Of a stretch of 56,856 bases of DNA, positions 1 to 56,856 are shown piece after piece. The stretch comes from an uncultured Flavobacteriales bacterium (GTDB taxonomy: Bacteria > Bacteroidota > Bacteroidia > Flavobacteriales_D > Sanyastnellaceae). The translations under genes and the position numbers were made by a program. The stretch covers positions 1 to 56,856 of the forward strand of contig CALJFZ010000051.1 of NCBI GenBank assembly GCA_938074325.1, read 5' to 3'. Positions within the stretch are counted from its first letter, which is position 1, and each line of letters begins with the position of its first letter. The notes beneath the pieces were generated by a model. It saw only the letters and a program-made list of their open reading frames with translations. It ran no database searches and was not told the DNA's origin.

Positions 1-445
1 AGGCACAAGACCCGTCGTCGTCGGTCGCGTCTGCGTCGTAGTTGCAGGCCGCAGCGTCAGAGCAACCAGCGACTTCGAACTCGTCGCAGATGCCATCACC
101 GTCGGTGTCGACGAGGCAGTTGCCGTCGCAGTCGTAGCCGGTTTCTGAATACGTGCACGAACCAGTGTCATCTGTGGCGTCCGCATCAAAATTACAGGCC
201 TCAGCATCCGTGCATCCTGCCACTTCAAATTCGTCGCATACGCTGTCACCATCGGCATCGGCTAAGCAGTTGCCATCGCAGTCGTATCCAGAATCAGGGT
301 AGACGCACGAGTCATCGTCGGTGTTGGATGAGCTGTTGAAGTTGCAAGCCATGGAGTCGGTACATCCTTCGATTACAGCTATGCAAGAACCGTCATCGTA
401 CTCAGCAGACTCATCGTAGTTGAATGCTTCCGTGTCCGTGCAGCC
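1..445 (-). repeat. Cys-rich/TSP3-like 150-bp coding repeats, third cluster
   Basis: Within the giant secreted gene, units of 50 codons each begin with GC(T/S)D and contain one ACN(Y/F) motif, a GYDCDGNCL motif and one acidic DxDGDGxCDEFE loop. One short unit and three long units are visible and the array continues past the left edge. This is protein-coding repetition, not intergenic repeat DNA. Confidence 0.8.
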
Positions 446-3262
446 ACATGCATTCTCAGCAGAAGTATCTGGGGTTGATCCCAATGGAGCAAAGTCACCA
501 GTTCCTGAGAATTCGTAAGTGAATCGTAGGTCGTTTTCACCCAAGCCATTTTCGAATACTTGCACATTGATCCGACCAGAAGGTTCGCTATCGGCGGTCA
601 ATTGCATCAAAAGCACACGGCCATCGGCGTTGGGCAATCCATTGGGCGTGCCATTGAGCACATACCATGCGCCTCCCGCAAAATCATCCATGATGATGTT
701 TTGTCCTCCGATTGCGCCCGTGTGGAATGCGCCAACCCAAGATTGATCCGCGCTTTCGACGGTGGAGATAGCGGATTCAGCACCGATGTTCTGTCCGTCA
801 ATGCCAATGGTCACCCAGCTGTCTGCAGCCAATTCAGGGAAGAAGGCAACAAATGCAGGGTTGATGTCGCTTGCGACCGATCCGCCGAAGTTGGAATTCC
901 AAAAACCATTGGCGGTGGTTAACTCAAATACGTCTTCGTTGTTACCATATACTGAGCTAAGGAAGTCGTCATCGTTCTGCATATTGATGTAGAAACGGTA
1001 GGTCGTCAAGCCCGGTTGTAGGTCTTCGCCATGCACCTCAACGGTCATGTCGTACGTATTAAGAAGAAGGCCAGAAGTGCTGCAAGAACAGAAGTCACAA
1101 GAGCCGTTCTCTTCTGTTGCATCGGCATCGTAGTTGCAGGCGTTTGCTACTGTACAACCCGAAACTTCAAAGGCGTCGCACACGCCGTCACCGTCGGCAT
1201 CTACCAAGCAATTGCCGGCGCAATCGTAGCCCGAGGCAGCAAATTCACACCCCCCGTTGTCGTCAGTCGCGGAGCTGTCGTAATTGCACGCGGTAGCATC
1301 CGTACATCCCGCGATTTCAAATTCATCACAAATACCGTCTCCATCAGCGTCAGCTAAGCATTCGCCCTGGCAATCGTAGCCATTGTCTGCGTAGGTGCAT
1401 GAATCATCGCTGTCTGTGGCATTTGCTGAATAATTACAGGCCATTGGGTCTGTGCAACCTGAAACTTCAAATGGATCACAAACACCATCGCCGTCTGTAT
1501 CAAGCAGGCATGCTCCATTGCAATCGTAGCCCTCTGCTGCGTAGCTACAAGATCCGTCGTTGTCCGTGACCTCAGGGTCAAAGTTGCAGGCGGCTGAGTC
1601 ATCGCATCCAGCAATTTCCAGTTCATCGCAAATTCCATCGCCATCGGCGTCGTTCAAGCAGTTTCCATCGCAGTCCAACAAATCATCCGGGTATTCACAG
1701 GCGGCCAATTCTTCGGGGCCGTAACAGGCCTGCTGGAAGTCAATCAAGACCCGCGTGTCCGAAGCCGGGGAACCGTTTTCAAAAAATTGCACGTACATCG
1801 ACCCGGACAGGTCGCCGTCGGTTGTGACCTGGGCAAGCAGCACGCGGTAATCGTCACCGGCGACGCCATTTGTATTGCCGTTGAAAATGAACCAACTGCC
1901 GCCAATGGCGTCGTCTATGAGGAGGTCTTGGCCGTCTTCAAAGTTGTCGCCCCAAGCATTGCTAGGGTTGTCGATCGTGTTGATGTTGCCCTCGCCAGCG
2001 CCCGCTGATTCGGTAAGGCCAATCGTGATGTAAGAATCGAATGCGGCACTTGGGAAAAAGGCGAACAAAGAGGCGTTTTGATCTGAACCTGTCAATCCAC
2101 CGAAATCACTTTGGAAGAATGAGGTGCTCGATTGGATACGCGTGGGAAACTCCGAGTCGCCCGAAACGCTCGATACAAAGTCATCCGCGTTTTCGCACAA
2201 GGCATAGATGCGGTAGGTGGTGTATCCTGTTAAGTCGTCTGAGCCCACCAGGCCATCGTGCTCCACAAATGGCTCGATTTGCAGGCAGTATGCTGGTCCT
2301 GCAAAGGGCTGGAAATTACAGGCGCTCTCGTCTGCGCAGTTGAGGTCCTCTGTGTAGGCGCAGTATCCGCTATCATCCGTAGCGTCGGCATTGAAATTCA
2401 AGGCCGCTTCGTCGGTACATCCTGTCACTTCAAATTCGTCGCATACGCCGTCCGAATCGCTGTCATTCAGGCAGTTGCCGTCACAGTCATAGCTCGACTC
2501 GGGGTAGGTGCATTCGGCGTCTGAACCAGGGTACGAAGGTGCATCGGGGTTAAAGTTGCAAGCCGTGGAATCGCTGCAGCCGATGGGGCCACAGTCAGTG
2601 CAATTGAACTGCTGTCCCAAAATGAACGCAGGAGAGCCATCTGCTGGTGCGATGAGTGCATGTAACACACCGTTCAAGCAATCTGCGCTTGTGAATTGTG
2701 CAATCAAGACCCGCTGATCGTCGCCTGCAATGGCATTCGTAGCCCCGGGCATGGCGAACCACGACCCACCCGTTGCACTGTTCATGAAAATGCTTTCGCC
2801 TGATGTGGCAGATGGATAGAATAGGTTTGAGACCCATTGCTGATCAATGTCTTCGTTGACGATGATGAACGATTCACCGCTTCCCAAATTCGGTTCTTGT
2901 TCAAGGCCAATCGTGACATAACTGTCGTAGGATAAAGACGGGTAGAGAGCCAAACCTTCCGTCGAAATCCCAGCAGCCGTAGGGCCAGATGCGTAAAGAC
3001 TGTTGAAGTAACCTGCGGGCGCGACGATTTCTGTGGGGTTTTCGTCGTTACCGAACACCGTCAGAACTTGATCGGCAGGGTCCGCCAGGTTGATAAAGAA
3101 CTGGTAAGTCGTGTGACCGGTAAGGTCAGCTTCTCCTACCATTCCGTCGTGTTCACCGGCAATTTCAATGGACATTGAATAGTCCTGGGCGTGGGTGGTT
3201 TGCAGGGCTGTGCACAACACAGCTACCGCCCAGAAGGACCGGGTTAGGCAATTTTGGCTCAT
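1..3262 (-). CDS. Giant secreted repeat protein, C-terminus cut by window edge
   Basis: The reading frame is open from an ATG at 3262 to the left edge (about 1087 codons), so the C-terminus is missing. An N-terminal signal peptide ends near THAQ, about residue 26. Three related domains of about 190-210 residues follow (bases about 2582-3190, 1701-2289 and 446-1086), each with an EHDGxVGxxDLTGxTTY-like opening, a SYxTIGL core and a RVLLAQ segment. They are separated by Cys-rich units of about 50 residues (GCTDxxACNYD, then GYDCDGNCL, then DADGDGVCDEFE). The DxDGDGxCDxxE loops resemble thrombospondin type 3 calcium-binding repeats. An extracellular, probably adhesive or structural surface protein is inferred; a T9SS sorting tail would be expected beyond the edge but cannot be seen. 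The role of the three domains is unknown. The start is chosen because it gives a clean signal peptide. Confidence 0.85.
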   Translation of the reverse strand, partial: MSQNCLTRSFWAVAVLCTALQTTHAQDYSMSIEIAGEHDGMVGEADLTGHTTYQFFINLADPADQVLTVFGNDENPTEIVAPAGYFNSLYASGPTAAGISTEGLALYPSLSYDSYVTIGLEQEPNLGSGESFIIVNEDIDQQWVSNLFYPSATSGESIFMNSATGGSWFAMPGATNAIAGDDQRVLIAQFTSADCLNGVLHALIAPADGSPAFILGQQFNCTDCGPIGCSDSTACNFNPDAPSYPGSDAECTYPESSYDCDGNCLNDSDSDGVCDEFEVTGCTDEAALNFNADATDDSGYCAYTEDLNCADESACNFQPFAGPAYCLQIEPFVEHDGLVGSDDLTGYTTYRIYALCENADDFVSSVSGDSEFPTRIQSSTSFFQSDFGGLTGSDQNASLFAFFPSAAFDSYITIGLTESAGAGEGNINTIDNPSNAWGDNFEDGQDLLIDDAIGGSWFIFNGNTNGVAGDDYRVLLAQVTTDGDLSGSMYVQFFENGSPASDTRVLIDFQQACYGPEELAACEYPDDLLDCDGNCLNDADGDGICDELEIAGCDDSAACNFDPEVTDNDGSCSYAAEGYDCNGACLLDTDGDGVCDPFEVSGCTDPMACNYSANATDSDDSCTYADNGYDCQGECLADADGDGICDEFEIAGCTDATACNYDSSATDDNGGCEFAASGYDCAGNCLVDADGDGVCDAFEVSGCTVANACNYDADATEENGSCDFCSCSTSGLLLNTYDMTVEVHGEDLQPGLTTYRFYINMQNDDDFLSSVYGNNEDVFELTTANGFWNSNFGGSVASDINPAFVAFFPELAADSWVTIGIDGQNIGAESAISTVESADQSWVGAFHTGAIGGQNIIMDDFAGGAWYVLNGTPNGLPNADGRVLLMQLTADSEPSGRINVQVFENGLGENDLRFTYEFSGTGDFAPLGSTPDTSAENACGCTDTEAFNYDESAEYDDGSCIAVIEGCTDSMACNFNSSSNTDDDSCVYPDSGYDCDGNCLADADGDSVCDEFEVAGCTDAEACNFDADATDDTGSCTYSETGYDCDGNCLVDTDGDGICDEFEVAGCSDAAACNYDADATDDDGSCA
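1087..1700 (-). repeat. Cys-rich/TSP3-like 150-bp coding repeats, second cluster
   Basis: Four tandem units of about 150 bp, preceded by half a unit, link the second and third large domains of the giant secreted protein. Units share GCTD, ACNY and DGDGxCDxFE positions but differ at many codons, which suggests older duplication or purifying selection on the protein rather than very recent slippage. Confidence 0.8.
2290..2581 (-). repeat. Cys-rich/TSP3-like coding repeats, first cluster
   Basis: About two units lie between the first and second large domains of the giant secreted protein. The first keeps the full acidic loop (DSDSDGVCDEFE). The second is irregular and lacks the calcium-type loop. 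Confidence 0.7.
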
Positions 3263-3282
3263 GTCAGACAATTTGGGACTTC

Positions 3283-3309
3283 TAATATAAGGACTCAAGG
3301 CTTATATTA
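3283..3309. promoter_or_regulatory. Perfect 9-bp inverted repeat upstream of the giant gene
   Basis: TAATATAAG (3283-3291) and CTTATATTA (3301-3309) are exact inverted copies with a 9-base loop, 20 bp upstream of the ATG at 3262. There is no T-run after it, so it is not an intrinsic terminator. It could be an operator or a 5' leader hairpin. The 3263-3431 gap otherwise shows only AT-rich sequence with no convincing full promoter. Confidence 0.45.
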
Positions 3310-3431
3310 TGCTATTCGTCGAAAGAAATTATTTATCCCCAGACGAAAAGTGTCTAATTGTCGAAAGTTGTACGATCCGCCTTACATACCATTGGTCTCT
3401 AAAGTGCCGATGAATATGCGATAAGGACCGC

Positions 3432-5159
3432 TCAGTTTGGACAGTTCGCGCCAAAATCTGTCAGGAGCAATAACAAGTCTGCGACGGTAACGACGCCATC
3501 GGAATTGATGTCGGTCGCGCAATCATTGGTGGCTTCGGAGAACAGGCAAGATGCGTCGTCAACCGTAGATAACTGATTGAAATTCAGTGCCGAAGGATAG
3601 GTGCATCCGAAGACTTCGCACGAGATGAAATCACACGTTCCGTCATCAAAAGTGGCTTCGCTGCTGAAATTGCATGCGTTGGGGTAGGTGCAGCCGGGCT
3701 CCTCGTCTTCACCGGTTCCGTTTCCACTTGGATCGCAAGGAGTGTCTGTGGTGTGCTCGCCGTAATTCGACCAGTCGTCCATGTCCAGAACGATCCATTC
3801 ACTGTTCGTGGCGTCGGTACCAGCTGAGCTTTGCCAGTCTCCTGAATTGCCGCCTATTACGTGGCTTTTTCGAACCAGGGTGTGGTTTTGTGTAGCTGCA
3901 GGAACGCCGGCCACGTCCCAGCCACTTCCGGGGTCACCGTCCCAATCTCCGATGATGTCGAGAATGACAAAATCTGTGGGGTTGCCTTCTACCAGTGCAA
4001 ATCCGTCGTCCCCATTGGATAAGTTTCCGTAGATGAAGTCTGCAGCGTTGAGCAAGGTTGGGCTCGCGGAAGTGTGTACAATTCGGAATACTCCACCGGC
4101 TTCAATGGACGCTCCCGCGGGCAATTCTACCCACGTTTCGTACGAACCCGGCGTTGCCGGTGCGTTCACGGTATGGGCCAATGCCAAATTCTCAAGACTT
4201 AGCGGGAGCAATCCCGGATTGAATACTTCGAGGTATTTGTTGTTCGAACTGCCTTCCCCGTATTCCGAGAAAAACAAGGAGCAAGAGGTCAATTCGTTGC
4301 CCGAACAATCCAGCCCTATTTCGGGGTAGGTGCATGACCCGTCGTTGGTGGTGGCGCTAGCGTCGTAATTACAGGCACTGGGGTCAGTACACCCTTCAAT
4401 GGAGGTGCCTGACCAAAACCACGCCGTCTCCACCCATTCAGGATGGCTGATGTAAGGATTGAAATTGCCTTGTGCCGACTCAACGCGGGTATTTCGGGTG
4501 GACTCGAAAGCATCCACAGGATCGTCCAAGTGCCATTGAAAAAACATTTCAGGATCACCAAGTGCCTCCATGCTCCCCGCTTGGGTAGGGTACATCGTAT
4601 AGAAGTAAAATACTTTTCGGGCGATGTCTCCCTTTTGATCGGCCGGCGGTTCCCAGGCGGCTCCAGACCGTTTGGACCAAGCTGCTGGATTGCTCGGGAT
4701 GTTGCCTTGTGTGGTGTAATCGCCGTTGGAGTCAACACCGTACCATTGGGCGGTCTCGTCAGCAACCCAGCCGTAGCTGGTGTTTCCACGCGCAGAATTG
4801 GCGCTTCCATGGGTAGGGCGGATGTTGAACAAATCCGACTTCATGGGGGAAATGCTGCCAAAGAAGCTTTGTGGTACGATGTGTTCAGTATTGATGGGGT
4901 TGAGATAAGTCGTGAAGGAGGCGGCTTGTTGGAAGCCTGTGTAAATGCCGGTAATCAAACCGCCTTGCTCATCGGTAAATCCAAACATCTGCGTACGCGC
5001 TCCGTTGTATCCCAAATCGTCGAAGTAAGGGTCGTACCATTCGTTCTTCAGCCATTCCCTAAGGTCTTCTGAGTGGAGATTCGCAGGGGGAGTGGGTTGG
5101 GCCCACCCGATCGTTTGTAGGCAGGAGATTACGAGGATGAGGGGATAGAACTTATTCAT
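3432..5159 (-). CDS. Secreted endonuclease I family nuclease with lamin-tail domain and dockerin-like tail
   Basis: Residues about 20-240 match the endonuclease I (EndA/BsuBI-like, His-Me finger) family: EHIVPQSF carries the expected catalytic His, followed by DLFNIRPTHGSANSARGN with the family's Asn and Arg pattern. A GCTDPSACNYDASAT Cys-rich unit follows, then a probable lamin-tail domain (SLFFSEYGEGSSNNKYLEVFNPG region), two more Cys-rich units and a C-terminal DINSDGVVTVADLLLLL segment like a dockerin calcium loop. The ATG at 5159 gives MNKFYPLILVISCLQTIGWA as signal peptide; an in-frame TTG at 5177 is less likely. It is probably an extracellular DNase or RNase used for nucleic acid scavenging (inference). 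The Cys-rich unit is shared with the neighbouring giant protein. Confidence 0.88.
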   Translation of the reverse strand: MNKFYPLILVISCLQTIGWAQPTPPANLHSEDLREWLKNEWYDPYFDDLGYNGARTQMFGFTDEQGGLITGIYTGFQQAASFTTYLNPINTEHIVPQSFFGSISPMKSDLFNIRPTHGSANSARGNTSYGWVADETAQWYGVDSNGDYTTQGNIPSNPAAWSKRSGAAWEPPADQKGDIARKVFYFYTMYPTQAGSMEALGDPEMFFQWHLDDPVDAFESTRNTRVESAQGNFNPYISHPEWVETAWFWSGTSIEGCTDPSACNYDASATTNDGSCTYPEIGLDCSGNELTSCSLFFSEYGEGSSNNKYLEVFNPGLLPLSLENLALAHTVNAPATPGSYETWVELPAGASIEAGGVFRIVHTSASPTLLNAADFIYGNLSNGDDGFALVEGNPTDFVILDIIGDWDGDPGSGWDVAGVPAATQNHTLVRKSHVIGGNSGDWQSSAGTDATNSEWIVLDMDDWSNYGEHTTDTPCDPSGNGTGEDEEPGCTYPNACNFSSEATFDDGTCDFISCEVFGCTYPSALNFNQLSTVDDASCLFSEATNDCATDINSDGVVTVADLLLLLTDFGANCPN

Positions 5160-5211
5160 GGAATTCACGCGAATCAAATACGTTTAAATTACTGGTAATA
5201 AGCAAGTAAGA

Positions 5212-6804
5212 TCAGTCTTTCTTGATAAAATAGAGCTCTGTAAAGTCGAAGTCAGGATTGGGCACGTTGATGTCCAGTGACTCCACTGAACCTTCTGCGT
5301 TCAGGCTGAAATGAGCGGTTCCGCTGGGCAACATCATTTGGCTCCCCCAATGCAGGCGAAAGGTGTCGAAATGCCAGTGTTCCAGTTCTCCAAAGAACAG
5401 CGAAGTCGGTTGAAAGTCGAAAGAGAGCTGTTCATTCTCCAGTTCCACCACGAGATCTCCGTACATCTTATCTGTGTAGGTCCCGGCATAAGATTCCAGT
5501 GCGAGGGATGGGGAAGTCCCCGGTATGCGGGAATCATTGAGGGCCTGCTCCGCGGCAGCCTTCTCCTCAGGTTCAGCTGCTCGGCGCTCGCGCAGGAAGT
5601 CAAGCAAGGGAGTTCCCTTCTCGTTTTCCAATAGAATGCCCAGTGCGTCAAACCCGGTTGCCCATGGAACAGAACTGTTCGTGTTGGTGGCGATGAAGAT
5701 GCCAAGCTTCTCCTCAGGTACGAGCAATTGGCGAGAAATCATTCCGTCATAACCGCCGGAATGTCCAACGACCTTGCGACCGTGCAATGTGCTCAGCTCC
5801 CACCCCAAACCATAGCCTCGAAAGTGCATGCTGGGAAGGTATTGGTTGTAAAATGGTGACACGGGAATGGGGGTGTGCATGCTCCACATGCTACGGGTTT
5901 GTTGCTCGGTCCATAGCCGTCCACCATCGACGCGTCCACTGTCCATTTGGACAATCATCCATCGGGCCATCTCATCGACGCTGGTGATCAAGGCCCCAGC
6001 TGGTGCCATGTTGTCCCAGTTGACCCAATTAATGGGTGCCAATGAGCCGTCTTCCAGTTCATTGTGCGGCAATGCGACATTTTCAACGTTTTCAAGCGCG
6101 TTGGTCGACAGCACGGCGCGCTCCATGCCCAGTGGAAGGAGCAATGAATCGCGTACGACTTCTTCCCAATCCCGGCCGGTCACTTGCTCGATGACCTGAC
6201 CTGCAGCGATGTAAAGGATGTTCTGGTAGCCAAATGTGGTCCTGAATCCGCTGACCGGTTCCAGATGCCGCGCCTTTTTCAGCACGTCTTCGGCGCTCCA
6301 AGACGTTCCATACCAGAGCAAATCGCCCGAGAAGGTGGCCAATCCACTGCGGTGGCAGAGCAGATCTGCGATGCGCAATTCATCGGTGACGTACGGATCG
6401 TAAAGCTCGAAATGCGGCAAGTATGATTGCACGCGGTCGTCCCAGTTCAATTTCCCCGCATCCACCAGTTGCGCTAGGGCAGCGCTGGTAAAAGCTTTTG
6501 TGTTAGATGCAACAGCATACATCGATTGGGAATTGGCCGGTTCCGAACCGGTTGCGTCGAGCATCCCATGAGAAGAACTGAAAATGAGTTGGCCCTCGTG
6601 AACCACGGCCACCGAGATGGAGGGCAGGTTCAGGGTTTGCTGAGCTTCTTCTAAGGCAGCATCGAGTCGATTCCACTGTGCATTTGAAATGCGCAATTGC
6701 GCGGAACAGGGTTCAGAAGTAAGCAAAGCCATCCCCACCAGACCAAGAAATCCGAGAAACGTGCGTTTGACTTTTGGGGTTTTGAAGGAAATTTGGGACA
6801 TCAT
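5212..6804 (-). CDS. Secreted serine hydrolase of the beta-lactamase/class C family
   Basis: About 530 residues. The SxxK motif is seen in VASNTKAF (about residue 100), the Tyr-x-Asn motif in FGYQNILY, and the HSGGYDGM segment supplies the third active-site region (KTG equivalent, HxG form). This is the PF00144 beta-lactamase-related family, which includes D-aminopeptidases, esterases and penicillin-binding proteins; the exact substrate cannot be read. The last 100 residues (YAGTYTDKMYGDLVVE onward) look like the C-terminal lipocalin-like domain common in Bacteroidota members. The tandem ATGs at 6804 and 6801 give a signal peptide (FLGFLGLVGMALLTSEPCSA). The longer start at 6888 would overlap the divergent Smr gene and add a non-signal extension, so it is rejected. 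Confidence 0.88.
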   Translation of the reverse strand: MMSQISFKTPKVKRTFLGFLGLVGMALLTSEPCSAQLRISNAQWNRLDAALEEAQQTLNLPSISVAVVHEGQLIFSSSHGMLDATGSEPANSQSMYAVASNTKAFTSAALAQLVDAGKLNWDDRVQSYLPHFELYDPYVTDELRIADLLCHRSGLATFSGDLLWYGTSWSAEDVLKKARHLEPVSGFRTTFGYQNILYIAAGQVIEQVTGRDWEEVVRDSLLLPLGMERAVLSTNALENVENVALPHNELEDGSLAPINWVNWDNMAPAGALITSVDEMARWMIVQMDSGRVDGGRLWTEQQTRSMWSMHTPIPVSPFYNQYLPSMHFRGYGLGWELSTLHGRKVVGHSGGYDGMISRQLLVPEEKLGIFIATNTNSSVPWATGFDALGILLENEKGTPLLDFLRERRAAEPEEKAAAEQALNDSRIPGTSPSLALESYAGTYTDKMYGDLVVELENEQLSFDFQPTSLFFGELEHWHFDTFRLHWGSQMMLPSGTAHFSLNAEGSVESLDINVPNPDFDFTELYFIKKD

Positions 6805-6810
6805 AACAGC

Positions 6811-6818
6811 TAAGTTCG
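6811..6818 (+). promoter_or_regulatory. -7-like box before the Smr gene
   Basis: TAAGTTCG lies 5 bases before the ATG at 6824 and differs from the Bacteroidota -7 consensus TAnnTTTG at one base. A TTTG lies 15 bases upstream (6792-6795), which is short for a -33 element. If real, the transcript would be leaderless or nearly so. Confidence 0.35.
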
Positions 6819-6823
6819 GTGAC

Positions 6824-7432
6824 ATGACCTCGAAAGCCTTCAAAATCGGTGCAAAAGTGCGTTTTCTCAATGATGTGGGTGAAGGCACCGTGAAAGGCTT
6901 TTCAGGCGACGATCAGGTCTTGGTAGAGGATGAAAATGGTTTCGAGTACGAGCATCATGCAAAAGACCTCATACCCATGGAGTCTAAGGCGGACATGGAG
7001 CAAGCATATGAGCGCGTAGTTCCCTCGGTGCTTGAAATCCTCCAGCAGGAAATGGACCCCAATCGCCAGCGCAAAATGGAGCAGGACTTCAAGGCGAAAT
7101 ACAAAGAGGCACAAGCACGTCCAACAGGTGGCACGGTGGAAGAGGTTGATCTGCACCTCCACGCCATAGTGGATTCACAAGCGGGACTCAGCCCTGGAGT
7201 GATGCTGGAATTGCAGATAGCGCACTTCGAACGGATGCTTCAAATCGGCATTCGGCAGCGTACCAAGAAGATGATTTTCATTCACGGCATCGGTCAAGGG
7301 GTGCTGCGTCACCAAATTTGGTCGAGGGTGGAGCAGTATTACCCGGATTGTTCGTGCCGTTCAGCGGACCCAAGGCAGTATGGAAATGGTGCGACAGAGG
7401 TGTGGATCGGCGAGTCTGCCTTTCGTTCTTGA
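6824..7432 (+). CDS. DUF2027-Smr domain protein
   Basis: 202 residues. The N-terminal part (KIGAKVRFLNDVGEGTVKGF, then a VLVEDENGFEYEHHAKDL segment) is like the DUF2027 SH3-like region seen in Bacteroidota Smr proteins. The C-terminus is an Smr domain: EEVDLHLHAI holds the DLHLH motif and FIHGIGQGVLR the HGxGxG motif. Smr domains act as nucleases or nucleic-acid binders in mismatch repair-linked MutS2 and in ribosome rescue; which applies here is unknown. The ATG at 6824 is chosen because it gives MTSKAFKIGAKV, the usual N-terminus, and avoids overlap with the divergent hydrolase. It ends 8 bp from the convergent neighbour. Confidence 0.9.
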   Translation: MTSKAFKIGAKVRFLNDVGEGTVKGFSGDDQVLVEDENGFEYEHHAKDLIPMESKADMEQAYERVVPSVLEILQQEMDPNRQRKMEQDFKAKYKEAQARPTGGTVEEVDLHLHAIVDSQAGLSPGVMLELQIAHFERMLQIGIRQRTKKMIFIHGIGQGVLRHQIWSRVEQYYPDCSCRSADPRQYGNGATEVWIGESAFRS

Positions 7433-7440
7433 CCCCGGCA

Positions 7441-8310
7441 TCAATCGTTTGTTGCCTCTTTCGCCTTTTTCTCGTCTGTCCACTCGCGCGCAATCGTGCG
7501 CAAGTCCCGTTCGGGATCGTTGATGCTCAATTGGGTCGCATCTACCTCCAATGGCGTTTCCAATGCGGTCCATTCAAGGGCGCGAATCTGGAGTAATGCT
7601 TGGTCGTTTCCCGCAATTTTGGTCAATGAAATCAGCGGATATTTTTGAGCAGTGAAGGGGAGTTCGCATGGCTCGATGGGTTGGAGCCGCAGCCAGTTGA
7701 ATGCAGCCATTGCACGGGAACCGTTCTTCTCGTTACTCAATACAACCTGTATTTCGGTATCGCCTTCGCGGAACGTCCAGGTGGACGAAGTATCTGTCCT
7801 CGCCGTTGCCTCCCAATTTGGTGATTTTTTGGGGCTGAATTGGGTCGCATTTCCGGTGAAGCCCGCTTGTTCGGCGATGCGCGCGGGAATGAACGCACCT
7901 TGCAGTGTTTTCAAATTCAGGGTCGCAGCGCGGTTTGTGGATTGATCCAGGTAAAAGACATCCTCGGTCGCACCGTTCTGCATTTGCCACACGTGGGGAG
8001 CATCCTTCGTTTTGGGGTTGAACCAAAACCACTGGAGTTGTGTCCGACCTCCTTGCGTTGTTTCAAACGTGGCCCGTTCAGGCCAAGCATGGGTCTTGGT
8101 TCCAAGGTTGGTGCGGGACATGGCCGCAATTTCCTTGGACAGCTCTGCTTGGTACGCCATTCGCTCCAGGCGCGCAGAGTCCACCGGTACGCTGTCGGTC
8201 AAGAGGGAGTCTTGTGGAGTGGTTTCTACGGACTCTTGGGCGTGAATAGGAGCCCAGGATTGTAGCAGCATCAGTGCTGTGGAGATGCCCGAAAGCAGCA
8301 TTTTCTTCAT
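7441..8310 (-). CDS. Secreted protein of unknown function
   Basis: 289 residues with a signal peptide (MKKMLLSGISTALMLLQSWAPIHAQ). I do not recognise a named domain. A Ser/Thr/Asp-rich linker follows the signal, then a mixed alpha/beta region with TQLQWFWFNPKTKDAPHVW and a C-terminal charged tail. It lies downstream of another secreted unknown in the same direction (31-bp gap), so both may serve one periplasmic or surface function. It has its own promoter-like box immediately before the ATG. Confidence 0.75.
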   Translation of the reverse strand: MKKMLLSGISTALMLLQSWAPIHAQESVETTPQDSLLTDSVPVDSARLERMAYQAELSKEIAAMSRTNLGTKTHAWPERATFETTQGGRTQLQWFWFNPKTKDAPHVWQMQNGATEDVFYLDQSTNRAATLNLKTLQGAFIPARIAEQAGFTGNATQFSPKKSPNWEATARTDTSSTWTFREGDTEIQVVLSNEKNGSRAMAAFNWLRLQPIEPCELPFTAQKYPLISLTKIAGNDQALLQIRALEWTALETPLEVDATQLSINDPERDLRTIAREWTDEKKAKEATND

Positions 8311-8314
8311 AAAT

Positions 8315-8322
8315 CGAAGATA
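8315..8322 (-). promoter_or_regulatory. -7-like box, leaderless spacing
   Basis: On the minus strand TATCTTCG is followed by 4 bases and the ATG at 8310. One mismatch to TAnnTTTG. No -33 TTG is visible at the expected distance. This predicts transcription starting at or very near the start codon. Confidence 0.4.
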
Positions 8323-8341
8323 CGGCTTCGGAAGGGAAGAT

Positions 8342-9265
8342 TTATTGCGCGCGCGATCGGCGTCTCAGGCGCTTTGGATTGTTCCACGGGCCTTGAATTT
8401 TCGGGTCGCGGACATCCACATCTTCTTGGAGCACCCATTGATTCTTTTTCCAAACCAACGCGTCGTAGGACATGTCCGGTCCGTAGTAAGAGGTTTGTCC
8501 TTCAAGGTCGGCACTGGGTGGACTCAAATGATCCATCACAATCATGTCGAGGTCTTCGCGCCATTGCAAAATGGCTGACACTTGGTCGGAGTATTCCAAG
8601 ACGTAGCGCTTGGTGCTTCCTCGGCCGGCTGAGATGATTGGGACTCCAAACTTGAGCTTTGTCCCGCTCACTGAGAGCGTTTCTACGATTTTCCGCGTTC
8701 GAATGTTGTCTGCTCCATCCCATCCCAGTAGGGTGTATACCATTCTGCTGCCTTGTTCTTGAATGAGCACCTCGTAGTAAACTGCACCGGGCCAATCCTT
8801 CGGGGTAAAACGCGCCTTTGCATCCAGTGTGGGCCTGAGGGCGGTGGGCCGTTTGTACCGGAGAGGACGTACCACTTGCGTTCCACGTTTATCATGGAAA
8901 ATGACCACAGCACCGTACGCGTGCGTTTGGTTGGAGAGTTCAACATTCCACGAAACGATGGAAAGCTGGTCTTTTCCCGCACCTGCCGATGCATACCCCA
9001 TATGGGTGCTCAAAAGTTGGGCGGCATTTTCTTCCAACGCATTTTCATTCCAATGCGCCACCATGGCCTCCGAGAGCTGTTCACTCAAGGCCAATCGTTT
9101 GGAGTCCGTCGGTGCCTTTTGGATCGCTTCGTATTGCGCCACGAAATCATCAATGGGCGCGGCATGCAGCCAAAGGATTGCGCCGAGAAGGAAGCACGCA
9201 AGCGACCCCGCACGTTTGGTCAGGCGGTGCGCATGTAGCCGCGAAAAGTGGGTTAGGGGTGCCAT
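8342..9265 (-). CDS. Secreted protein of unknown function
   Basis: 307 residues. The N-terminus has a basic stretch and a hydrophobic core (SLACFLLGAILWLHAAP) typical of a signal peptide. The middle segments (NWVLEYSDQ-like YVLEYSDQVSAILQW; DMIVMDHLSPPSADLEGQ; YYGPDMSYDALVW) resemble a conserved hypothetical family I associate with Bacteroidota, but no function is known to me. It ends with a strongly basic tail (NPKRLRRRSRAQ). It sits downstream of the ferredoxin gene in the same direction (34-bp gap) and may be cotranscribed with it. Confidence 0.75.
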   Translation of the reverse strand: MAPLTHFSRLHAHRLTKRAGSLACFLLGAILWLHAAPIDDFVAQYEAIQKAPTDSKRLALSEQLSEAMVAHWNENALEENAAQLLSTHMGYASAGAGKDQLSIVSWNVELSNQTHAYGAVVIFHDKRGTQVVRPLRYKRPTALRPTLDAKARFTPKDWPGAVYYEVLIQEQGSRMVYTLLGWDGADNIRTRKIVETLSVSGTKLKFGVPIISAGRGSTKRYVLEYSDQVSAILQWREDLDMIVMDHLSPPSADLEGQTSYYGPDMSYDALVWKKNQWVLQEDVDVRDPKIQGPWNNPKRLRRRSRAQ

Positions 9266-9299
9266 AAATTATGAACGCATTGCTGCGTTGGGAATTGCC

Positions 9300-9647
9300 T
9301 CAGAGGTGCATGAAGGCCTTTTTCGCCAAGAGCAGTTCTTCCGATTCTTCGTGGTCGGGATCGTCTACACAACAGTCTACCGGGCAGACTGCAGCGCACT
9401 GCGGCTCGTCGTGAAATCCGACACACTCGGTGCACTTCTCGTGTGCGATGTAGTAAACGTCCATGTTCCTTGGATCGTTTTCGTGGTCTGCATTGACGGT
9501 TCCAACCGTGGGGTGATCGCCCTCTCCTTTGAATCCTGTTCCATCCGAGAACAACCAGCCCGCTCCGCCTTCGTAGATGGCATTGTTCGGGCATTCAGGT
9601 TCGCAAGCTCCGCAGTTAATGCAGTCGTCGGTGATCATAATAGCCAT
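9300..9647 (-). CDS. 4Fe-4S dicluster ferredoxin
   Basis: 115 residues. The first cluster motif is [12 protein letters not shown] (CxxCxxCxxxCP), the second uses [21 protein letters not shown], the usual spaced form of two-cluster ferredoxins. It carries electrons at low potential in the cytoplasm. The ATG at 9647 ([13 protein letters not shown]) is the family's usual start; the ATGs at 9704 and 9713 would run through the divergent gene's promoter and are rejected. It is divergent from a LuxC-type acyl-CoA reductase, an association that I recall for Bacteroidota, although the NADPH dependence of LuxC makes direct electron delivery uncertain. Confidence 0.93.
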
Positions 9648-9674
9648 GCGCGTGTGGGGTCTCTGGTAGCGGTG

Positions 9675-9682
9675 TAAATTTG
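9675..9682 (+). promoter_or_regulatory. -7 box of the acyl-CoA reductase gene
   Basis: TAAATTTG is an exact match to TAnnTTTG, 20 bases before the ATG at 9703, giving a short leader of roughly 15 nt. No clear -33 TTG is seen. Confidence 0.55.
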
Positions 9683-9685
9683 GGG

Positions 9686-9693
9686 CGAAGATA
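9686..9693 (-). promoter_or_regulatory. -7-like box of the ferredoxin gene
   Basis: TATCTTCG on the minus strand, one base off the consensus, 38 bases upstream of the ATG at 9647. It lies just beyond the plus-strand box at 9675-9682, so the two divergent promoters would sit side by side in the 55-bp gap. Confidence 0.4.
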
Positions 9694-9702
9694 CGCACCA
9701 AC

Positions 9703-10752
9703 ATGACCAACACATTCTTTTCCGGCCTTGTTCATTTGGGCGCTTGGTTCCGCGGCGAAATTGATGGCGAAGGAAGCAACGACGAAGAATTGCTTCGAAC
9801 GGCAGAGGCCCAAAACCGCTGGTTCACGCCGGACTTCATGCGTCAGGCGATGGAGGCGAATGGTGAGATGCTGCAAGCACCGGTCCTGAGGAAGTGGGTC
9901 TCGTCTTACCCCGGGCTCGACCAACCGCGGTCGCCAAAAAAGGTGGGATTGGTCCTCGCCGGGAATTTACCCATGGTGGGGTGGCACGACGTGCTCAGTG
10001 TTTTAATCGCTGGTCACCACGCGGTGGTGAAATGCAGCTCGGAAGACAAAGTCCTGATCCCGGCGGCCATTCGGGTACTGGAAGAAGCGTTGGGCGCTGA
10101 ATTTGACGGTCGGTTGGCATTCGTTCAGGGCACCCTTCAAGACGTCGATGCGGTGATTGCTACGGGCAGCGCCAATACGAATCGGTACTTTGAATACTAT
10201 TTCCGGGATTTGCCGAAAATCTTGAGAAGCCAACGAACGAGTGTCGCAGTACTGGACGGAAGCGAAACCCACAGCGAATTGCAAGCACTCGGATCCGACG
10301 TGTTTCGCTACTATGGATTGGGGTGTCGAAGTGTGACCAAACTGATGCTGCCACGGGGTTTCGATTTGGATCGCCTCTTCGGAGCTTGGGTGGATTGGGG
10401 ATTTGTCGCCCAGAACAACAAGTACGCGAACAATTACGATTACCACAAAGCGGTGTGGCTTTTGAACCAGGAACAACTCTTGGAGAATGGGTTCTTGTTG
10501 ATGAAGGAGGACGAAGGATGGATGAGTCCGGTGGGGACGCTTTTTTATGAGTGGTATGACGACCTGAAGTCGGTAAGCAGCAAGTTGAACGAATCAGCAG
10601 GACAATTGCAATGCGTGTCGACTCGCCTTCCGGCATCCGAGTTAGCAGAAAACGTCCCCTGTGTATCCTTCGGTCAAACGCAGAATCCTAGCCCCTGGGA
10701 TTATGCAGACGGGGTCGACACACTGAACTTCTTATTGGCACTATCTTCGTGA
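9703..10752 (+). CDS. LuxC-like acyl-CoA reductase
   Basis: 349 residues. The sequence fits the acyl-CoA reductase (LuxC, PF05893) family in the aldehyde dehydrogenase superfamily: [23 protein letters not shown] is the nucleotide-binding region, [17 protein letters not shown] a conserved segment, and [11 protein letters not shown] holds the likely catalytic Cys. Such enzymes reduce fatty acyl-CoA to aldehyde. In other Bacteroidota I recall serC and serA nearby; they are absent here. The downstream lipoprotein gene starts 21 bp after the stop and may be cotranscribed. The physiological substrate is unknown. Confidence 0.88.
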
Positions 10753-10773
10753 CCAACTGTGCAAGAAAGGAAC

Positions 10774-11907
10774 ATGTCAAAAAGGGAAATGAGATCAGGA
10801 TTGAAATTCCAATGGGCCATGGTCGCTGCATGGGTTATTGGGTTGTGGGGGTGCTCGACGGACATTGAATTGAATGCGCCCTATGACCGGACACCTGTGG
10901 TATTTAGCCTGTTGGATGCCGCCCAAGACACGCAGTGGGTCCGCATCAACCGAACGTGGTTGGGTGACGGCAATCAATTCGATGCGGCCTTGATCGCCGA
11001 TAGCAGCGAGTACGACGCATCTTCCTTGACGGTGACCGTTCAAGAACGCACGGGCAATGTAACGGGCACCCAATGGAGCCTCAAGGACACGGTCATTGAG
11101 AACAAATCGGACGACGGAATTTTCTACGCTCCGGAGCATCAAATGTGGTATTTCGTTCCGGAGGCTGGGCTCGATACGGATGCGGAGTACGATTTGGCGA
11201 TTGCCATCGAAGAAGAAGAGGAGCTGGTGAGTGCGACGACCAACATGATTGCAGAGCAAATCGGTAACATTACCCAACCACCTCCGGGTGTCAACAACTT
11301 CAAGCTGGGGTTTGCGAGCCCTGGCTTCGTCACAACCTATCCGGATATCACATTCAAATGGTCGTCCACTGCGGGTGCCAGCCGCTACGACATTACGGTT
11401 TTCATTCACGTCATCGAACGCGTTTGGAACGATTTGGAACACACCGATCTCCTCGAAGAACGCGAGCGGATTGTGGAATGGAACATCGGAACCCTCAATA
11501 CGGACGACGATGAAGGCGGTGAAGTCTTGCAAAAGGAAATCAGCGGATCGCGATTCTATTCAACGCTGGCGACGCAATTGGACGAAGATCCTTACATCAC
11601 ACGTGTCTTGGGGGTTTGGGATGAAGAGGTTCAAATTGCCCGTGCGGTGGACTTTGTATTGACCATTGCCAACGAAGAACTTTCGACGTACTTGGAAGTC
11701 AATGCGCCCGTCACAGGCGTCATTCAAGAGCGCCCAGAATACACCAACATCAATGGGGGATTGGGACTCTTTGCCGCCCGCTCTTCTCAAGGTGTTTACG
11801 GAATCGGTTACACCACTGCAACCGTTGAGCATCTGATTGAAGGGGATGAAACGGCCGCCTTGAATTTTTGCACGCCCAACCCATTCTCTGATTTTTACTG
11901 CGATTGA
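10774..11907 (+). CDS. Secreted lipoprotein of unknown function
   Basis: 377 residues. A lipobox is seen in VIGLWGCSTD, so the mature protein is probably lipid-anchored at an outer or inner membrane. The rest is beta-rich with acidic patches (AIEEEEELVSA) and an Ig-like segment (YPDITFKWSSTAGASRYDITV). The C-terminal GGLGLFAARSSQGVYG motif resembles the end of DUF4249-type lipoproteins, but I cannot assign it firmly. The ATG at 10774 is preferred over an in-frame GTG at 10759. The stop TGA overlaps the ATG of the next gene by one base, so translational coupling is likely. Confidence 0.8.
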   Translation: MSKREMRSGLKFQWAMVAAWVIGLWGCSTDIELNAPYDRTPVVFSLLDAAQDTQWVRINRTWLGDGNQFDAALIADSSEYDASSLTVTVQERTGNVTGTQWSLKDTVIENKSDDGIFYAPEHQMWYFVPEAGLDTDAEYDLAIAIEEEEELVSATTNMIAEQIGNITQPPPGVNNFKLGFASPGFVTTYPDITFKWSSTAGASRYDITVFIHVIERVWNDLEHTDLLEERERIVEWNIGTLNTDDDEGGEVLQKEISGSRFYSTLATQLDEDPYITRVLGVWDEEVQIARAVDFVLTIANEELSTYLEVNAPVTGVIQERPEYTNINGGLGLFAARSSQGVYGIGYTTATVEHLIEGDETAALNFCTPNPFSDFYCD

Positions 11908-12347
11908 TGGAACACACGCTCTCGACCCAGATTCACGATGCGACAATCGAATTGTCCATGGGGCTGTACACCATCCGGTTTGCGGATGAAGCTGTATTGG
12001 ACCTCAATCAGATGAAGCGCGTAGAGACGGCTAGGCGGCAGTTGGTTGAAGGCGGGGTGGGGCCTGTGTTGGTCTTGATTCCCAGAAATGCGGCCCTCGT
12101 AGAACAAGAAGCGCTCGCTTGGCTCGGTTCAGATGAAGCGATGCTGGATGTGCCAGCTCGCGCAGTTGTGGTACCCTCGTCCATTCAAGTATTGCGGGAC
12201 CGCATCCGATGGGCATTGTTCAAGCCCGCCGTTGCTTTCCGCGTGTTCCGCAACCCCCAAGTCGCTAAGGGTTGGGTGTTGGACCAATGGTACGATTCCC
12301 AAATTGGGAAGGAGATCGATGCCTTCGAGTCTGAAGGCTTGATTTAA
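11907..12347 (+). CDS. Small STAS/SpoIIAA-like protein, function unknown
   Basis: 146 residues with no signal peptide. The pattern (a beta strand, VLVLIPRNAALVEQEALAWLGSD, then VVPSSIQVLRDRIRWALFKPAVAFRVFRNPQVAKGWV) resembles the SpoIIAA/STAS-like small proteins (DUF7793-type) of Bacteroidota, in which the final helix carries a RxFxxxxxAxxWL motif. No binding partner can be named. It is coupled to the upstream lipoprotein by a 1-base stop/start overlap and its stop codon abuts the convergent gene's stop. Confidence 0.7.
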   Translation: MEHTLSTQIHDATIELSMGLYTIRFADEAVLDLNQMKRVETARRQLVEGGVGPVLVLIPRNAALVEQEALAWLGSDEAMLDVPARAVVVPSSIQVLRDRIRWALFKPAVAFRVFRNPQVAKGWVLDQWYDSQIGKEIDAFESEGLI

Positions 12348-13385
12348 TCAGCGCACAAGCACCTGAACGGCGGATCCGCCTCGTACGCGGAGGGCATACG
12401 CTCCGGGTACCAGTTGGGTAGGGACCACAAATCCGCTGGATTGGCCGGCCAATACGAGTCGCCCGGTTCCGTCGTAAAGCTCCCACACCAAGGATTCGTT
12501 CCATTGTACGCTTTCTCCACGATTTACAGGATTAGGGAAGGGGAGAAGAGCAGCCTGTTCTGTAAGCGTCGAGACGCCATTGCTTGAGGTCAAATCCTGG
12601 TAGGTTGCTGTCAACGGAAGTCCGAAAATCTCCGTGATCTCGAGCAACGGGAATCCCATGTCTGTTCCCCACCATTGGTAAGTAACCTGCTCGCGGTCGA
12701 TGCTAAACGGCTCACCGAGCTGTTCAATGAACACGTCGTCTGTAGCCGTGAGGTAAGTGCGGGTGCGTAAGACGTCATAGGAGCCGCTGGGAAGAATCAG
12801 GGTGCCCCATCCGTCGACTTCCACTTCCCTTTCCTGGTCCAAACCATAGGATAAGATGCCGGTAAGGTCCAATTGAAAAGCGGCGGTGCTGGTCAACGTA
12901 GCGCCGTATTCCATGGGCAATGGGATGATCTCGTCAATATCGTCATAGGTCACCGGTAAGTCAAAGCCCATGGCGCTCAAACCCACGCCAGCGATTGCGT
13001 ATGCATCTCCATCGGTTTGGTAAAAGTTGTTGAACCCGTCAAGAGGAATGCCGAAGTCCATTCCGAGGTCTGGGAATTCAGTGGGCAAGAAGAAGTCGCA
13101 CTGATAGGTTGAGTTAAATGGGCTATTGAAGACCAGCGCGGCACTGATGCTTGCATCGTTGATGTCTACCGGGGTGAGCGGCGCATCGGTCAGCGGGATC
13201 AAATCGCTGGCATCCCAGGTCACGTCCGCACCGGCTTGTTCCCCCAAGCTCATGTCTGTAATGGCTGCAGTAACGAGCGGGTAGGTCACATCAGGCTGCG
13301 GCATGTCATCGCTTGTGATGGTGATTTGGCTGAACGCTGGCGCTGCGCAGATGCAGGCAAAGAGGAAGGGGAGGATGCGTCGCAT
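12348..13385 (-). CDS. Secreted protein with T9SS type A sorting domain
   Basis: 345 residues. The signal peptide is ILPFLFACICAAPAFSQ. The body is a beta-rich secreted domain of unknown function. The C-terminal 75 residues (FPNPVNRGESVQW, then VWELYDGTGRLVLAG, LVPGAYALRV and a basic end) fit a Por/T9SS type A sorting domain, so the protein should cross the outer membrane through the type IX system and be attached or released there. No other T9SS component lies in the window. Confidence 0.83.
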   Translation of the reverse strand: MRRILPFLFACICAAPAFSQITITSDDMPQPDVTYPLVTAAITDMSLGEQAGADVTWDASDLIPLTDAPLTPVDINDASISAALVFNSPFNSTYQCDFFLPTEFPDLGMDFGIPLDGFNNFYQTDGDAYAIAGVGLSAMGFDLPVTYDDIDEIIPLPMEYGATLTSTAAFQLDLTGILSYGLDQEREVEVDGWGTLILPSGSYDVLRTRTYLTATDDVFIEQLGEPFSIDREQVTYQWWGTDMGFPLLEITEIFGLPLTATYQDLTSSNGVSTLTEQAALLPFPNPVNRGESVQWNESLVWELYDGTGRLVLAGQSSGFVVPTQLVPGAYALRVRGGSAVQVLVR

Positions 13386-13401
13386 GGGAAAAAAGTTTGC
13401 C

Positions 13402-13409
13402 CGAAGTTA
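13402..13409 (-). promoter_or_regulatory. -7-like box upstream of the T9SS cargo gene
   Basis: TAACTTCG on the minus strand, 16 bases before the ATG at 13385. One base off TAnnTTTG. Confidence 0.35.
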
Positions 13410-13423
13410 CGGGGAATGGTGTG

Positions 13424-16400
13424 CTAATCAGCGCTCAAGTCACGCCATCGGTCGAAGGCCCACCTGAATCGGAGTCCGACACCCTGCACAGATTGGCCCT
13501 CAATGGCGCTGGTGAGGTTGGCATTCTGGCGCGTGTGGCCCGTGAGTTGAACGTTTCCATCAGGGGTCAGATCAAAACTCACTGTCAGGTCCTGAATCTG
13601 AACGTCTTCTGCGTGAACTTGCCCAAAAGATTGTGCGCCAAATTCGCCTTCAATGTGCAACCGATCGTTCAGCATTTGGGTGCTCAGGGCTAGGCCCAGG
13701 GCTTGCTCACCACTCAGTGCGTCCTGCGCGTAGTCCAGTCCAACATCAACAGCCGGGGCAATCTGCGATATCCAATGGCCCAATTGATTCGCCAAAAACT
13801 GGGTGCTTTGAGCCGGCTGTATGAAGCCGCCTACAGCTGCCTCTGCCGGATCTGATGGTAAGAATTGGCCCATGACCAGAAGCCCCAATGCCTGCCGTTG
13901 AACTTCTTCTTCACTGATCAATGCCCCCTCCATCAAGGCTTGAACACGGGAGTCAGCGGTCGGTGCTTCGATGCCAAAGTCTAGCTTGGGTTGCAACATC
14001 GAGCCGTCCAATTTTAATCCCAGTTCGATGGGTAAACGACCGGGGAGATCGGAGACCTCGGGGAGGAGCGCGTCCAACGTGGTCCGAGTGGTGTAAGTTG
14101 TTGCAATGGAAAGTTCTGCATTGTAGGGGTCGCCCTGCCAGGCAATGGTGCTCCCTGGTTGGATGTCGAAGCGTTTGTTCAACCAGTTTTGCAAGGTGAA
14201 ATAATAGGCTCCTTCGGTAATCTCGAGATCTCCTGTCATGCTGAGTTCTTCGAAATCATCAATGGTTAAGTCCAGATGCCCTGTGGCTTCCCCAACAATT
14301 TCATCCCCAACATCCCGATCGAATACAATACGTGCTTGTGCGCCTTTGTCGACATCTATCCCAAGATTCAAGGTCACATCAGAAAATACCCCGCGCGACG
14401 GGCGGCCTTGCTCTGTTTGCTCTTCGTTGTCCGCAAACCGAATAAACTCTGCATAATTGACGTCTGAACGCCCGTCCATGGGCAAGGCAAAATCTGTTCC
14501 GGCACCTGAGGTAATTGCGGCGTCAATCTGCAAGAACGGTCCGTGCCCTGAGACATTGATGTCGCCTGTACCCATAGCTTGACCGTAAAACAGGGCATCC
14601 GGCGTTGGGGGGATGTTCATCAGCTCAACTGCATCCTCGGGTAATTCAATTCCGAAGTCCAGGCTCCAATCCGAAAAGGAATCATGAAGTGCTGTTCCAT
14701 TAAACGTCCCGGAGCGCGCATTGCGATCCTTCAATTCCCATTGGTCGAGATAGAAGCCGTCAGGACGGACATCAACAGATCCCGTCAGACCATACGTAGT
14801 TCCCAAATAAGGGACTTCGATGCTTGCATTCTCGGCGATCAGGACACCTGTTAAGCTTGTGTTTTTATGCAAGCCCACGGCCGTTATGGCCCCATTCGCT
14901 TGGCCTTCCAGGGCAATGCTGGACGGGGGGAAGAACGGGTTGGCGGCGCGCAATGGGAGTCCAGCGAATCGCATCGTTAATTCGGTGGAGGCCATGTCCG
15001 CCAAGTCAGCTTGGGTGCTCACCTCGATGCTTCCTGTAGAATCCACTTGTCCAGAAGCGTACACCTCGAAAGCATGAGCGGGACCATTGGCGAAGAGTTC
15101 GAGGCCGTGCAGGCTGTGTTCATGCCAGGAGATGTCTTCGACGCTGCACTGAGCGGTCAGGAGCGGAGCGCCTCCGTCTGCTCTGATTTGCACCTCACCA
15201 CCTGCCTGCACCAAGGAGATTGAATCATTTTGAACAGGCCACGCCAAAGAATCCACATGCCATTGCGTGCTGAAGTTCCAATGCGTCAAGTCTTCGAATT
15301 TGCCGCCGCAGTCGAGCTGGCCGTGGGGTGTGTGTAAGGTGAAGGACGACCCTGCAATGGATCCATCAGCTGGGTTTGCGCTGAGCACAACGGGCTGCTT
15401 CAGTTCGATCTCTTGGTCCCTGACAATGCTTGAAAACGGGCGAACGGTGAATTGCAAATTGTTGTCGATTGGACGGACGGTACCGCCCAATTGCCGCGCG
15501 ATGCTTCCATCCGCGAACTCCAGTGAATCCGCGTGCCAGTCCAGTCCCGGCGTTTCGACGTCTCCAAAACGTCCTGAGAGCTGCAAGCCAGAAGCCGTTG
15601 CCTGCGACATGACGACTTCAGGAACATCCACGTTGAGCGTTCCGGTATTTCCTTCCCATGCGGCCTCCGCTCGGACAAGTTGCGGTGCGTCAAACGGCAG
15701 GTCAGCCATGAGCGCTACCGGTGCCCAGTCCATGACCGTGACAGCGCCTTCAAAGCGAGGAGTGGATACAATCCTGTGGTTTCGAGGGACGAGGGAAGCC
15801 GTGCGCGGATCTAGGGTCCAATCGTTCAGCAGTGAGGTATTGCAACGCAACTTGCCTGCTGTGAAATAGGAGTCCCAATCCAAAGACCAATTCTCGCCAC
15901 GCTTCGATTGGATCATGTCAAATCGTTCGATGGTGCGCGGAGCCCCGTTTTCCAATAATATGATGTTGCGCATTTCAGCGATCTGCGTCCATTCTGAAGC
16001 GCCGATTCCTGAAGCTCTCCAATTGAGTTCACCGTGCATTGCCCAGTCTGAGGAGGCCGACGACGGCTTGAGCTCGATAAGTTGGGTCAGGGAGGAGAAT
16101 TCCCAGGCGGAATCGTTGAATGACAACTCCCATTGGGAGTCAATTTCGCTGCCTCCAGGATGGTGCGCATCGACCGTCCCGTCCAATCCATTCGCGCCGA
16201 CTTGACCTTGGATGGCGAGTTCCCATATTCCCGGTACGAGATCCATGCCGTCCAGCTGTATGCCCAGTCCGTCCACGCGAGCATTGACGAGTGCCTCGTT
16301 CACATCACCGTTCCAGTCCAACGCCATGGACTGCTGCGGGGCGTCAGTGGCGACGGCCGTTGCGTGGTAACCTTTGGCGTCATGAGACAGGACTGTTTCC

Positions 16401-17425
16401 CACACCGGCGAAGAGGTGAGGTATGCAGGAAGCGAAACCGTGTTGCCGTTGAATACCGTTTCAAGCAAGGACATGTGCACATCAACCGGTCCAATGCTCC
16501 AGCTCTCCTGCTGCAATGCCAGGGGCAGCTCAAGCCCCATTCCTGAAAATTGGCCGGTGATCGCTTCGGAAGTATTCCACGCGATGTTGCCGGTGATGTT
16601 TTCGCCTGTGAGGACATCGTTCAAAGGTTCCACCCAAGGCTGATTGTGGTCAACGGGCCAATCCACCGGAGTAGGCTTCCAATCAAATAGCACGTTGTTT
16701 TCCGTACCCGAACGTTGTAAAGCCACGGTTGCCGCCCCCCAATTGGATTGAAGGTCAATGTCCCATATGGTTTGGATTGAGTCCGTTGTGATTTGGAGGT
16801 GGCAGTTTTGAATGACCGTGGGTTCTTCCCAAGGCATGGACCACATTTGATCGGCGCCGTTAGCGAGTGGCAACACCTCCGTATCCCGAGCCTCGGCCAT
16901 TCCGGTGGCATGTGTTCCATTCCATTCAATTTGCTGACCGCTGAAACGGCCGCAATTGAATTGGGTCGGGCTGCTTTCTTCTGCCCACGTTACCGCGATT
17001 TCCTCAATGCAGACATGGTCAATTAAAAAGGGCGTTGCCTCGTTGGCCGGAGTTTTCGCGGATCCTCCGAATGCTTGCGGGGACAAACGGCCTTTCACGC
17101 CTTGAACGGCGATGCTGTCGATGTGGCCGTCGCTCAGGATTGGTCTCCACCCATGGGATGCGATGCGAATTTTGGATAGGTGTATGGAGTCACCACTCGG
17201 CGTGCTTACTTGAATGCCATTGCCTTCAATTGCCGGCGGAAAAAGGCCAATTGCGGCCTTTTCGACGTGCCACACCAAGTCGAGGTGGAGGGTCAGCTTG
17301 TTCAGGGTGCGTTGTGCGAGCCAAGTCTGAAAAGTCGATGATGCCAGCGTGCTCCAAAAAACGACCAATCCCAATACCAGCGTACCCAGGACCCGTTGCG
17401 TTTGTTTTGGTAATCGGTTGCTCAT
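13424..17425 (-). CDS. tamB: TamB-like inner-membrane-anchored translocation/assembly protein
   Basis: 1333 residues. One N-terminal membrane segment (VLGTLVLGLVVFWSTLASS) is followed by a very long beta-rich region, and the last 450 residues match the TamB (DUF490) family: GDINVSGHGPFLQIDAAITSG, then EDFEELSMTGDLEITEGAYYFTLQNWLNKRF and SGEQALGLALSTQMLNDRLHIEGEFG. TamB-family proteins form a periplasmic groove for lipid transport or outer-membrane protein assembly. No TamA/BamA partner is visible beside it. It is divergent from tsaD with a 38-bp gap. Confidence 0.9.
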   Translation of the reverse strand: MSNRLPKQTQRVLGTLVLGLVVFWSTLASSTFQTWLAQRTLNKLTLHLDLVWHVEKAAIGLFPPAIEGNGIQVSTPSGDSIHLSKIRIASHGWRPILSDGHIDSIAVQGVKGRLSPQAFGGSAKTPANEATPFLIDHVCIEEIAVTWAEESSPTQFNCGRFSGQQIEWNGTHATGMAEARDTEVLPLANGADQMWSMPWEEPTVIQNCHLQITTDSIQTIWDIDLQSNWGAATVALQRSGTENNVLFDWKPTPVDWPVDHNQPWVEPLNDVLTGENITGNIAWNTSEAITGQFSGMGLELPLALQQESWSIGPVDVHMSLLETVFNGNTVSLPAYLTSSPVWETVLSHDAKGYHATAVATDAPQQSMALDWNGDVNEALVNARVDGLGIQLDGMDLVPGIWELAIQGQVGANGLDGTVDAHHPGGSEIDSQWELSFNDSAWEFSSLTQLIELKPSSASSDWAMHGELNWRASGIGASEWTQIAEMRNIILLENGAPRTIERFDMIQSKRGENWSLDWDSYFTAGKLRCNTSLLNDWTLDPRTASLVPRNHRIVSTPRFEGAVTVMDWAPVALMADLPFDAPQLVRAEAAWEGNTGTLNVDVPEVVMSQATASGLQLSGRFGDVETPGLDWHADSLEFADGSIARQLGGTVRPIDNNLQFTVRPFSSIVRDQEIELKQPVVLSANPADGSIAGSSFTLHTPHGQLDCGGKFEDLTHWNFSTQWHVDSLAWPVQNDSISLVQAGGEVQIRADGGAPLLTAQCSVEDISWHEHSLHGLELFANGPAHAFEVYASGQVDSTGSIEVSTQADLADMASTELTMRFAGLPLRAANPFFPPSSIALEGQANGAITAVGLHKNTSLTGVLIAENASIEVPYLGTTYGLTGSVDVRPDGFYLDQWELKDRNARSGTFNGTALHDSFSDWSLDFGIELPEDAVELMNIPPTPDALFYGQAMGTGDINVSGHGPFLQIDAAITSGAGTDFALPMDGRSDVNYAEFIRFADNEEQTEQGRPSRGVFSDVTLNLGIDVDKGAQARIVFDRDVGDEIVGEATGHLDLTIDDFEELSMTGDLEITEGAYYFTLQNWLNKRFDIQPGSTIAWQGDPYNAELSIATTYTTRTTLDALLPEVSDLPGRLPIELGLKLDGSMLQPKLDFGIEAPTADSRVQALMEGALISEEEVQRQALGLLVMGQFLPSDPAEAAVGGFIQPAQSTQFLANQLGHWISQIAPAVDVGLDYAQDALSGEQALGLALSTQMLNDRLHIEGEFGAQSFGQVHAEDVQIQDLTVSFDLTPDGNVQLTGHTRQNANLTSAIEGQSVQGVGLRFRWAFDRWRDLSAD

Positions 17426-17443
17426 CTATTGCTGGTGAAATTA

Positions 17444-17451
17444 TACTTTTG
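17444..17451 (+). promoter_or_regulatory. -7 box of tsaD
   Basis: TACTTTTG is an exact match to TAnnTTTG, 12 bases before the tsaD ATG. A TTG at 17418-17420 is 23 bases upstream, slightly longer than usual. The predicted leader is only a few bases. Confidence 0.55.
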
Positions 17452-17463
17452 TAGTCAGAAACC

Positions 17464-18477
17464 ATGCCAACTCCTCCAGTAATCCTAGCGTTTGAGTCAT
17501 CGTGCGACGATACCGGTGTCGCTGTCATTCGAGGGCGGGAGGTGTTGTCCAATGTCATTGCAAATCAGGCCATACACGAGGCGTATGGAGGGGTGGTGCC
17601 GGAACTGGCAAGCCGAGCCCATGCGCAGAACATCGTGCCCACGCTTATGTCAGCATTGGAAAAAGCACAGGTCCAAGTAGACGACATTCAAGCCGTCGCC
17701 TACACGCGCGGTCCGGGTTTGATGGGGAGTCTGCACGTAGGAGCGGCTTTTGCAAAGTCGTGGGCTTGGGCCCATGGTCTCCCCATGGTACCTGTTAACC
17801 ACATGCAGGCGCACATTTTGGCGCATTTTTTGGAACCGGATCCGGCGCCGGAATTTCCCTTCTTGTGTTTGACCGTATCGGGAGGGCACACCCAGCTCGT
17901 GAGAATCGACAGTCCTCTCGACATGACCATTTTGGGCGAGACCAAGGACGATGCCGCCGGTGAGGCATTCGATAAGGTGGCCAAATTGATGGGGTTGCCT
18001 TACCCGGGTGGTCCCGTATTGGATCGCTTAGCCGGTGAAGGCCGATCGGATGCATTCCGTTTCACCAAGCCGCAAGTGCCCGGGTTGGATATGAGTTTCA
18101 GCGGCCTCAAAACGCAGATTTGGCAATTCCTGCAACAAAACGTGCAGCAAAACGATCAGTTCGTTGAACAACGAAAAACCGATATTGCTGCGAGTGTCCA
18201 GCACGCGATCCTGGAAATCCTGATGGATAAACTAGAAGCTGGGGTAGAACGAACCGGTATCGAACGCGTCGCCATCGCAGGCGGCGTATCCGCCAACAGA
18301 GGCCTGCGTGCGAGGTTGCAGGCCAAGTCAGACGGTGCCAATTGGCAGGTGTTCATTCCGCCTATGGCCTATTGTACGGACAATGCCGCCATGATTGCAG
18401 TTGCTGGAAGCATGCTCTACGAGGCGGGCTTTTCGGGAGATCTGGCCGATGAGCCCGTTCCCCGCTGGACTTTCTAA
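17464..18477 (+). CDS. tsaD: tRNA N6-adenosine threonylcarbamoyltransferase TsaD
   Basis: 337 residues, full length. It transfers the threonylcarbamoyl group to A37 of ANN-decoding tRNAs (t6A) with TsaB, TsaC and TsaE. Metal-binding histidines are in VNHMQAHILAHF (about residues 112-123), the ASKHA nucleotide-binding motifs in FESSCDDTGVAV, LCLTVSGGHTQLV and IAGGVSANRGLRA, and the C-terminal metal ligand in YCTDNAAMIA. Its stop codon interlocks with that of the convergent kinase gene over the 4 bases CTAA. Confidence 0.97.
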   Translation: MPTPPVILAFESSCDDTGVAVIRGREVLSNVIANQAIHEAYGGVVPELASRAHAQNIVPTLMSALEKAQVQVDDIQAVAYTRGPGLMGSLHVGAAFAKSWAWAHGLPMVPVNHMQAHILAHFLEPDPAPEFPFLCLTVSGGHTQLVRIDSPLDMTILGETKDDAAGEAFDKVAKLMGLPYPGGPVLDRLAGEGRSDAFRFTKPQVPGLDMSFSGLKTQIWQFLQQNVQQNDQFVEQRKTDIAASVQHAILEILMDKLEAGVERTGIERVAIAGGVSANRGLRARLQAKSDGANWQVFIPPMAYCTDNAAMIAVAGSMLYEAGFSGDLADEPVPRWTF

Positions 18478-19544
18478 CCTGCTTTCTTTTCCGATTCGTG
18501 CCAAGATGGCTCCAAGGCCCACAAAGGCAAGACGAGTTTGGACGTCACACCTTGATCAAAGGGATGATTTTCGGGGGTATCTGCAATGAGGAGTTCCCCT
18601 CTGTGACGGAGCAGTGCCAGGCGCTCACGAACAATGGAGGTGCCCCGCGACTTGTGGGATTTTTGCTGCTCTTTCCTTTTGCGCAAACCGTAACCGTTAT
18701 CGCTTACGGCAATGATGAGGTCCTCGCTGCGCCAGTGAATGGAAATACGCAATTGACGGTTTGCGATTCCCTCCATGTTCAGCCCGTGCCATATGGCATT
18801 TTCCACAAGGGGTTGAAGGATGAACAAGGGGCAAGGGACCAAGTTGGGAATGACGTCCGAAGCAATGTCCCACTCAAACCGAATGGGTTCATTCAAGCGG
18901 AGGCATTCAAGTTCCAAGTATTGCTCGACGTGTTCCATCTCTTGGCTTAACGGACCAAGGATTCGATCCTGTGACATGAAGCCCAGCATCAACAGCCGTC
19001 GAAAACGACTGAATACCAATCCGGCCTTTTGGCTTTCAGCGTTTTGCAAAAGGTTTTGAATGCCTGTGAGAACGTTGAAGATGAAATGGGGATTCATCTG
19101 GGATTTCAGGTGTTTTCGCTTGGAGTCCCTGACCTTCTCTTTTAAAAGCAGATTTTGTTGTGATTGCGAAACGCTCTGCATCAACAACTGCTTCTCAACG
19201 AGTTGCTCTCGGGTATTGGATGTGGCGTCAATGACATGGCGCAAACGGATGCCGTACCACAACCCGTTGCCTCCCGCCAGGACCAGGGCTCCCCAATTGA
19301 TGATGTCGGGTGTTTTTGGAGGAATGGGCATGCCGATGGGAACGTGCGAGCACAACCCAAACAGAAAACACACGCTTACAATAGCCGCTGTGCCCGTAGC
19401 GAAGTGACGCTGGCCGTGTGCAACAAGGTGGGGATGGCGACGAGCAATGCGCTTCAAATTCCATGCTATGACGGTACTCACGGCAGCAAGGCAAAACAAG
19501 CCAAGCAGATATGGCCAATCAAAATGAGATGAATCAGAAAGCAT
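18474..19544 (-). CDS. LytS/YehU-type sensor histidine kinase, orphan
   Basis: 356 residues. Three hydrophobic segments lie in the first 95 residues. The His_kinase domain (PF06580) has its phosphoacceptor in QMNPHFIFNVLTGI, and the ATPase domain has the N-box in LVENAIWHGLN and a DNGYGLR G-box. Such kinases normally act with a LytTR response regulator encoded next to them; none is present here. The stimulus is unknown. A TATTTTTC box lies 7 bases upstream of the ATG at 19544. The stop overlaps the tsaD stop. Confidence 0.9.
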   Translation of the reverse strand: MLSDSSHFDWPYLLGLFCLAAVSTVIAWNLKRIARRHPHLVAHGQRHFATGTAAIVSVCFLFGLCSHVPIGMPIPPKTPDIINWGALVLAGGNGLWYGIRLRHVIDATSNTREQLVEKQLLMQSVSQSQQNLLLKEKVRDSKRKHLKSQMNPHFIFNVLTGIQNLLQNAESQKAGLVFSRFRRLLMLGFMSQDRILGPLSQEMEHVEQYLELECLRLNEPIRFEWDIASDVIPNLVPCPLFILQPLVENAIWHGLNMEGIANRQLRISIHWRSEDLIIAVSDNGYGLRKRKEQQKSHKSRGTSIVRERLALLRHRGELLIADTPENHPFDQGVTSKLVLPLWALEPSWHESEKKAG

Positions 19545-19637
19545 GCGACTCGAAAAATAGTCCGTGTCGCGCGCATCCGCTACTTGAGTTTATAAGTGAA
19601 GCGGCAGACTTTAAAACCGTCGATTTGGGGCCTGCTA

Positions 19638-21182
19638 TTAGGCTTCTTGATCGTCCGTGACGTAGGCTTTCCTCAGCGCACTTTGCAATTTTCTTGCGTA
19701 CTCGTCCTTCAGCCAGTTCTTGTAGTTTTCCGTGGTTTTCGCGATGCACTTAGAATACAAGCGAATGCGGTAAGCGATGTCCCCTTCGAGCTCCTTGGCC
19801 AATTCAAAAGCATCCCAAATCTCTTCGCTGACGTAACGGATGATTTCGACGTGGTGGGCGATGCTCAACTCAATCGCCTCTTTTGGTCGTCCGCCTGCCC
19901 GCGTCACTTTGACATAGGCCTCTGCCATGTTGAAATCGGGATCCGGCCCTCCTTGCAGCTTTTCCATGAGCTCGTCGGAGTATTCAAAGACAAATTCATC
20001 TTCAATTTCCTCATCGGTGTACAAGCCTTCGATGTAGGAATTGGGTGATTTGAATATTTCCGCCCAGTTGATGTGGGATTCCCAGAGCCCAAACCGGCGT
20101 GCGTTGTTGCCGAGGTCGATGACATTGAAGTCTCGCTTGTTTGGCAAAATGCGCGACCCACGTCCAATCATCTGGTGGTACAAGGTCAAGGACTTGGTCG
20201 CGCGGTTGAGGATGATGGTTTGAACAGAAGGAGAGTCAAACCCTGTAGTCAAAATCGAGACAGAACTGAGGATGGCATCCGGCGTTTTTTCAAACCATTC
20301 GAGGATGTCCTGGCGCTCTTTTTCGCTGTGGGTATTGTCCAGGTGCATGCATTCGTACCCTTCTTCAATGAACATCGCCTGCACCTGCTTGGAGGTGTTG
20401 ATCCCGTTGTTGAAGATGAGGGTTTTGGTGTCCTTCGCCTTCTCCTCGTAGGCGTATAGAAGCTTCTCCTGCATGAGGTAGTTTCCATACAAGCGCTCAG
20501 AGCTGCTCACCGTATAATCGCCGTTGATTCCGATCTTGAGCGAACGCAGGTTGACGTCGTAACTGTACGTGACTGCCTTGGCCAAAAATTCTTGTTCCAC
20601 AAGGGACGAAATGGACTCACCGACAATCAGCTCGTTGTAATTGTCCTTCAATGGCAATTTCACATTGGAACTCAATGGAGTCGCCGTTACGCCGAGGATA
20701 ATCTGATTGGAGAAATGACCGAATAACTTGCGGAAGCTGTTGTAGTGGGCCTCGTCAATGACCACCAACCCCAAGTTTTCAAACTCAATTCGCTCGTCGT
20801 TGAGTCGGTTGTTGAGGGTTTCAACCATCGCCACAAAACACCAGTGGTCATCGTCCTCATCGAGCTCCTTGACCTTGCTGTTGATGATTTTGTTTGGAAT
20901 GCCTATATCCGTGAGCATTCGGCTGGTTTGGCCGCAAAGTTCGATTCGGTGGGTAAGGATGAGTACCCGCTTGCCTGTTTTGAGGATGTACCGTTTCGCT
21001 AATTCCGAGAAAATCACGGTTTTTCCTCCTCCCGTTGGGAGTTGAAACAACAAGTTGTAGCGGTCCGGAAATTTGTCCATCCGCGCCATCAAGGTGTTGA
21101 TGGCGTTTTCCTGGTACCCGTACAAATTCTTCCCTTTGTTGGCTTCCAGTTTCTTCTTCAGCTCGAGGTCGGTCAATGACAA
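19638..21182 (-). CDS. DEAD/DEAH-box superfamily II helicase
   Basis: About 514 residues from a TTG start at 21182. Motif I is LPTGGGKT, motif II VIDEAH, motif III VTATPL, and motif VI HQMIGRGSR. The C-terminal domain has the DxLSSVSILTTGFDSP pattern of type III restriction/SSL2-like SF2 enzymes. No methylase or specificity gene is adjacent, so a housekeeping DNA or RNA helicase role is more likely than restriction. Start choice: residues from TTG read MSLTDLELKKKLEANKGKNLYGYQ, which matches how I recall homologues beginning, and a -7 box at 21235-21242 lies between this TTG and the upstream ATGs (21332, 21368). Confidence 0.85.
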   Translation of the reverse strand: MSLTDLELKKKLEANKGKNLYGYQENAINTLMARMDKFPDRYNLLFQLPTGGGKTVIFSELAKRYILKTGKRVLILTHRIELCGQTSRMLTDIGIPNKIINSKVKELDEDDDHWCFVAMVETLNNRLNDERIEFENLGLVVIDEAHYNSFRKLFGHFSNQIILGVTATPLSSNVKLPLKDNYNELIVGESISSLVEQEFLAKAVTYSYDVNLRSLKIGINGDYTVSSSERLYGNYLMQEKLLYAYEEKAKDTKTLIFNNGINTSKQVQAMFIEEGYECMHLDNTHSEKERQDILEWFEKTPDAILSSVSILTTGFDSPSVQTIILNRATKSLTLYHQMIGRGSRILPNKRDFNVIDLGNNARRFGLWESHINWAEIFKSPNSYIEGLYTDEEIEDEFVFEYSDELMEKLQGGPDPDFNMAEAYVKVTRAGGRPKEAIELSIAHHVEIIRYVSEEIWDAFELAKELEGDIAYRIRLYSKCIAKTTENYKNWLKDEYARKLQSALRKAYVTDDQEA

Positions 21183-21234
21183 AGCAGCGGGTGGTTTTGG
21201 TGGCAAATACGCCGGAGGAACAATTGCGAAAGGG

Positions 21235-21242
21235 CAAAAGTA
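21235..21242 (-). promoter_or_regulatory. -7 box of the helicase gene
   Basis: TACTTTTG on the minus strand is an exact TAnnTTTG match, 52 bases upstream of the TTG at 21182. It places the transcription start near 21229, downstream of the upstream ATG candidates. No -33 TTG is seen at the normal distance. Confidence 0.5.
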
Positions 21243-21340
21243 CCGTGTAGATTCCTTACCTAAAAGGATTCTGGACAATCGTTTTTCAACGAAGGCTGCG
21301 CATGGATTGGAAAACCCATTTTCCCCGGCCATTTTTGTGC

Positions 21341-22024
21341 ATGTTGTATAAGCAAATTCCCTCTTCATGGGCGCCCATCACCACGAATTTGCACCCCATC
21401 CTCGAGCGGGTAGAGGAGCGACTGGTGCAAGCGCGTAGAGAAGGAGTTTGCTATCCACCGGAAGGCCAGGAATTGCAGGCATTTAAATATGTGGGACCTG
21501 GTGACGTTAAGGTGATTATCTGCGGTCAGGATCCTTATCATGGCCCCGGTCAGGCGCATGGCTTGGCTTTTTCTGTGGCGGCGGGGGTCCCGTATCCTCC
21601 TTCGTTGCGCAACATGCTGAAAGAGGCGCGGGAGGACCTCCAATCAGACTGGCCCATTGAGCGTTCCTTCGACCCGGAGGGTGCCTTGGGCCAATGGGCG
21701 CGAAACGGCGTGTTGTTGTTGAATGACGTCCTGACGGTGAAAGAAGGCGCTCCCGGTTCTCATGCTGATTTGGGATGGCAGGCATTTACGGGTGGGGTAT
21801 TGGATGCGATGGCTGGCAGCGAAAAGCCATTGGCGGTACTTTTATGGGGGAAGCCCGCGCAAAGACACCGAACACGCTTCAGCAAACCGCAACACCTCAT
21901 TTTAGAGGCGCCTCACCCAAGTCCATTATCTGCTTACCGCGGATTTTTCGGTTCACGTCCATATTCTCAGGCCAATGCGTGGCTTGAGCAACACGGCGTG
22001 GATCCCGTGGATTGGATGGGTTAG
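21341..22024 (+). CDS. ung: Uracil-DNA glycosylase
   Basis: 227 residues. Family 1 UDG: the water-activating loop is GQDPYHGPGQAHGLAFSV (catalytic Asp about residue 64), the Ser-Pro-rich loop PPSLRNMLKE, and the DNA intercalation loop HPSPLSAYRGFFG with the catalytic His. It removes uracil from DNA to start base-excision repair. The ATG at 21341 is preferred over 21302 because homologues begin shortly before the VxxxxSW segment. CATTTTTG lies 3 bases upstream of this ATG. The stop interlocks with the WD40 gene's stop. Confidence 0.95.
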   Translation: MLYKQIPSSWAPITTNLHPILERVEERLVQARREGVCYPPEGQELQAFKYVGPGDVKVIICGQDPYHGPGQAHGLAFSVAAGVPYPPSLRNMLKEAREDLQSDWPIERSFDPEGALGQWARNGVLLLNDVLTVKEGAPGSHADLGWQAFTGGVLDAMAGSEKPLAVLLWGKPAQRHRTRFSKPQHLILEAPHPSPLSAYRGFFGSRPYSQANAWLEQHGVDPVDWMG

Positions 22025-22902
22025 ATCGACAGCAGGCGCCCCATTCGATCATCGCCGCCGAACAGGAGGGCATCGGTGCTGGCGCTTAATGCATTGATGG
22101 ATCGATTGCTCCCGCCGTTCTTGAATGTGATTTTTTGCAACGGTGAAAGGTCGTCCATGGACCAAGATTTGACGGTTTTGTCTCGGCTCGCAGTCCACAA
22201 CTTCCCTTGGGCGATGGCCATGCGGTAAATGGCTCCTTCATGTGCTGGAAATGCCAAGATTTCCTCTCCATTCTTCCCCCAAACGCGGACGTGGCCATCT
22301 CGTCCACCGGACATCCAGGCCTCCTTTTTCGGATGCCACATCGCCGCATAACAGCCGCCCGCATGGCCGGTAAGGCTCAATGCTGCAGGGTGGGAGGCCA
22401 TCAATTCGTCCACGGATGTGGTATGTGCCTGGCCTTCGGTTGTCCCAATGAAGATGCGTTTTCCTTGAGGAACGATGCACCGAATTTTCTGCGCTCCAGG
22501 CAAGCGCCATTCGCTCTGTTGTCCCTCGTCGTTCCACACGACGACGCGTTCGTCACCGCCCCCGGAAATCAACAAACCGGAAGCGGTCCAAGCCAATGCA
22601 AACAAGCCGTTGGCGTGTGCTTGAAGCCTTTGGGCTTCAGCCGATTCTGCAGTCTTCCACCGAAAGAGCTCCCCGTTTTCCGTGCCGGCAACGCGGCGTC
22701 CCTCGTGCGCACTCACTGCGAAAAAGGCTTTCTCGTGGTGAAGGAGTGCTCGGCCTTCTCCTTTGCCGTTGCGGGGCCATTCTGCCACAATGCCATCCCC
22801 ACCGGCGGTCAGCCAAGTTTCCGAACGGCCGTCCCAAAAGGCATCGTAAATGGCGCCTTGGTGCCCGGAAAGATGCACGGTTGTTTCGTTGGTTCCCATC
22901 AA
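22021..22902 (-). CDS. WD40-repeat protein
   Basis: About 293 residues with around six WD40-type blades, e.g. LSGHQGAIYDAFW...GIVAEW, HANGLFALAW...RVVVW, TGHAGGCYAAMW...HVRVW, AHEGAIYRMAI...TVKSW. No signal peptide, so it is probably a cytoplasmic beta-propeller scaffold. The partner is unknown. The start is either TTG at 22902 or ATG at 22899: a -7-like box ends 4 bases before the TTG, so a leaderless TTG start or a 3-base leader is possible. Its stop overlaps ung's stop. Confidence 0.82.
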   Translation of the reverse strand: MMGTNETTVHLSGHQGAIYDAFWDGRSETWLTAGGDGIVAEWPRNGKGEGRALLHHEKAFFAVSAHEGRRVAGTENGELFRWKTAESAEAQRLQAHANGLFALAWTASGLLISGGGDERVVVWNDEGQQSEWRLPGAQKIRCIVPQGKRIFIGTTEGQAHTTSVDELMASHPAALSLTGHAGGCYAAMWHPKKEAWMSGGRDGHVRVWGKNGEEILAFPAHEGAIYRMAIAQGKLWTASRDKTVKSWSMDDLSPLQKITFKNGGSNRSINALSASTDALLFGGDDRMGRLLSI

Positions 22903-22906
22903 TTGC

Positions 22907-22935
22907 CGAATTTAGTGCCCTCAAAGTATTTCCAA
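22907..22935 (-). promoter_or_regulatory. Promoter of the WD40 gene (-33 TTG, -7 TAAATTCG)
   Basis: On the minus strand TTG (22935-22933), an 18-base spacer and TAAATTCG (22914-22907) fit the Bacteroidota -33/-7 layout with one mismatch. The -7 box is 4 bases from the TTG at 22902 and 7 bases from the ATG at 22899. Confidence 0.5.
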
Positions 22936-22937
22936 GC

Positions 22938-23015
22938 ATGCAATACGTATTCCTCGGCATGGCCATCCTCACCGTGGTGGCTTTCATTCAGTACCGTCGC
23001 CAAAACAAGCGATAA
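22938..23015 (+). CDS. Possible 25-residue single-span membrane peptide upstream of hisS
   Basis: An open frame encodes MQYVFLGMAILTVVAFIQYR plus a short basic tail, 10 bp upstream of hisS. The hydrophobic core with a positive C-terminus is what a single-span inner-membrane microprotein looks like. There is no Shine-Dalgarno signal and no recognised family. It could be noise. Confidence 0.35.
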   Translation: MQYVFLGMAILTVVAFIQYRRQNKR

Positions 23016-23024
23016 CCTTTGAGC

Positions 23025-24410
23025 ATGAGCAAACCGTCCATTCCAAAGGGAACCCGAGATTTTGGTCCGCGCACCATGGCGCGACGCAACTGGATGTTTG
23101 GCGTAATGCGCCGGGCGTTCGAACGCTATGGGTTTCAACCCATTGAAACGCCAGCGATGGAGAATCTCCAGACGCTAACGGGAAAGTATGGCGAGGAAGG
23201 GGATCAATTGATTTTCAAGATCCTCAACAATGGAGACTACTTGGCCAAGGCCAACGGAGAGGCATTGGACTCTCGCAACTCCAAGGCCTTGACATCCAGC
23301 ATTTCTAAAAAGGCCCTTCGTTACGATCTCACGGTGCCGTTTGCGCGGTTTGTGGTCATGTCGCGAAATGATTTGGCCTTTCCATTTCGTCGCTACCAGA
23401 TGCAAACGGTTTGGCGTGGAGACCGTCCGGGCAAAGGCCGGTACCAGGAGTTCACGCAATGCGATGCAGATATCATTGGGTCGGACAGTTTGTTGTGTGA
23501 ATTGGACTTAATCACTTTATTCCATGAAGTGCTGTCCGAATTGGGTGTCCCGGGTTATGAAATAGTGTTGAATGACCGTCGCTTGCTCAACGGGCTGGCA
23601 CGTGCTTGGGGAATCGAAGACCGATTCCAGGATTTCACGGTTGCACTGGACAAATGGGATAAAATCGGTAACGACGGTGTGCGTAAGGAATTGGCTGAAA
23701 GGGGCTTTGATGCTGCCTCAGTGGATGCGGTTATGGGGTTGTTTGATTTGCTCCAATCCCCGGATTTAGTTACTCGGTTGGCCGGCATCAAAGCCATGTT
23801 CCAAGCCGACGATGAAGAAGCGCACCAAGCTTTTGCAGAAGTGGAGGATTTGATTGGTTTGGCGCATGCTGCAGGGGTGGGGGAGAACGTGTTGGTTTTT
23901 GATCCGACCCTCGCGCGTGGTCTGAACTACTACACAGGAGCCATTTTTGAGGTACGGGTACCTGAAGCACCGATCGGCAGTATTTGCGGCGGAGGACGGT
24001 ACGCCGATTTGACCGGAATTTTCGGTTGGGACGGAATGAGTGGTGTTGGCGTCAGTTTTGGCGCTGATCGCATTTACGATGTCTTGGAGCATTTTGACGC
24101 GTTCCCAACGGAGGCCATGGTGCAGCCGCAAGTTCTCATTGTGCAGATGGATGCCGAAGGACGAAGCGCCGCGGTTGATGCCCTCCACGCTCTTCGCGGA
24201 AATGGCACGCGAACAGTACTTTACCCAGAGGCAGCGAAGCTGAAGAAACAATTGAAGCATGCCGCTGAATTGGGCGTCTCCTTTGTGATGTTGGCGGGTG
24301 AAGATGAACGGGCCCAAAATGCCTGGACGGTTCGCAACATGGAAACAGGAGAGCAAACCGTCGCGTCCTTGTCGGATGCCATCGGCATAATTCAGAGCGC
24401 CCTCTCGTAG
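23025..24410 (+). CDS. hisS: Histidyl-tRNA synthetase
   Basis: 461 residues. Class II synthetase: motif 1 region FGVMRRAFERYGFQPIETP, motif 2 YQMQTVWRGDRPGKGRYQEF, histidine-specific ARGLNYYTGAIFEV and motif 3 VSFGADRIYDVL. A C-terminal anticodon-binding domain follows (VLIVQMDAEGRSAAVDAL). It charges tRNA-His in the cytoplasm. The ATG at 23025 is preferred over the TTG at 23019. A TAACCTTTG stretch ends 3 bases before the ATG and could be a leaderless promoter. Confidence 0.97.
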   Translation: MSKPSIPKGTRDFGPRTMARRNWMFGVMRRAFERYGFQPIETPAMENLQTLTGKYGEEGDQLIFKILNNGDYLAKANGEALDSRNSKALTSSISKKALRYDLTVPFARFVVMSRNDLAFPFRRYQMQTVWRGDRPGKGRYQEFTQCDADIIGSDSLLCELDLITLFHEVLSELGVPGYEIVLNDRRLLNGLARAWGIEDRFQDFTVALDKWDKIGNDGVRKELAERGFDAASVDAVMGLFDLLQSPDLVTRLAGIKAMFQADDEEAHQAFAEVEDLIGLAHAAGVGENVLVFDPTLARGLNYYTGAIFEVRVPEAPIGSICGGGRYADLTGIFGWDGMSGVGVSFGADRIYDVLEHFDAFPTEAMVQPQVLIVQMDAEGRSAAVDALHALRGNGTRTVLYPEAAKLKKQLKHAAELGVSFVMLAGEDERAQNAWTVRNMETGEQTVASLSDAIGIIQSALS

Positions 24411-24411
24411 C

Positions 24412-25353
24412 CTAACTAGCGAGTGCGCTGGCCACCCGATGGGCTAAATGCGCTGGAGACGCTGTGGGGTCGCCTAAAAGCTTAAAGCGACGGGTGATCA
24501 CCTCAGAACTCGCTCCCTCGGGCAAATACATCGTCTCTGGTGGACTGAAAGAGAGGACGAGCTCATCGTCTATCAAGTCCATATTCAATGTGGAATTCCC
24601 CAGCGGCTCTAGACTGCGTTCTGCCAATTGGAAATAGGGCCAAAGGGTGTTTTGGGCCCAATCGCTGATGATAAACGTAGCTGTATGGCGATCTTTTGTA
24701 AGCTCATCCAGCATTCCATCGTCTACGTCACATGTGAGTCGCATTCCTGTCAACATGTGCATCAAATCGAAATGGGTTTGAATGTGTTCTACCGTATCCG
24801 CTAGCGGTAAAAAGGGCATGGAGCCTTCATACAGGGTTTGCCGAAGGTGACGAGCAAACAACGTGATGATCCGTTCGGCTTGCTCGTGGTCTCCCATCAA
24901 AAGATGATGTTCAATGGTGGCGAGGATCAATTCAAATCGGTCGGAGATCTTCTCCAAGGCATTTTCCGAATGCGTGACCCGACTGAGAACGGTGCCCAAT
25001 TGACTGCGTTCTTCCAAGCGTTGCAATTGCGAGCGAAGAAATTCCAGTCGACTTTGGATGTGACGGTGCGATTCTGCGTGGAGGACGAGCGATAAGTTCC
25101 AACTCACCTGCGACACGGCGAGCACAGCAAAATTGCAGATGGCCCAAATGGCTGTTGCCCAAATCTGATCATCAAATATCATGGGTGCGCCCAATCCGAT
25201 GACACCAAGGCTGGCTATCCAAAGAGGACGATTCTGAATGGTCCGTCCGATGTTAGAGCCCGTGGTCTTGGTATATAATTCGGCGTACGATCGTACTTGC
25301 CAGATTGCAAGAGCAGCCACACCAATTGAGATGATGGAGGTCCAAACCGTCAT
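24412..25353 (-). CDS. Degenerate LytS-like membrane protein coupled to meaB
   Basis: 313 residues. The first 100 hold three hydrophobic segments, then a coiled-coil-like stretch (SRLEFLRSQLQRLEERSQL). The remainder follows the LytS kinase outline: ISDRFELILATIE is where MNPHFIFN should be, LADTVEHIQTHFDLMHMLTGMRL matches the usual PLSEELEFIxxYLxLExxRF region, and ISDWAQNTLWPYF replaces LVENAIxHG. The phosphoacceptor His and the ATPase N-box are therefore missing and no G-box is seen. I infer a pseudokinase. The start ATG overlaps the meaB stop by 4 bases (ATGA), so it is translationally coupled to meaB. A function in cobalamin enzyme care is not implied by sequence. Confidence 0.7.
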   Translation of the reverse strand: MTVWTSIISIGVAALAIWQVRSYAELYTKTTGSNIGRTIQNRPLWIASLGVIGLGAPMIFDDQIWATAIWAICNFAVLAVSQVSWNLSLVLHAESHRHIQSRLEFLRSQLQRLEERSQLGTVLSRVTHSENALEKISDRFELILATIEHHLLMGDHEQAERIITLFARHLRQTLYEGSMPFLPLADTVEHIQTHFDLMHMLTGMRLTCDVDDGMLDELTKDRHTATFIISDWAQNTLWPYFQLAERSLEPLGNSTLNMDLIDDELVLSFSPPETMYLPEGASSEVITRRFKLLGDPTASPAHLAHRVASALAS

Positions 25354-26441
25354 GACTCCACATGGTTTTTCAGCCAATGCTGAGCGGCATCGAGGGGATG
25401 CCGTGTGCCGTTCAAGACTTGCGTTCGCAGTGAATCCCACGTTGTCGCCGTACCGTCGTTGTGATGCGCTCGTTGAAGACGCAGAATCGTGCTCACGTGG
25501 CTGTCTAACTGATGAAGCCGTTGCTGCTGCCGCTGTTCTTCAAACCAGTCATTTTCCCTCCAAGAGTGGATGAGCTGTTCCACTGCATCGGAAGCTTGGC
25601 GAATGCCTTTTGATTCCAAAGCGCTCGCAGTGAGCACGCGGATGGTGTGTCCTCCAGGGGTCGGTGGAAACAAGTGCAACGCTTGCTGATACTGGGCCGC
25701 TGTTTCTCGAGCTTGTGCGCGGCTTAGGCCGTCGTCTTTGTTGACCAGGATGAGGTCAGCCATCTCCATAATGCCGCGTTTGATGCCTTGCAATTCGTCT
25801 CCACCACCGGGCAACATGAGCAGCACAAAGGCATCCGTCAAATTCCGGACTTCCGTTTCCGATTGTCCCACGCCGACAGTCTCCACGATGATGCGATCGT
25901 AGCCTGCAGCCTCGCAGAGTAAAATGGCCTCGTGGGTGCCTCTCGCCACGCCGCCCAAGTTGGATGCGGTAGGGCTGGGGCGCACGAAAGCTTGCGGAGA
26001 CCTGGAGAGTGCTTCCATCCGGGTCTTGTCGCCCAAGAGGCTGCCGTGGGTGCGTGCGCTTGAAGGATCAATGGCTAACACAGCGACCCGGTGACCGTCT
26101 TCAATGAGCATCTGGCCGAATTGTTCGATGAAGGTGCTTTTGCCCACCCCGGGCACTCCGGTGATGCCCATGCGGAATGGGATGGGCCGGCCCTGTGGTG
26201 TCAGGTTGTCGAGCGCCTGTAGAATGGCGGTCAAATACTCGAGGTCCTCGAGTCGTTGACTTTCCGTCAATGTGATGGCCTGGCTTAAGGCATCCCGATT
26301 GCCCGATTGAATTTCTTGGGCCCAGTGTTCCGGGGTTCTGCGCTGAGATTGGGCGGCACGAATGCGAGCAAGCGCTTGGTGCCTGGCAGCATCGCTCATG
26401 CTGTTTTCTTGGCCTTTTTTATCGGAATGCTGCGCACACAT
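25350..26441 (-). CDS. meaB: MeaB/ArgK G-protein chaperone of methylmalonyl-CoA mutase
   Basis: 363 residues. G1 motif GITGVPGVGKST (about residue 100), D in VLAIDPSSARTHGSLLGDKTRM, ETVGVGQSE as switch region and LVNKDDG as the NKxD-type motif are all visible, as expected for the MeaB GTPase. MeaB loads and protects B12 in methylmalonyl-CoA mutase; no mutase gene lies in the window. The ATG at 26441 sits 4 bases after a TAACTTCG box; the ATG at 26399 is an alternative giving a shorter N-terminus. Confidence 0.94.
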   Translation of the reverse strand: MCAQHSDKKGQENSMSDAARHQALARIRAAQSQRRTPEHWAQEIQSGNRDALSQAITLTESQRLEDLEYLTAILQALDNLTPQGRPIPFRMGITGVPGVGKSTFIEQFGQMLIEDGHRVAVLAIDPSSARTHGSLLGDKTRMEALSRSPQAFVRPSPTASNLGGVARGTHEAILLCEAAGYDRIIVETVGVGQSETEVRNLTDAFVLLMLPGGGDELQGIKRGIMEMADLILVNKDDGLSRAQARETAAQYQQALHLFPPTPGGHTIRVLTASALESKGIRQASDAVEQLIHSWRENDWFEEQRQQQRLHQLDSHVSTILRLQRAHHNDGTATTWDSLRTQVLNGTRHPLDAAQHWLKNHVES

Positions 26442-26445
26442 GATT

Positions 26446-26453
26446 CGAAGTTA
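26446..26453 (-). promoter_or_regulatory. -7-like box of meaB, leaderless spacing
   Basis: TAACTTCG on the minus strand followed by 4 bases and the ATG at 26441. One mismatch to TAnnTTTG. Confidence 0.4.
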
Positions 26454-26468
26454 ACGCGAACATGCACC

Positions 26469-26476
26469 TATCTTGC
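26469..26476 (+). promoter_or_regulatory. Weak -7-like box of the divergent secreted protein
   Basis: TATCTTGC followed by 4 bases and a GTG at 26481. It shares only TAnnTT with the consensus, so it is weak alone, but the spacing equals that of the divergent meaB box. Confidence 0.3.
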
Positions 26477-26480
26477 GGGT

Positions 26481-27269
26481 GTGGAAGGGACTTTTTTACA
26501 ATCGGTGTGTTGGGCTTTTCTCGCGTTCATGCTTGGGGCTTTAGCCACTGATGGACTGGCACAAGATGCGGCTCCATCCGCCCGATGTGATTCCATGCAA
26601 TTCATTACCGGCCGCGTCATGGACGCAAGTGGACACCTCATTCCCGCGGCCATGGTAGTCAACCGAGGACTCGACGGAGGGGGGCAATTCGTCGATCATC
26701 AGGGCCAATTTCTTTTGGCCGTTTGTCCCGGAGATACCATAGCATTCGGTGCCATCGGCTTTCATACCCTTGAACGCATTGCTCCGCTCACGGGGAGGCA
26801 GTGGGATTGGGATGTGAGGCTTCAGCGGTTGCGGGTTGCAGTGGGCGTAGCCGAGGTAGTCGCCCCAAGGGACCTGCGAGAAATTGTCCGGGACATAGAG
26901 GCCCTCGGTTACAACGAAGAAGATTTCAGGTTGACACGGGTGGATGCATTGAGCAGCCCCATTACGTTTCTCTACCAAATGTTGAGCAGGGAGGAGAAGA
27001 GCAAGCGGTTGGTCGCACAATTGGAAAACCGCGATCGCCGCCATGAGCTGTTGCGCGAATTGTTCGTCAAGTATGTGAATTATGAAATCATCCTCCTCGA
27101 AGCAGACGAATTCGATGCGTTCATTGCGTTCAGTGACCCGGGCGATGAGTTGTTGCAGTCTTGGACGCAATACGAATTCATCCGCTACATCCAACAGCGG
27201 TTTGAATTGTTCCGAGCGCTGCCCTCGCGATTGGACGATTCAGATTACCAATACCATTTGGACGACTGA
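26481..27269 (+). CDS. Secreted protein with carboxypeptidase-regulatory-like domain
   Basis: 262 residues from a GTG at 26481, which gives the signal peptide VEGTFLQSVCWAFLAFMLGA plus LATDGLAQ. Residues about 45-105 (ITGRVMDASGHLIPAAMVV, then FVDHQGQFLLAVCPGDTIAFGAIGF) are the Ig-like CarboxypepD_reg-like fold common on Bacteroidota cell surfaces. The rest is helical and charged with no recognised domain. The ATG at 26427 would lie inside meaB and add a polar N-terminus. The gene is divergent from meaB and ends 3 bp from the convergent membrane-protein gene. Confidence 0.75.
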   Translation: MEGTFLQSVCWAFLAFMLGALATDGLAQDAAPSARCDSMQFITGRVMDASGHLIPAAMVVNRGLDGGGQFVDHQGQFLLAVCPGDTIAFGAIGFHTLERIAPLTGRQWDWDVRLQRLRVAVGVAEVVAPRDLREIVRDIEALGYNEEDFRLTRVDALSSPITFLYQMLSREEKSKRLVAQLENRDRRHELLRELFVKYVNYEIILLEADEFDAFIAFSDPGDELLQSWTQYEFIRYIQQRFELFRALPSRLDDSDYQYHLDD

Positions 27270-27272
27270 GTT

Positions 27273-27578
27273 CTAGCTCATTAACGCACTGTCCAAATAG
27301 TGCACGAAGAATTGGAAACACCACCCCATCGCGCACGCTGCGATGCCGGCCAGATACAAGCCTTTTCGCTTGGGATGGAGTTCATCGAACCGCACCACCA
27401 TGTCCACAAAAAGAACAGCCGTGCCCAGGAATTCCGCGAGCAGCCATCCACTGCGGTGGTCGAGCAGGACAGAAGGAATGGAAAGGTCCAATGCAATCTC
27501 CGAAATGAACAAAGCCTGCAATGCGATCAGTGCTGTAAACAGAACGTTCAATGGACGAAGGAGGGGAGAAGCGGTCAT
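27273..27578 (-). CDS. Small membrane protein of unknown function
   Basis: 101 residues from the ATG at 27578. Three hydrophobic segments are visible: LNVLFTALIALQALFISEIAL, LLAEFLGTAVLFVDMVV and GLYLAGIAACAMGWCFQFFV. No recognised family. The longer frame to 27635 would overlap the divergent lipoprotein promoter. A TATATTTC box (27588-27595, minus) lies 9 bases upstream of the ATG. Confidence 0.65.
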   Translation of the reverse strand: MTASPLLRPLNVLFTALIALQALFISEIALDLSIPSVLLDHRSGWLLAEFLGTAVLFVDMVVRFDELHPKRKGLYLAGIAACAMGWCFQFFVHYLDSALMS

Positions 27579-27596
27579 TGTTCCGATGAAATATAC

Positions 27597-27604
27597 TAAG
27601 TTTG
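27597..27604 (+). promoter_or_regulatory. -7 box of the small lipoprotein gene
   Basis: TAAGTTTG is an exact TAnnTTTG match. A TTG lies 16 bases upstream (27578-27580). The predicted leader before the ATG at 27642 is about 30 nt. Confidence 0.5.
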
Positions 27605-27641
27605 GAAGCCCTGCGTTGTTGAACCATTGAAACAAATAGCC

Positions 27642-27830
27642 ATGCTTTCTAACAATTCCAACCCTGCAAAAATAGACCCTTCAGGTCTGAATGCCGCCGG
27701 AATCAACCATGCGAAAATTCAGCGCAGGATCATCGTGGTGTTGGGCGTTTTGACGATGGCAGTTTTCGCTACTTCATGCACGACCCAAAAGTCCTGCAGC
27801 GCATACCAAGAGGTGGAAGTGGCAGAGTGA
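27642..27830 (+). CDS. Small lipoprotein, 62 residues
   Basis: A polar N-terminus is followed by RRIIVVLGVLTMAVFATSC, where the final Cys fits a lipobox, and a short tail TTQKSCSAYQEVEVAE. Small lipoproteins with an SCxxQKxCxAY pattern occur in many Bacteroidota, so I judge it real. An exact -7 box upstream supports expression. The unusually long 26-residue polar N-terminus before the signal suggests that the true start may be internal or that the leader is unconventional. Confidence 0.6.
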   Translation: MLSNNSNPAKIDPSGLNAAGINHAKIQRRIIVVLGVLTMAVFATSCTTQKSCSAYQEVEVAE

Positions 27831-27836
27831 GTTCAC

Positions 27837-29519
27837 TCAGAATTGGAAGTAGATAAACGGCTGCACCCCGGAAGACATGCCGGCATAAGCCAGGGCAATG
27901 GCTCCGAGAGTTACGACCACTTGGACTGGCATGGACGCCCTTGCAAATCCCAAACGATAACGCTGCTTCCACTCCTCTGGTAGCAGATGAATGGCTAAGC
28001 CTGCAGCCATGAGACACAGCACGGGTGAGTAGGCGGTGCATACCGCACCGAATGGGCTGGACCAAAAGCCAGAAGTGAGCCGCTCGATCATGGCATTGGC
28101 GGTGAACCATTCCGTCCAAATGTCATGGGGGTTGTCCAGGGATTCCCAACTTACGTGGCTGCCAGATCTGAACCAAATGCGGGTCCACGTGATGAAGTGA
28201 AAGGTCAAGACCGTGCCGATGGCTTGCTTCCATATCCGGTCATACGCCCCCCAAGGACTGATTCGCTTCCAGCCCTTGTAAACCACGAGTCCTAGGCCAT
28301 TTAAGGCGCCCCATAGAACGAAATTCCAGCTGGCCCCGTGCCATAGTCCGCCGATGAGCATGGTCATGACCAGGTTAATGTTGGTGCTGACCCGTGCGCG
28401 TAAGGCCGGCCATGCATAGACGACTGCGGCTGCGATGCACATCCCTCCCAGTAAGATGAGGCGTGCGCCGGCATTGGGCAACAAGAGCACCACGAAGGTC
28501 AACAAGAAAGCAGCGCTGATCCAGGTGAAAGTTGATGCGCCTCGGTTCCCGCCCATGGGAATGTACAAATAGTCTTTGAGCCAACTCGATAAGCTCATGT
28601 GCCAGCGGCGCCAAAATTCCCCCACATTTCGGGCTTTGTACGGTGATTGAAAGTTGGTCGGCAGATGAAAGCCCATGAGCAACGCAATGCCAATGGCCAT
28701 GTCGGTGTATCCGCTGAAATCCGCATATACCTGAAGGCTGTAAGCGTACAATGCGATGAGGTTTTCGAATCCGCTGTAACTGCCAGGATTGGCGAACACC
28801 CGATCAACCAGGTTGACCGCCAGATAATCGGCGAGCCAAACCTTTTTGATGAGCCCGTTGATGATCCAGAAAAGTCCCATCCCGAACTCCTCGCGGGTTA
28901 AGGCATATGGACGGTGAAGCTGTGGAATGAATGACTTGGCGCGGACAATGGGACCCGCCACGAGTTGGGGGAAGAAGCTGACGAAAAATCCAAAGTCCAA
29001 TATGCTGCGGACCGGTTCAACTTCCTTTCGGTACACATCGATGGCATAGGACATCGTTTGAAACGTGTAGAAAGAGATGCCCACAGGCAAAAGGATTTGA
29101 TCGACGCGAAATGTGGTGCCTAAATGAGCATTGGCCCATTGGCCCAAAGCAGCGTGAGGTGCATTCCAATGCGCCCCGAGCAAGGGCTGCAGCGCATCGG
29201 CCAAAAAGTAGGCGTACTTGAAGTACATCAAGACCGACAAATTGATCGTCAAGCTGGTTGCCAGCCACAATTTCCGGTGCAGCCCGTGCGCCTTGGATAT
29301 CCGCCTGCCTAACCACCAGTCCGAAACGGTGGTAAAAACCAAGATGGCTACAAACGCGCCGCTCGTTTTCCAGTAAAAAAACAAGCTCGCCAGAAAAAGG
29401 AATGCATTGCGTGCTTGGACGCGCTTTTCCACGGTGGCCATCCCCACGAGCACCACCCCCAGAAACAACCAAAAAGACAGGTTGAGAAACGTAAACGGCT
29501 GGGAGAGGACTTCGGTCAT
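27837..29519 (-). CDS. MBOAT-family membrane O-acyltransferase
   Basis: 560 residues with about 11 hydrophobic segments. The MBOAT (AlgI/DltB/PatA) family is shown by YKARNVGEFWRRWHMSLSSWLKDYLYIPMGG split as FWRRWHMSLSSWL and DYLYIPMGG, and by LIGGLWHGASWNFVLWG with the conserved membrane His. These enzymes pass acetyl groups across the inner membrane to an extracytoplasmic partner. The gene is the last of a four-gene run; its ATG lies 1 bp after the stop of the SGNH gene. The acceptor polymer (peptidoglycan, exopolysaccharide) is not known. Confidence 0.93.
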   Translation of the reverse strand: MTEVLSQPFTFLNLSFWLFLGVVLVGMATVEKRVQARNAFLFLASLFFYWKTSGAFVAILVFTTVSDWWLGRRISKAHGLHRKLWLATSLTINLSVLMYFKYAYFLADALQPLLGAHWNAPHAALGQWANAHLGTTFRVDQILLPVGISFYTFQTMSYAIDVYRKEVEPVRSILDFGFFVSFFPQLVAGPIVRAKSFIPQLHRPYALTREEFGMGLFWIINGLIKKVWLADYLAVNLVDRVFANPGSYSGFENLIALYAYSLQVYADFSGYTDMAIGIALLMGFHLPTNFQSPYKARNVGEFWRRWHMSLSSWLKDYLYIPMGGNRGASTFTWISAAFLLTFVVLLLPNAGARLILLGGMCIAAAVVYAWPALRARVSTNINLVMTMLIGGLWHGASWNFVLWGALNGLGLVVYKGWKRISPWGAYDRIWKQAIGTVLTFHFITWTRIWFRSGSHVSWESLDNPHDIWTEWFTANAMIERLTSGFWSSPFGAVCTAYSPVLCLMAAGLAIHLLPEEWKQRYRLGFARASMPVQVVVTLGAIALAYAGMSSGVQPFIYFQF

Positions 29520-29520
29520 T

Positions 29521-30774
29521 TCACTCGTCGCTGGCTTGAGGGTTCAAAGATGCATTGTTTTTTGATGCTGAATAGCTGGCCATCCACGCTTGAAAAATCA
29601 ATTCCGCGATCTGGGTGTAACCCTCCTTGGTGTAATGCAGGCCGTCGGTTTTGAGCCATCCATTTGCCTCCCATGTTTGCGCATTTCCCTTTGCAGTCAT
29701 TGCGTTGGTGAGGTTCATGTATCCTACCCCGAGGGATTCGCCGCAGGATTCAAAAAACGCTTCGATTCGTGCATTGGGCGCTGCAAGTGATCGTCCCTTG
29801 TAGCTCCCGGGCGTATTTCCCAGCAATACCACAGCAGTTCCACTCGAGCGAATGCGCTGGATCCACGGTGTGTAGTGTGATGCGAAGGCATCCATGTTGA
29901 GATGGGGCCCCTGCACTGCATCATTCAGTCCTATCCCGATGAAGACCAAATCCGGATCCAACCGTTCAATCAAGGCTTCCCAGCCCTTGGCTTCTGCAAC
30001 ATGGTTGATGCGGCAGCCGTTGTGTCCCCATTCATTGACCGTCAGCGAAGAAGGATTGTTCGTCACGGGGTGCATGCCCGCGTACCATACAGTGGTCCCT
30101 TTGGGGATGTCCAATTGCAGTGCCAAGGTATCTGCTGACGCATTCAGGTGGAGCAGCCAACCGGTGGAGTCTGGGAGCGGTTCAATTCTTTGCAGGGGTG
30201 TATTTCCGTCCCATTGCCACATGGAAGGCGGGGCGTCTGTCCATATTTCAAGGGAGCGTGTCGATGCTCTAGTTGAGTCCGGATAGTAGGCGACGTGTTG
30301 AATTCGGGTCGGCCCCGATGGCTCGACCAAAATGCCAGTGGCCAGTGGTGCATGCGTGCAGCGATCTTTTTCCGCCCCTCGGGTGCATCGATGTGCGTTC
30401 CAGTTTCCTTCGTATTCGGTCCGGAAATGCGTCGGCGTGTTCGTGTTTGCAATGCGGTAGGGAAGGTACATGCCTCGGGAGCGTTCCAAATGCGGCGCCC
30501 ACTCATGCAGGTTGCGGCGCAGGGTATGCCCCAACCACCCAGCCTGAATATGAGAACCGCCTATGTACAAGACGGAGAGAGCAGCAGGTTCCTGTGCTTG
30601 AATGCTATCCATGAGGCACCAAAGCCGAGAAAAGGCATCGGAATGCTCTGGAATGTGCCATGCCATTGCTTCAGCCGTTTCGGTGGTGTCGGTGTTCTGC
30701 AAATGAGGCTTTCCCCAAACGAGGCCAAAGGCCATGCAAAAGACGAGAAGCGCAATGGGGACTTTAAGGGGCAT
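29521..30774 (-). CDS. SGNH/GDSL hydrolase-like acetyltransferase partner
   Basis: 417 residues from the ATG at 30774, with signal peptide MPLKVPIALLVFCMAFGLVWG. Block I is VLYIGGSHIQAGW (Ser present, GGSH rather than GDSH), block III GIGLNDAVQG (GxND) and block V DGLHYTKEGY (Asp and His). SGNH proteins beside MBOATs act like AlgX/AlgJ or PatB to place acetyl groups on a periplasmic polymer. The first 68 codons of the longer frame overlap the upstream gene and are rejected; the real start overlaps the upstream stop by 11 bp. Confidence 0.88.
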   Translation of the reverse strand: MPLKVPIALLVFCMAFGLVWGKPHLQNTDTTETAEAMAWHIPEHSDAFSRLWCLMDSIQAQEPAALSVLYIGGSHIQAGWLGHTLRRNLHEWAPHLERSRGMYLPYRIANTNTPTHFRTEYEGNWNAHRCTRGAEKDRCTHAPLATGILVEPSGPTRIQHVAYYPDSTRASTRSLEIWTDAPPSMWQWDGNTPLQRIEPLPDSTGWLLHLNASADTLALQLDIPKGTTVWYAGMHPVTNNPSSLTVNEWGHNGCRINHVAEAKGWEALIERLDPDLVFIGIGLNDAVQGPHLNMDAFASHYTPWIQRIRSSGTAVVLLGNTPGSYKGRSLAAPNARIEAFFESCGESLGVGYMNLTNAMTAKGNAQTWEANGWLKTDGLHYTKEGYTQIAELIFQAWMASYSASKNNASLNPQASDE

Positions 30775-32338
30775 CGACCAGCGTTTGTTCGGCCTGTGTG
30801 TTTTGCCACAACGTCCATTCGGCTTGGATGGACTGCCGCAACAGCTCCGCAATTTGTTTGGCCCCACGCGGAGTAAAATGGATGTGGTCGGCACTGGCCA
30901 AGGCTGGCTCAGATTGGACCCAAGCGGCCATGCTGCCGGGACCGCCCATGACTTCGAATACGTCCCAGTACAGCGCATTGGTATCCCAAGCCGCTTCCTT
31001 CAATGCATCGCGGACCCATGTGAGTTGAGGGTAGGTCTCCATCAAGGTGCCGGATTTTCGGGCCATATCACTCGGGCCAATGACCAGAATGGGCACACCC
31101 GGGAGGGACTGTTGAAAGAGCTTGATTTGGGACGCAAACCAGCCTCCATAGCGCTTGGCGGCTTCTACCTCGGTGATATAGGGCACGGTGTTTCCTCCGT
31201 ATTGGAGGATCACAAGCTCTGTATTCAACGCATGCAATTGCTCCACAAATTGTTCGCGGTGAAGTTGACGAAACAGCGTGCCAGAACTGCCGCGCATGGC
31301 CAGGTTGTGAACGACAATTCCCGAATCCGCCCACATCCCGACGCCGTTCACTTCCGGTTGACCGCCTGTGAACCGCAGATCGAGCGACTGGAATGGAATG
31401 CTATCCAGGCCGAGCAGGGGGATCGCGATGGACTGCGATATGGAATCGGCTGGAAGCGGAAGGGCTATTTCGTCTTCGCCGTTGAGTGCGTAATTCAGGA
31501 CGGTGCTCGAATCGGTTTTGCCGAGAAGTACGTGCAGTTGGTTGAATTGTTGATTGCGTCGATACCCCTTGGGGTGCGGCTCGAAGTGCAAGCTTGAGCC
31601 CGTAGCCACAGAATCTGTCTTGGCCACAGCAGGTTGGATAAATGCAGCCATCAATCCATATCGATTGTGGTCCAAGGTAGAGTCCTTCTTCCCAAAACGC
31701 GCGTAGCGTTCCCACTCGCCCGACCAGGATTGGCGCATGGCCAAGCTCGGGATGGGAGAGGCAGGTGAAATGAAGCCGGGGCCGCCGCCTCCCCAAATGC
31801 CCTGCCACGCATTGCGCAAGTAGCCCGTTATGCGGTCGCCTTCAATTTGAGAGTCACCGAAATGCAGGACATGGATGGGCGGTTTCCTGTTTTCTGAATT
31901 GAGCGCTGCGAAGAAAGAGCCCAGCGTTGTAAAGGCCACTTTGCTTCCTTGCAACTGAAGCGTCTCATGGAGAAATTGATCAACGGCCTGCCGGTCATAC
32001 CCGGCCGCCTCATCTCGCGCTGCTTCGGGAGCGTCGGTTGGTGGGGCCTGGGCGGGGGTGACCGCTTCCTTTTGCTTTTCAACCTTCGACGGGACGAGGT
32101 CGGAATCGCTGGATGGAGGAGACACTTCGGTGGAGTCCAATAAGGCATAGGCCTCCAGTACGCGTTGCGCCTCCTCGGGTGTCATGGTGACGACGCGTTC
32201 TGGTTCGCCGTAGAGGCGTGGCCAATCATTCAACGCTCCCTCCCATGAGGCGGGCCGCAGCATGAAAATGAGAATACCCATTCCCAAACAGCCGAAAAAG
32301 GCGAGCGTTTGGAGAAGGGATTGCGGGGCTGGGGTCAT
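30764..32338 (-). CDS. SGNH/GDSL hydrolase with N-terminal membrane anchor
   Basis: 524 residues from the ATG at 32338. LLQTLAFFGCLGMGILIFML is an N-terminal membrane segment, then a low-complexity linker (STEVSPPSSDSDL to PPTDAPEAA). The SGNH blocks are VLHFGDSQIEGDRI, the conserved Gly in YRR/GGGGPGF, ILQYGGNTVPYI (GxN) and DHIHFTPRGAKQI (DxxH). It is a second, diverged SGNH paralogue, anchored in the inner membrane and facing the periplasm. The ATG overlaps the upstream stop by 4 bases. Confidence 0.88.
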   Translation of the reverse strand: MTPAPQSLLQTLAFFGCLGMGILIFMLRPASWEGALNDWPRLYGEPERVVTMTPEEAQRVLEAYALLDSTEVSPPSSDSDLVPSKVEKQKEAVTPAQAPPTDAPEAARDEAAGYDRQAVDQFLHETLQLQGSKVAFTTLGSFFAALNSENRKPPIHVLHFGDSQIEGDRITGYLRNAWQGIWGGGGPGFISPASPIPSLAMRQSWSGEWERYARFGKKDSTLDHNRYGLMAAFIQPAVAKTDSVATGSSLHFEPHPKGYRRNQQFNQLHVLLGKTDSSTVLNYALNGEDEIALPLPADSISQSIAIPLLGLDSIPFQSLDLRFTGGQPEVNGVGMWADSGIVVHNLAMRGSSGTLFRQLHREQFVEQLHALNTELVILQYGGNTVPYITEVEAAKRYGGWFASQIKLFQQSLPGVPILVIGPSDMARKSGTLMETYPQLTWVRDALKEAAWDTNALYWDVFEVMGGPGSMAAWVQSEPALASADHIHFTPRGAKQIAELLRQSIQAEWTLWQNTQAEQTLVDAP

Positions 32339-33552
32339 TGAACGTTTGGAATGCAGAGGACTTCTCCGATGCGAATGTAATCGGTGATTTCGTTGATTTC
32401 TGCAATCCACTCAGGAGTTGTGCCCGGGTAGCGTTTTGATATGTTCCAAAGGGTGTCGCCTGCTTTGACTTCGTGCAGTAAACACGTGAACCCAGGAACG
32501 TATTCGGCTTCCTGTGGCGCCTCAGAATCAGTGGCGGTCGGCGCAACGGGTGTATGTTTTTCAACGACGGTTGGGGCAGGGGTGCCAGTTAACTCATCTG
32601 GCATTCGAACGTTGTACGCGTCCAATTCTCCGCAGTTGAGGGTTGATCCAGTCCACCAAGGGATGAATTGAGTGATGGCATCCGGCGCAAATCGCCCACC
32701 TGCGATCAGGGATTCGCGGTTCCAGTCCTCCGTGCATGTTGGTGCAGACCAGTTGTTTGAAGTCGCTAACCAGTCGAGGCTAAAGTCTTCCAACTTCGTG
32801 TTGACCATCAATCGGCAAATGACCTTGTACAAGGCAAGGAGTTCATCCAAATTTTCATCGTACCCAACTTTGCCTGTCCACCTTGTGGCATAGGCCATGC
32901 CACGGAAGTAGGCAACCAACACCCGATGGGGATCGTTCGGGAATCGCCGCTGCAATTTTTCCAATGTCCGAACGGCCGCCAAAGTGGACGAACTGGGCAG
33001 GCCGCGTTCGTCGACTGTGCCGTCGATGCGCAATCCAGCCTCTACCGCATCTGCTTTCGTATTCTGCCAAAGACCTGCACGCTTCCCGTCGCTGGGAACA
33101 GCCGCATGATTCAGTTGCGAAACAACAGCGGGAATCCAGCGAAACGCGTACGGCAAGTCCGTTTGCATCCAGATGGCATCAATCTGTGGCTTGTACAGGC
33201 TGGAGAGTCCGTTTAATTGGTGCAGTCTTTTGGCGTTTTCAGAAATGAGCATCTGCATGCATTCATTCTCAAGGGACCGGTCCTGCCCCCACGGTTGCAG
33301 AGCCAATTCCAATGCATCGAGTGCCGGTACGTCTTGCCGCAGCGCCGGCATTTCGGATGCCGCATCATCGACGGTAGCTTGGAACAATGCGTAGTCGGCC
33401 AATTGCACCCGTTGATCAAAGTCCTTCTCCCATGAAATGAGGTTGGTCTGGCCGAGGAGGGGGGAATGCACTTGAACAAGTATGAGCAGTGCAACCCAAA
33501 TCAAGGGGCCAAATGGTCTTGTGATGTGCAATTTGGGTGCCTGGTCGGCCAT
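32335..33552 (-). CDS. Transglycosylase-like LysM protein, catalytic Glu not seen
   Basis: 405 residues. Signal peptide LIWVALLILVQVHSPLLGQ. The region from SSLYKPQIDAIWMQTDLPYAF to VLVAYFRGMAYA follows the MltD/SLT lysozyme-like layout, including RAGLWQNTKADAVEAGLRID and DERGLPSSSTLAAVRTL. Where active enzymes have LPVVESxF, this protein has IPAVVSQLN, so the catalytic Glu is absent. The C-terminus is a LysM domain (EVKAGDTLWNISKRYPGTTPEWIAEIN). I infer a peptidoglycan-binding pseudoenzyme heading the O-acetylation operon. A TACCTTTG box lies 4 bases before the ATG. Confidence 0.85.
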   Translation of the reverse strand: MADQAPKLHITRPFGPLIWVALLILVQVHSPLLGQTNLISWEKDFDQRVQLADYALFQATVDDAASEMPALRQDVPALDALELALQPWGQDRSLENECMQMLISENAKRLHQLNGLSSLYKPQIDAIWMQTDLPYAFRWIPAVVSQLNHAAVPSDGKRAGLWQNTKADAVEAGLRIDGTVDERGLPSSSTLAAVRTLEKLQRRFPNDPHRVLVAYFRGMAYATRWTGKVGYDENLDELLALYKVICRLMVNTKLEDFSLDWLATSNNWSAPTCTEDWNRESLIAGGRFAPDAITQFIPWWTGSTLNCGELDAYNVRMPDELTGTPAPTVVEKHTPVAPTATDSEAPQEAEYVPGFTCLLHEVKAGDTLWNISKRYPGTTPEWIAEINEITDYIRIGEVLCIPNVQ

Positions 33553-33556
33553 GAGT

Positions 33557-33564
33557 CAAAGGTA
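33557..33564 (-). promoter_or_regulatory. -7 box of the four-gene O-acetylation operon, leaderless spacing
   Basis: TACCTTTG on the minus strand is an exact TAnnTTTG match followed by 4 bases and the ATG at 33552. No -33 TTG at the usual spacing. Confidence 0.5.
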
Positions 33565-33655
33565 TCTCAAGGTCGTCAAATGGCGATGAACCGGAGAGAA
33601 ATGCTCACGAATCACCATATATTAAGACGAATCTATATTATAATTATACGAAACC

Positions 33656-33686
33656 TTTGAATTAGGTGTTGAAAAAACTATATTTG
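33656..33686 (+). promoter_or_regulatory. Full -33/-7 promoter upstream of a structured RNA
   Basis: TTTG (33656-33659), 19-base spacer and TATATTTG (33679-33686) match the Bacteroidota housekeeping promoter exactly. The surrounding 33610-33690 stretch is AT-rich. The predicted start is near 33691. The rest of 33565-33655 shows nothing else I can support. Confidence 0.65.
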
Positions 33687-33690
33687 AAAT

Positions 33691-33773
33691 AGGTCATGGA
33701 ACGATAAGTTCTTGGAGGACCTAGTTGTGAATCGTAGTGAAGCATCTGCAACGGCGGATGCTTCATTTTTTTT
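33691..33773 (+). ncRNA. Candidate short RNA or transcription attenuator leader
   Basis: Between the promoter at 33656-33686 and an intrinsic terminator at 33739-33773 lies about 80 nt with no open frame of note. The 5' end folds: AGGTC (33691-33695) pairs with GACCT (33718-33722), enclosing GAAC (33699-33702) and GTTC (33708-33711) around GATAA. No plus-strand gene ends upstream. It is either a standalone small RNA or the attenuated leader of the SRPBCC gene at 33822, which has no promoter of its own that I can see. No known family is recognised. Confidence 0.55.
33739..33773 (+). terminator. Intrinsic terminator
   Basis: GAAGCATCTGC (33739-33749) pairs with GCGGATGCTTC (33754-33764) in an 11-bp stem with one G-U pair and an AACG loop, followed by A and eight T (33766-33773). 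There is no T-run on the other strand, so it acts on plus-strand transcripts. Confidence 0.8.
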
Positions 33774-33821
33774 GCGCCTTTTTTCGCTGAACATTTCCAG
33801 CGGAACCTCAGTTGTTGGGAT

Positions 33822-34286
33822 ATGAAATTGCATCGATTGGAAACGCAGCAATGGCTCCCTTTAAGCCTGCAGGACGCGTGGGACTTTTTCAGCATCCCTG
33901 AAAATTTGGACCGAATCACGCCACCGGATATGTCTTTCGAAATTTTGGCCGGAGCTGGGGAACGAACCTTTGCTGGACAGATCATTTCGTACAAAATCCG
34001 TCCGCTTCTGAATATCCCCATGAGATGGGTTACCGAAATTACCCAGGTAAAAGAAGGCGTATACTTCATTGATGAGCAACGTTTTGGTCCGTATAAATTT
34101 TGGCACCACGTGCACAAGTTTACCGAAAAGGATGGCGGCGTCTTGATGGAGGATACCTTGCACTATGCCCTGCCCGGTGGGCTTCTTGGCGAAATCGGTG
34201 GCGGATTTGTTCACAAAAAAGTGCGGGGCATTTTCGAGTTCAGAGAAGAAGAGCTGAACCGAATCTTTCCACCAGCTACCAAATAA
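33822..34286 (+). CDS. SRPBCC/START-fold protein
   Basis: 154 residues with no signal peptide. It fits the SRPBCC (Bet v1-like) superfamily: LPLSLQDAWDFFSIPENLDRITPP at the start, then TFAGQIISYKI, the MRWVTEITQVKEGVYFIDEQ strand pair, GPYKFWHHVHKF and a long C-terminal helix GGGFVHKKVRGIFEFREEEL. The fold binds small hydrophobic ligands or lipids; the ligand is unknown. The start codon lies 48 bp after an intrinsic terminator and no promoter is visible between, so expression may depend on read-through. Confidence 0.85.
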   Translation: MKLHRLETQQWLPLSLQDAWDFFSIPENLDRITPPDMSFEILAGAGERTFAGQIISYKIRPLLNIPMRWVTEITQVKEGVYFIDEQRFGPYKFWHHVHKFTEKDGGVLMEDTLHYALPGGLLGEIGGGFVHKKVRGIFEFREEELNRIFPPATK

Positions 34287-34289
34287 TCG

Positions 34290-34754
34290 CTAGTGGCAAA
34301 GCACGTTGGCTGCCCAGGCTGCCATCAATAAATTCGGTTTGGCTTTTGCTTCGAAGCCGAGCGAGGCAATGTAGCCTGCTGAGGCACTGATAAGCTTATG
34401 CGATGGGTATTGGGGGTCGGAATTGAAGTCCAAATCAATTTGTCCCACCCGAATGTTGCACTCTTCCAGGATGAGGTTGGCCAACGCCACGCTTCGTTCG
34501 GTTTCACCCCAGAGTTTGGTCCATAAATCGGTGATTTTAGGTACCCGTTCCTTTCGGTAGATGACATGCGCCCCATTGTTGGGGAAACGGAACACGACGG
34601 TCGTGACGTAGACGGTGTAACGCTTGTAATTCTGGCTGTCGCACCCCACATGGATTTCCAGACTCCGTTCGCTGCACATGCTAGCTATGTAGTCACACAC
34701 GTCGTGATCTACGTGGCCTCCCATGACTTTGAATTGCCGATCTTTTGGATGCAT
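34290..34754 (-). CDS. YkuK-like (DUF458) RNase H-fold protein
   Basis: 154 residues. LEIHVGCDSQNYKRYTVYVTTVVFRFP gives the first strands with the first acidic residue, and VGQIDLDFNSDPQYPSHKLISASAGYIASLGFEAKAKP matches the DUF458/YkuK family, placed in the RNase H-like superfamily (PF04308). A nuclease role is possible but unproven. Expressed alone on the minus strand; TAACTTGA lies 4 bases before the ATG. It converges on the SRPBCC gene with a 3-bp gap. Confidence 0.85.
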   Translation of the reverse strand: MHPKDRQFKVMGGHVDHDVCDYIASMCSERSLEIHVGCDSQNYKRYTVYVTTVVFRFPNNGAHVIYRKERVPKITDLWTKLWGETERSVALANLILEECNIRVGQIDLDFNSDPQYPSHKLISASAGYIASLGFEAKAKPNLLMAAWAANVLCH

Positions 34755-34778
34755 GACCTCAAGTTAGATGCCAAAAAG

Positions 34779-34814
34779 AAGGGCAGAAAACTTCCTCAGA
34801 AATTCTCTGCCCTT
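34779..34814 (-). terminator. Intrinsic terminator after the metalloprotease gene
   Basis: AAGGGCAGA and TCTGCCCTT form a perfect 9-bp stem (34779-34787 with 34806-34814) with an 18-base loop. On the minus strand it is followed by CTTTTTGG, so it would end the metalloprotease transcript. The plus-strand side is also T-rich (CCCTTTTTCTT). Confidence 0.6.
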
Positions 34815-34854
34815 TTTCTTCACACCTTTTTCACAAAGGCAAGAAGTCGTGTGC

Positions 34855-37467
34855 TCAGGATTCCAAAGCCTTCTCGATCAAGAACAAGACGTGCCCGCGG
34901 TGTGCCCGCGTGAGGCCATCAGGCGAAGCGGCGTTTCGCTGGCTGCGCTGAATGTCCTTGAGGGTGGCCAAAGCCATGGTTTGTGCGACGGTATCGTACT
35001 TTTTCGAGGGATCCAATACGGTGATCAATCGCTTGACGTATTCGATTTGAAGCTGTTGGCGTACGGTGTTCACTGAGCTGCGCAAATCTGCCTTGAAAAT
35101 CGCATCGGTGAGGTCGTCCATGTACTCATCCAATCGGTAGGTATTTCCATAAGCTGTGGCATCCGTGATGCGCTGCAGTACGCGGGGGTGCAAGAGGTGG
35201 TTCAATGCATTTTTCTGTGCACCGATGATACGGGCATGGATCTTGGGATCTTCAGGCTGTGCAAAAAATCCGAAGCCGCGTCGCTGGCTTTGCAGGTACC
35301 CGTATGCCGACTCAGCTGCGTCGAAGGCGTTGGGCGCAAAAGCATACTTCTGCAGGGCTTTCATCGCCGCTACCTGATCTGACTCGGCCACTGGTTGCAA
35401 TGGAGCTTCTGTTTGCTGGGAAGGGTGCGCTCGGTTGTACCGCACACCGCCAATTTGCCGCGTCATCACACCGAGCTGGGTAATGTACTCGCCGGTCAAG
35501 GTGAGGTAGGCACGACGCACTTCGTGGTAGCTCTGTTGGTCCTCGCCGCCGTATTCTGCCACCACCGCAGGGAGCAACTCATTGACCAGTTCGCACCGTT
35601 CACTGGCGTAGGCCACGGGATCGCTGGACAGGTCGTAGATGTTTACATCGGGATTCATTCCGCCGCCTGGACGGCGCATATCATCCGCATCGTTACCGAA
35701 CATCAAATCTGGATCGGTGGACCGGCGCAGAATGCCTTCCAACCGTGTGCTTTCCGCGTCGGTATCTTCCAATCCCACAGAGTAGCCGTATTCGATGACC
35801 CATTTGTCATAGGGACCTGGAGCGTCGTCGAAGAACTTGGTTTGGTCCTCTTTATTGCGGGCAAAGTTGATGCTGGGGTAGTCCATGACGCTGTTGGACA
35901 TGCCTTTTGCATTCACAGCTTCGGCGTCCTTCAGGGCCTCGGGCGTTTGCATGGTGGAGCCGGCCATGTTGTGGCTGAGGCCCAAGGTGTGACCCACTTC
36001 GTGCAACACCAGTCGGTGCAGTGTCTCACGGGTGAATTTTTCTTGTTCATCCGAACCAAAAGAGCGCGCGCGCAATGCGGCCAAACCGAAGAGGGTCTGC
36101 TGCGCGTGAACGCTGCCCGCATCGCAGCGATGCATCCATTCGGCATACCGCGCTCGAGAGCTCTCGGTGTCCGCGTCTGACGCCTCGTCCATGCTGTCGT
36201 AGCCGGCATTCTGGAACACCTCCGAACGCCAGAGGCGACCGGTCATTCCGCTCCATTCCAACATGATGTCTGCCCCCAAGATTTCTCCGGTGCGTGGGTT
36301 GACGAAGCTTGGCCCGTAGCCGCTGTAGCGTGGGCTAGGGGAGGAGGTCCAACGCAATACATTGTACCGAATGTCGCCTGCATCCCAATCCGCCGTATCG
36401 GGTTGAATCTTGACCTGCACGGCATTGATGAAGCCGAGGGGTTCAAATGCTTGGTTCCATTTTTCGACACCCGTCTGGATGTACTCTCGGAATTCATAAG
36501 GAGTGGTGTTTTCGATCCACCAGGTGATGGGCTTCACCGGCTCTGACATGGCCGCATCTGGATCTATCTTTTCGAGCCTCCATCGGTGGATCATGTCCTT
36601 CCATGGGGTGGAGGACGTGGAGGTCATGTGCTCGGTTTGGGTGGTGAAGTAGCCCACCCGAGGATCGTCGGCGCGGGGGGTAAAGCCTTCCTCCGGCATG
36701 TTCAGCAAAGTGTGCTGGTAGCGCACGGTGATGAATCGAGCGTCTTCAAGTGCAGCCCCGCCGGTTTTGGGAGCGGGGTTGTCGTAGACGTAGTCGACCA
36801 CGACTTCCGTGTTCTCCGGATAATTATTGATGCGGTGGATCTTTGTCTTGTCGCGTGAGAGCTTACCCAACACCGATTCACCGGGCCGTCGTGCAGGTCG
36901 CTTGACCATTTCGACGTCCTCCCGAAGAAAGAGAGCGTCGCCGGAAATGAGGTGGACCGTTTTGCTCGAATCTTGCCCTTCGATTTTCAGGCTCGCGAGG
37001 ATGGGGGTGTTGATGTTGGCATCGGCTGCTTTGGCCAACGGCGAGTCCGCATCGAAGTAATAATTTGTGTTCTCCGCGTGGAGCTCAATGCGGTCGTAAT
37101 GCCGATGAAACGAAATGACCTTGCTGTTGCGGTAACTGCCGCGTGTAAATCCGGACTCTGCAACTCCGTCATCGATGACAGAGAAGTAGATGAACTCCTG
37201 TTCCAACATCGAGTCCGGAATGGCGAGGTAACTCGTGCCTTTGACGCTGTCTGTGTACAACGTAAACAGGCCCTCAAGCTGAGCACAGTCCTTGGTGACG
37301 TCATCAATGGATTTGATGGCATCCTTATCCGGGCGTCCTTTTGGGGCTTCGGTGGGTCCTTTCTTTTTGGATTTTTTCCCGCGCTGGGCGTGGGCATCTG
37401 TGGCGTTGATTCCGGCCATGAGTCCAACAAAGACCAAGGCCAAAGCGGGAATTGCAAACTTCCTCAT
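34855..37467 (-). CDS. Large secreted zinc metalloprotease (DUF5117/DUF5118/DUF4953 type)
   Basis: 870 residues. Signal peptide FAIPALALVFVGLMAGINATDAHA. The zinc site is HEVGHTLGLSHN (HExxHxxGxxH, about residue 489), of the metzincin type. The N-terminal DUF5118 and DUF5117 regions (QLEGLFTLYTDSVKGTSYLAIP; GSYRNSKVISFHRHYDRIELHA) and the C-terminal DUF4953-like region mark the Bacteroidota zinc-dependent metalloprotease family. It probably degrades proteins outside the inner membrane; substrates are unknown. TATCTTGA (37500-37507, minus) upstream is a weak promoter candidate. It stands alone with its own terminator. Confidence 0.92.
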   Translation of the reverse strand: MRKFAIPALALVFVGLMAGINATDAHAQRGKKSKKKGPTEAPKGRPDKDAIKSIDDVTKDCAQLEGLFTLYTDSVKGTSYLAIPDSMLEQEFIYFSVIDDGVAESGFTRGSYRNSKVISFHRHYDRIELHAENTNYYFDADSPLAKAADANINTPILASLKIEGQDSSKTVHLISGDALFLREDVEMVKRPARRPGESVLGKLSRDKTKIHRINNYPENTEVVVDYVYDNPAPKTGGAALEDARFITVRYQHTLLNMPEEGFTPRADDPRVGYFTTQTEHMTSTSSTPWKDMIHRWRLEKIDPDAAMSEPVKPITWWIENTTPYEFREYIQTGVEKWNQAFEPLGFINAVQVKIQPDTADWDAGDIRYNVLRWTSSPSPRYSGYGPSFVNPRTGEILGADIMLEWSGMTGRLWRSEVFQNAGYDSMDEASDADTESSRARYAEWMHRCDAGSVHAQQTLFGLAALRARSFGSDEQEKFTRETLHRLVLHEVGHTLGLSHNMAGSTMQTPEALKDAEAVNAKGMSNSVMDYPSINFARNKEDQTKFFDDAPGPYDKWVIEYGYSVGLEDTDAESTRLEGILRRSTDPDLMFGNDADDMRRPGGGMNPDVNIYDLSSDPVAYASERCELVNELLPAVVAEYGGEDQQSYHEVRRAYLTLTGEYITQLGVMTRQIGGVRYNRAHPSQQTEAPLQPVAESDQVAAMKALQKYAFAPNAFDAAESAYGYLQSQRRGFGFFAQPEDPKIHARIIGAQKNALNHLLHPRVLQRITDATAYGNTYRLDEYMDDLTDAIFKADLRSSVNTVRQQLQIEYVKRLITVLDPSKKYDTVAQTMALATLKDIQRSQRNAASPDGLTRAHRGHVLFLIEKALES

Positions 37468-37529
37468 TTGGTTTTCAAGTGTTTTTCAGGTCAATGCCCT
37501 CAAGATAGGGGCAATTGATGAAAAACGGA

Positions 37530-38279
37530 TTACTTGAACCCCCTGTCAGACTTGATTTGCTCGTAGGCGGTTTGAATCGCATCAAATCGTTCTCGGGCCT
37601 GCCTGCGGTGCGCCTCCCCGAGGTCCAATACCTTGTCCGGATGAAATTTCACGGCCAATTTGCGGTAGGCCTTTTTCACCTCCGCGTCCGTAGCGTTCGA
37701 TGCGATTTCAAGCACTTTATAGGGGTCTGGTGCGCCCGCTTGGAAAAGCTCCTCTATGCTGGCGAGGTCGCCTGCGGAAATCGTCATCCACCGGGCAATT
37801 TGTCGGATGACTTGAATCTCATTGGTGTGAATCTGCCCGTCTGATTTGGCAATGCCATACAGGTATTGGATCAGAAGTCGCCGCTTGGCCACGTCCATGT
37901 TGCGGCGGATTTGTTCCGCAACTTCCCGTGTGTTGATGGGCTGTTTGAGCACATCCCTCAACATGAGCGTGAGCTGCTCAGATTGCCGCTCACCGAAATT
38001 CTTGCGCAGGAATTCACGGACAAAATCGAGCTCCGATTTGAGAACCCGATCGTCGGCTCTCATCACGGCTGCACTCAGCACCAACAGGGCCAGGCTGAAA
38101 TCACCTGGACGGGTGGAAGTTCGTGGACGGGCCTGGGCTCGGTTGTAAGCGGACGTTCCTTCTACGGACAACGTGTTGTCCGAGAACATCTTGCCAAATG
38201 TGAATCCGAGGATGCCACCGATCGGACCACCCAAGGCCCAACCGATGGCTCCTCCAATCCATGCGCCGTACTTGCTCAC
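37530..38279 (-). CDS. TerB-DnaJ domain protein, DjlA-like co-chaperone
   Basis: 249 residues from a GTG at 38279. A glycine-rich hydrophobic N-terminus (GAWIGGAIGWALGGPIGGILG) could associate with membranes. The middle (FSLALLVLSAAVMRADDRVLKSELDFVREFL) is TerB-like, and the C-terminal 65 residues are a J domain with the HPD motif in KFHPDKV. This is the layout of DjlA. It follows htpG directly, with a 4-base GTGA overlap, so the two chaperone-related genes are translationally coupled. Confidence 0.9.
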   Translation of the reverse strand: MSKYGAWIGGAIGWALGGPIGGILGFTFGKMFSDNTLSVEGTSAYNRAQARPRTSTRPGDFSLALLVLSAAVMRADDRVLKSELDFVREFLRKNFGERQSEQLTLMLRDVLKQPINTREVAEQIRRNMDVAKRRLLIQYLYGIAKSDGQIHTNEIQVIRQIARWMTISAGDLASIEELFQAGAPDPYKVLEIASNATDAEVKKAYRKLAVKFHPDKVLDLGEAHRRQARERFDAIQTAYEQIKSDRGFK

Positions 38280-40174
38280 GCGAGTTCGGCGTACCCCTTC
38301 TCGATGAAGGATGTCAATTCTTCGCCTTCCAGCAATCCTTGGGACAGCCGTGCCAAATCGCCGGCTTTTTTCGCCATCGCTTTCCGGGCCTCATCGTTGG
38401 TTTCCTCGAGGATTTTCTGCACCAACGGGTGGTTCGCATTGACGGCTACATCGTAGCTGTCGGGCATGTTGCCGAACATCTGGAATCCGCCGCCGCCAAC
38501 GGCTTGCTGCTCCTTCATGCGGCGCATGAATTCCGACCGCGTGATGGTCAAGGGCGCTGCGGTGGGAGACATCGCGACAAACTTGACTTTGTACGATTCA
38601 CCGGGGAAGGCACTCTCAATCACGGGCTTTACGGCCTCCTCCTGCTTTTCATCCAAAGCGCTTGTGGCGGACTCTTCGGTTTCAATGAGGTTGTCGATTA
38701 CGTCGGAGTCCACACGCTTGAACTGGACGTCTGGGTAGGCCTCTTCGAGTTTTTGCACCATGTGCGAAGCGAGCGGCCCTTCCATCGCCAACACCTTGTA
38801 GCCTCGCTCCAACGCAGGGGCGATGAATCCATGCTGATTGGTGGCATCTGCCGTGTATGGAAGGATGATCTTGCCATTTTTATCCTTCTGGGTTTCTCCC
38901 ACGGATTCAATCAGTTCTTCATACGTCATGCAAGCTCCAGAGGTGTCTTTGAAGAGCATGAACTTCTTCGCACGCTCCATAAATTTCTCATCGGTGAGCA
39001 TGCCGTATTCGATGAAGATGCGCAAGTCATCCCATTGCGCCGCGAACGATTCGCGGTCTTTCTTGAACATGGAGTTCAATTTGTCCGAGACCTTCTTGGA
39101 GATGTGGCCGCTGATTTTCTTCACATTGGCATCCTCTTGCAGGTAAGAACGGCTTACGTTCAATGGGATGTCCGGCGAGTCAATGACCCCGTGGAGCAGC
39201 GTTAAGAAATCGGGTACGATGTTTTCGACGTTGTCCGTAATGAAGACTTGGTTCGAGTAGAGGTGAATCTTGTCACGTCGTAATTCCATTTCCTTCTTCA
39301 ACTGCGGGAAGTAGAGGATTCCAGTCAAGTTGAACGGGAAGTCCACGTTCAGGTGGATGTGGAAGAGCGGATCTTCGAAGTTCATCGGATAGAGATCCTT
39401 GTAGAACTCTGCATAGTCTTCGTCTTTCAAATCGGCTGGAGCCTTGCTCCAAAGCGGTGCTGTGGCATTGACCACGCGCGGCACCTTCGATTCAATCTTC
39501 TTGACGTTTCCGTTTTCGTCCTTTTCACCGCTGGGATCGTCGTTCCATTCCGAGCGTGTGCCGTGGATGATTTCGACCGGCATGAACTTGCAGTACTTGG
39601 TAAGGATCCCCTGAATGCGGGCATCTTCCAAGAATTCGGTGCTATCATCCGCGATGTGCAGGATGATGTCTGTGCCGCGTTCTGCCTTCTCAACCGGATC
39701 AATGGAGTAGGCAGGCGAACCGTCGCAACTCCATTTGACCGGAGTAGCGTCTTCTCGCTGACTCCACGTGATAATGTCCACGTGCTTCGCCACCATGAAG
39801 GCCGAGTAGAAGCCCAACCCGAAGTGACCAATGATGGCCGTCTTGGCTTCCTCGCCCTGGTATTTATCGAGGAACTCCGTTGCTCCTGAGAATGCAATTT
39901 GGTTGATGTACTTGTTGACTTCCTCTTCGGTCATGCCGATGCCGCGGTCACGGATGGTGAGGGTTTTAGCTTCCTCGTCCCGAATGACCTCGATGGAGGT
40001 ATTGCCTTCGACGGACGGGACCTCTCCAAGCTTCGCAAGGGTCTTGCGCTTTTGGGTCGCATCTACCGCGTTGGATACCAACTCCCGCAAGAAGATCTCG
40101 TGATCGCTGTACAGGAATTTTTTGATGATTGGAAAAATGTTTTCCGTTTGGACATTGATGTTTCCAGTTGCCAT
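38276..40174 (-). CDS. htpG: Hsp90-family molecular chaperone HtpG
   Basis: 632 residues. The GHKL ATPase domain shows ELVSNAVDATQKRK (N-box), DRGIGMTEEEVNKYI (G1), and IGHFGLGFYSAFMV (G2). The middle domain carries SRSYLQEDANVKKI, and the C-terminal dimerisation domain ends the protein. It assists folding of client proteins in the cytoplasm. It leads an operon with the DjlA-like gene. The upstream region (40175-40321) has a paired ATTCTG repeat described separately but no exact -7 box. Confidence 0.97.
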   Translation of the reverse strand: MATGNINVQTENIFPIIKKFLYSDHEIFLRELVSNAVDATQKRKTLAKLGEVPSVEGNTSIEVIRDEEAKTLTIRDRGIGMTEEEVNKYINQIAFSGATEFLDKYQGEEAKTAIIGHFGLGFYSAFMVAKHVDIITWSQREDATPVKWSCDGSPAYSIDPVEKAERGTDIILHIADDSTEFLEDARIQGILTKYCKFMPVEIIHGTRSEWNDDPSGEKDENGNVKKIESKVPRVVNATAPLWSKAPADLKDEDYAEFYKDLYPMNFEDPLFHIHLNVDFPFNLTGILYFPQLKKEMELRRDKIHLYSNQVFITDNVENIVPDFLTLLHGVIDSPDIPLNVSRSYLQEDANVKKISGHISKKVSDKLNSMFKKDRESFAAQWDDLRIFIEYGMLTDEKFMERAKKFMLFKDTSGACMTYEELIESVGETQKDKNGKIILPYTADATNQHGFIAPALERGYKVLAMEGPLASHMVQKLEEAYPDVQFKRVDSDVIDNLIETEESATSALDEKQEEAVKPVIESAFPGESYKVKFVAMSPTAAPLTITRSEFMRRMKEQQAVGGGGFQMFGNMPDSYDVAVNANHPLVQKILEETNDEARKAMAKKAGDLARLSQGLLEGEELTSFIEKGYAELA

Positions 40175-40235
40175 AGTAATCGATTTGTTTGCATCTATTA
40201 ATCAATCACCGAGCCAAGGCCTTTTTGGACTCAAA

Positions 40236-40249
40236 ATTCTGCCATTCTG
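40236..40249 (-). promoter_or_regulatory. Direct repeat upstream of htpG
   Basis: On the minus strand CAGAAT is repeated 2 bases apart (40249-40244 and 40241-40236). It lies about 62-75 bp before the htpG ATG and could be a heat-shock regulator site. No named family can be given. Confidence 0.35.
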
Positions 40250-40315
40250 ACCCGTTGAGGCGTCGTTCGTGCATTCAGAAGCGACGGGTTGTCATACCCT
40301 TTTCATTCGAACCGT

Positions 40316-40323
40316 TAACTTAT
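40316..40323 (+). promoter_or_regulatory. Weak -7-like box for the large T9SS gene
   Basis: TAACTTAT matches TAnnTT only. It overlaps the ATG at 40322 and would place the start of transcription near 40328, so translation would begin at the ATG at 40352. Confidence 0.3.
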
Positions 40324-40351
40324 GCCTCGAAACCCTGCCAAATTTGTCAAG

Positions 40352-43300
40352 ATGAACCCATCGTTCCGTATTGCGTTTGCCCTTTCGTTTTTGCTGCTCG
40401 TAGCACAATCTCCCGCCCAGATAGCCCCTGCTGACGATCCGGATTGGTCCGTATTGATGCAGGCTGAGGATGCTTCACCGTCCGAAATTCGCACCTTGTT
40501 TGAGTCGCATTGGGACGGACGAGAGCGGGTCAAAGGGTCCGGATACAAGCAAGTGGAGCGGTGGTTGCACCTCATGGAAACGAGAACCGACGATGAAGGG
40601 CATGCATTGAACAGCACGCACACGGTTGAGGCGCACCGTCAGATCCAGCAATGGCGCGATCATGGGAGGTCCTTAGAGGGGAACTGGCAAGTTTGTGGCC
40701 CCACATTGGATGACATTACAACCCGCGACAACATCCGTGGAGTAGGCCGTATGAACGCCCTCGCTTTCCACCCGGAGAACCCGGACGTGATTTTTGCAGG
40801 AGCACCTGCGGGTGGCCTGTGGCGTTCGTATGACGGCGGAGCCAATTGGGAGACGAACACGGATGACTTTCCCACACTGGGCGTCAGTGCCATCGCATTT
40901 GCCGCGTCCGACCCGAACATTGTTTACATTGGGACAGGTGACCGAGACGCTTCGGACAGCCCCGGCATGGGCGTAATGAAATCCACCGATGGCGGATTGA
41001 CCTGGGCGTTTGCGAACGCTTCGATCAGTGGCTATGTCGTAGGAGACTTGGCAGTGCACCCTGCAAACGCCGACCAAGTTGTCGCAGCGACTAGCAGTGG
41101 GATTTACAAAACAACGGATGGCGGTGCCACGTGGGTGCAGATGTCCAATAACACGCAGAACTACAAAGACATAGCGGTGCATCCGACCAACCCGGACATC
41201 ATCTATTGCACCGGTCAAGGCCGGTTTTGGCGCAGTGAGGATGCCGGAGAAAACTGGGATTACATTAACGATGGCATTGTGCCCAGCACCCGGATGGTGA
41301 TTGCTGTTACGCCGGCGGCACCAGACAATGTCTACGTGCTGTCGACAGGTACCTATGAATACCGCGCCTTCTACAAATCGGAAGATGCGGGGATGAACTT
41401 CATTGAAATGAGTGACAGCCCCAACATCATGGGGTGGAGTGCATCAGGAGACGGTGAGGGCGGACAAGCTTGGTACGACCTCGCCTTAGAGGCTGATCCC
41501 GTGGTGGTGGACCGTGTATACGCTGGGGGCATCCGCATGAAGCGTTCCGATGACGCGGGAGCTACATGGATTGACATCCAAGACAGTTACCTGCACGTGG
41601 ACCAGCACGCTCTGGTGGCCAATCCCCACACGGACGAGGTTTGGCTGGCCAATGATGGAGGTGTTTACCGTTACGCCAACAACACCCAATGGCAGGACAT
41701 GAGCCACGGCATCATCACCGGTGAGATTTACAAAATTGGCCAGAGCCCGTTTGATGGAAATCACGCCATGAACGGATACCAGGACAACGGTACTTACCTC
41801 TTCAATGGCGTACAGTGGGAGCGCGGCAGCGGCGGTGACGGTTTCGAGTGCATCTACGACCCCAACGATCCGGAGTGGTTCTTCTCCAGTTCTCAGTACG
41901 GACGGATTTACCGAACCGGACCGGGCATCCAGTCCCAGACCATTGTTGCCAATGGCACCTTGGGAATTGACGAAGGCGGCGCCTGGTCGACCCCGTTCAC
42001 GGTATCCAAAGAAGATTCGGAAACCATGTTTGTGGGGTTGCTCAATGTATGGCGGTCCATGAACGTAAAGCACGCGGTGAAAGACAGCATTGTTTGGGAA
42101 AAAATCAGCTCTGAACTCGGTGGAACCGACGCCAATACCATGCGGGTGGTGCACCGTGACCGCAACGCTGAAGACCGGTTGTATGCCACGGAAGCGAGCC
42201 GCAAGTTTTTCCGCTGTGACAATGCGCTCGCCGAGGTGGACAGCGTCGTATGGCACGATCTATCCAACAACCTCCCGCTCAGTGCGCAGCCCGTGCGCGC
42301 CATCGAGACAGCGGCAGGTGAAGACAGCACCGTTTATATCGCCTTCAATTACAAAGTCTGGAAGTCCACGGACATGGGTGGGGATTGGACTGAGCTTGAA
42401 GGAGATCTGCCGTCCTTGCCCATCAACACCTTGGCCTATGATACCACCGGTGCGGGAGGCTTGTACGCAGGCACCGACATGGGGGTGTATTACTGGAGCA
42501 ATTTGGACTCGACCTGGAAAGATTTCTCCAATGGTCTTCCGGCTACGGTTCGGGTGACGGAATTGGAATTGTATCCCGGAACCAGCGCCAACGACCCGCA
42601 GCGATTGCGTGCAGGAACGTACGGCCGGGGCATGTGGGAGTCCGATGTTTACGGGGATCCAGTTGGTTTCCCCGCCATCGCCTTCTTGGAACCTGCCGCG
42701 GGGGAGACTTCGATTTACGGGGAGGCGCAAGTCCAGCTTGCGTTTCGTCGCAACCTGCAGCCCGTCGAAATGACGGGCTTGACCGCGGACGACATCGCCG
42801 TTACGAATGCCACACTAACCGACCTTGTCCCGAATGCAGCGGGGTATGAGCTCACGGTGATTCCGGAAGCTTATGGTCCCATTGAATTGGTGGTTCCCGA
42901 CGGCATCGCCGTTGAGGTGGGAGGATTTGAATTGCCGAACCTCGGTTCTGACACCCTGCTTTTGGTGTACCACCCCGTGCCGTTGGATTTTGGGCCATTT
43001 GGTCCAGGTGGGGTTGGCAATGAAGAGGATTTGTCCATTTGGCTGCGTGCGGACAAAGGCCTTTTCAACGCACTCGGGGAGGAAGTTGGATTTGGAGAAT
43101 CCGTGGCCGAATGGCGCGATGTATTGTCAGGAAACTTCAATTCGGCCTCGCAAGAAAACGAAGATGCGACCCCGTTGGCCACAGCGGATGGATTGAACGG
43201 TCACCCAGCATTGAAGTTCGACGGTGAAAACGACTGCGTCATTGCACCGACCGTTGAAATGAAGCGGGACATCTCCGCATTCAGCATAGCAAGAGGTGCC

Positions 43301-44452
43301 GAGACAGCGTGGAATGATCACGGGTGGATTGCCAGTGCACGACAAGAAAACGGCTTCATCCTTCACCCATGGAAAAACCAAAGTTCTTACCAATCGGTGG
43401 TCATCGATTCGGAAGGTAACTATGCAGAGGCCACGCCGCTTTGGATTGTGGATGCCTCACTGCCCCAATTCTACGGGGTCATCTACGACCAGTCGGATTG
43501 GGATCAGCAATTCTACACCATCGTCAACGACACCCGATTGCCGTTCCCGGGATCGAACATTGGTGCAAGGGATGATGCAGACTTCGTGGAAGTCCGCTAC
43601 GGTTGGGACTTTGACGACCGATTTGGCGAGGGCTTTATTTCCGAGCACTTCATTTACGGCCGCCGTCTGTTTGAATCGCATCGAACCATTGTTTCCAACT
43701 ACGTTGCCGCTCGGTACGGCATCAATTTGGGCAATGTCCAACATTACTTCCGCGATGCCTACCCTCACGACGTTGCGGGCATTGGGCGGGAAAGCGAATG
43801 GGATCAACACTTGGATGCACAGGGCCTGGGTGCAGTCCGCGTGAGCGGTGCACAGGACCTCGAGGACGGAGAGTACCTGTTCTGGGGGCACGACGGAGGG
43901 GCGACGGAAGTCGTTTCGGCCTTCCCGTTCCAGTCGGAACGTTTAGAGCGGATCTGGGCATGCGAAGAAGTAGGCGATCCTGGTACTGTCACATTCCGTA
44001 TCCAAGATGGAGGTGTGGCTGAACTTTTTGCCTCTGGTAGCATCGGATTGATCGTCGCAGAGGGAGAGGAGTTCAGCATTTTCAATCAACCCGCGTTTTA
44101 CCCCCTGCAAAACCAGGGCGAATACTGGTCAACCGAGGTGGATCTGCCAACGCACGGTGTGTTCACCATCGGATTTGAGCCGGTCATGCGCGTGGATGAA
44201 TCCTTGGCTGAGGCGGATTGGCAGGTGTATCCAAACCCCGCCAACGATGTCCTCAACATCTCATCACGGTTTGTGGAAACTGCTGGTGTGCAATGCCGCA
44301 TTGTGGACCTATCAGGTCGTGTTGTGGCCGCGTGGTCTTGGAACGGCGGTCAACGCATGTCCATCGACGTGGCGTCGTGGTCATCCGGCATGTACATGGT
44401 GCAATTTGAAAAGGACGGCATGCGGCATGCCTTGCCGTTCATGAAGCGCTAA
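40352..44452 (+). CDS. Large secreted BNR/Asp-box propeller protein with T9SS sorting domain
   Basis: 1366 residues. Signal peptide MNPSFRIAFALSFLLLVAQS ending at PAQ. Residues about 100-720 have repeated Asp-box motifs (LWRSYDGGANWE, VMKSTDGGLTWA, IYKTTDGGATWV, FWRSEDAGENWD, MKRSDDAGATWI), typical of sialidase/sortilin-like beta-propellers. A Bacteroidota concanavalin-like region follows (LWLRADKGLFNALGEEV to GHDGG), and the last 75 residues (WQVYPNPANDVLNIS to the basic end) are a T9SS type A sorting domain. A carbohydrate- or protein-binding surface role is inferred. The ATG at 40322 is an alternative that puts 10 extra residues before the signal. Confidence 0.9.
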   Translation: MNPSFRIAFALSFLLLVAQSPAQIAPADDPDWSVLMQAEDASPSEIRTLFESHWDGRERVKGSGYKQVERWLHLMETRTDDEGHALNSTHTVEAHRQIQQWRDHGRSLEGNWQVCGPTLDDITTRDNIRGVGRMNALAFHPENPDVIFAGAPAGGLWRSYDGGANWETNTDDFPTLGVSAIAFAASDPNIVYIGTGDRDASDSPGMGVMKSTDGGLTWAFANASISGYVVGDLAVHPANADQVVAATSSGIYKTTDGGATWVQMSNNTQNYKDIAVHPTNPDIIYCTGQGRFWRSEDAGENWDYINDGIVPSTRMVIAVTPAAPDNVYVLSTGTYEYRAFYKSEDAGMNFIEMSDSPNIMGWSASGDGEGGQAWYDLALEADPVVVDRVYAGGIRMKRSDDAGATWIDIQDSYLHVDQHALVANPHTDEVWLANDGGVYRYANNTQWQDMSHGIITGEIYKIGQSPFDGNHAMNGYQDNGTYLFNGVQWERGSGGDGFECIYDPNDPEWFFSSSQYGRIYRTGPGIQSQTIVANGTLGIDEGGAWSTPFTVSKEDSETMFVGLLNVWRSMNVKHAVKDSIVWEKISSELGGTDANTMRVVHRDRNAEDRLYATEASRKFFRCDNALAEVDSVVWHDLSNNLPLSAQPVRAIETAAGEDSTVYIAFNYKVWKSTDMGGDWTELEGDLPSLPINTLAYDTTGAGGLYAGTDMGVYYWSNLDSTWKDFSNGLPATVRVTELELYPGTSANDPQRLRAGTYGRGMWESDVYGDPVGFPAIAFLEPAAGETSIYGEAQVQLAFRRNLQPVEMTGLTADDIAVTNATLTDLVPNAAGYELTVIPEAYGPIELVVPDGIAVEVGGFELPNLGSDTLLLVYHPVPLDFGPFGPGGVGNEEDLSIWLRADKGLFNALGEEVGFGESVAEWRDVLSGNFNSASQENEDATPLATADGLNGHPALKFDGENDCVIAPTVEMKRDISAFSIARGAETAWNDHGWIASARQENGFILHPWKNQSSYQSVVIDSEGNYAEATPLWIVDASLPQFYGVIYDQSDWDQQFYTIVNDTRLPFPGSNIGARDDADFVEVRYGWDFDDRFGEGFISEHFIYGRRLFESHRTIVSNYVAARYGINLGNVQHYFRDAYPHDVAGIGRESEWDQHLDAQGLGAVRVSGAQDLEDGEYLFWGHDGGATEVVSAFPFQSERLERIWACEEVGDPGTVTFRIQDGGVAELFASGSIGLIVAEGEEFSIFNQPAFYPLQNQGEYWSTEVDLPTHGVFTIGFEPVMRVDESLAEADWQVYPNPANDVLNISSRFVETAGVQCRIVDLSGRVVAAWSWNGGQRMSIDVASWSSGMYMVQFEKDGMRHALPFMKR

Positions 44453-44459
44453 GGGCAAA

Positions 44460-45443
44460 TCAATTGACGATGAGCCGGACGGTCGATCTCCGACCGGATG
44501 GCGCCATGCTTCGGACGGTGTAGGTCCCAGCTTCCCAATTGTTGGACGGGAGTTGGCTTTGGCGACCGGCGCCGAGGAAGAACGTGTGCACGTTGCGGCC
44601 TGTGGCGTCAAAAACCTGAAATTCAGCGGACTCTGGTCCATTTTGAATCCACGCCGATCCAACCGCGGGATTGGGATAGGTTATGAAACTTGGACCGTCT
44701 TCTGCTAAATCTGCGATGTTGGCTACAGGTCCGAATCGGTAGACGGTGCCTTCTACCGGTACGCCGGAAAGGTTGGCTCCTGAGTAGTACCACTGGTAAA
44801 AGTCGTCGGTCAAAGACCAATCAGGGGCAGAGGCGTCTCCGCTCGCCGTGTAGAACGTACCGTCGTAGTAATCGTAGTCAAATCCCAGAATGACGCCTGA
44901 CGATAAGAACTCGATTGGGAGGGAATCGGCATTCAAGGTGTTAGGCCCGAATCGGAATTCGATGATGTCACCGCTTTCGTAAATCCATGTCTGAAAATTG
45001 AGCCGGTTCTCGGCTGTCCCAAGCGAAACTTCCTCGTAGAGTCCGCAATTGTCCCACTCAACTTTCAGGATGCGGTTTGGCGACTCACCCGTTGTTTGAT
45101 AGTTGATGGTGCTGAACTCCTCCGCTTCGACCGCACCAATATCCATGATGTCCAGGCTGATGGGCCACAAAACGTTCAACAGTCCGGTTTCTGTCGTGTT
45201 CATCAGCATCTCGCCCGTACCACCAATGGCCAAAATGCCTGCAGAACCGGTGCCATCGATGTCCAGAGGGAACTCCAGAGGGATTTGTACTTCGGGGTCA
45301 TCCCAGCCGATTTCCAAGTCCAGTGCCGTTGCGCCGTCGAGTGGCAAATAGTACTCGTTCAAAACGGTTGCACTGTAGGGGAATTGGGCGGTTGCGAGCG
45401 TTGTTAGCGCCAAAGCGGCGAAAAGAAGAAGCGGCTTGTTCAT
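44460..45443 (-). CDS. Secreted protein with T9SS type A sorting domain
   Basis: 327 residues. Signal peptide MNKPLLLFAALALTTLATAQ. The body is a beta-rich domain of unknown function (EIGWDDPEVQIPLEFPLDID; VILGFDYDYYDGTFYTASGD). The C-terminal 75 residues (FITYPNPAVGSAWIQ, FQVFDATGRNVHTF, NWEAGTYTVRSM, a basic end) form a T9SS type A sorting domain. It is the last gene of the long minus-strand run from nusB, starting 2 bp after the LOG gene. Confidence 0.85.
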   Translation of the reverse strand: MNKPLLLFAALALTTLATAQFPYSATVLNEYYLPLDGATALDLEIGWDDPEVQIPLEFPLDIDGTGSAGILAIGGTGEMLMNTTETGLLNVLWPISLDIMDIGAVEAEEFSTINYQTTGESPNRILKVEWDNCGLYEEVSLGTAENRLNFQTWIYESGDIIEFRFGPNTLNADSLPIEFLSSGVILGFDYDYYDGTFYTASGDASAPDWSLTDDFYQWYYSGANLSGVPVEGTVYRFGPVANIADLAEDGPSFITYPNPAVGSAWIQNGPESAEFQVFDATGRNVHTFFLGAGRQSQLPSNNWEAGTYTVRSMAPSGRRSTVRLIVN

Positions 45444-45445
45444 GA

Positions 45446-46135
45446 TCAGAAGTTGGGACGTAATAGGGATTTGGAGTAGAAATCGTCGATGACACGAACG
45501 ACCTCCTCTGGGCTGTCGACAAGGTGGAACAGGTCCGGGTCACCGGGACTGATGGTTTTGTAGTGGTCGGCAAGGGTGGTTTTCATCCAATCAACCAATC
45601 CGGCCCAAAATTCAGAATCGTACAAAATGATCGGCACAGGCTCCACTTTCGCGGTTTGCACCAGGGTCAACGCTTCGAACAACTCGTCCAATGTTCCGAA
45701 TCCACCTGGCATCACAACAAACCCTTGTGAGTACTTCACAAACATCACTTTTCGAACAAAAAAGTAGTCGAAGTCAATGCTCTTATCCGGGTCGATGTAG
45801 GGATTGTTGTGCTGTTCGAATGGCAGTTCGATGTTCAATCCGACTGAGGTGCCCCCAACATCGTGTGCTCCGCGGTTTCCCGCTTCCATCACACCCGGCC
45901 CTCCTCCGGTGATCACACCGTATCCGCGCTCACTCAGTTGCCGTGCAACCTCACGCGATTGATTGTAAACCGGTGAATCCTCGGCCATTCGGGCCGATCC
46001 GTAAATGCTGATGCATGGGCCGATTCGTTGCAAGGTCTCGAACCCTTGCACAAATTCTCCCATGATTTTGAAAATGGACCAGCTGTCGTTGGTCTTGATT
46101 TCGTTCCAGTCGCGCTGCTTCAGTCCTTTCTTCAT
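45446..46135 (-). CDS. LOG-family (TIGR00730) nucleotide phosphoribohydrolase
   Basis: 229 residues. The two signature motifs are GGGPGVMEAGNRGA and PGGFGTLDE (about residue 140), with a GSARMAEDSPVY Rossmann-like start. The family removes ribose 5-phosphate from nucleoside monophosphates, including cytokinin precursors in plants and AMP-like compounds in bacteria; the true substrate here is unknown. It lies 9 bp after uvrA on the same strand. Confidence 0.92.
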   Translation of the reverse strand: MKKGLKQRDWNEIKTNDSWSIFKIMGEFVQGFETLQRIGPCISIYGSARMAEDSPVYNQSREVARQLSERGYGVITGGGPGVMEAGNRGAHDVGGTSVGLNIELPFEQHNNPYIDPDKSIDFDYFFVRKVMFVKYSQGFVVMPGGFGTLDELFEALTLVQTAKVEPVPIILYDSEFWAGLVDWMKTTLADHYKTISPGDPDLFHLVDSPEEVVRVIDDFYSKSLLRPNF

Positions 46136-46144
46136 GCCATTGTC

Positions 46145-46168
46145 TTACGTACTCACAATAGTACGTAA
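46145..46168. repeat. Perfect 9-bp inverted repeat spanning the uvrA stop
   Basis: TTACGTACT (46145-46153) and AGTACGTAA (46160-46168) are exact inverted copies around CACAAT. The uvrA stop codon lies in the first arm. No T-run follows in either direction, so a terminator is unlikely. Confidence 0.5.
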
Positions 46169-48997
46169 AAACGGCCCGGTGGCGCTTTCTGGTTCTTCCG
46201 CCACGGCTTCGGGTGTACCCGTGGCCACGATGCGCCCGCCTCGTTCGCCGCCTTCTGGTCCCAAATCGATGAGGTGGTCGGCGACCTTCAATACGTCGAG
46301 GTTATGCTCAATGACGAGCACGGTATTCCCTTGATCCACCAAACGCTGGAGCACATCAATGAGCATCTGAATGTCTTGAAAATGCAGGCCGGTGGTGGGT
46401 TCGTCGAGGACATAGAATGTCTGGCCAGTGCTGACACGGGCCAGTTCGGTTGCGAGTTTTACGCGCTGGGCTTCACCGCCGGATAGGGTCGTGCTTTGCT
46501 GTCCCAAGGTGATGTAGCCGAGTCCTACGTCTTGGAGGGTTTTGGCGATGCGCTTGAGCTTGGGGAACGAATCGAAAAAGTCGACGGCTTCGTTGACGGT
46601 CATCTCGAGGACGTCGGCGATGGATTTGCCCCGGTACCGCACTTCCAATGTTTCCCGGTTGTAGCGTTTGCCTTTGCAGGTTTCGCACTCCACGTGAACA
46701 TCGGGCAGGAAGTTCATTTCAACTGTTCTCAAGCCTGCACCCTTGCAATCTTCACAACGGCCGCCGGCCACGTTGAAGCTGAATCGGCCCGGCTTGTAAC
46801 CGCGTATCGCCGCTTCGGGCAGCTTGGTGAACAGGGAGCGGATTTCGTTGAAGATGCCAGTATAGGTAGCAGGATTGCTGCGGGGTGTCCGTCCGATGGG
46901 ACTTTGATTAATGGCAATGACCTTGTCCAGGTGCTGCAGCCCGGTCAATTTCTTAAAGGGCAGCGGTGCTTGTGTTTCCTCGTAAAAGTGATTGTGCAGC
47001 GCTGGGTACAGGGTTTGGTTGATCAGCGAACTCTTGCCACTGCCGCTGATGCCGCTCACACACGTAAACGTGCCCAGCGGAATCGTGAGGTCCACATTTT
47101 TCAAATTGTGGCCGGTCGCTCCTGTCAGTTTCAATTTGGGACTGCGACCCGTTTTTCGGCGCTTTGGGACCGGAATGGACTTGGACTTCGTGAGGTACTG
47201 CGCTGTGCTGCTCTCCGATCCCAGGTGAGAGGAGGGAGGCCCTTGGGCGACAACATACCCACCGTGAATCCCTGCTCCGGGCCCGATGTCGATGAGGTAG
47301 TCCGATTGAAGCATCATGTCCTCATCGTGTTCGATGACGATGACGGAATTGCCGGCGTCGCGCAGGGCTTGAAGGCTCTTAATCAGGCGCTCGTTGTCCC
47401 GCTGGTGTAGGCCGATGCTCGGTTCATCGAGGATGTAGAGCACTTCGGTGAGCCGGCTGCCGATTTGCGTCGCCAACCGAATGCGCTGCGCTTCCCCTCC
47501 CGACAAGGTACGGGCCGAGCGATCCAAGGCGAGATAGTCCAGCCCTACGTCCACCAAAAAGCCCAGCCGAGCGTTGACTTCCTTCAGTGGCTCGCGCAAA
47601 ATGGTGCGTTGCTTATCTGTCAATCGCTCGTCCAACCCTTTGAACCAATTGGCCAGAGCCGCCATGTCCATGTGTCCGAGCTCCGCGATGTTCTTGCCGC
47701 CGAGTTTGAACTGGAGGCTGATTGGCTTCAAGCGTGTTCCTTCGCATGAGGGACAGGTCTTCTTCTGCATGAAGCGTTTGGCCCAGCGTCGAAGGGGGAT
47801 GGAATTACTTCTCTCCGCGGCAGATTCAATGGTAGCGATAACGCCTTCCCAATTCACATGGCTGCCTGAAGTCCCGGCCTTTCCCGGAACCCAGATGTGC
47901 TCTTTCGCTCCATATAGGATTTCGCTGACGACTGCAGGCGCAAGGTCCTTGATGGGGGTTTTGAGCGTGTCACCCGATGCATCGAGCAAGGCTTGAATGA
48001 CCTGCATGGTTCGGTTGCCCTTTATGTCGCCAAGTGGGGCAATTCCGCCTTTTTGAATGCTTTTGCTGTCGTCGGGAATGATGAGTTCCAATTCTGCCTC
48101 AGCGACTTCTCCCAAGCCATTGCATTGGGTACATGCACCATACGGTGAGTTGAAGGAGAACAAATTTGGTTCCGGATCGGGGTATGCATCTCCCGTCGTT
48201 GGACACATCAAGTTTCTGCTGAAGTGGCGAACCTTGTTCTCCCCATGAACCGATGTCCCCATGTTCCCTTTGCCCAGATTCAACGCCGTTTTAATGGATC
48301 GCAACAAGCGCTCTTCGTCGTCCAAACGAACCTCCAACCGATCGACAACGACCTCGATGTCATGGACTTTGTAACGGTCCAGCCGCATGCCCGCCTCAAG
48401 CTCCACGAGCACACCGTCAATGCGGGCCCGCACGTAGCCTTGCTTCATGATCGACTCAAAGAGTTCCCTGTAATGGCCTTTTCGGCCTTTCACCAAAGGC
48501 GCCAGAAGCAGGATACGCTGTCCGTGGTAATCATTTAAAATGCGTTCGAGAATCTCTTCATCGGTAAAGCGGACCATGGCTTCGCCCGTTTGCAGGCTGT
48601 AGGCGTCGGAGGCCCTTGCGTAGATCAAGCGCAGAAAGTCATGTACCTCCGTGATGGTCCCCACTGTCGAACGTGGGTTTTTCGATATGGTCTTTTGCTC
48701 AATGCTGATGACAGGACTGAGACCGGTGATTTGGTCCACCTTCGGGCGTTCCAACCCACCGAGGAATTGACGTGCATAGGCCGAAAATGTTTCCAAGTAT
48801 CGGCGTTGGCCTTCAGCATAGAGCGTGTCGAATGCCAAACTGGACTTGCCGCTGCCGCTGACTCCGGTAATGACCACCAGCTGATTCCGGGGAATGGAAA
48901 GGCTGATGTTCTTGAGGTTGTGCTCGCGTGCGCCGGTGATGCGGATCAATTCATCGTCCTTTCCGATCTCCGCCTGAGGTGCCTGCACGTGTCCCAT
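46145..48997 (-). CDS. uvrA: Excinuclease ABC subunit A
   Basis: 950 residues, full length. Two ABC ATPase units have Walker A GVSGSGKSS and GISGSGKSS, the signature LSGGEAQRIRLATQIG and LSGGEAQRVKLATELA, and Walker B VLDEP/ILDEPSIGLHQ. The C-terminal zinc site is intact (CEDCKGAG and CETCKGKRY). The first zinc module has MCPTTGDAY in place of the usual CxxC, while CTQCNGLG remains, so only one half of the cysteine set is seen; some bacteria lack this module. It detects DNA lesions with UvrB. The gene follows nhaC with a 30-bp gap. Confidence 0.96.
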   Translation of the reverse strand: MGHVQAPQAEIGKDDELIRITGAREHNLKNISLSIPRNQLVVITGVSGSGKSSLAFDTLYAEGQRRYLETFSAYARQFLGGLERPKVDQITGLSPVISIEQKTISKNPRSTVGTITEVHDFLRLIYARASDAYSLQTGEAMVRFTDEEILERILNDYHGQRILLLAPLVKGRKGHYRELFESIMKQGYVRARIDGVLVELEAGMRLDRYKVHDIEVVVDRLEVRLDDEERLLRSIKTALNLGKGNMGTSVHGENKVRHFSRNLMCPTTGDAYPDPEPNLFSFNSPYGACTQCNGLGEVAEAELELIIPDDSKSIQKGGIAPLGDIKGNRTMQVIQALLDASGDTLKTPIKDLAPAVVSEILYGAKEHIWVPGKAGTSGSHVNWEGVIATIESAAERSNSIPLRRWAKRFMQKKTCPSCEGTRLKPISLQFKLGGKNIAELGHMDMAALANWFKGLDERLTDKQRTILREPLKEVNARLGFLVDVGLDYLALDRSARTLSGGEAQRIRLATQIGSRLTEVLYILDEPSIGLHQRDNERLIKSLQALRDAGNSVIVIEHDEDMMLQSDYLIDIGPGAGIHGGYVVAQGPPSSHLGSESSTAQYLTKSKSIPVPKRRKTGRSPKLKLTGATGHNLKNVDLTIPLGTFTCVSGISGSGKSSLINQTLYPALHNHFYEETQAPLPFKKLTGLQHLDKVIAINQSPIGRTPRSNPATYTGIFNEIRSLFTKLPEAAIRGYKPGRFSFNVAGGRCEDCKGAGLRTVEMNFLPDVHVECETCKGKRYNRETLEVRYRGKSIADVLEMTVNEAVDFFDSFPKLKRIAKTLQDVGLGYITLGQQSTTLSGGEAQRVKLATELARVSTGQTFYVLDEPTTGLHFQDIQMLIDVLQRLVDQGNTVLVIEHNLDVLKVADHLIDLGPEGGERGGRIVATGTPEAVAEEPESATGPFLRTIVST

Positions 48998-49027
48998 GGG
49001 TAGCCAACAAATCGCTGTTGCGCGTGT

Positions 49028-50500
49028 TCAATTCGACGCGGTATCTGTCAATCGCTTCACGCGGAATCCGATGGCCGCTACCAACAAGGTCATAATGGGG
49101 CTGACCCAATTGAAAATGCAATAGGGCAGGTAGGCCCAAGTGGCGACGCCCAAGATGCCGCTCTGGGCTACACCGCAGGTATTCCAGGGAATGAGGACGC
49201 TTGTGACGGTACCGCTGTCTTCGAGCGTTCGGCTCAAGTTTTCCGGAGCGAGGTCGCGCTCAGCGTAAGCATCTTTCAGCATGTTGCCCGGTACGACGAT
49301 GGCGAGGTATTGGTCTGAAGCCAAAACGTTGAAAGCAAGGCAAGTCCCAACGGTTCTCCCGACCAAACCAAACGTCGATTGTACCCCACTGAGAATGGCT
49401 TGCGTAATGCGTTCAAGCATCCGTGTGGCCTGCATGGTGGCACCAAACACCATGGCGCAAAGGATGAGCCAGACGGTATTGAGCATTCCGGCCATTCCAC
49501 TTGCGGAAAGCAGTTCGTTGGCCATGGCGTTGGCAGTGGTGACCGAGCTGTCGAGTGCCATGGACTGAATGCTCGCTTTGAAGGCAGCCAGGCCGTAGCC
49601 GGCCTCAGTCCCGAGCCCAGACACGCTGCGGATGATCTCCGGCTGGAAAATCACCGCAGTCAATGCGCCGAGGACCGTGCCGATGAGAAGTGCAGCGGCG
49701 GCAGGGACTTTTCGGGCAATCATGACCACCACTGCAACCGGGGCAATGAACAAGCCCCAGTGAATGTTGAAGGCCTCAAACACCGCAGCCCCAAAGTCAT
49801 CGGCGAATGCAGCAGATACATCACCAGCGCTTGCGCCTCCGCCAATGCCAACTAGCAGGAACACAATCAACGCTACCACTAAGCTAGGCACCGTGGTGAG
49901 GGTCATATACCGGATGTGGCTAAAAAGATCGGTTCCTCCAACGGCAGCTGCGATGTTGGTGGTGTCGCTCAATGGAGACATTTTATCCCCGAAATAGGCG
50001 CCTGAGATGATGGCACCTGCAATCCAGCCCTCGCTGAGCCCCAAAGCGGAACCGATGCCTACAAGGGCCACGCCAACCGTTCCTACCGTTCCCCAAGAAC
50101 TGCCGGTTGCCAATGAAAGCAATCCGCAAATGATGCAGGCGGCGAAAAGGAATATGCCCGGCTCCAGGATCTGCAGGCCGTAGTGGATGAATGCGGGAAT
50201 GATTCCTGCAATTAACCACGTGCCCGAAAGCGCACCGATCATGAGCAGGATGAGCATGGCTTCCGTGGTCTGCGAAACAGAGTGAGAAATGGCGCCGCTG
50301 ATGGCTTCCCATTTAACGCCACGAACCATGCCGATGCCTCCAGCGATAAAGGCTGCGAGCAACATGGCAATTTGGTTGGCTCCGTACGAGCTGTCTTCGC
50401 CAAACGCTACTACATCAGCCGCTAACAATCCGATGAGCGCGACAACCGGAATCAGTGACACCCCCAAAGAAGGGAGGCCGGCAGGTGTTGAGGCGCTCAT
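49028..50500 (-). CDS. nhaC: Na+/H+ antiporter NhaC
   Basis: 490 residues with about 11-12 hydrophobic segments. NhaC-type motifs are seen: LSLATGSSWGTVGTVGVALVGIG, then GAIISGAYFGDKMSPLSDTTNIAAAVGG with the conserved DKMSPLSDTTN. It exports Na+ in exchange for protons at the inner membrane, in line with a marine habitat. The ATG shares one base with the yajC stop (TGATG arrangement), so the two are translationally coupled. Confidence 0.94.
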   Translation of the reverse strand: MSASTPAGLPSLGVSLIPVVALIGLLAADVVAFGEDSSYGANQIAMLLAAFIAGGIGMVRGVKWEAISGAISHSVSQTTEAMLILLMIGALSGTWLIAGIIPAFIHYGLQILEPGIFLFAACIICGLLSLATGSSWGTVGTVGVALVGIGSALGLSEGWIAGAIISGAYFGDKMSPLSDTTNIAAAVGGTDLFSHIRYMTLTTVPSLVVALIVFLLVGIGGGASAGDVSAAFADDFGAAVFEAFNIHWGLFIAPVAVVVMIARKVPAAAALLIGTVLGALTAVIFQPEIIRSVSGLGTEAGYGLAAFKASIQSMALDSSVTTANAMANELLSASGMAGMLNTVWLILCAMVFGATMQATRMLERITQAILSGVQSTFGLVGRTVGTCLAFNVLASDQYLAIVVPGNMLKDAYAERDLAPENLSRTLEDSGTVTSVLIPWNTCGVAQSGILGVATWAYLPYCIFNWVSPIMTLLVAAIGFRVKRLTDTASN

Positions 50501-50832
50501 CAGGCGTTGGCCTTGATGTCCTCTTCCGATGCTTCCCCAGCGGGGTTCAAAGCCGTCTTTTCGACTCGGATTTTGGCGCCATCGACTTGGATGAGCACCG
50601 TGCGTTCATTCATGTCCACCACCTTGCCGTGAATGCCTCCGATGGTGACCACCTTGTCTCCCTTTTTCAATTCCTCGCGGAACGTCTTGGCCTCCTTTTG
50701 TTTTTTCACCTGTGGACGGATCATGAAGAGGTACATGATGAGGAACATCCCTCCGATGAGAAGGAAGAAACTCAATCCACCCTCGCCAGGGGCCGTGGAT
50801 TGGAGGGGCAAACGCGTGAAGAAGTTCAACAT
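50500..50832 (-). CDS. yajC: Preprotein translocase subunit YajC
   Basis: 110 residues with one membrane segment (GLSFFLLIGGMFLIMYLFMI) followed by RPQVKKQKEAKTFREELKKGDKVVTIGGIHGKV, the defining YajC sequence. YajC associates with SecDF at the Sec translocon. The nusB-DUF1573-yajC order is a common Bacteroidota arrangement. Confidence 0.96.
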   Translation of the reverse strand: MLNFFTRLPLQSTAPGEGGLSFFLLIGGMFLIMYLFMIRPQVKKQKEAKTFREELKKGDKVVTIGGIHGKVVDMNERTVLIQVDGAKIRVEKTALNPAGEASEEDIKANA

Positions 50833-50841
50833 GCTAATGGG

Positions 50842-51333
50842 TTATTGAGATGAATCGTTCGTCGAGGGACCAATGACCTCGGCTGTTAAATGTAAGGTCG
50901 TCGTTGATGGAACCGCGTTGGTCACCACGAAAATCTCTTTTTGGTTGGTGCCGACTCGGTTGCGGCTATCAAAACGAATGGCGATCTCTCCCTTACCGCC
51001 GGGTGGAATGGGCTCCCGAGGCCATTGTTCCGCCAAGGTGCATCCGCAAGAGGTGCTGACATCGGACAAAACCAACTGGGCATTGCCTGTATTTCGAAAC
51101 GAATAAACGACATCTGATTGGGTGCCTTCTGTGACGATGCCGAGGGCGACGGCCGTGTCTTGAAAAGCAATGGAAGGGAGGGCAACTGCATCCGGTTTGA
51201 CCGAACTGGCGGTGGCGGGAATGTGGATCAATTCCGTACCCACGGTGTCGCTCCCGGACCAATCACACCCAGCAATGCCTGCAACAAAGGCGAAGGCCCA
51301 GATAAATTGCCAACGGTTCACGCAATGCCTCAT
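50842..51333 (-). CDS. DUF1573 lipoprotein
   Basis: 163 residues. A lipobox is in FAFVAGIAGC. The remainder is one DUF1573 domain of immunoglobulin-like fold (VVYSFRNTGNAQLVLSDVSTSCGCTLAEQW), whose SCGCT motif is diagnostic. Function is unknown. Its ATG overlaps the nusB stop by 4 bases, and yajC begins 9 bp after its stop. Confidence 0.93.
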   Translation of the reverse strand: MRHCVNRWQFIWAFAFVAGIAGCDWSGSDTVGTELIHIPATASSVKPDAVALPSIAFQDTAVALGIVTEGTQSDVVYSFRNTGNAQLVLSDVSTSCGCTLAEQWPREPIPPGGKGEIAIRFDSRNRVGTNQKEIFVVTNAVPSTTTLHLTAEVIGPSTNDSSQ

Positions 51334-52274
51334 TCAATCAACCCTCGGCCTGTTTTTTTGATGACCCCGTCCTTTTTGAGTTTGCTAAACAACTCATCCA
51401 AGATGCCATTGATGAATCCATGGCTCTTCGGGGTGCTGTAGTACTTGGACAATTCGATGTACTCGTTGAGTGTGACTTTCAACGGAATGGAGGAGAAGGT
51501 GCGAGCCTCCGCCAATGCCATTTTCATCAGGATACGGTCCATCAGGGCAATTCGTTCCAATTCCCAATTTGCCGCCGCCTCTGTGACATAGGCCTCGTTC
51601 TCTTCTGCCTGAGCAAGGGTTTCCTTGAAGAGCCCTTCGAAGAATTGGCGATCGTCGTCGTCATCGCGCCACAAAGGCAAGAGCTCCACGTCTTCATCGG
51701 CTTCGCCAATGGTTTTGATGGTTTTGATGACCATGGAGGCTGCCAGGTCCAAATCGTCGTTCCAGTAAATGCTCAATTCCTCCAAACTTTCCTGGAAAAG
51801 CTCCATGTTGATCATGTGCTTTCGGAACATGCGGATCAAGCATTCTCGGTCGTGGCGGAAGCCACGTTCTTCGCTCGCCATGTACTCGATGTACTCCTCG
51901 TGGTCGAGCAATCCGCGGAAGATTTTGCGGAGCATTTCTTGGTTATTGCCCCATCCAATGTTGCCATCGGCAGCGGCTTTGCTCAAGTTTTTGCTGTTGG
52001 CCAACACACGAAGCGGACGATTGGTCACAAATTTCGTGTTGGGATGAAGGTCTTCCGGGTTCGGTAGTTGCTTTTTGCGGCCTGCTTCAATGCGATCGAT
52101 GGCGAACGATTGCAAGCTCCCAATCATTAAAAGGAGCAGCAAGTACAGCTCCTGCATTTTGTCAATGGAATGATCCAGTGCTTTTTTCGTCTTGACTACG
52201 TCGCGCTCTTCATCTTGGTAGAAGGCGTACAATACGTGCAAGATCTTGATCCGGAGGTGGCGTCGATTCAGCAT
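51330..52274 (-). CDS. nusB: Transcription antitermination factor NusB
   Basis: 314 residues from the ATG at 52274 (MLNRRHLRIKILHVLYAFYQ), the long form typical of Bacteroidota. The classical NusB domain is in the C-terminal half (ERIALMDRILMKMALAEARTF, LKVTLNEYIELSKYYSTPKS, FINGILDEL). It binds boxA RNA with S10 during rRNA transcription. The 30 residues upstream in the open frame lie beyond a promoter box and are rejected. Confidence 0.94.
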   Translation of the reverse strand: MLNRRHLRIKILHVLYAFYQDEERDVVKTKKALDHSIDKMQELYLLLLLMIGSLQSFAIDRIEAGRKKQLPNPEDLHPNTKFVTNRPLRVLANSKNLSKAAADGNIGWGNNQEMLRKIFRGLLDHEEYIEYMASEERGFRHDRECLIRMFRKHMINMELFQESLEELSIYWNDDLDLAASMVIKTIKTIGEADEDVELLPLWRDDDDDRQFFEGLFKETLAQAEENEAYVTEAAANWELERIALMDRILMKMALAEARTFSSIPLKVTLNEYIELSKYYSTPKSHGFINGILDELFSKLKKDGVIKKTGRGLIE

Positions 52275-52289
52275 GCGATAACAGAAGCA

Positions 52290-52297
52290 CAAATCTA
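52290..52297 (-). promoter_or_regulatory. -7 box of the nusB operon
   Basis: TAGATTTG on the minus strand is an exact TAnnTTTG match, 15 bases before the nusB ATG. No -33 TTG at the usual distance. The operon may run through DUF1573, yajC, nhaC, uvrA and beyond. Confidence 0.5.
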
Positions 52298-52386
52298 ACT
52301 TCAACTGCTTGGATTGGGACATCCGAATTCGAATCATTTGGCGATTTATCTTCATGTTATTCACGATGCAGCGGAAACAACCGCAC

Positions 52387-52394
52387 TACCTTTA
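52387..52394 (+). promoter_or_regulatory. -7-like box of the DUF4249 gene, leaderless spacing
   Basis: TACCTTTA followed by 4 bases and the ATG at 52399. One mismatch at the last base. Confidence 0.4.
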
Positions 52395-52398
52395 CCGC

Positions 52399-53385
52399 AT
52401 GTACAATTCCTTCCGCTTCCTGCCCGTGCTGCTTGGTTCGATGATGACGTTAATTGCATGCCAGCAACAAATCGAGGTGGAATTGCCCGAAGTGGATCCG
52501 ATTTACGTGGTGGAAGGGACGGTGGTTCAAGGGGAGGCTCCGTTGGTGTTCGTGGGAGAGGCCCAAGGGTACTTTGATCCTGTGGATGCCAATTCCATTG
52601 GGCAGGCATTCCTCCCCGGTGCTGTGGTGTCCATGACGGCAGGTGAAACGACATTCCTGTTGGATGAGCTATGTACCTCTAGTTTGCCACCTGAATTGCT
52701 GGAGTCTGCTGAGGAACTCCTTGGCTTTCCCGCCGAGGTACTGGCGGCATTGGACTTGTGCGTTTACACCTCCTTCGATCCTGCGGCCATCGGGACGGCT
52801 GGGGTGATCTATGACTTGGACGTCACAGTGAACGATGTCACCATGCAGGCGCGCACGTCTGTCATTCCGCCTGTCGCATTGGATTCCGCTTGGTTTCAAG
52901 TTCCTGGGACGTTGGATTCATTGGGATTGATGTACGCGCAGTTCACCGACCCGGATACCCTGGGAAATGCCTACCGTTGGTTTGCCAAACGCATCAATAC
53001 CCGGCCCGATTGGGATCCGTTGGCAGGAGAAGTAAAAGACACGGATTTCGTGCCACCGCTGGGCAGCGCGATTGACGATGCATTTTTCAACGGGTTGAAT
53101 TTCGAGTTCTCAACTTTCAGGGGCGTTGCCGCCGGGAGCACCGCTTGGGACGATGATTTTTCGGAGAGTTCGGAGGCTGGCTATTTCAAGCGGGGCGATA
53201 CGGTGGTGGTGCGCATGTGCGCCATCGATGACGGGGTCTTTCAGGCCATTCGGAGTTATGAGAACCTGATTTTGAGTCAAGGAAGCCCGTTTGCGCCTCC
53301 CGCCAACATGGTCACCAATGTCGAAGGTGGAATTGGCCTGTGGGCTGGCTACGGAGTCTGGCAGGATACCGTAATTTGTGAATAG
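52399..53385 (+). CDS. DUF4249-type surface lipoprotein
   Basis: 328 residues from the ATG at 52399. The lipobox is LLGSMMTLIAC. The sequence after it (QIEVELPEVDPIYVVEGTVV, then VFVGEAQGYFDP, GAVVSMTAGETTFLLDEL) matches the DUF4249 family, often encoded beside TonB-dependent receptors. None is adjacent here. The C-terminus has GGIGLWAGYGVWQDTVI. The longer frame to 52309 would run into the nusB promoter and is rejected. The MuiA-like gene begins 12 bp downstream. Confidence 0.85.
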   Translation: MYNSFRFLPVLLGSMMTLIACQQQIEVELPEVDPIYVVEGTVVQGEAPLVFVGEAQGYFDPVDANSIGQAFLPGAVVSMTAGETTFLLDELCTSSLPPELLESAEELLGFPAEVLAALDLCVYTSFDPAAIGTAGVIYDLDVTVNDVTMQARTSVIPPVALDSAWFQVPGTLDSLGLMYAQFTDPDTLGNAYRWFAKRINTRPDWDPLAGEVKDTDFVPPLGSAIDDAFFNGLNFEFSTFRGVAAGSTAWDDDFSESSEAGYFKRGDTVVVRMCAIDDGVFQAIRSYENLILSQGSPFAPPANMVTNVEGGIGLWAGYGVWQDTVICE

Positions 53386-53397
53386 AAATTCGTACCT

Positions 53398-54975
53398 ATG
53401 AATCTTAACAAATCCCTTTTCTCTGCTTTGGTTGGGGCGATGAGCATCACCCTGGCTTCATCCCAGTCATCGGTTCAATGGCCCATTGAAGCGGTCACAG
53501 TTTACCAACAAGGCGCCAAGGTCGAGCGCGCAGGTGAAGTTGTTTTGGATGCTGAAGGAAAAGCCGTTTTGACCTTGGTCGGATTGTCACCGGCCGTTCA
53601 TCAAGAAATGCTCCAGGTGTCCCTCGGAGCAGGTTGGTCCCTCGCTTCCCACGTTTTTCACACAGCGGTTCCCAGCGATCAAGCAGCGCTTGTCGCACAA
53701 CAACAGGCCGACCTTGAGTCGGCCATTCGTGCGAACCGCCAAACGTATGCGTTGCGTGAAGCCCTTTTGTTCACGTACGAAGAGGAGTTGGCCATGATCC
53801 GATCGAACCGAAGCGTCAACGGGGGAGAGCTGTTGTTGGTGGATGATTTGCGGGACCATGCAAATTTTTGGCGCGAGCGGGTCAAAGAATTGAGCTACTT
53901 GATGTTGGAATTGCGCATGGAGATGGAAGCGCTCACGGAAGAGTGGGATCGATTGGAGGACGATCGAGCCCGTTTGGAACAAACGCTCAACGCGGAGGAG
54001 GGGCAGTGGACTTTACGGTTTGCAGGTCCACCTCGTAGCAAAGCCGACGTGCGATTGAGTTACGTAGTGACCGGCGCTGGTTGGGCCCCCGTTTATGATG
54101 CAGAGGTGTCAGAGTCCGGCACGATGGAAATGAAGCGTTATGCCTCGGTGTACCAAACAACAGGAAACGATTGGGAAGAGGTGCCCATGGCCTTTGTCGT
54201 TGGCAACCCACTTCAATCCATTGCCCCTCCCACCGTGACTAAAAAGGAGTTGGGTTTGACGGTGCAGAGTGCAGCCAATTCCTACGCCTGGGAAGCGCAA
54301 GCCAGTTTTGATGATTACGATGGATTCGAAGATTTGACCCGCCGCGATCTCACCGCGTCCAATTCGGTGGATCGGTATGAATTTGAGCCTGCGAGCCCCG
54401 TGTTCATCCAGGGAGATGGTACGAGAGAGCGTGTTTTCATTGAAGCATTTGAATTGGCAGGCGAGTTGAATTACTTGCTTCTTCCCGAATACGCCGATGA
54501 GGCTTATCAGTTGGTGAATTCTGGCGCATGGGCCACGGCACAGTTGGTGCCCGGCCGGGTCCAAGTGATTGCCGGCGGCATGTACCGCGGGGCTTATTTC
54601 ATGCAACTTCCAGCTCCAGGCGATACCCTCCAAGTGCCACTCGGGCAGGACGTTCGCGTACGCTCGAGCCGAGAACGGGTGTTGGACCGATGCACGAGCA
54701 CCGTCTTCGGTGGCTCACGAAAAACCCAACAGTCCTTCGAAATCACAGTGGAGAACCAGCACAATCGCCCGATTGATGTCGTGATCCAAGATGCCGTCCC
54801 GGTTTCTAACAGCAGCGACATCGAAGTGGAGGTGCTGGGCCTGAGTGGAGGGGAACTCGACGCTGTTTCAGGTGAGGTGGTCTGGAACCTACAGTTGGCA
54901 CCGAACGAGCGAAAGACGCTTTCATTCGGTTACATCATCACCTATCCGAAGAGGCGTTCGATTCAAGGGTTGTAA
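53398..54975 (+). CDS. MuiA-like (DUF4140/DUF4139) secreted protein
   Basis: 525 residues. Signal peptide SLFSALVGAMSITLASSQ. The N-terminal DUF4140 region (PIEAVTVYQQGAKVERAGEVVLDAEGKAVLTLVGLSP) precedes a coiled coil (about residues 95-195), and the C-terminal half is DUF4139 (RLSYVVTGAGWAPVYDAEVSE; QSFEITVENQHNRPIDVVIQDAVPVS; LAPNERKTLSFGYIITYPKR). The family is annotated as mucoidy inhibitor A-like; the biochemical role is unknown. It ends 38 bp inside the convergent SpoIID-like gene. Confidence 0.9.
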   Translation: MNLNKSLFSALVGAMSITLASSQSSVQWPIEAVTVYQQGAKVERAGEVVLDAEGKAVLTLVGLSPAVHQEMLQVSLGAGWSLASHVFHTAVPSDQAALVAQQQADLESAIRANRQTYALREALLFTYEEELAMIRSNRSVNGGELLLVDDLRDHANFWRERVKELSYLMLELRMEMEALTEEWDRLEDDRARLEQTLNAEEGQWTLRFAGPPRSKADVRLSYVVTGAGWAPVYDAEVSESGTMEMKRYASVYQTTGNDWEEVPMAFVVGNPLQSIAPPTVTKKELGLTVQSAANSYAWEAQASFDDYDGFEDLTRRDLTASNSVDRYEFEPASPVFIQGDGTRERVFIEAFELAGELNYLLLPEYADEAYQLVNSGAWATAQLVPGRVQVIAGGMYRGAYFMQLPAPGDTLQVPLGQDVRVRSSRERVLDRCTSTVFGGSRKTQQSFEITVENQHNRPIDVVIQDAVPVSNSSDIEVEVLGLSGGELDAVSGEVVWNLQLAPNERKTLSFGYIITYPKRRSIQGL

Positions 54976-56041
54976 CCTCCTGCAGGGGCCGCAGTCTGAT
55001 GTCTGTGTAATAGGTGTTCAGTATCATCCACGCTGATGTGCCTTGTCGAGCACGCTGCATCGCACCCTCTTGGCACATGCCAACGCCGTGGCCGAATCCC
55101 ATTCCATGAATGGTCACGGTGTCTCCCAAATCAACGGCATTGAAGCGCGCGCTTGGCAGCTTAAACCAGTGGCGCGTGGCGATGTCAAACCGTTCGGTCG
55201 AATCGGAAGTTTCCTGCCAAATTCTCCATTGCTCGCCACCGACCGATTGTGTCCATGCTGCATGGGCTCCAGCTTGGCAATAATGGTCCTCTACCGTGAC
55301 CAAATTTGGATTGGCTGTTTGCCAAACGGCTTCTGAACTTCGCGTGGCACCGCCACAATTGGAATGAAAAGCGGCGACAACGGGCCTCCCTAACCGGTCC
55401 ACTAAAACCAAACTCCTCGTTGCATCGCACGCTGCTTCTATGGTGTCATTGACGGTGGAAAGTCCTGCAAAAACTTGGCAATGAACTTGGTCGCACACAT
55501 CGTATCCCGCCAGTCGGTGACGACCGGAAGTGTGGAGCGCATAGGTTCTGGAGACGATGGCGTGGGCTTCGTACATGGCCTCGGCGTGGCCCTTCCCAAT
55601 TTCACTGACGACCACCCCGGGGACATAGGACTCCATGGGGGTTTCCAAGGCGATGTGCCATTCGTTTGCATGCCAGTAGAAATGAACTGCGCCGCGGTAC
55701 TGACGGTACCCTGTGGTTTCTGAAATGAGCTTAATTTTGGCTTCAGCGTGATCGGGTTTGAGGATGAAATAGGGCGAGATCCTGTTAGCGCCACCTGCGT
55801 GCATTTCCCAGCCGCCGTTGGCCTTTTTGATTTCCCCGGTTTTAGTAAGTGCTCCGAGCTCTGTGAATGCATCGTTTTCGCGCACCAACCACCTGTATGA
55901 GCCTTCCGCGACCCGGCATCGAACCGTCGGGGCTTGTTGAAAGTCCGTTAGTCCGACGGTGATCAACGCATTGGACTGTGCCAGCGCGGTACCATGGCTG
56001 ATTGCCAAGATGCAGCAAATAGCCCACCGCCACCATTTCAT
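54938..56041 (-). CDS. SpoIID/LytB-domain protein
   Basis: 367 residues. Signal peptide ILAISHGTALAQ. The SpoIID/LytB domain is shown by MESYVPGVVVSEIGKGHAEAMYEAHAIVSRTYALH with the conserved Glu (E in VVSEIG) and C-terminal HSNCGGATRSSEAVW and MGFGHGVGMCQEGA. SpoIID-type proteins act on peptidoglycan as lytic transglycosylases in sporulating bacteria; here the organism need not sporulate. Its ATG overlaps the lpxB stop by 4 bases (ATGA). Confidence 0.9.
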   Translation of the reverse strand: MKWWRWAICCILAISHGTALAQSNALITVGLTDFQQAPTVRCRVAEGSYRWLVRENDAFTELGALTKTGEIKKANGGWEMHAGGANRISPYFILKPDHAEAKIKLISETTGYRQYRGAVHFYWHANEWHIALETPMESYVPGVVVSEIGKGHAEAMYEAHAIVSRTYALHTSGRHRLAGYDVCDQVHCQVFAGLSTVNDTIEAACDATRSLVLVDRLGRPVVAAFHSNCGGATRSSEAVWQTANPNLVTVEDHYCQAGAHAAWTQSVGGEQWRIWQETSDSTERFDIATRHWFKLPSARFNAVDLGDTVTIHGMGFGHGVGMCQEGAMQRARQGTSAWMILNTYYTDIRLRPLQEVTTLESNASSDR

Positions 56042-56856
56042 GATCCAAGGATGGATTCTGCGACCAGCTCAGATGCCGGTTGGTCTTCTTGTAGCGTCTG
56101 GACAAGGGTATCGAATTCGCTTTTCTGTCGCTCTCCAGCTGCTATGAGTTTCGTGCCGTCGTGCAACGAAAGAACATCCTGCACCAATTGAGCGGGACGG
56201 CAGGCTTCTTGGATGCGCTCAGTGACCGCATTCCGCTCGAGGAGCAAGTTGGGCAGGCCAATCCATTGGGTTTTCACCAAGGCTTTGGCCAAGGCAAAAG
56301 TAAGTGGGCTAGTCCTGTAGCAAATTATGTGTGGCAGCCCCAACAACGCCGCTTCGAGCGTGGCCGTTCCCGAGGTGATCAAGCCTGCGCTGGCCGATTG
56401 CATCAGTGCCCGCGTTTGTCCAAACACGATTTCGATTCCGGCTTCGGAGGCTTGTCGGTAATCTTCTATGGTGCGCCCTGGTGCTCCGGCAATGACCGGT
56501 TTAAAAGCAGGCAGGCTGCGCGCCGCTTTAACCATAATGGGGAGGATGTGATCGAGTTCTTGTTGGCGAGAGCCGGGCAGCAGCAACAGGATAGGTTTAT
56601 CGAGCGCGTCACCGGAATCACCTTTCGAAGCAGCCGGTAGCAATTCCAGAAGGGGATGCCCCACCCAATGCACATTCAGCCCTTCAGCGTCGTACCACTT
56701 CTTTTCAAAGGGCAGAATCACATGCAAGCGATCGATGTCGCGTCGGATGGCGTGAACCCGGTTTTTTTTCCAAGCCCAAACAGAAGGGGAGATGTAATGG
56801 TGGGTTTGAATGCCCATGGCCTTTGCCTTTCGGGCCATGCGCAAGTTGAATCCAGG
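56038..56856 (-). CDS. lpxB: Lipid-A-disaccharide synthase, N-terminus cut by window edge
   Basis: 272 residues are visible, from a PGFNLRMA segment to the C-terminus. LpxB hallmarks are HHYISPSVWAWKKNRV, LHVILPFEKKWY, VHWVGHPLLEL and LLLPGSRQQEL, with GLITSGTATLEAALLGLPHIICYRTSPLTFALAK near the sugar-nucleotide site. It joins two UDP/lipid X moieties to make lipid A disaccharide in the cytoplasm. About 110 N-terminal residues lie beyond the right edge. Confidence 0.96.
   Translation of the reverse strand, partial: PGFNLRMARKAKAMGIQTHHYISPSVWAWKKNRVHAIRRDIDRLHVILPFEKKWYDAEGLNVHWVGHPLLELLPAASKGDSGDALDKPILLLLPGSRQQELDHILPIMVKAARSLPAFKPVIAGAPGRTIEDYRQASEAGIEIVFGQTRALMQSASAGLITSGTATLEAALLGLPHIICYRTSPLTFALAKALVKTQWIGLPNLLLERNAVTERIQEACRPAQLVQDVLSLHDGTKLIAAGERQKSEFDTLVQTLQEDQPASELVAESILGS

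Follow-up and report, generated by a model that had tools for sequence, protein, structure and literature searches.

Nucleotides 33691–33773 of a contig from an uncultured Flavobacteriales bacterium are best read as a member of a new family of trans-acting small RNAs (sRNAs) that pairs with, or is titrated by, terminator-adjacent 3′UTRs. We consider it likely that this stretch of the window (the whole 56,856-nt stretch of DNA that was analysed) encodes a stand-alone, promoter-driven, self-terminated sRNA that pairs in trans with 3′UTR sites next to terminators and alters the decay of its targets' 3′ ends. The RNA would thus probably regulate other messages through their ends instead of switching the adjacent gene. 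Starting from sequence alone, the analysis arrives at an RNA whose pairing region is invariant and at trxA as a specific partner in all readable genomes of one genus, so that terminator-adjacent pairing becomes directly testable.

The anatomy of the gene can be read directly from the window (Table 1). An earlier note on this DNA had described a promoter, a hairpin, a terminator and a 48-nt gap to an SRPBCC gene, and on re-reading the sequence we found all of them at the positions it gave. Between TTTG and TATATTTG the promoter spacer is 19 nt. PMC9723704 places TAnnTTTG at −12 to −5; if this holds here, transcription would start at 33691 and give an RNA of 83 nt. The terminator stem is present but differs in length from the 11 bp given in the note: its arms, TGAAGCATCTGC (33738–33749) and GCGGATGCTTCA (33754–33765), form 12 bp with one G·U pair. 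Only 1 of 200 shuffles folds as well as the window RNA (z −3.4), and its linker has a mean unpaired probability of 0.87. Generic scans of 6 kb returned five sigma-70 promoters against 3.7 by chance and ten terminators against 6.6 by chance, neither above chance level, so the case against chance rests on conservation.

Table 1. Features of the predicted sRNA gene and its neighbour, in window positions.
Feature	Positions	Strand	Basis
−33 element TTTG of the sRNA promoter	33656–33659	+	Sequence; TTG 22–24 nt before the TAnnTT box in 41/47 members (count by eye)
−7 element TATATTTG	33679–33686	+	Sequence; TAnnTT form at the expected place in 46/47 members
Predicted sRNA transcript, 83 nt	33691–33773	+	Promoter geometry, covariation, terminator
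Hairpin 1 (AGGTC...GACCT)	33691–33722	+	Structure conserved, sequence variable between genera; 8/9 scored pairs change on both sides
Invariant linker GTTGTGAATCGTA, 13 bases, proposed pairing region	33724–33736	+	47/47 members; predicted unpaired; antisense to 3′UTR sites
GTGAAGCA, start of terminator 5′ arm	33737–33744	+	Extends pairing with longer trxA sites
Terminator hairpin	33738–33765	+	Sequence, scan, fold; 8/12 pairs change on both sides
Conserved loop region GCAACGGC	33748–33755	+	First seven bases in 47/47 members, last base in 45/47
U tract of intrinsic terminator, eight T	33766–33773	+	Sequence
Neighbouring SRPBCC-like gene	33822–34286	+	ATG 48 nt past the U tract; a neighbour, target status not established

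Conservation of structure is strong. Both hairpins posited by the earlier note covary, with 16 of 21 pairs changed on both sides among 47 aligned members, an alignment that omits L006 (from G004, near-identical to L003), the copy in G011 (split over two contigs) and L102 (from G087, doubtful). Within the proposed stems 97% of cells pair; none of 500 shuffles scores as high on all five covariation measures, and the result also lies beyond all slid controls, with the proviso that the alignment was fitted to the structure and leans towards it. Hairpin 1 differs almost totally in sequence between genus g1, to which the window belongs, and genus g10, and the pairing is kept. This pattern bears on the idea that the RNA instead carries a short leader peptide, GUG AAU CGU ..., behind a GGAGG. 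That motif does lie 8 nt before the GUG in g1, g9 and one of the two g3 types; it is missing from g10 and from the other g3 type, which is also frameshifted, and changes across the family track base pairing, not codons. A leader peptide is therefore rejected on frameshift and substitution pattern, and we give it next to no credence.

The linker GUUGUGAAUCGUA and the loop bases GCAACGG are each identical in 47/47 aligned members. In a comparison within g1 (19 sequences), anchored on linker and loop and using the flanks for the background rate, mean pairwise identity is 0.99 in the −7 box and 1.00 in both linker and loop, against 0.49 in the promoter spacer, 0.43 in the 40 nt after the U tract and 0.31–0.49 over flanks and spacer generally. 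The models reward linker and loop bases, so members lacking them would be missed. We considered whether GCAACGGC is a generic terminator loop and rejected this: of the 19 distinct terminator-like occurrences of GCAACGGC among the loci scanned, 16 sit after the linker. A looser scan found GCAACGGC in 23 of 73 distinct terminators. The conserved loop, and the invariance of the linker across genera with differing partners, fall outside the present explanation.

Upstream of the sRNA promoter (window ~33600–33655 and the same place in relatives), 19 of 46 members carry a GACGAA-like motif, whereas 300 shuffles average 3 and never exceed 9; the member sequences are related to one another, and the motif is possibly a regulator site.

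Among the genomes searched, the family has a narrow range. A DNA search found the RNA in 25 of 60 relatives, the weakest match (G044) being doubtful, and a covariance model matched 50 of 114 family genomes; setting aside one doubtful match (G087) leaves 49/114 in four genera, namely g1 (21/22), g3 (11/11), g9 (2/2) and g10 (15/17). The sole g1 genome without a match, G016, is 63% complete. A second model, applied to sampled genomes from the order (399) and the class (395), revealed no convincing member beyond the four genera. Weak order-level matches were rejected: they are terminators that lack the linker, except in L135 and L136, where a linker-like stretch has no terminator; six class-level matches outside the order of G000 and G044 contain no TTGTGAATC or GTTGTGA, and the ones inspected in alignment are terminators. 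Scanning named genomes with a sequence pattern returned 50 stretches, 49 of them in MAGs titled Flavobacteriales, Crocinitomicaceae, Bacteroidetes, Bacteroidia or plain bacterium. The fiftieth, L155 from a Lysobacterales MAG and the only match outside Bacteroidota, was discarded for want of a terminator stem, and the pattern was absent from viral contigs. Rfam 15 gave no match in the window at the gathering threshold, a permissive Rfam search of 33550–33830 returned just E-values of 2.6 and 7.4, nothing credible, and a literature search for the exact linker string found no match. With its own promoter, two covarying hairpins, its own terminator, a presence in four genera and no Rfam match, the element bears out one of the two readings offered by the earlier note, that of a new small RNA; judged by its sequence, it is a stand-alone bacterial sRNA gene in having its own promoter and intrinsic terminator and in being conserved and non-coding.

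Two other elements came to light during these searches. In another family, f9, the regions around the RNA-model matches of three genomes (L130, L131 and L132) have a strongly conserved segment in common. It is predicted to contain two hairpins, has a terminator loop reading GCTACGGC and may be a further RNA gene; Rfam had no match for the L131 segment. Four g3 genomes contain a second, shorter element on the minus strand (L094 2024–2082, L095 2018–2076, L096 1954–2012, L097 2022–2080), which has GUUGU and the GCAACGGC loop in common with the sRNA (GCAGCGGC in L097), lacks hairpin 1 and lies 51–61 nt before a gene whose product in L094 has S4 and pseudouridine synthase domains.

The second reading in the earlier note was a conditional attenuator, or leader, controlling the SRPBCC gene downstream. 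The protein has one PDB sequence match (3oh8_A, E-value 1.2e-5) and none in Pfam or NCBIfam. The arrangement in the window invites this reading: gene and RNA share a strand, the terminator ends 48 nt before the start codon and, as the note stated, no other promoter is visible by eye in the gap; an SRPBCC gene is also the same-strand downstream neighbour in both g1 and g3. As a conserved function, however, attenuation of SRPBCC fails, since the downstream neighbour changes between genera. In most g10 loci the RNA is followed by an RNase H-like gene and then by a weakly similar SRPBCC gene, L164 and L180 having neither behind the RNA, and in both g9 genomes a convergent DUF4953 gene lies behind it, the DUF4953 match ending 60–101 nt from the linker start; in G029, the g9 genome searched for SRPBCC, that gene is on another contig. 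Nor did inspection by eye show an antiterminator fold: the one match seen between linker and loop is a 4-bp GUUG/CAAC, and the predicted fold keeps the terminator. An attenuator would, moreover, leave the invariance of the linker unexplained. We therefore regard control of SRPBCC by attenuation as very improbable, with expression of the gene by read-through possible in g1 and g3.

A tandem RNase H–SRPBCC pair occurs at most g10 loci and in four RNA-less genera, where in G032, G022, G036 and G025 RNase H directly precedes SRPBCC (4 of 8 loci looked at), with no homologues of hairpin 1 seen upstream of RNase H. In the window (33822–34754) SRPBCC and the RNase H-like gene are convergent, as opposed to tandem elsewhere, so a rearrangement may have placed the sRNA beside SRPBCC. 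In G029 3 nt separate the end of the convergent reading frame from the 3′ end of the RNA match (L051 3224–3228), and the RNA's terminator may thus serve both strands. Most g10 members (L105–L116) show, within about 60 nt after the terminator and before the RNase H gene, a recurrent ACTTGTGGAGAAGC-like sequence (by eye) that resembles the DnaA box consensus.

Evidence for action on other messages comes from antisense matches to the linker. Allowing one mismatch, its reverse complement has 71 non-self sites in 21 g1 genomes versus 24 for the reversed control; 53 of the 71 were read, and one further flagged site, L285, has a doubtful terminator. The variant TGCGATTCACAAC, which pairs with one G·U, occurs at 11 sites in g1. 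Nine of them lie in the short space between a stop codon and an intrinsic terminator: in six genomes the gene ahead of the site encodes a thioredoxin, in three a secreted protein. Looking for exact CGATTCACAACG matches across 114 genomes, we obtained 63 non-self sites and read every one (11 g3 sRNA self-matches were not counted as sites). Placement between stop codon and terminator was found for 15 of 36 sites in RNA-bearing genera versus 0 of 27 in RNA-less ones, one of the latter (L302) ending at a contig edge 16 nt past the site; homologous sites are counted several times and are not independent, so the Fisher value of 5e-5 overstates the difference. In the placed sites the stop codon lies 7–28 nt before and the terminator within about 21 nt after. 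Sites in this position also follow dnaA in two g3 genomes, a gene for a small coiled-coil protein in three g3 genomes and a SusD-like gene in one g10 genome. Pfam, with one member of each examined, supports the thioredoxin, Bac_DnaA_C, SusD-like and T9SS sorting tail assignments; it returned nothing for the coiled-coil product, a label of our own.

A search with a 14-mer antisense and up to two mismatches in eight genomes gave 77 non-self sites versus 49 for the reversed control, by itself an unclear result. Among 207 terminators, from loci partly chosen for their sites, 23 reach −20 kcal/mol with the g1 linker as against 0–6 with ten shuffled linkers. On many sites of g1 the g3a linker equals or outscores the g1 linker, its higher G content being the probable reason, so that exchanging linkers between genera does not test coevolution cleanly. 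Over 400 kb of G010 and G014 taken without selection, none of 33 terminators or 3′UTRs and none of 360 starts beats shuffled linkers; partners are therefore probably few. Across the genera few are known apart from trxA, and none in g9.

The thioredoxin gene, here called trxA, was sought by protein in 30 genomes, leaving out the distant paralogues L385 and L386; a contig end truncates L367 (G003). All 18 readable g1 loci, representing 17 of 17 genomes (G007 has two trxA loci, perhaps through contamination), carry an antisense site of 15–20 bp just before the trxA terminator. Twelve of the 18 lack the 12-mer that had led to trxA and were found via the protein only; a one-base deletion in their sites, which typically read TGCTTCACTGC-ATTCACAAC, put them beyond the reach of the 12-mer search. 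With the 23-nt segment around the linker, whether from the window or the genome's own, predicted g1 duplexes reach −23.6 to −30.3 kcal/mol, compared with −6.4 to −12.6 kcal/mol for the g1 segment on eight trxA loci of other genera, which are without a site, and −9.2 to −16.9 kcal/mol for five g3, g9 and g10 loci with their own segment. When each genome's own sRNA is used, 0–4 of 200 shuffled UTRs pair as well. Complementarity to g1 trxA in relatives of the window's genome is thus conserved, extended and beyond chance. Local alignment of the whole sRNA to trxA spans 31–70 gapped columns in 11 of 16 genomes and 15–36 in the remaining five; the alignments run into the sRNA's terminator arm and towards hairpin 1. 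In the one cofold made, sRNA and trxA site of G004 gain ~14 kcal/mol over their separate folds. Counting against the pairing, the trxA sites are on average no more than half unpaired in their own folds (mean 0.50 over 17 genomes). Protein searches found no match to trxA in the assemblies G000, G017 and G021. G000, the window's own genome, is 87.9% complete, and its sole CGATTCACAACG site does not adjoin a terminator; the trxA partner is accordingly shown for relatives, not for the genome of the window itself. A literature search on Bacteroidetes sRNAs and trxA turned up nothing related.

From these observations we infer that the RNA is produced and pairs in the cell, and that pairing has an effect. 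In the proposed mechanism hairpin 1 would cap the 5′ end and the terminator the 3′ end, and the linker with the start of the terminator 5′ arm would pair with antisense sites that a few mRNAs carry in their 3′UTRs, immediately ahead of the terminator. The main partner in g1 would be trxA mRNA, through a 15–20 bp core that in many genomes lies within a longer imperfect match, forming an antiparallel duplex with each RNA's terminator nearby. Pairing would probably alter 3′-end decay of the trxA mRNA, either by protecting it from exonucleases or by RNase III cleavage of the duplex.

The main rival to an effect on decay is sponge action, in which the trxA and other 3′UTR sites titrate the sRNA and the real targets, such as translation starts, were not found. 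Processed mRNA 3′ tails can act as RNA sponges, and the sites lie at just this end of their messages. The G004 cofold also opens the sRNA's own terminator hairpin. Set against this, no start-codon site beats shuffled linkers among the 360 starts sampled, and the single good one, in G015, is not seen in the orthologues found, which leaves room for targets elsewhere; on balance we think it unlikely that the sites are only sponges. The G015 site itself (L202 434–447) is a 14-bp linker match with one G·U over the AUG of a hydrolase lipoprotein gene, and was rejected as a target because it was not seen in ten other orthologous starts.

The complementarity could also be a side product, for example where part of the sRNA gene was long ago copied in inverted form behind trxA, the RNA being an ordinary trans sRNA with undetected 5′-end targets or a protein partner. 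Sites at trxA are absent in the g3, g9 and g10 genomes examined, so the cross-genus invariance of the linker needs other partners, and a linker that is invariant in genera whose trxA has no site is what this account would expect; the longest trxA matches, too, span hairpin sequences, as a copy would. Yet two distinct site forms keep complementarity in 17/17 genomes despite differences in length and sequence of the trxA 3′UTR, and the same antisense core is found at the same place in unrelated genes of other genera. We give the side-product account a minor, though appreciable, chance and retain pairing with terminator-adjacent 3′UTRs as the preferred reading. A broader form of that reading, of which we are less than evenly persuaded, is that tail-to-tail pairing is the family's regular mode, with targets (trxA in one genus; in a second, dnaA among others) gained and lost through short 3′UTR sites in a microRNA-like manner.

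Precedents for pairing between a trans-encoded sRNA and an mRNA 3′UTR are RsaI–icaR in Staphylococcus aureus and Spot 42–hilD in Salmonella, the only two trans-encoded sRNAs named as acting on 3′UTRs in the excerpted text of PMC7821165. They resemble the present case in this mode of pairing; hosts and RNAs are unrelated, and that excerpt names one 3′UTR per sRNA, whereas the sRNA described here has sites within about 21 nt upstream of the intrinsic terminators of several genes, the pairing being predicted. Closer in host is Rfp18 of Flavobacterium psychrophilum, a flavobacterial sRNA that likewise stands alone, is predicted to be strongly structured and has targets in trans (PMC9723704); compared by description, it differs in that its third stem-loop is predicted to pair with metalloprotease mRNAs. 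MasB and BatR of Bacteroides thetaiotaomicron are also short trans-acting Bacteroidota sRNAs (PMC10994844, PMC10861873). As described in the extracts of these two papers, MasB binding needs positions 41–50 and 69–74 and its site lies ~40 nt inside a coding sequence, and BatR has sites over most initiation regions. The Bacteroidota sRNAs Rfp18, MasB and BatR are thus described, in these extracts, with other kinds of site than the terminator-adjacent 3′UTR sites proposed for the new family.
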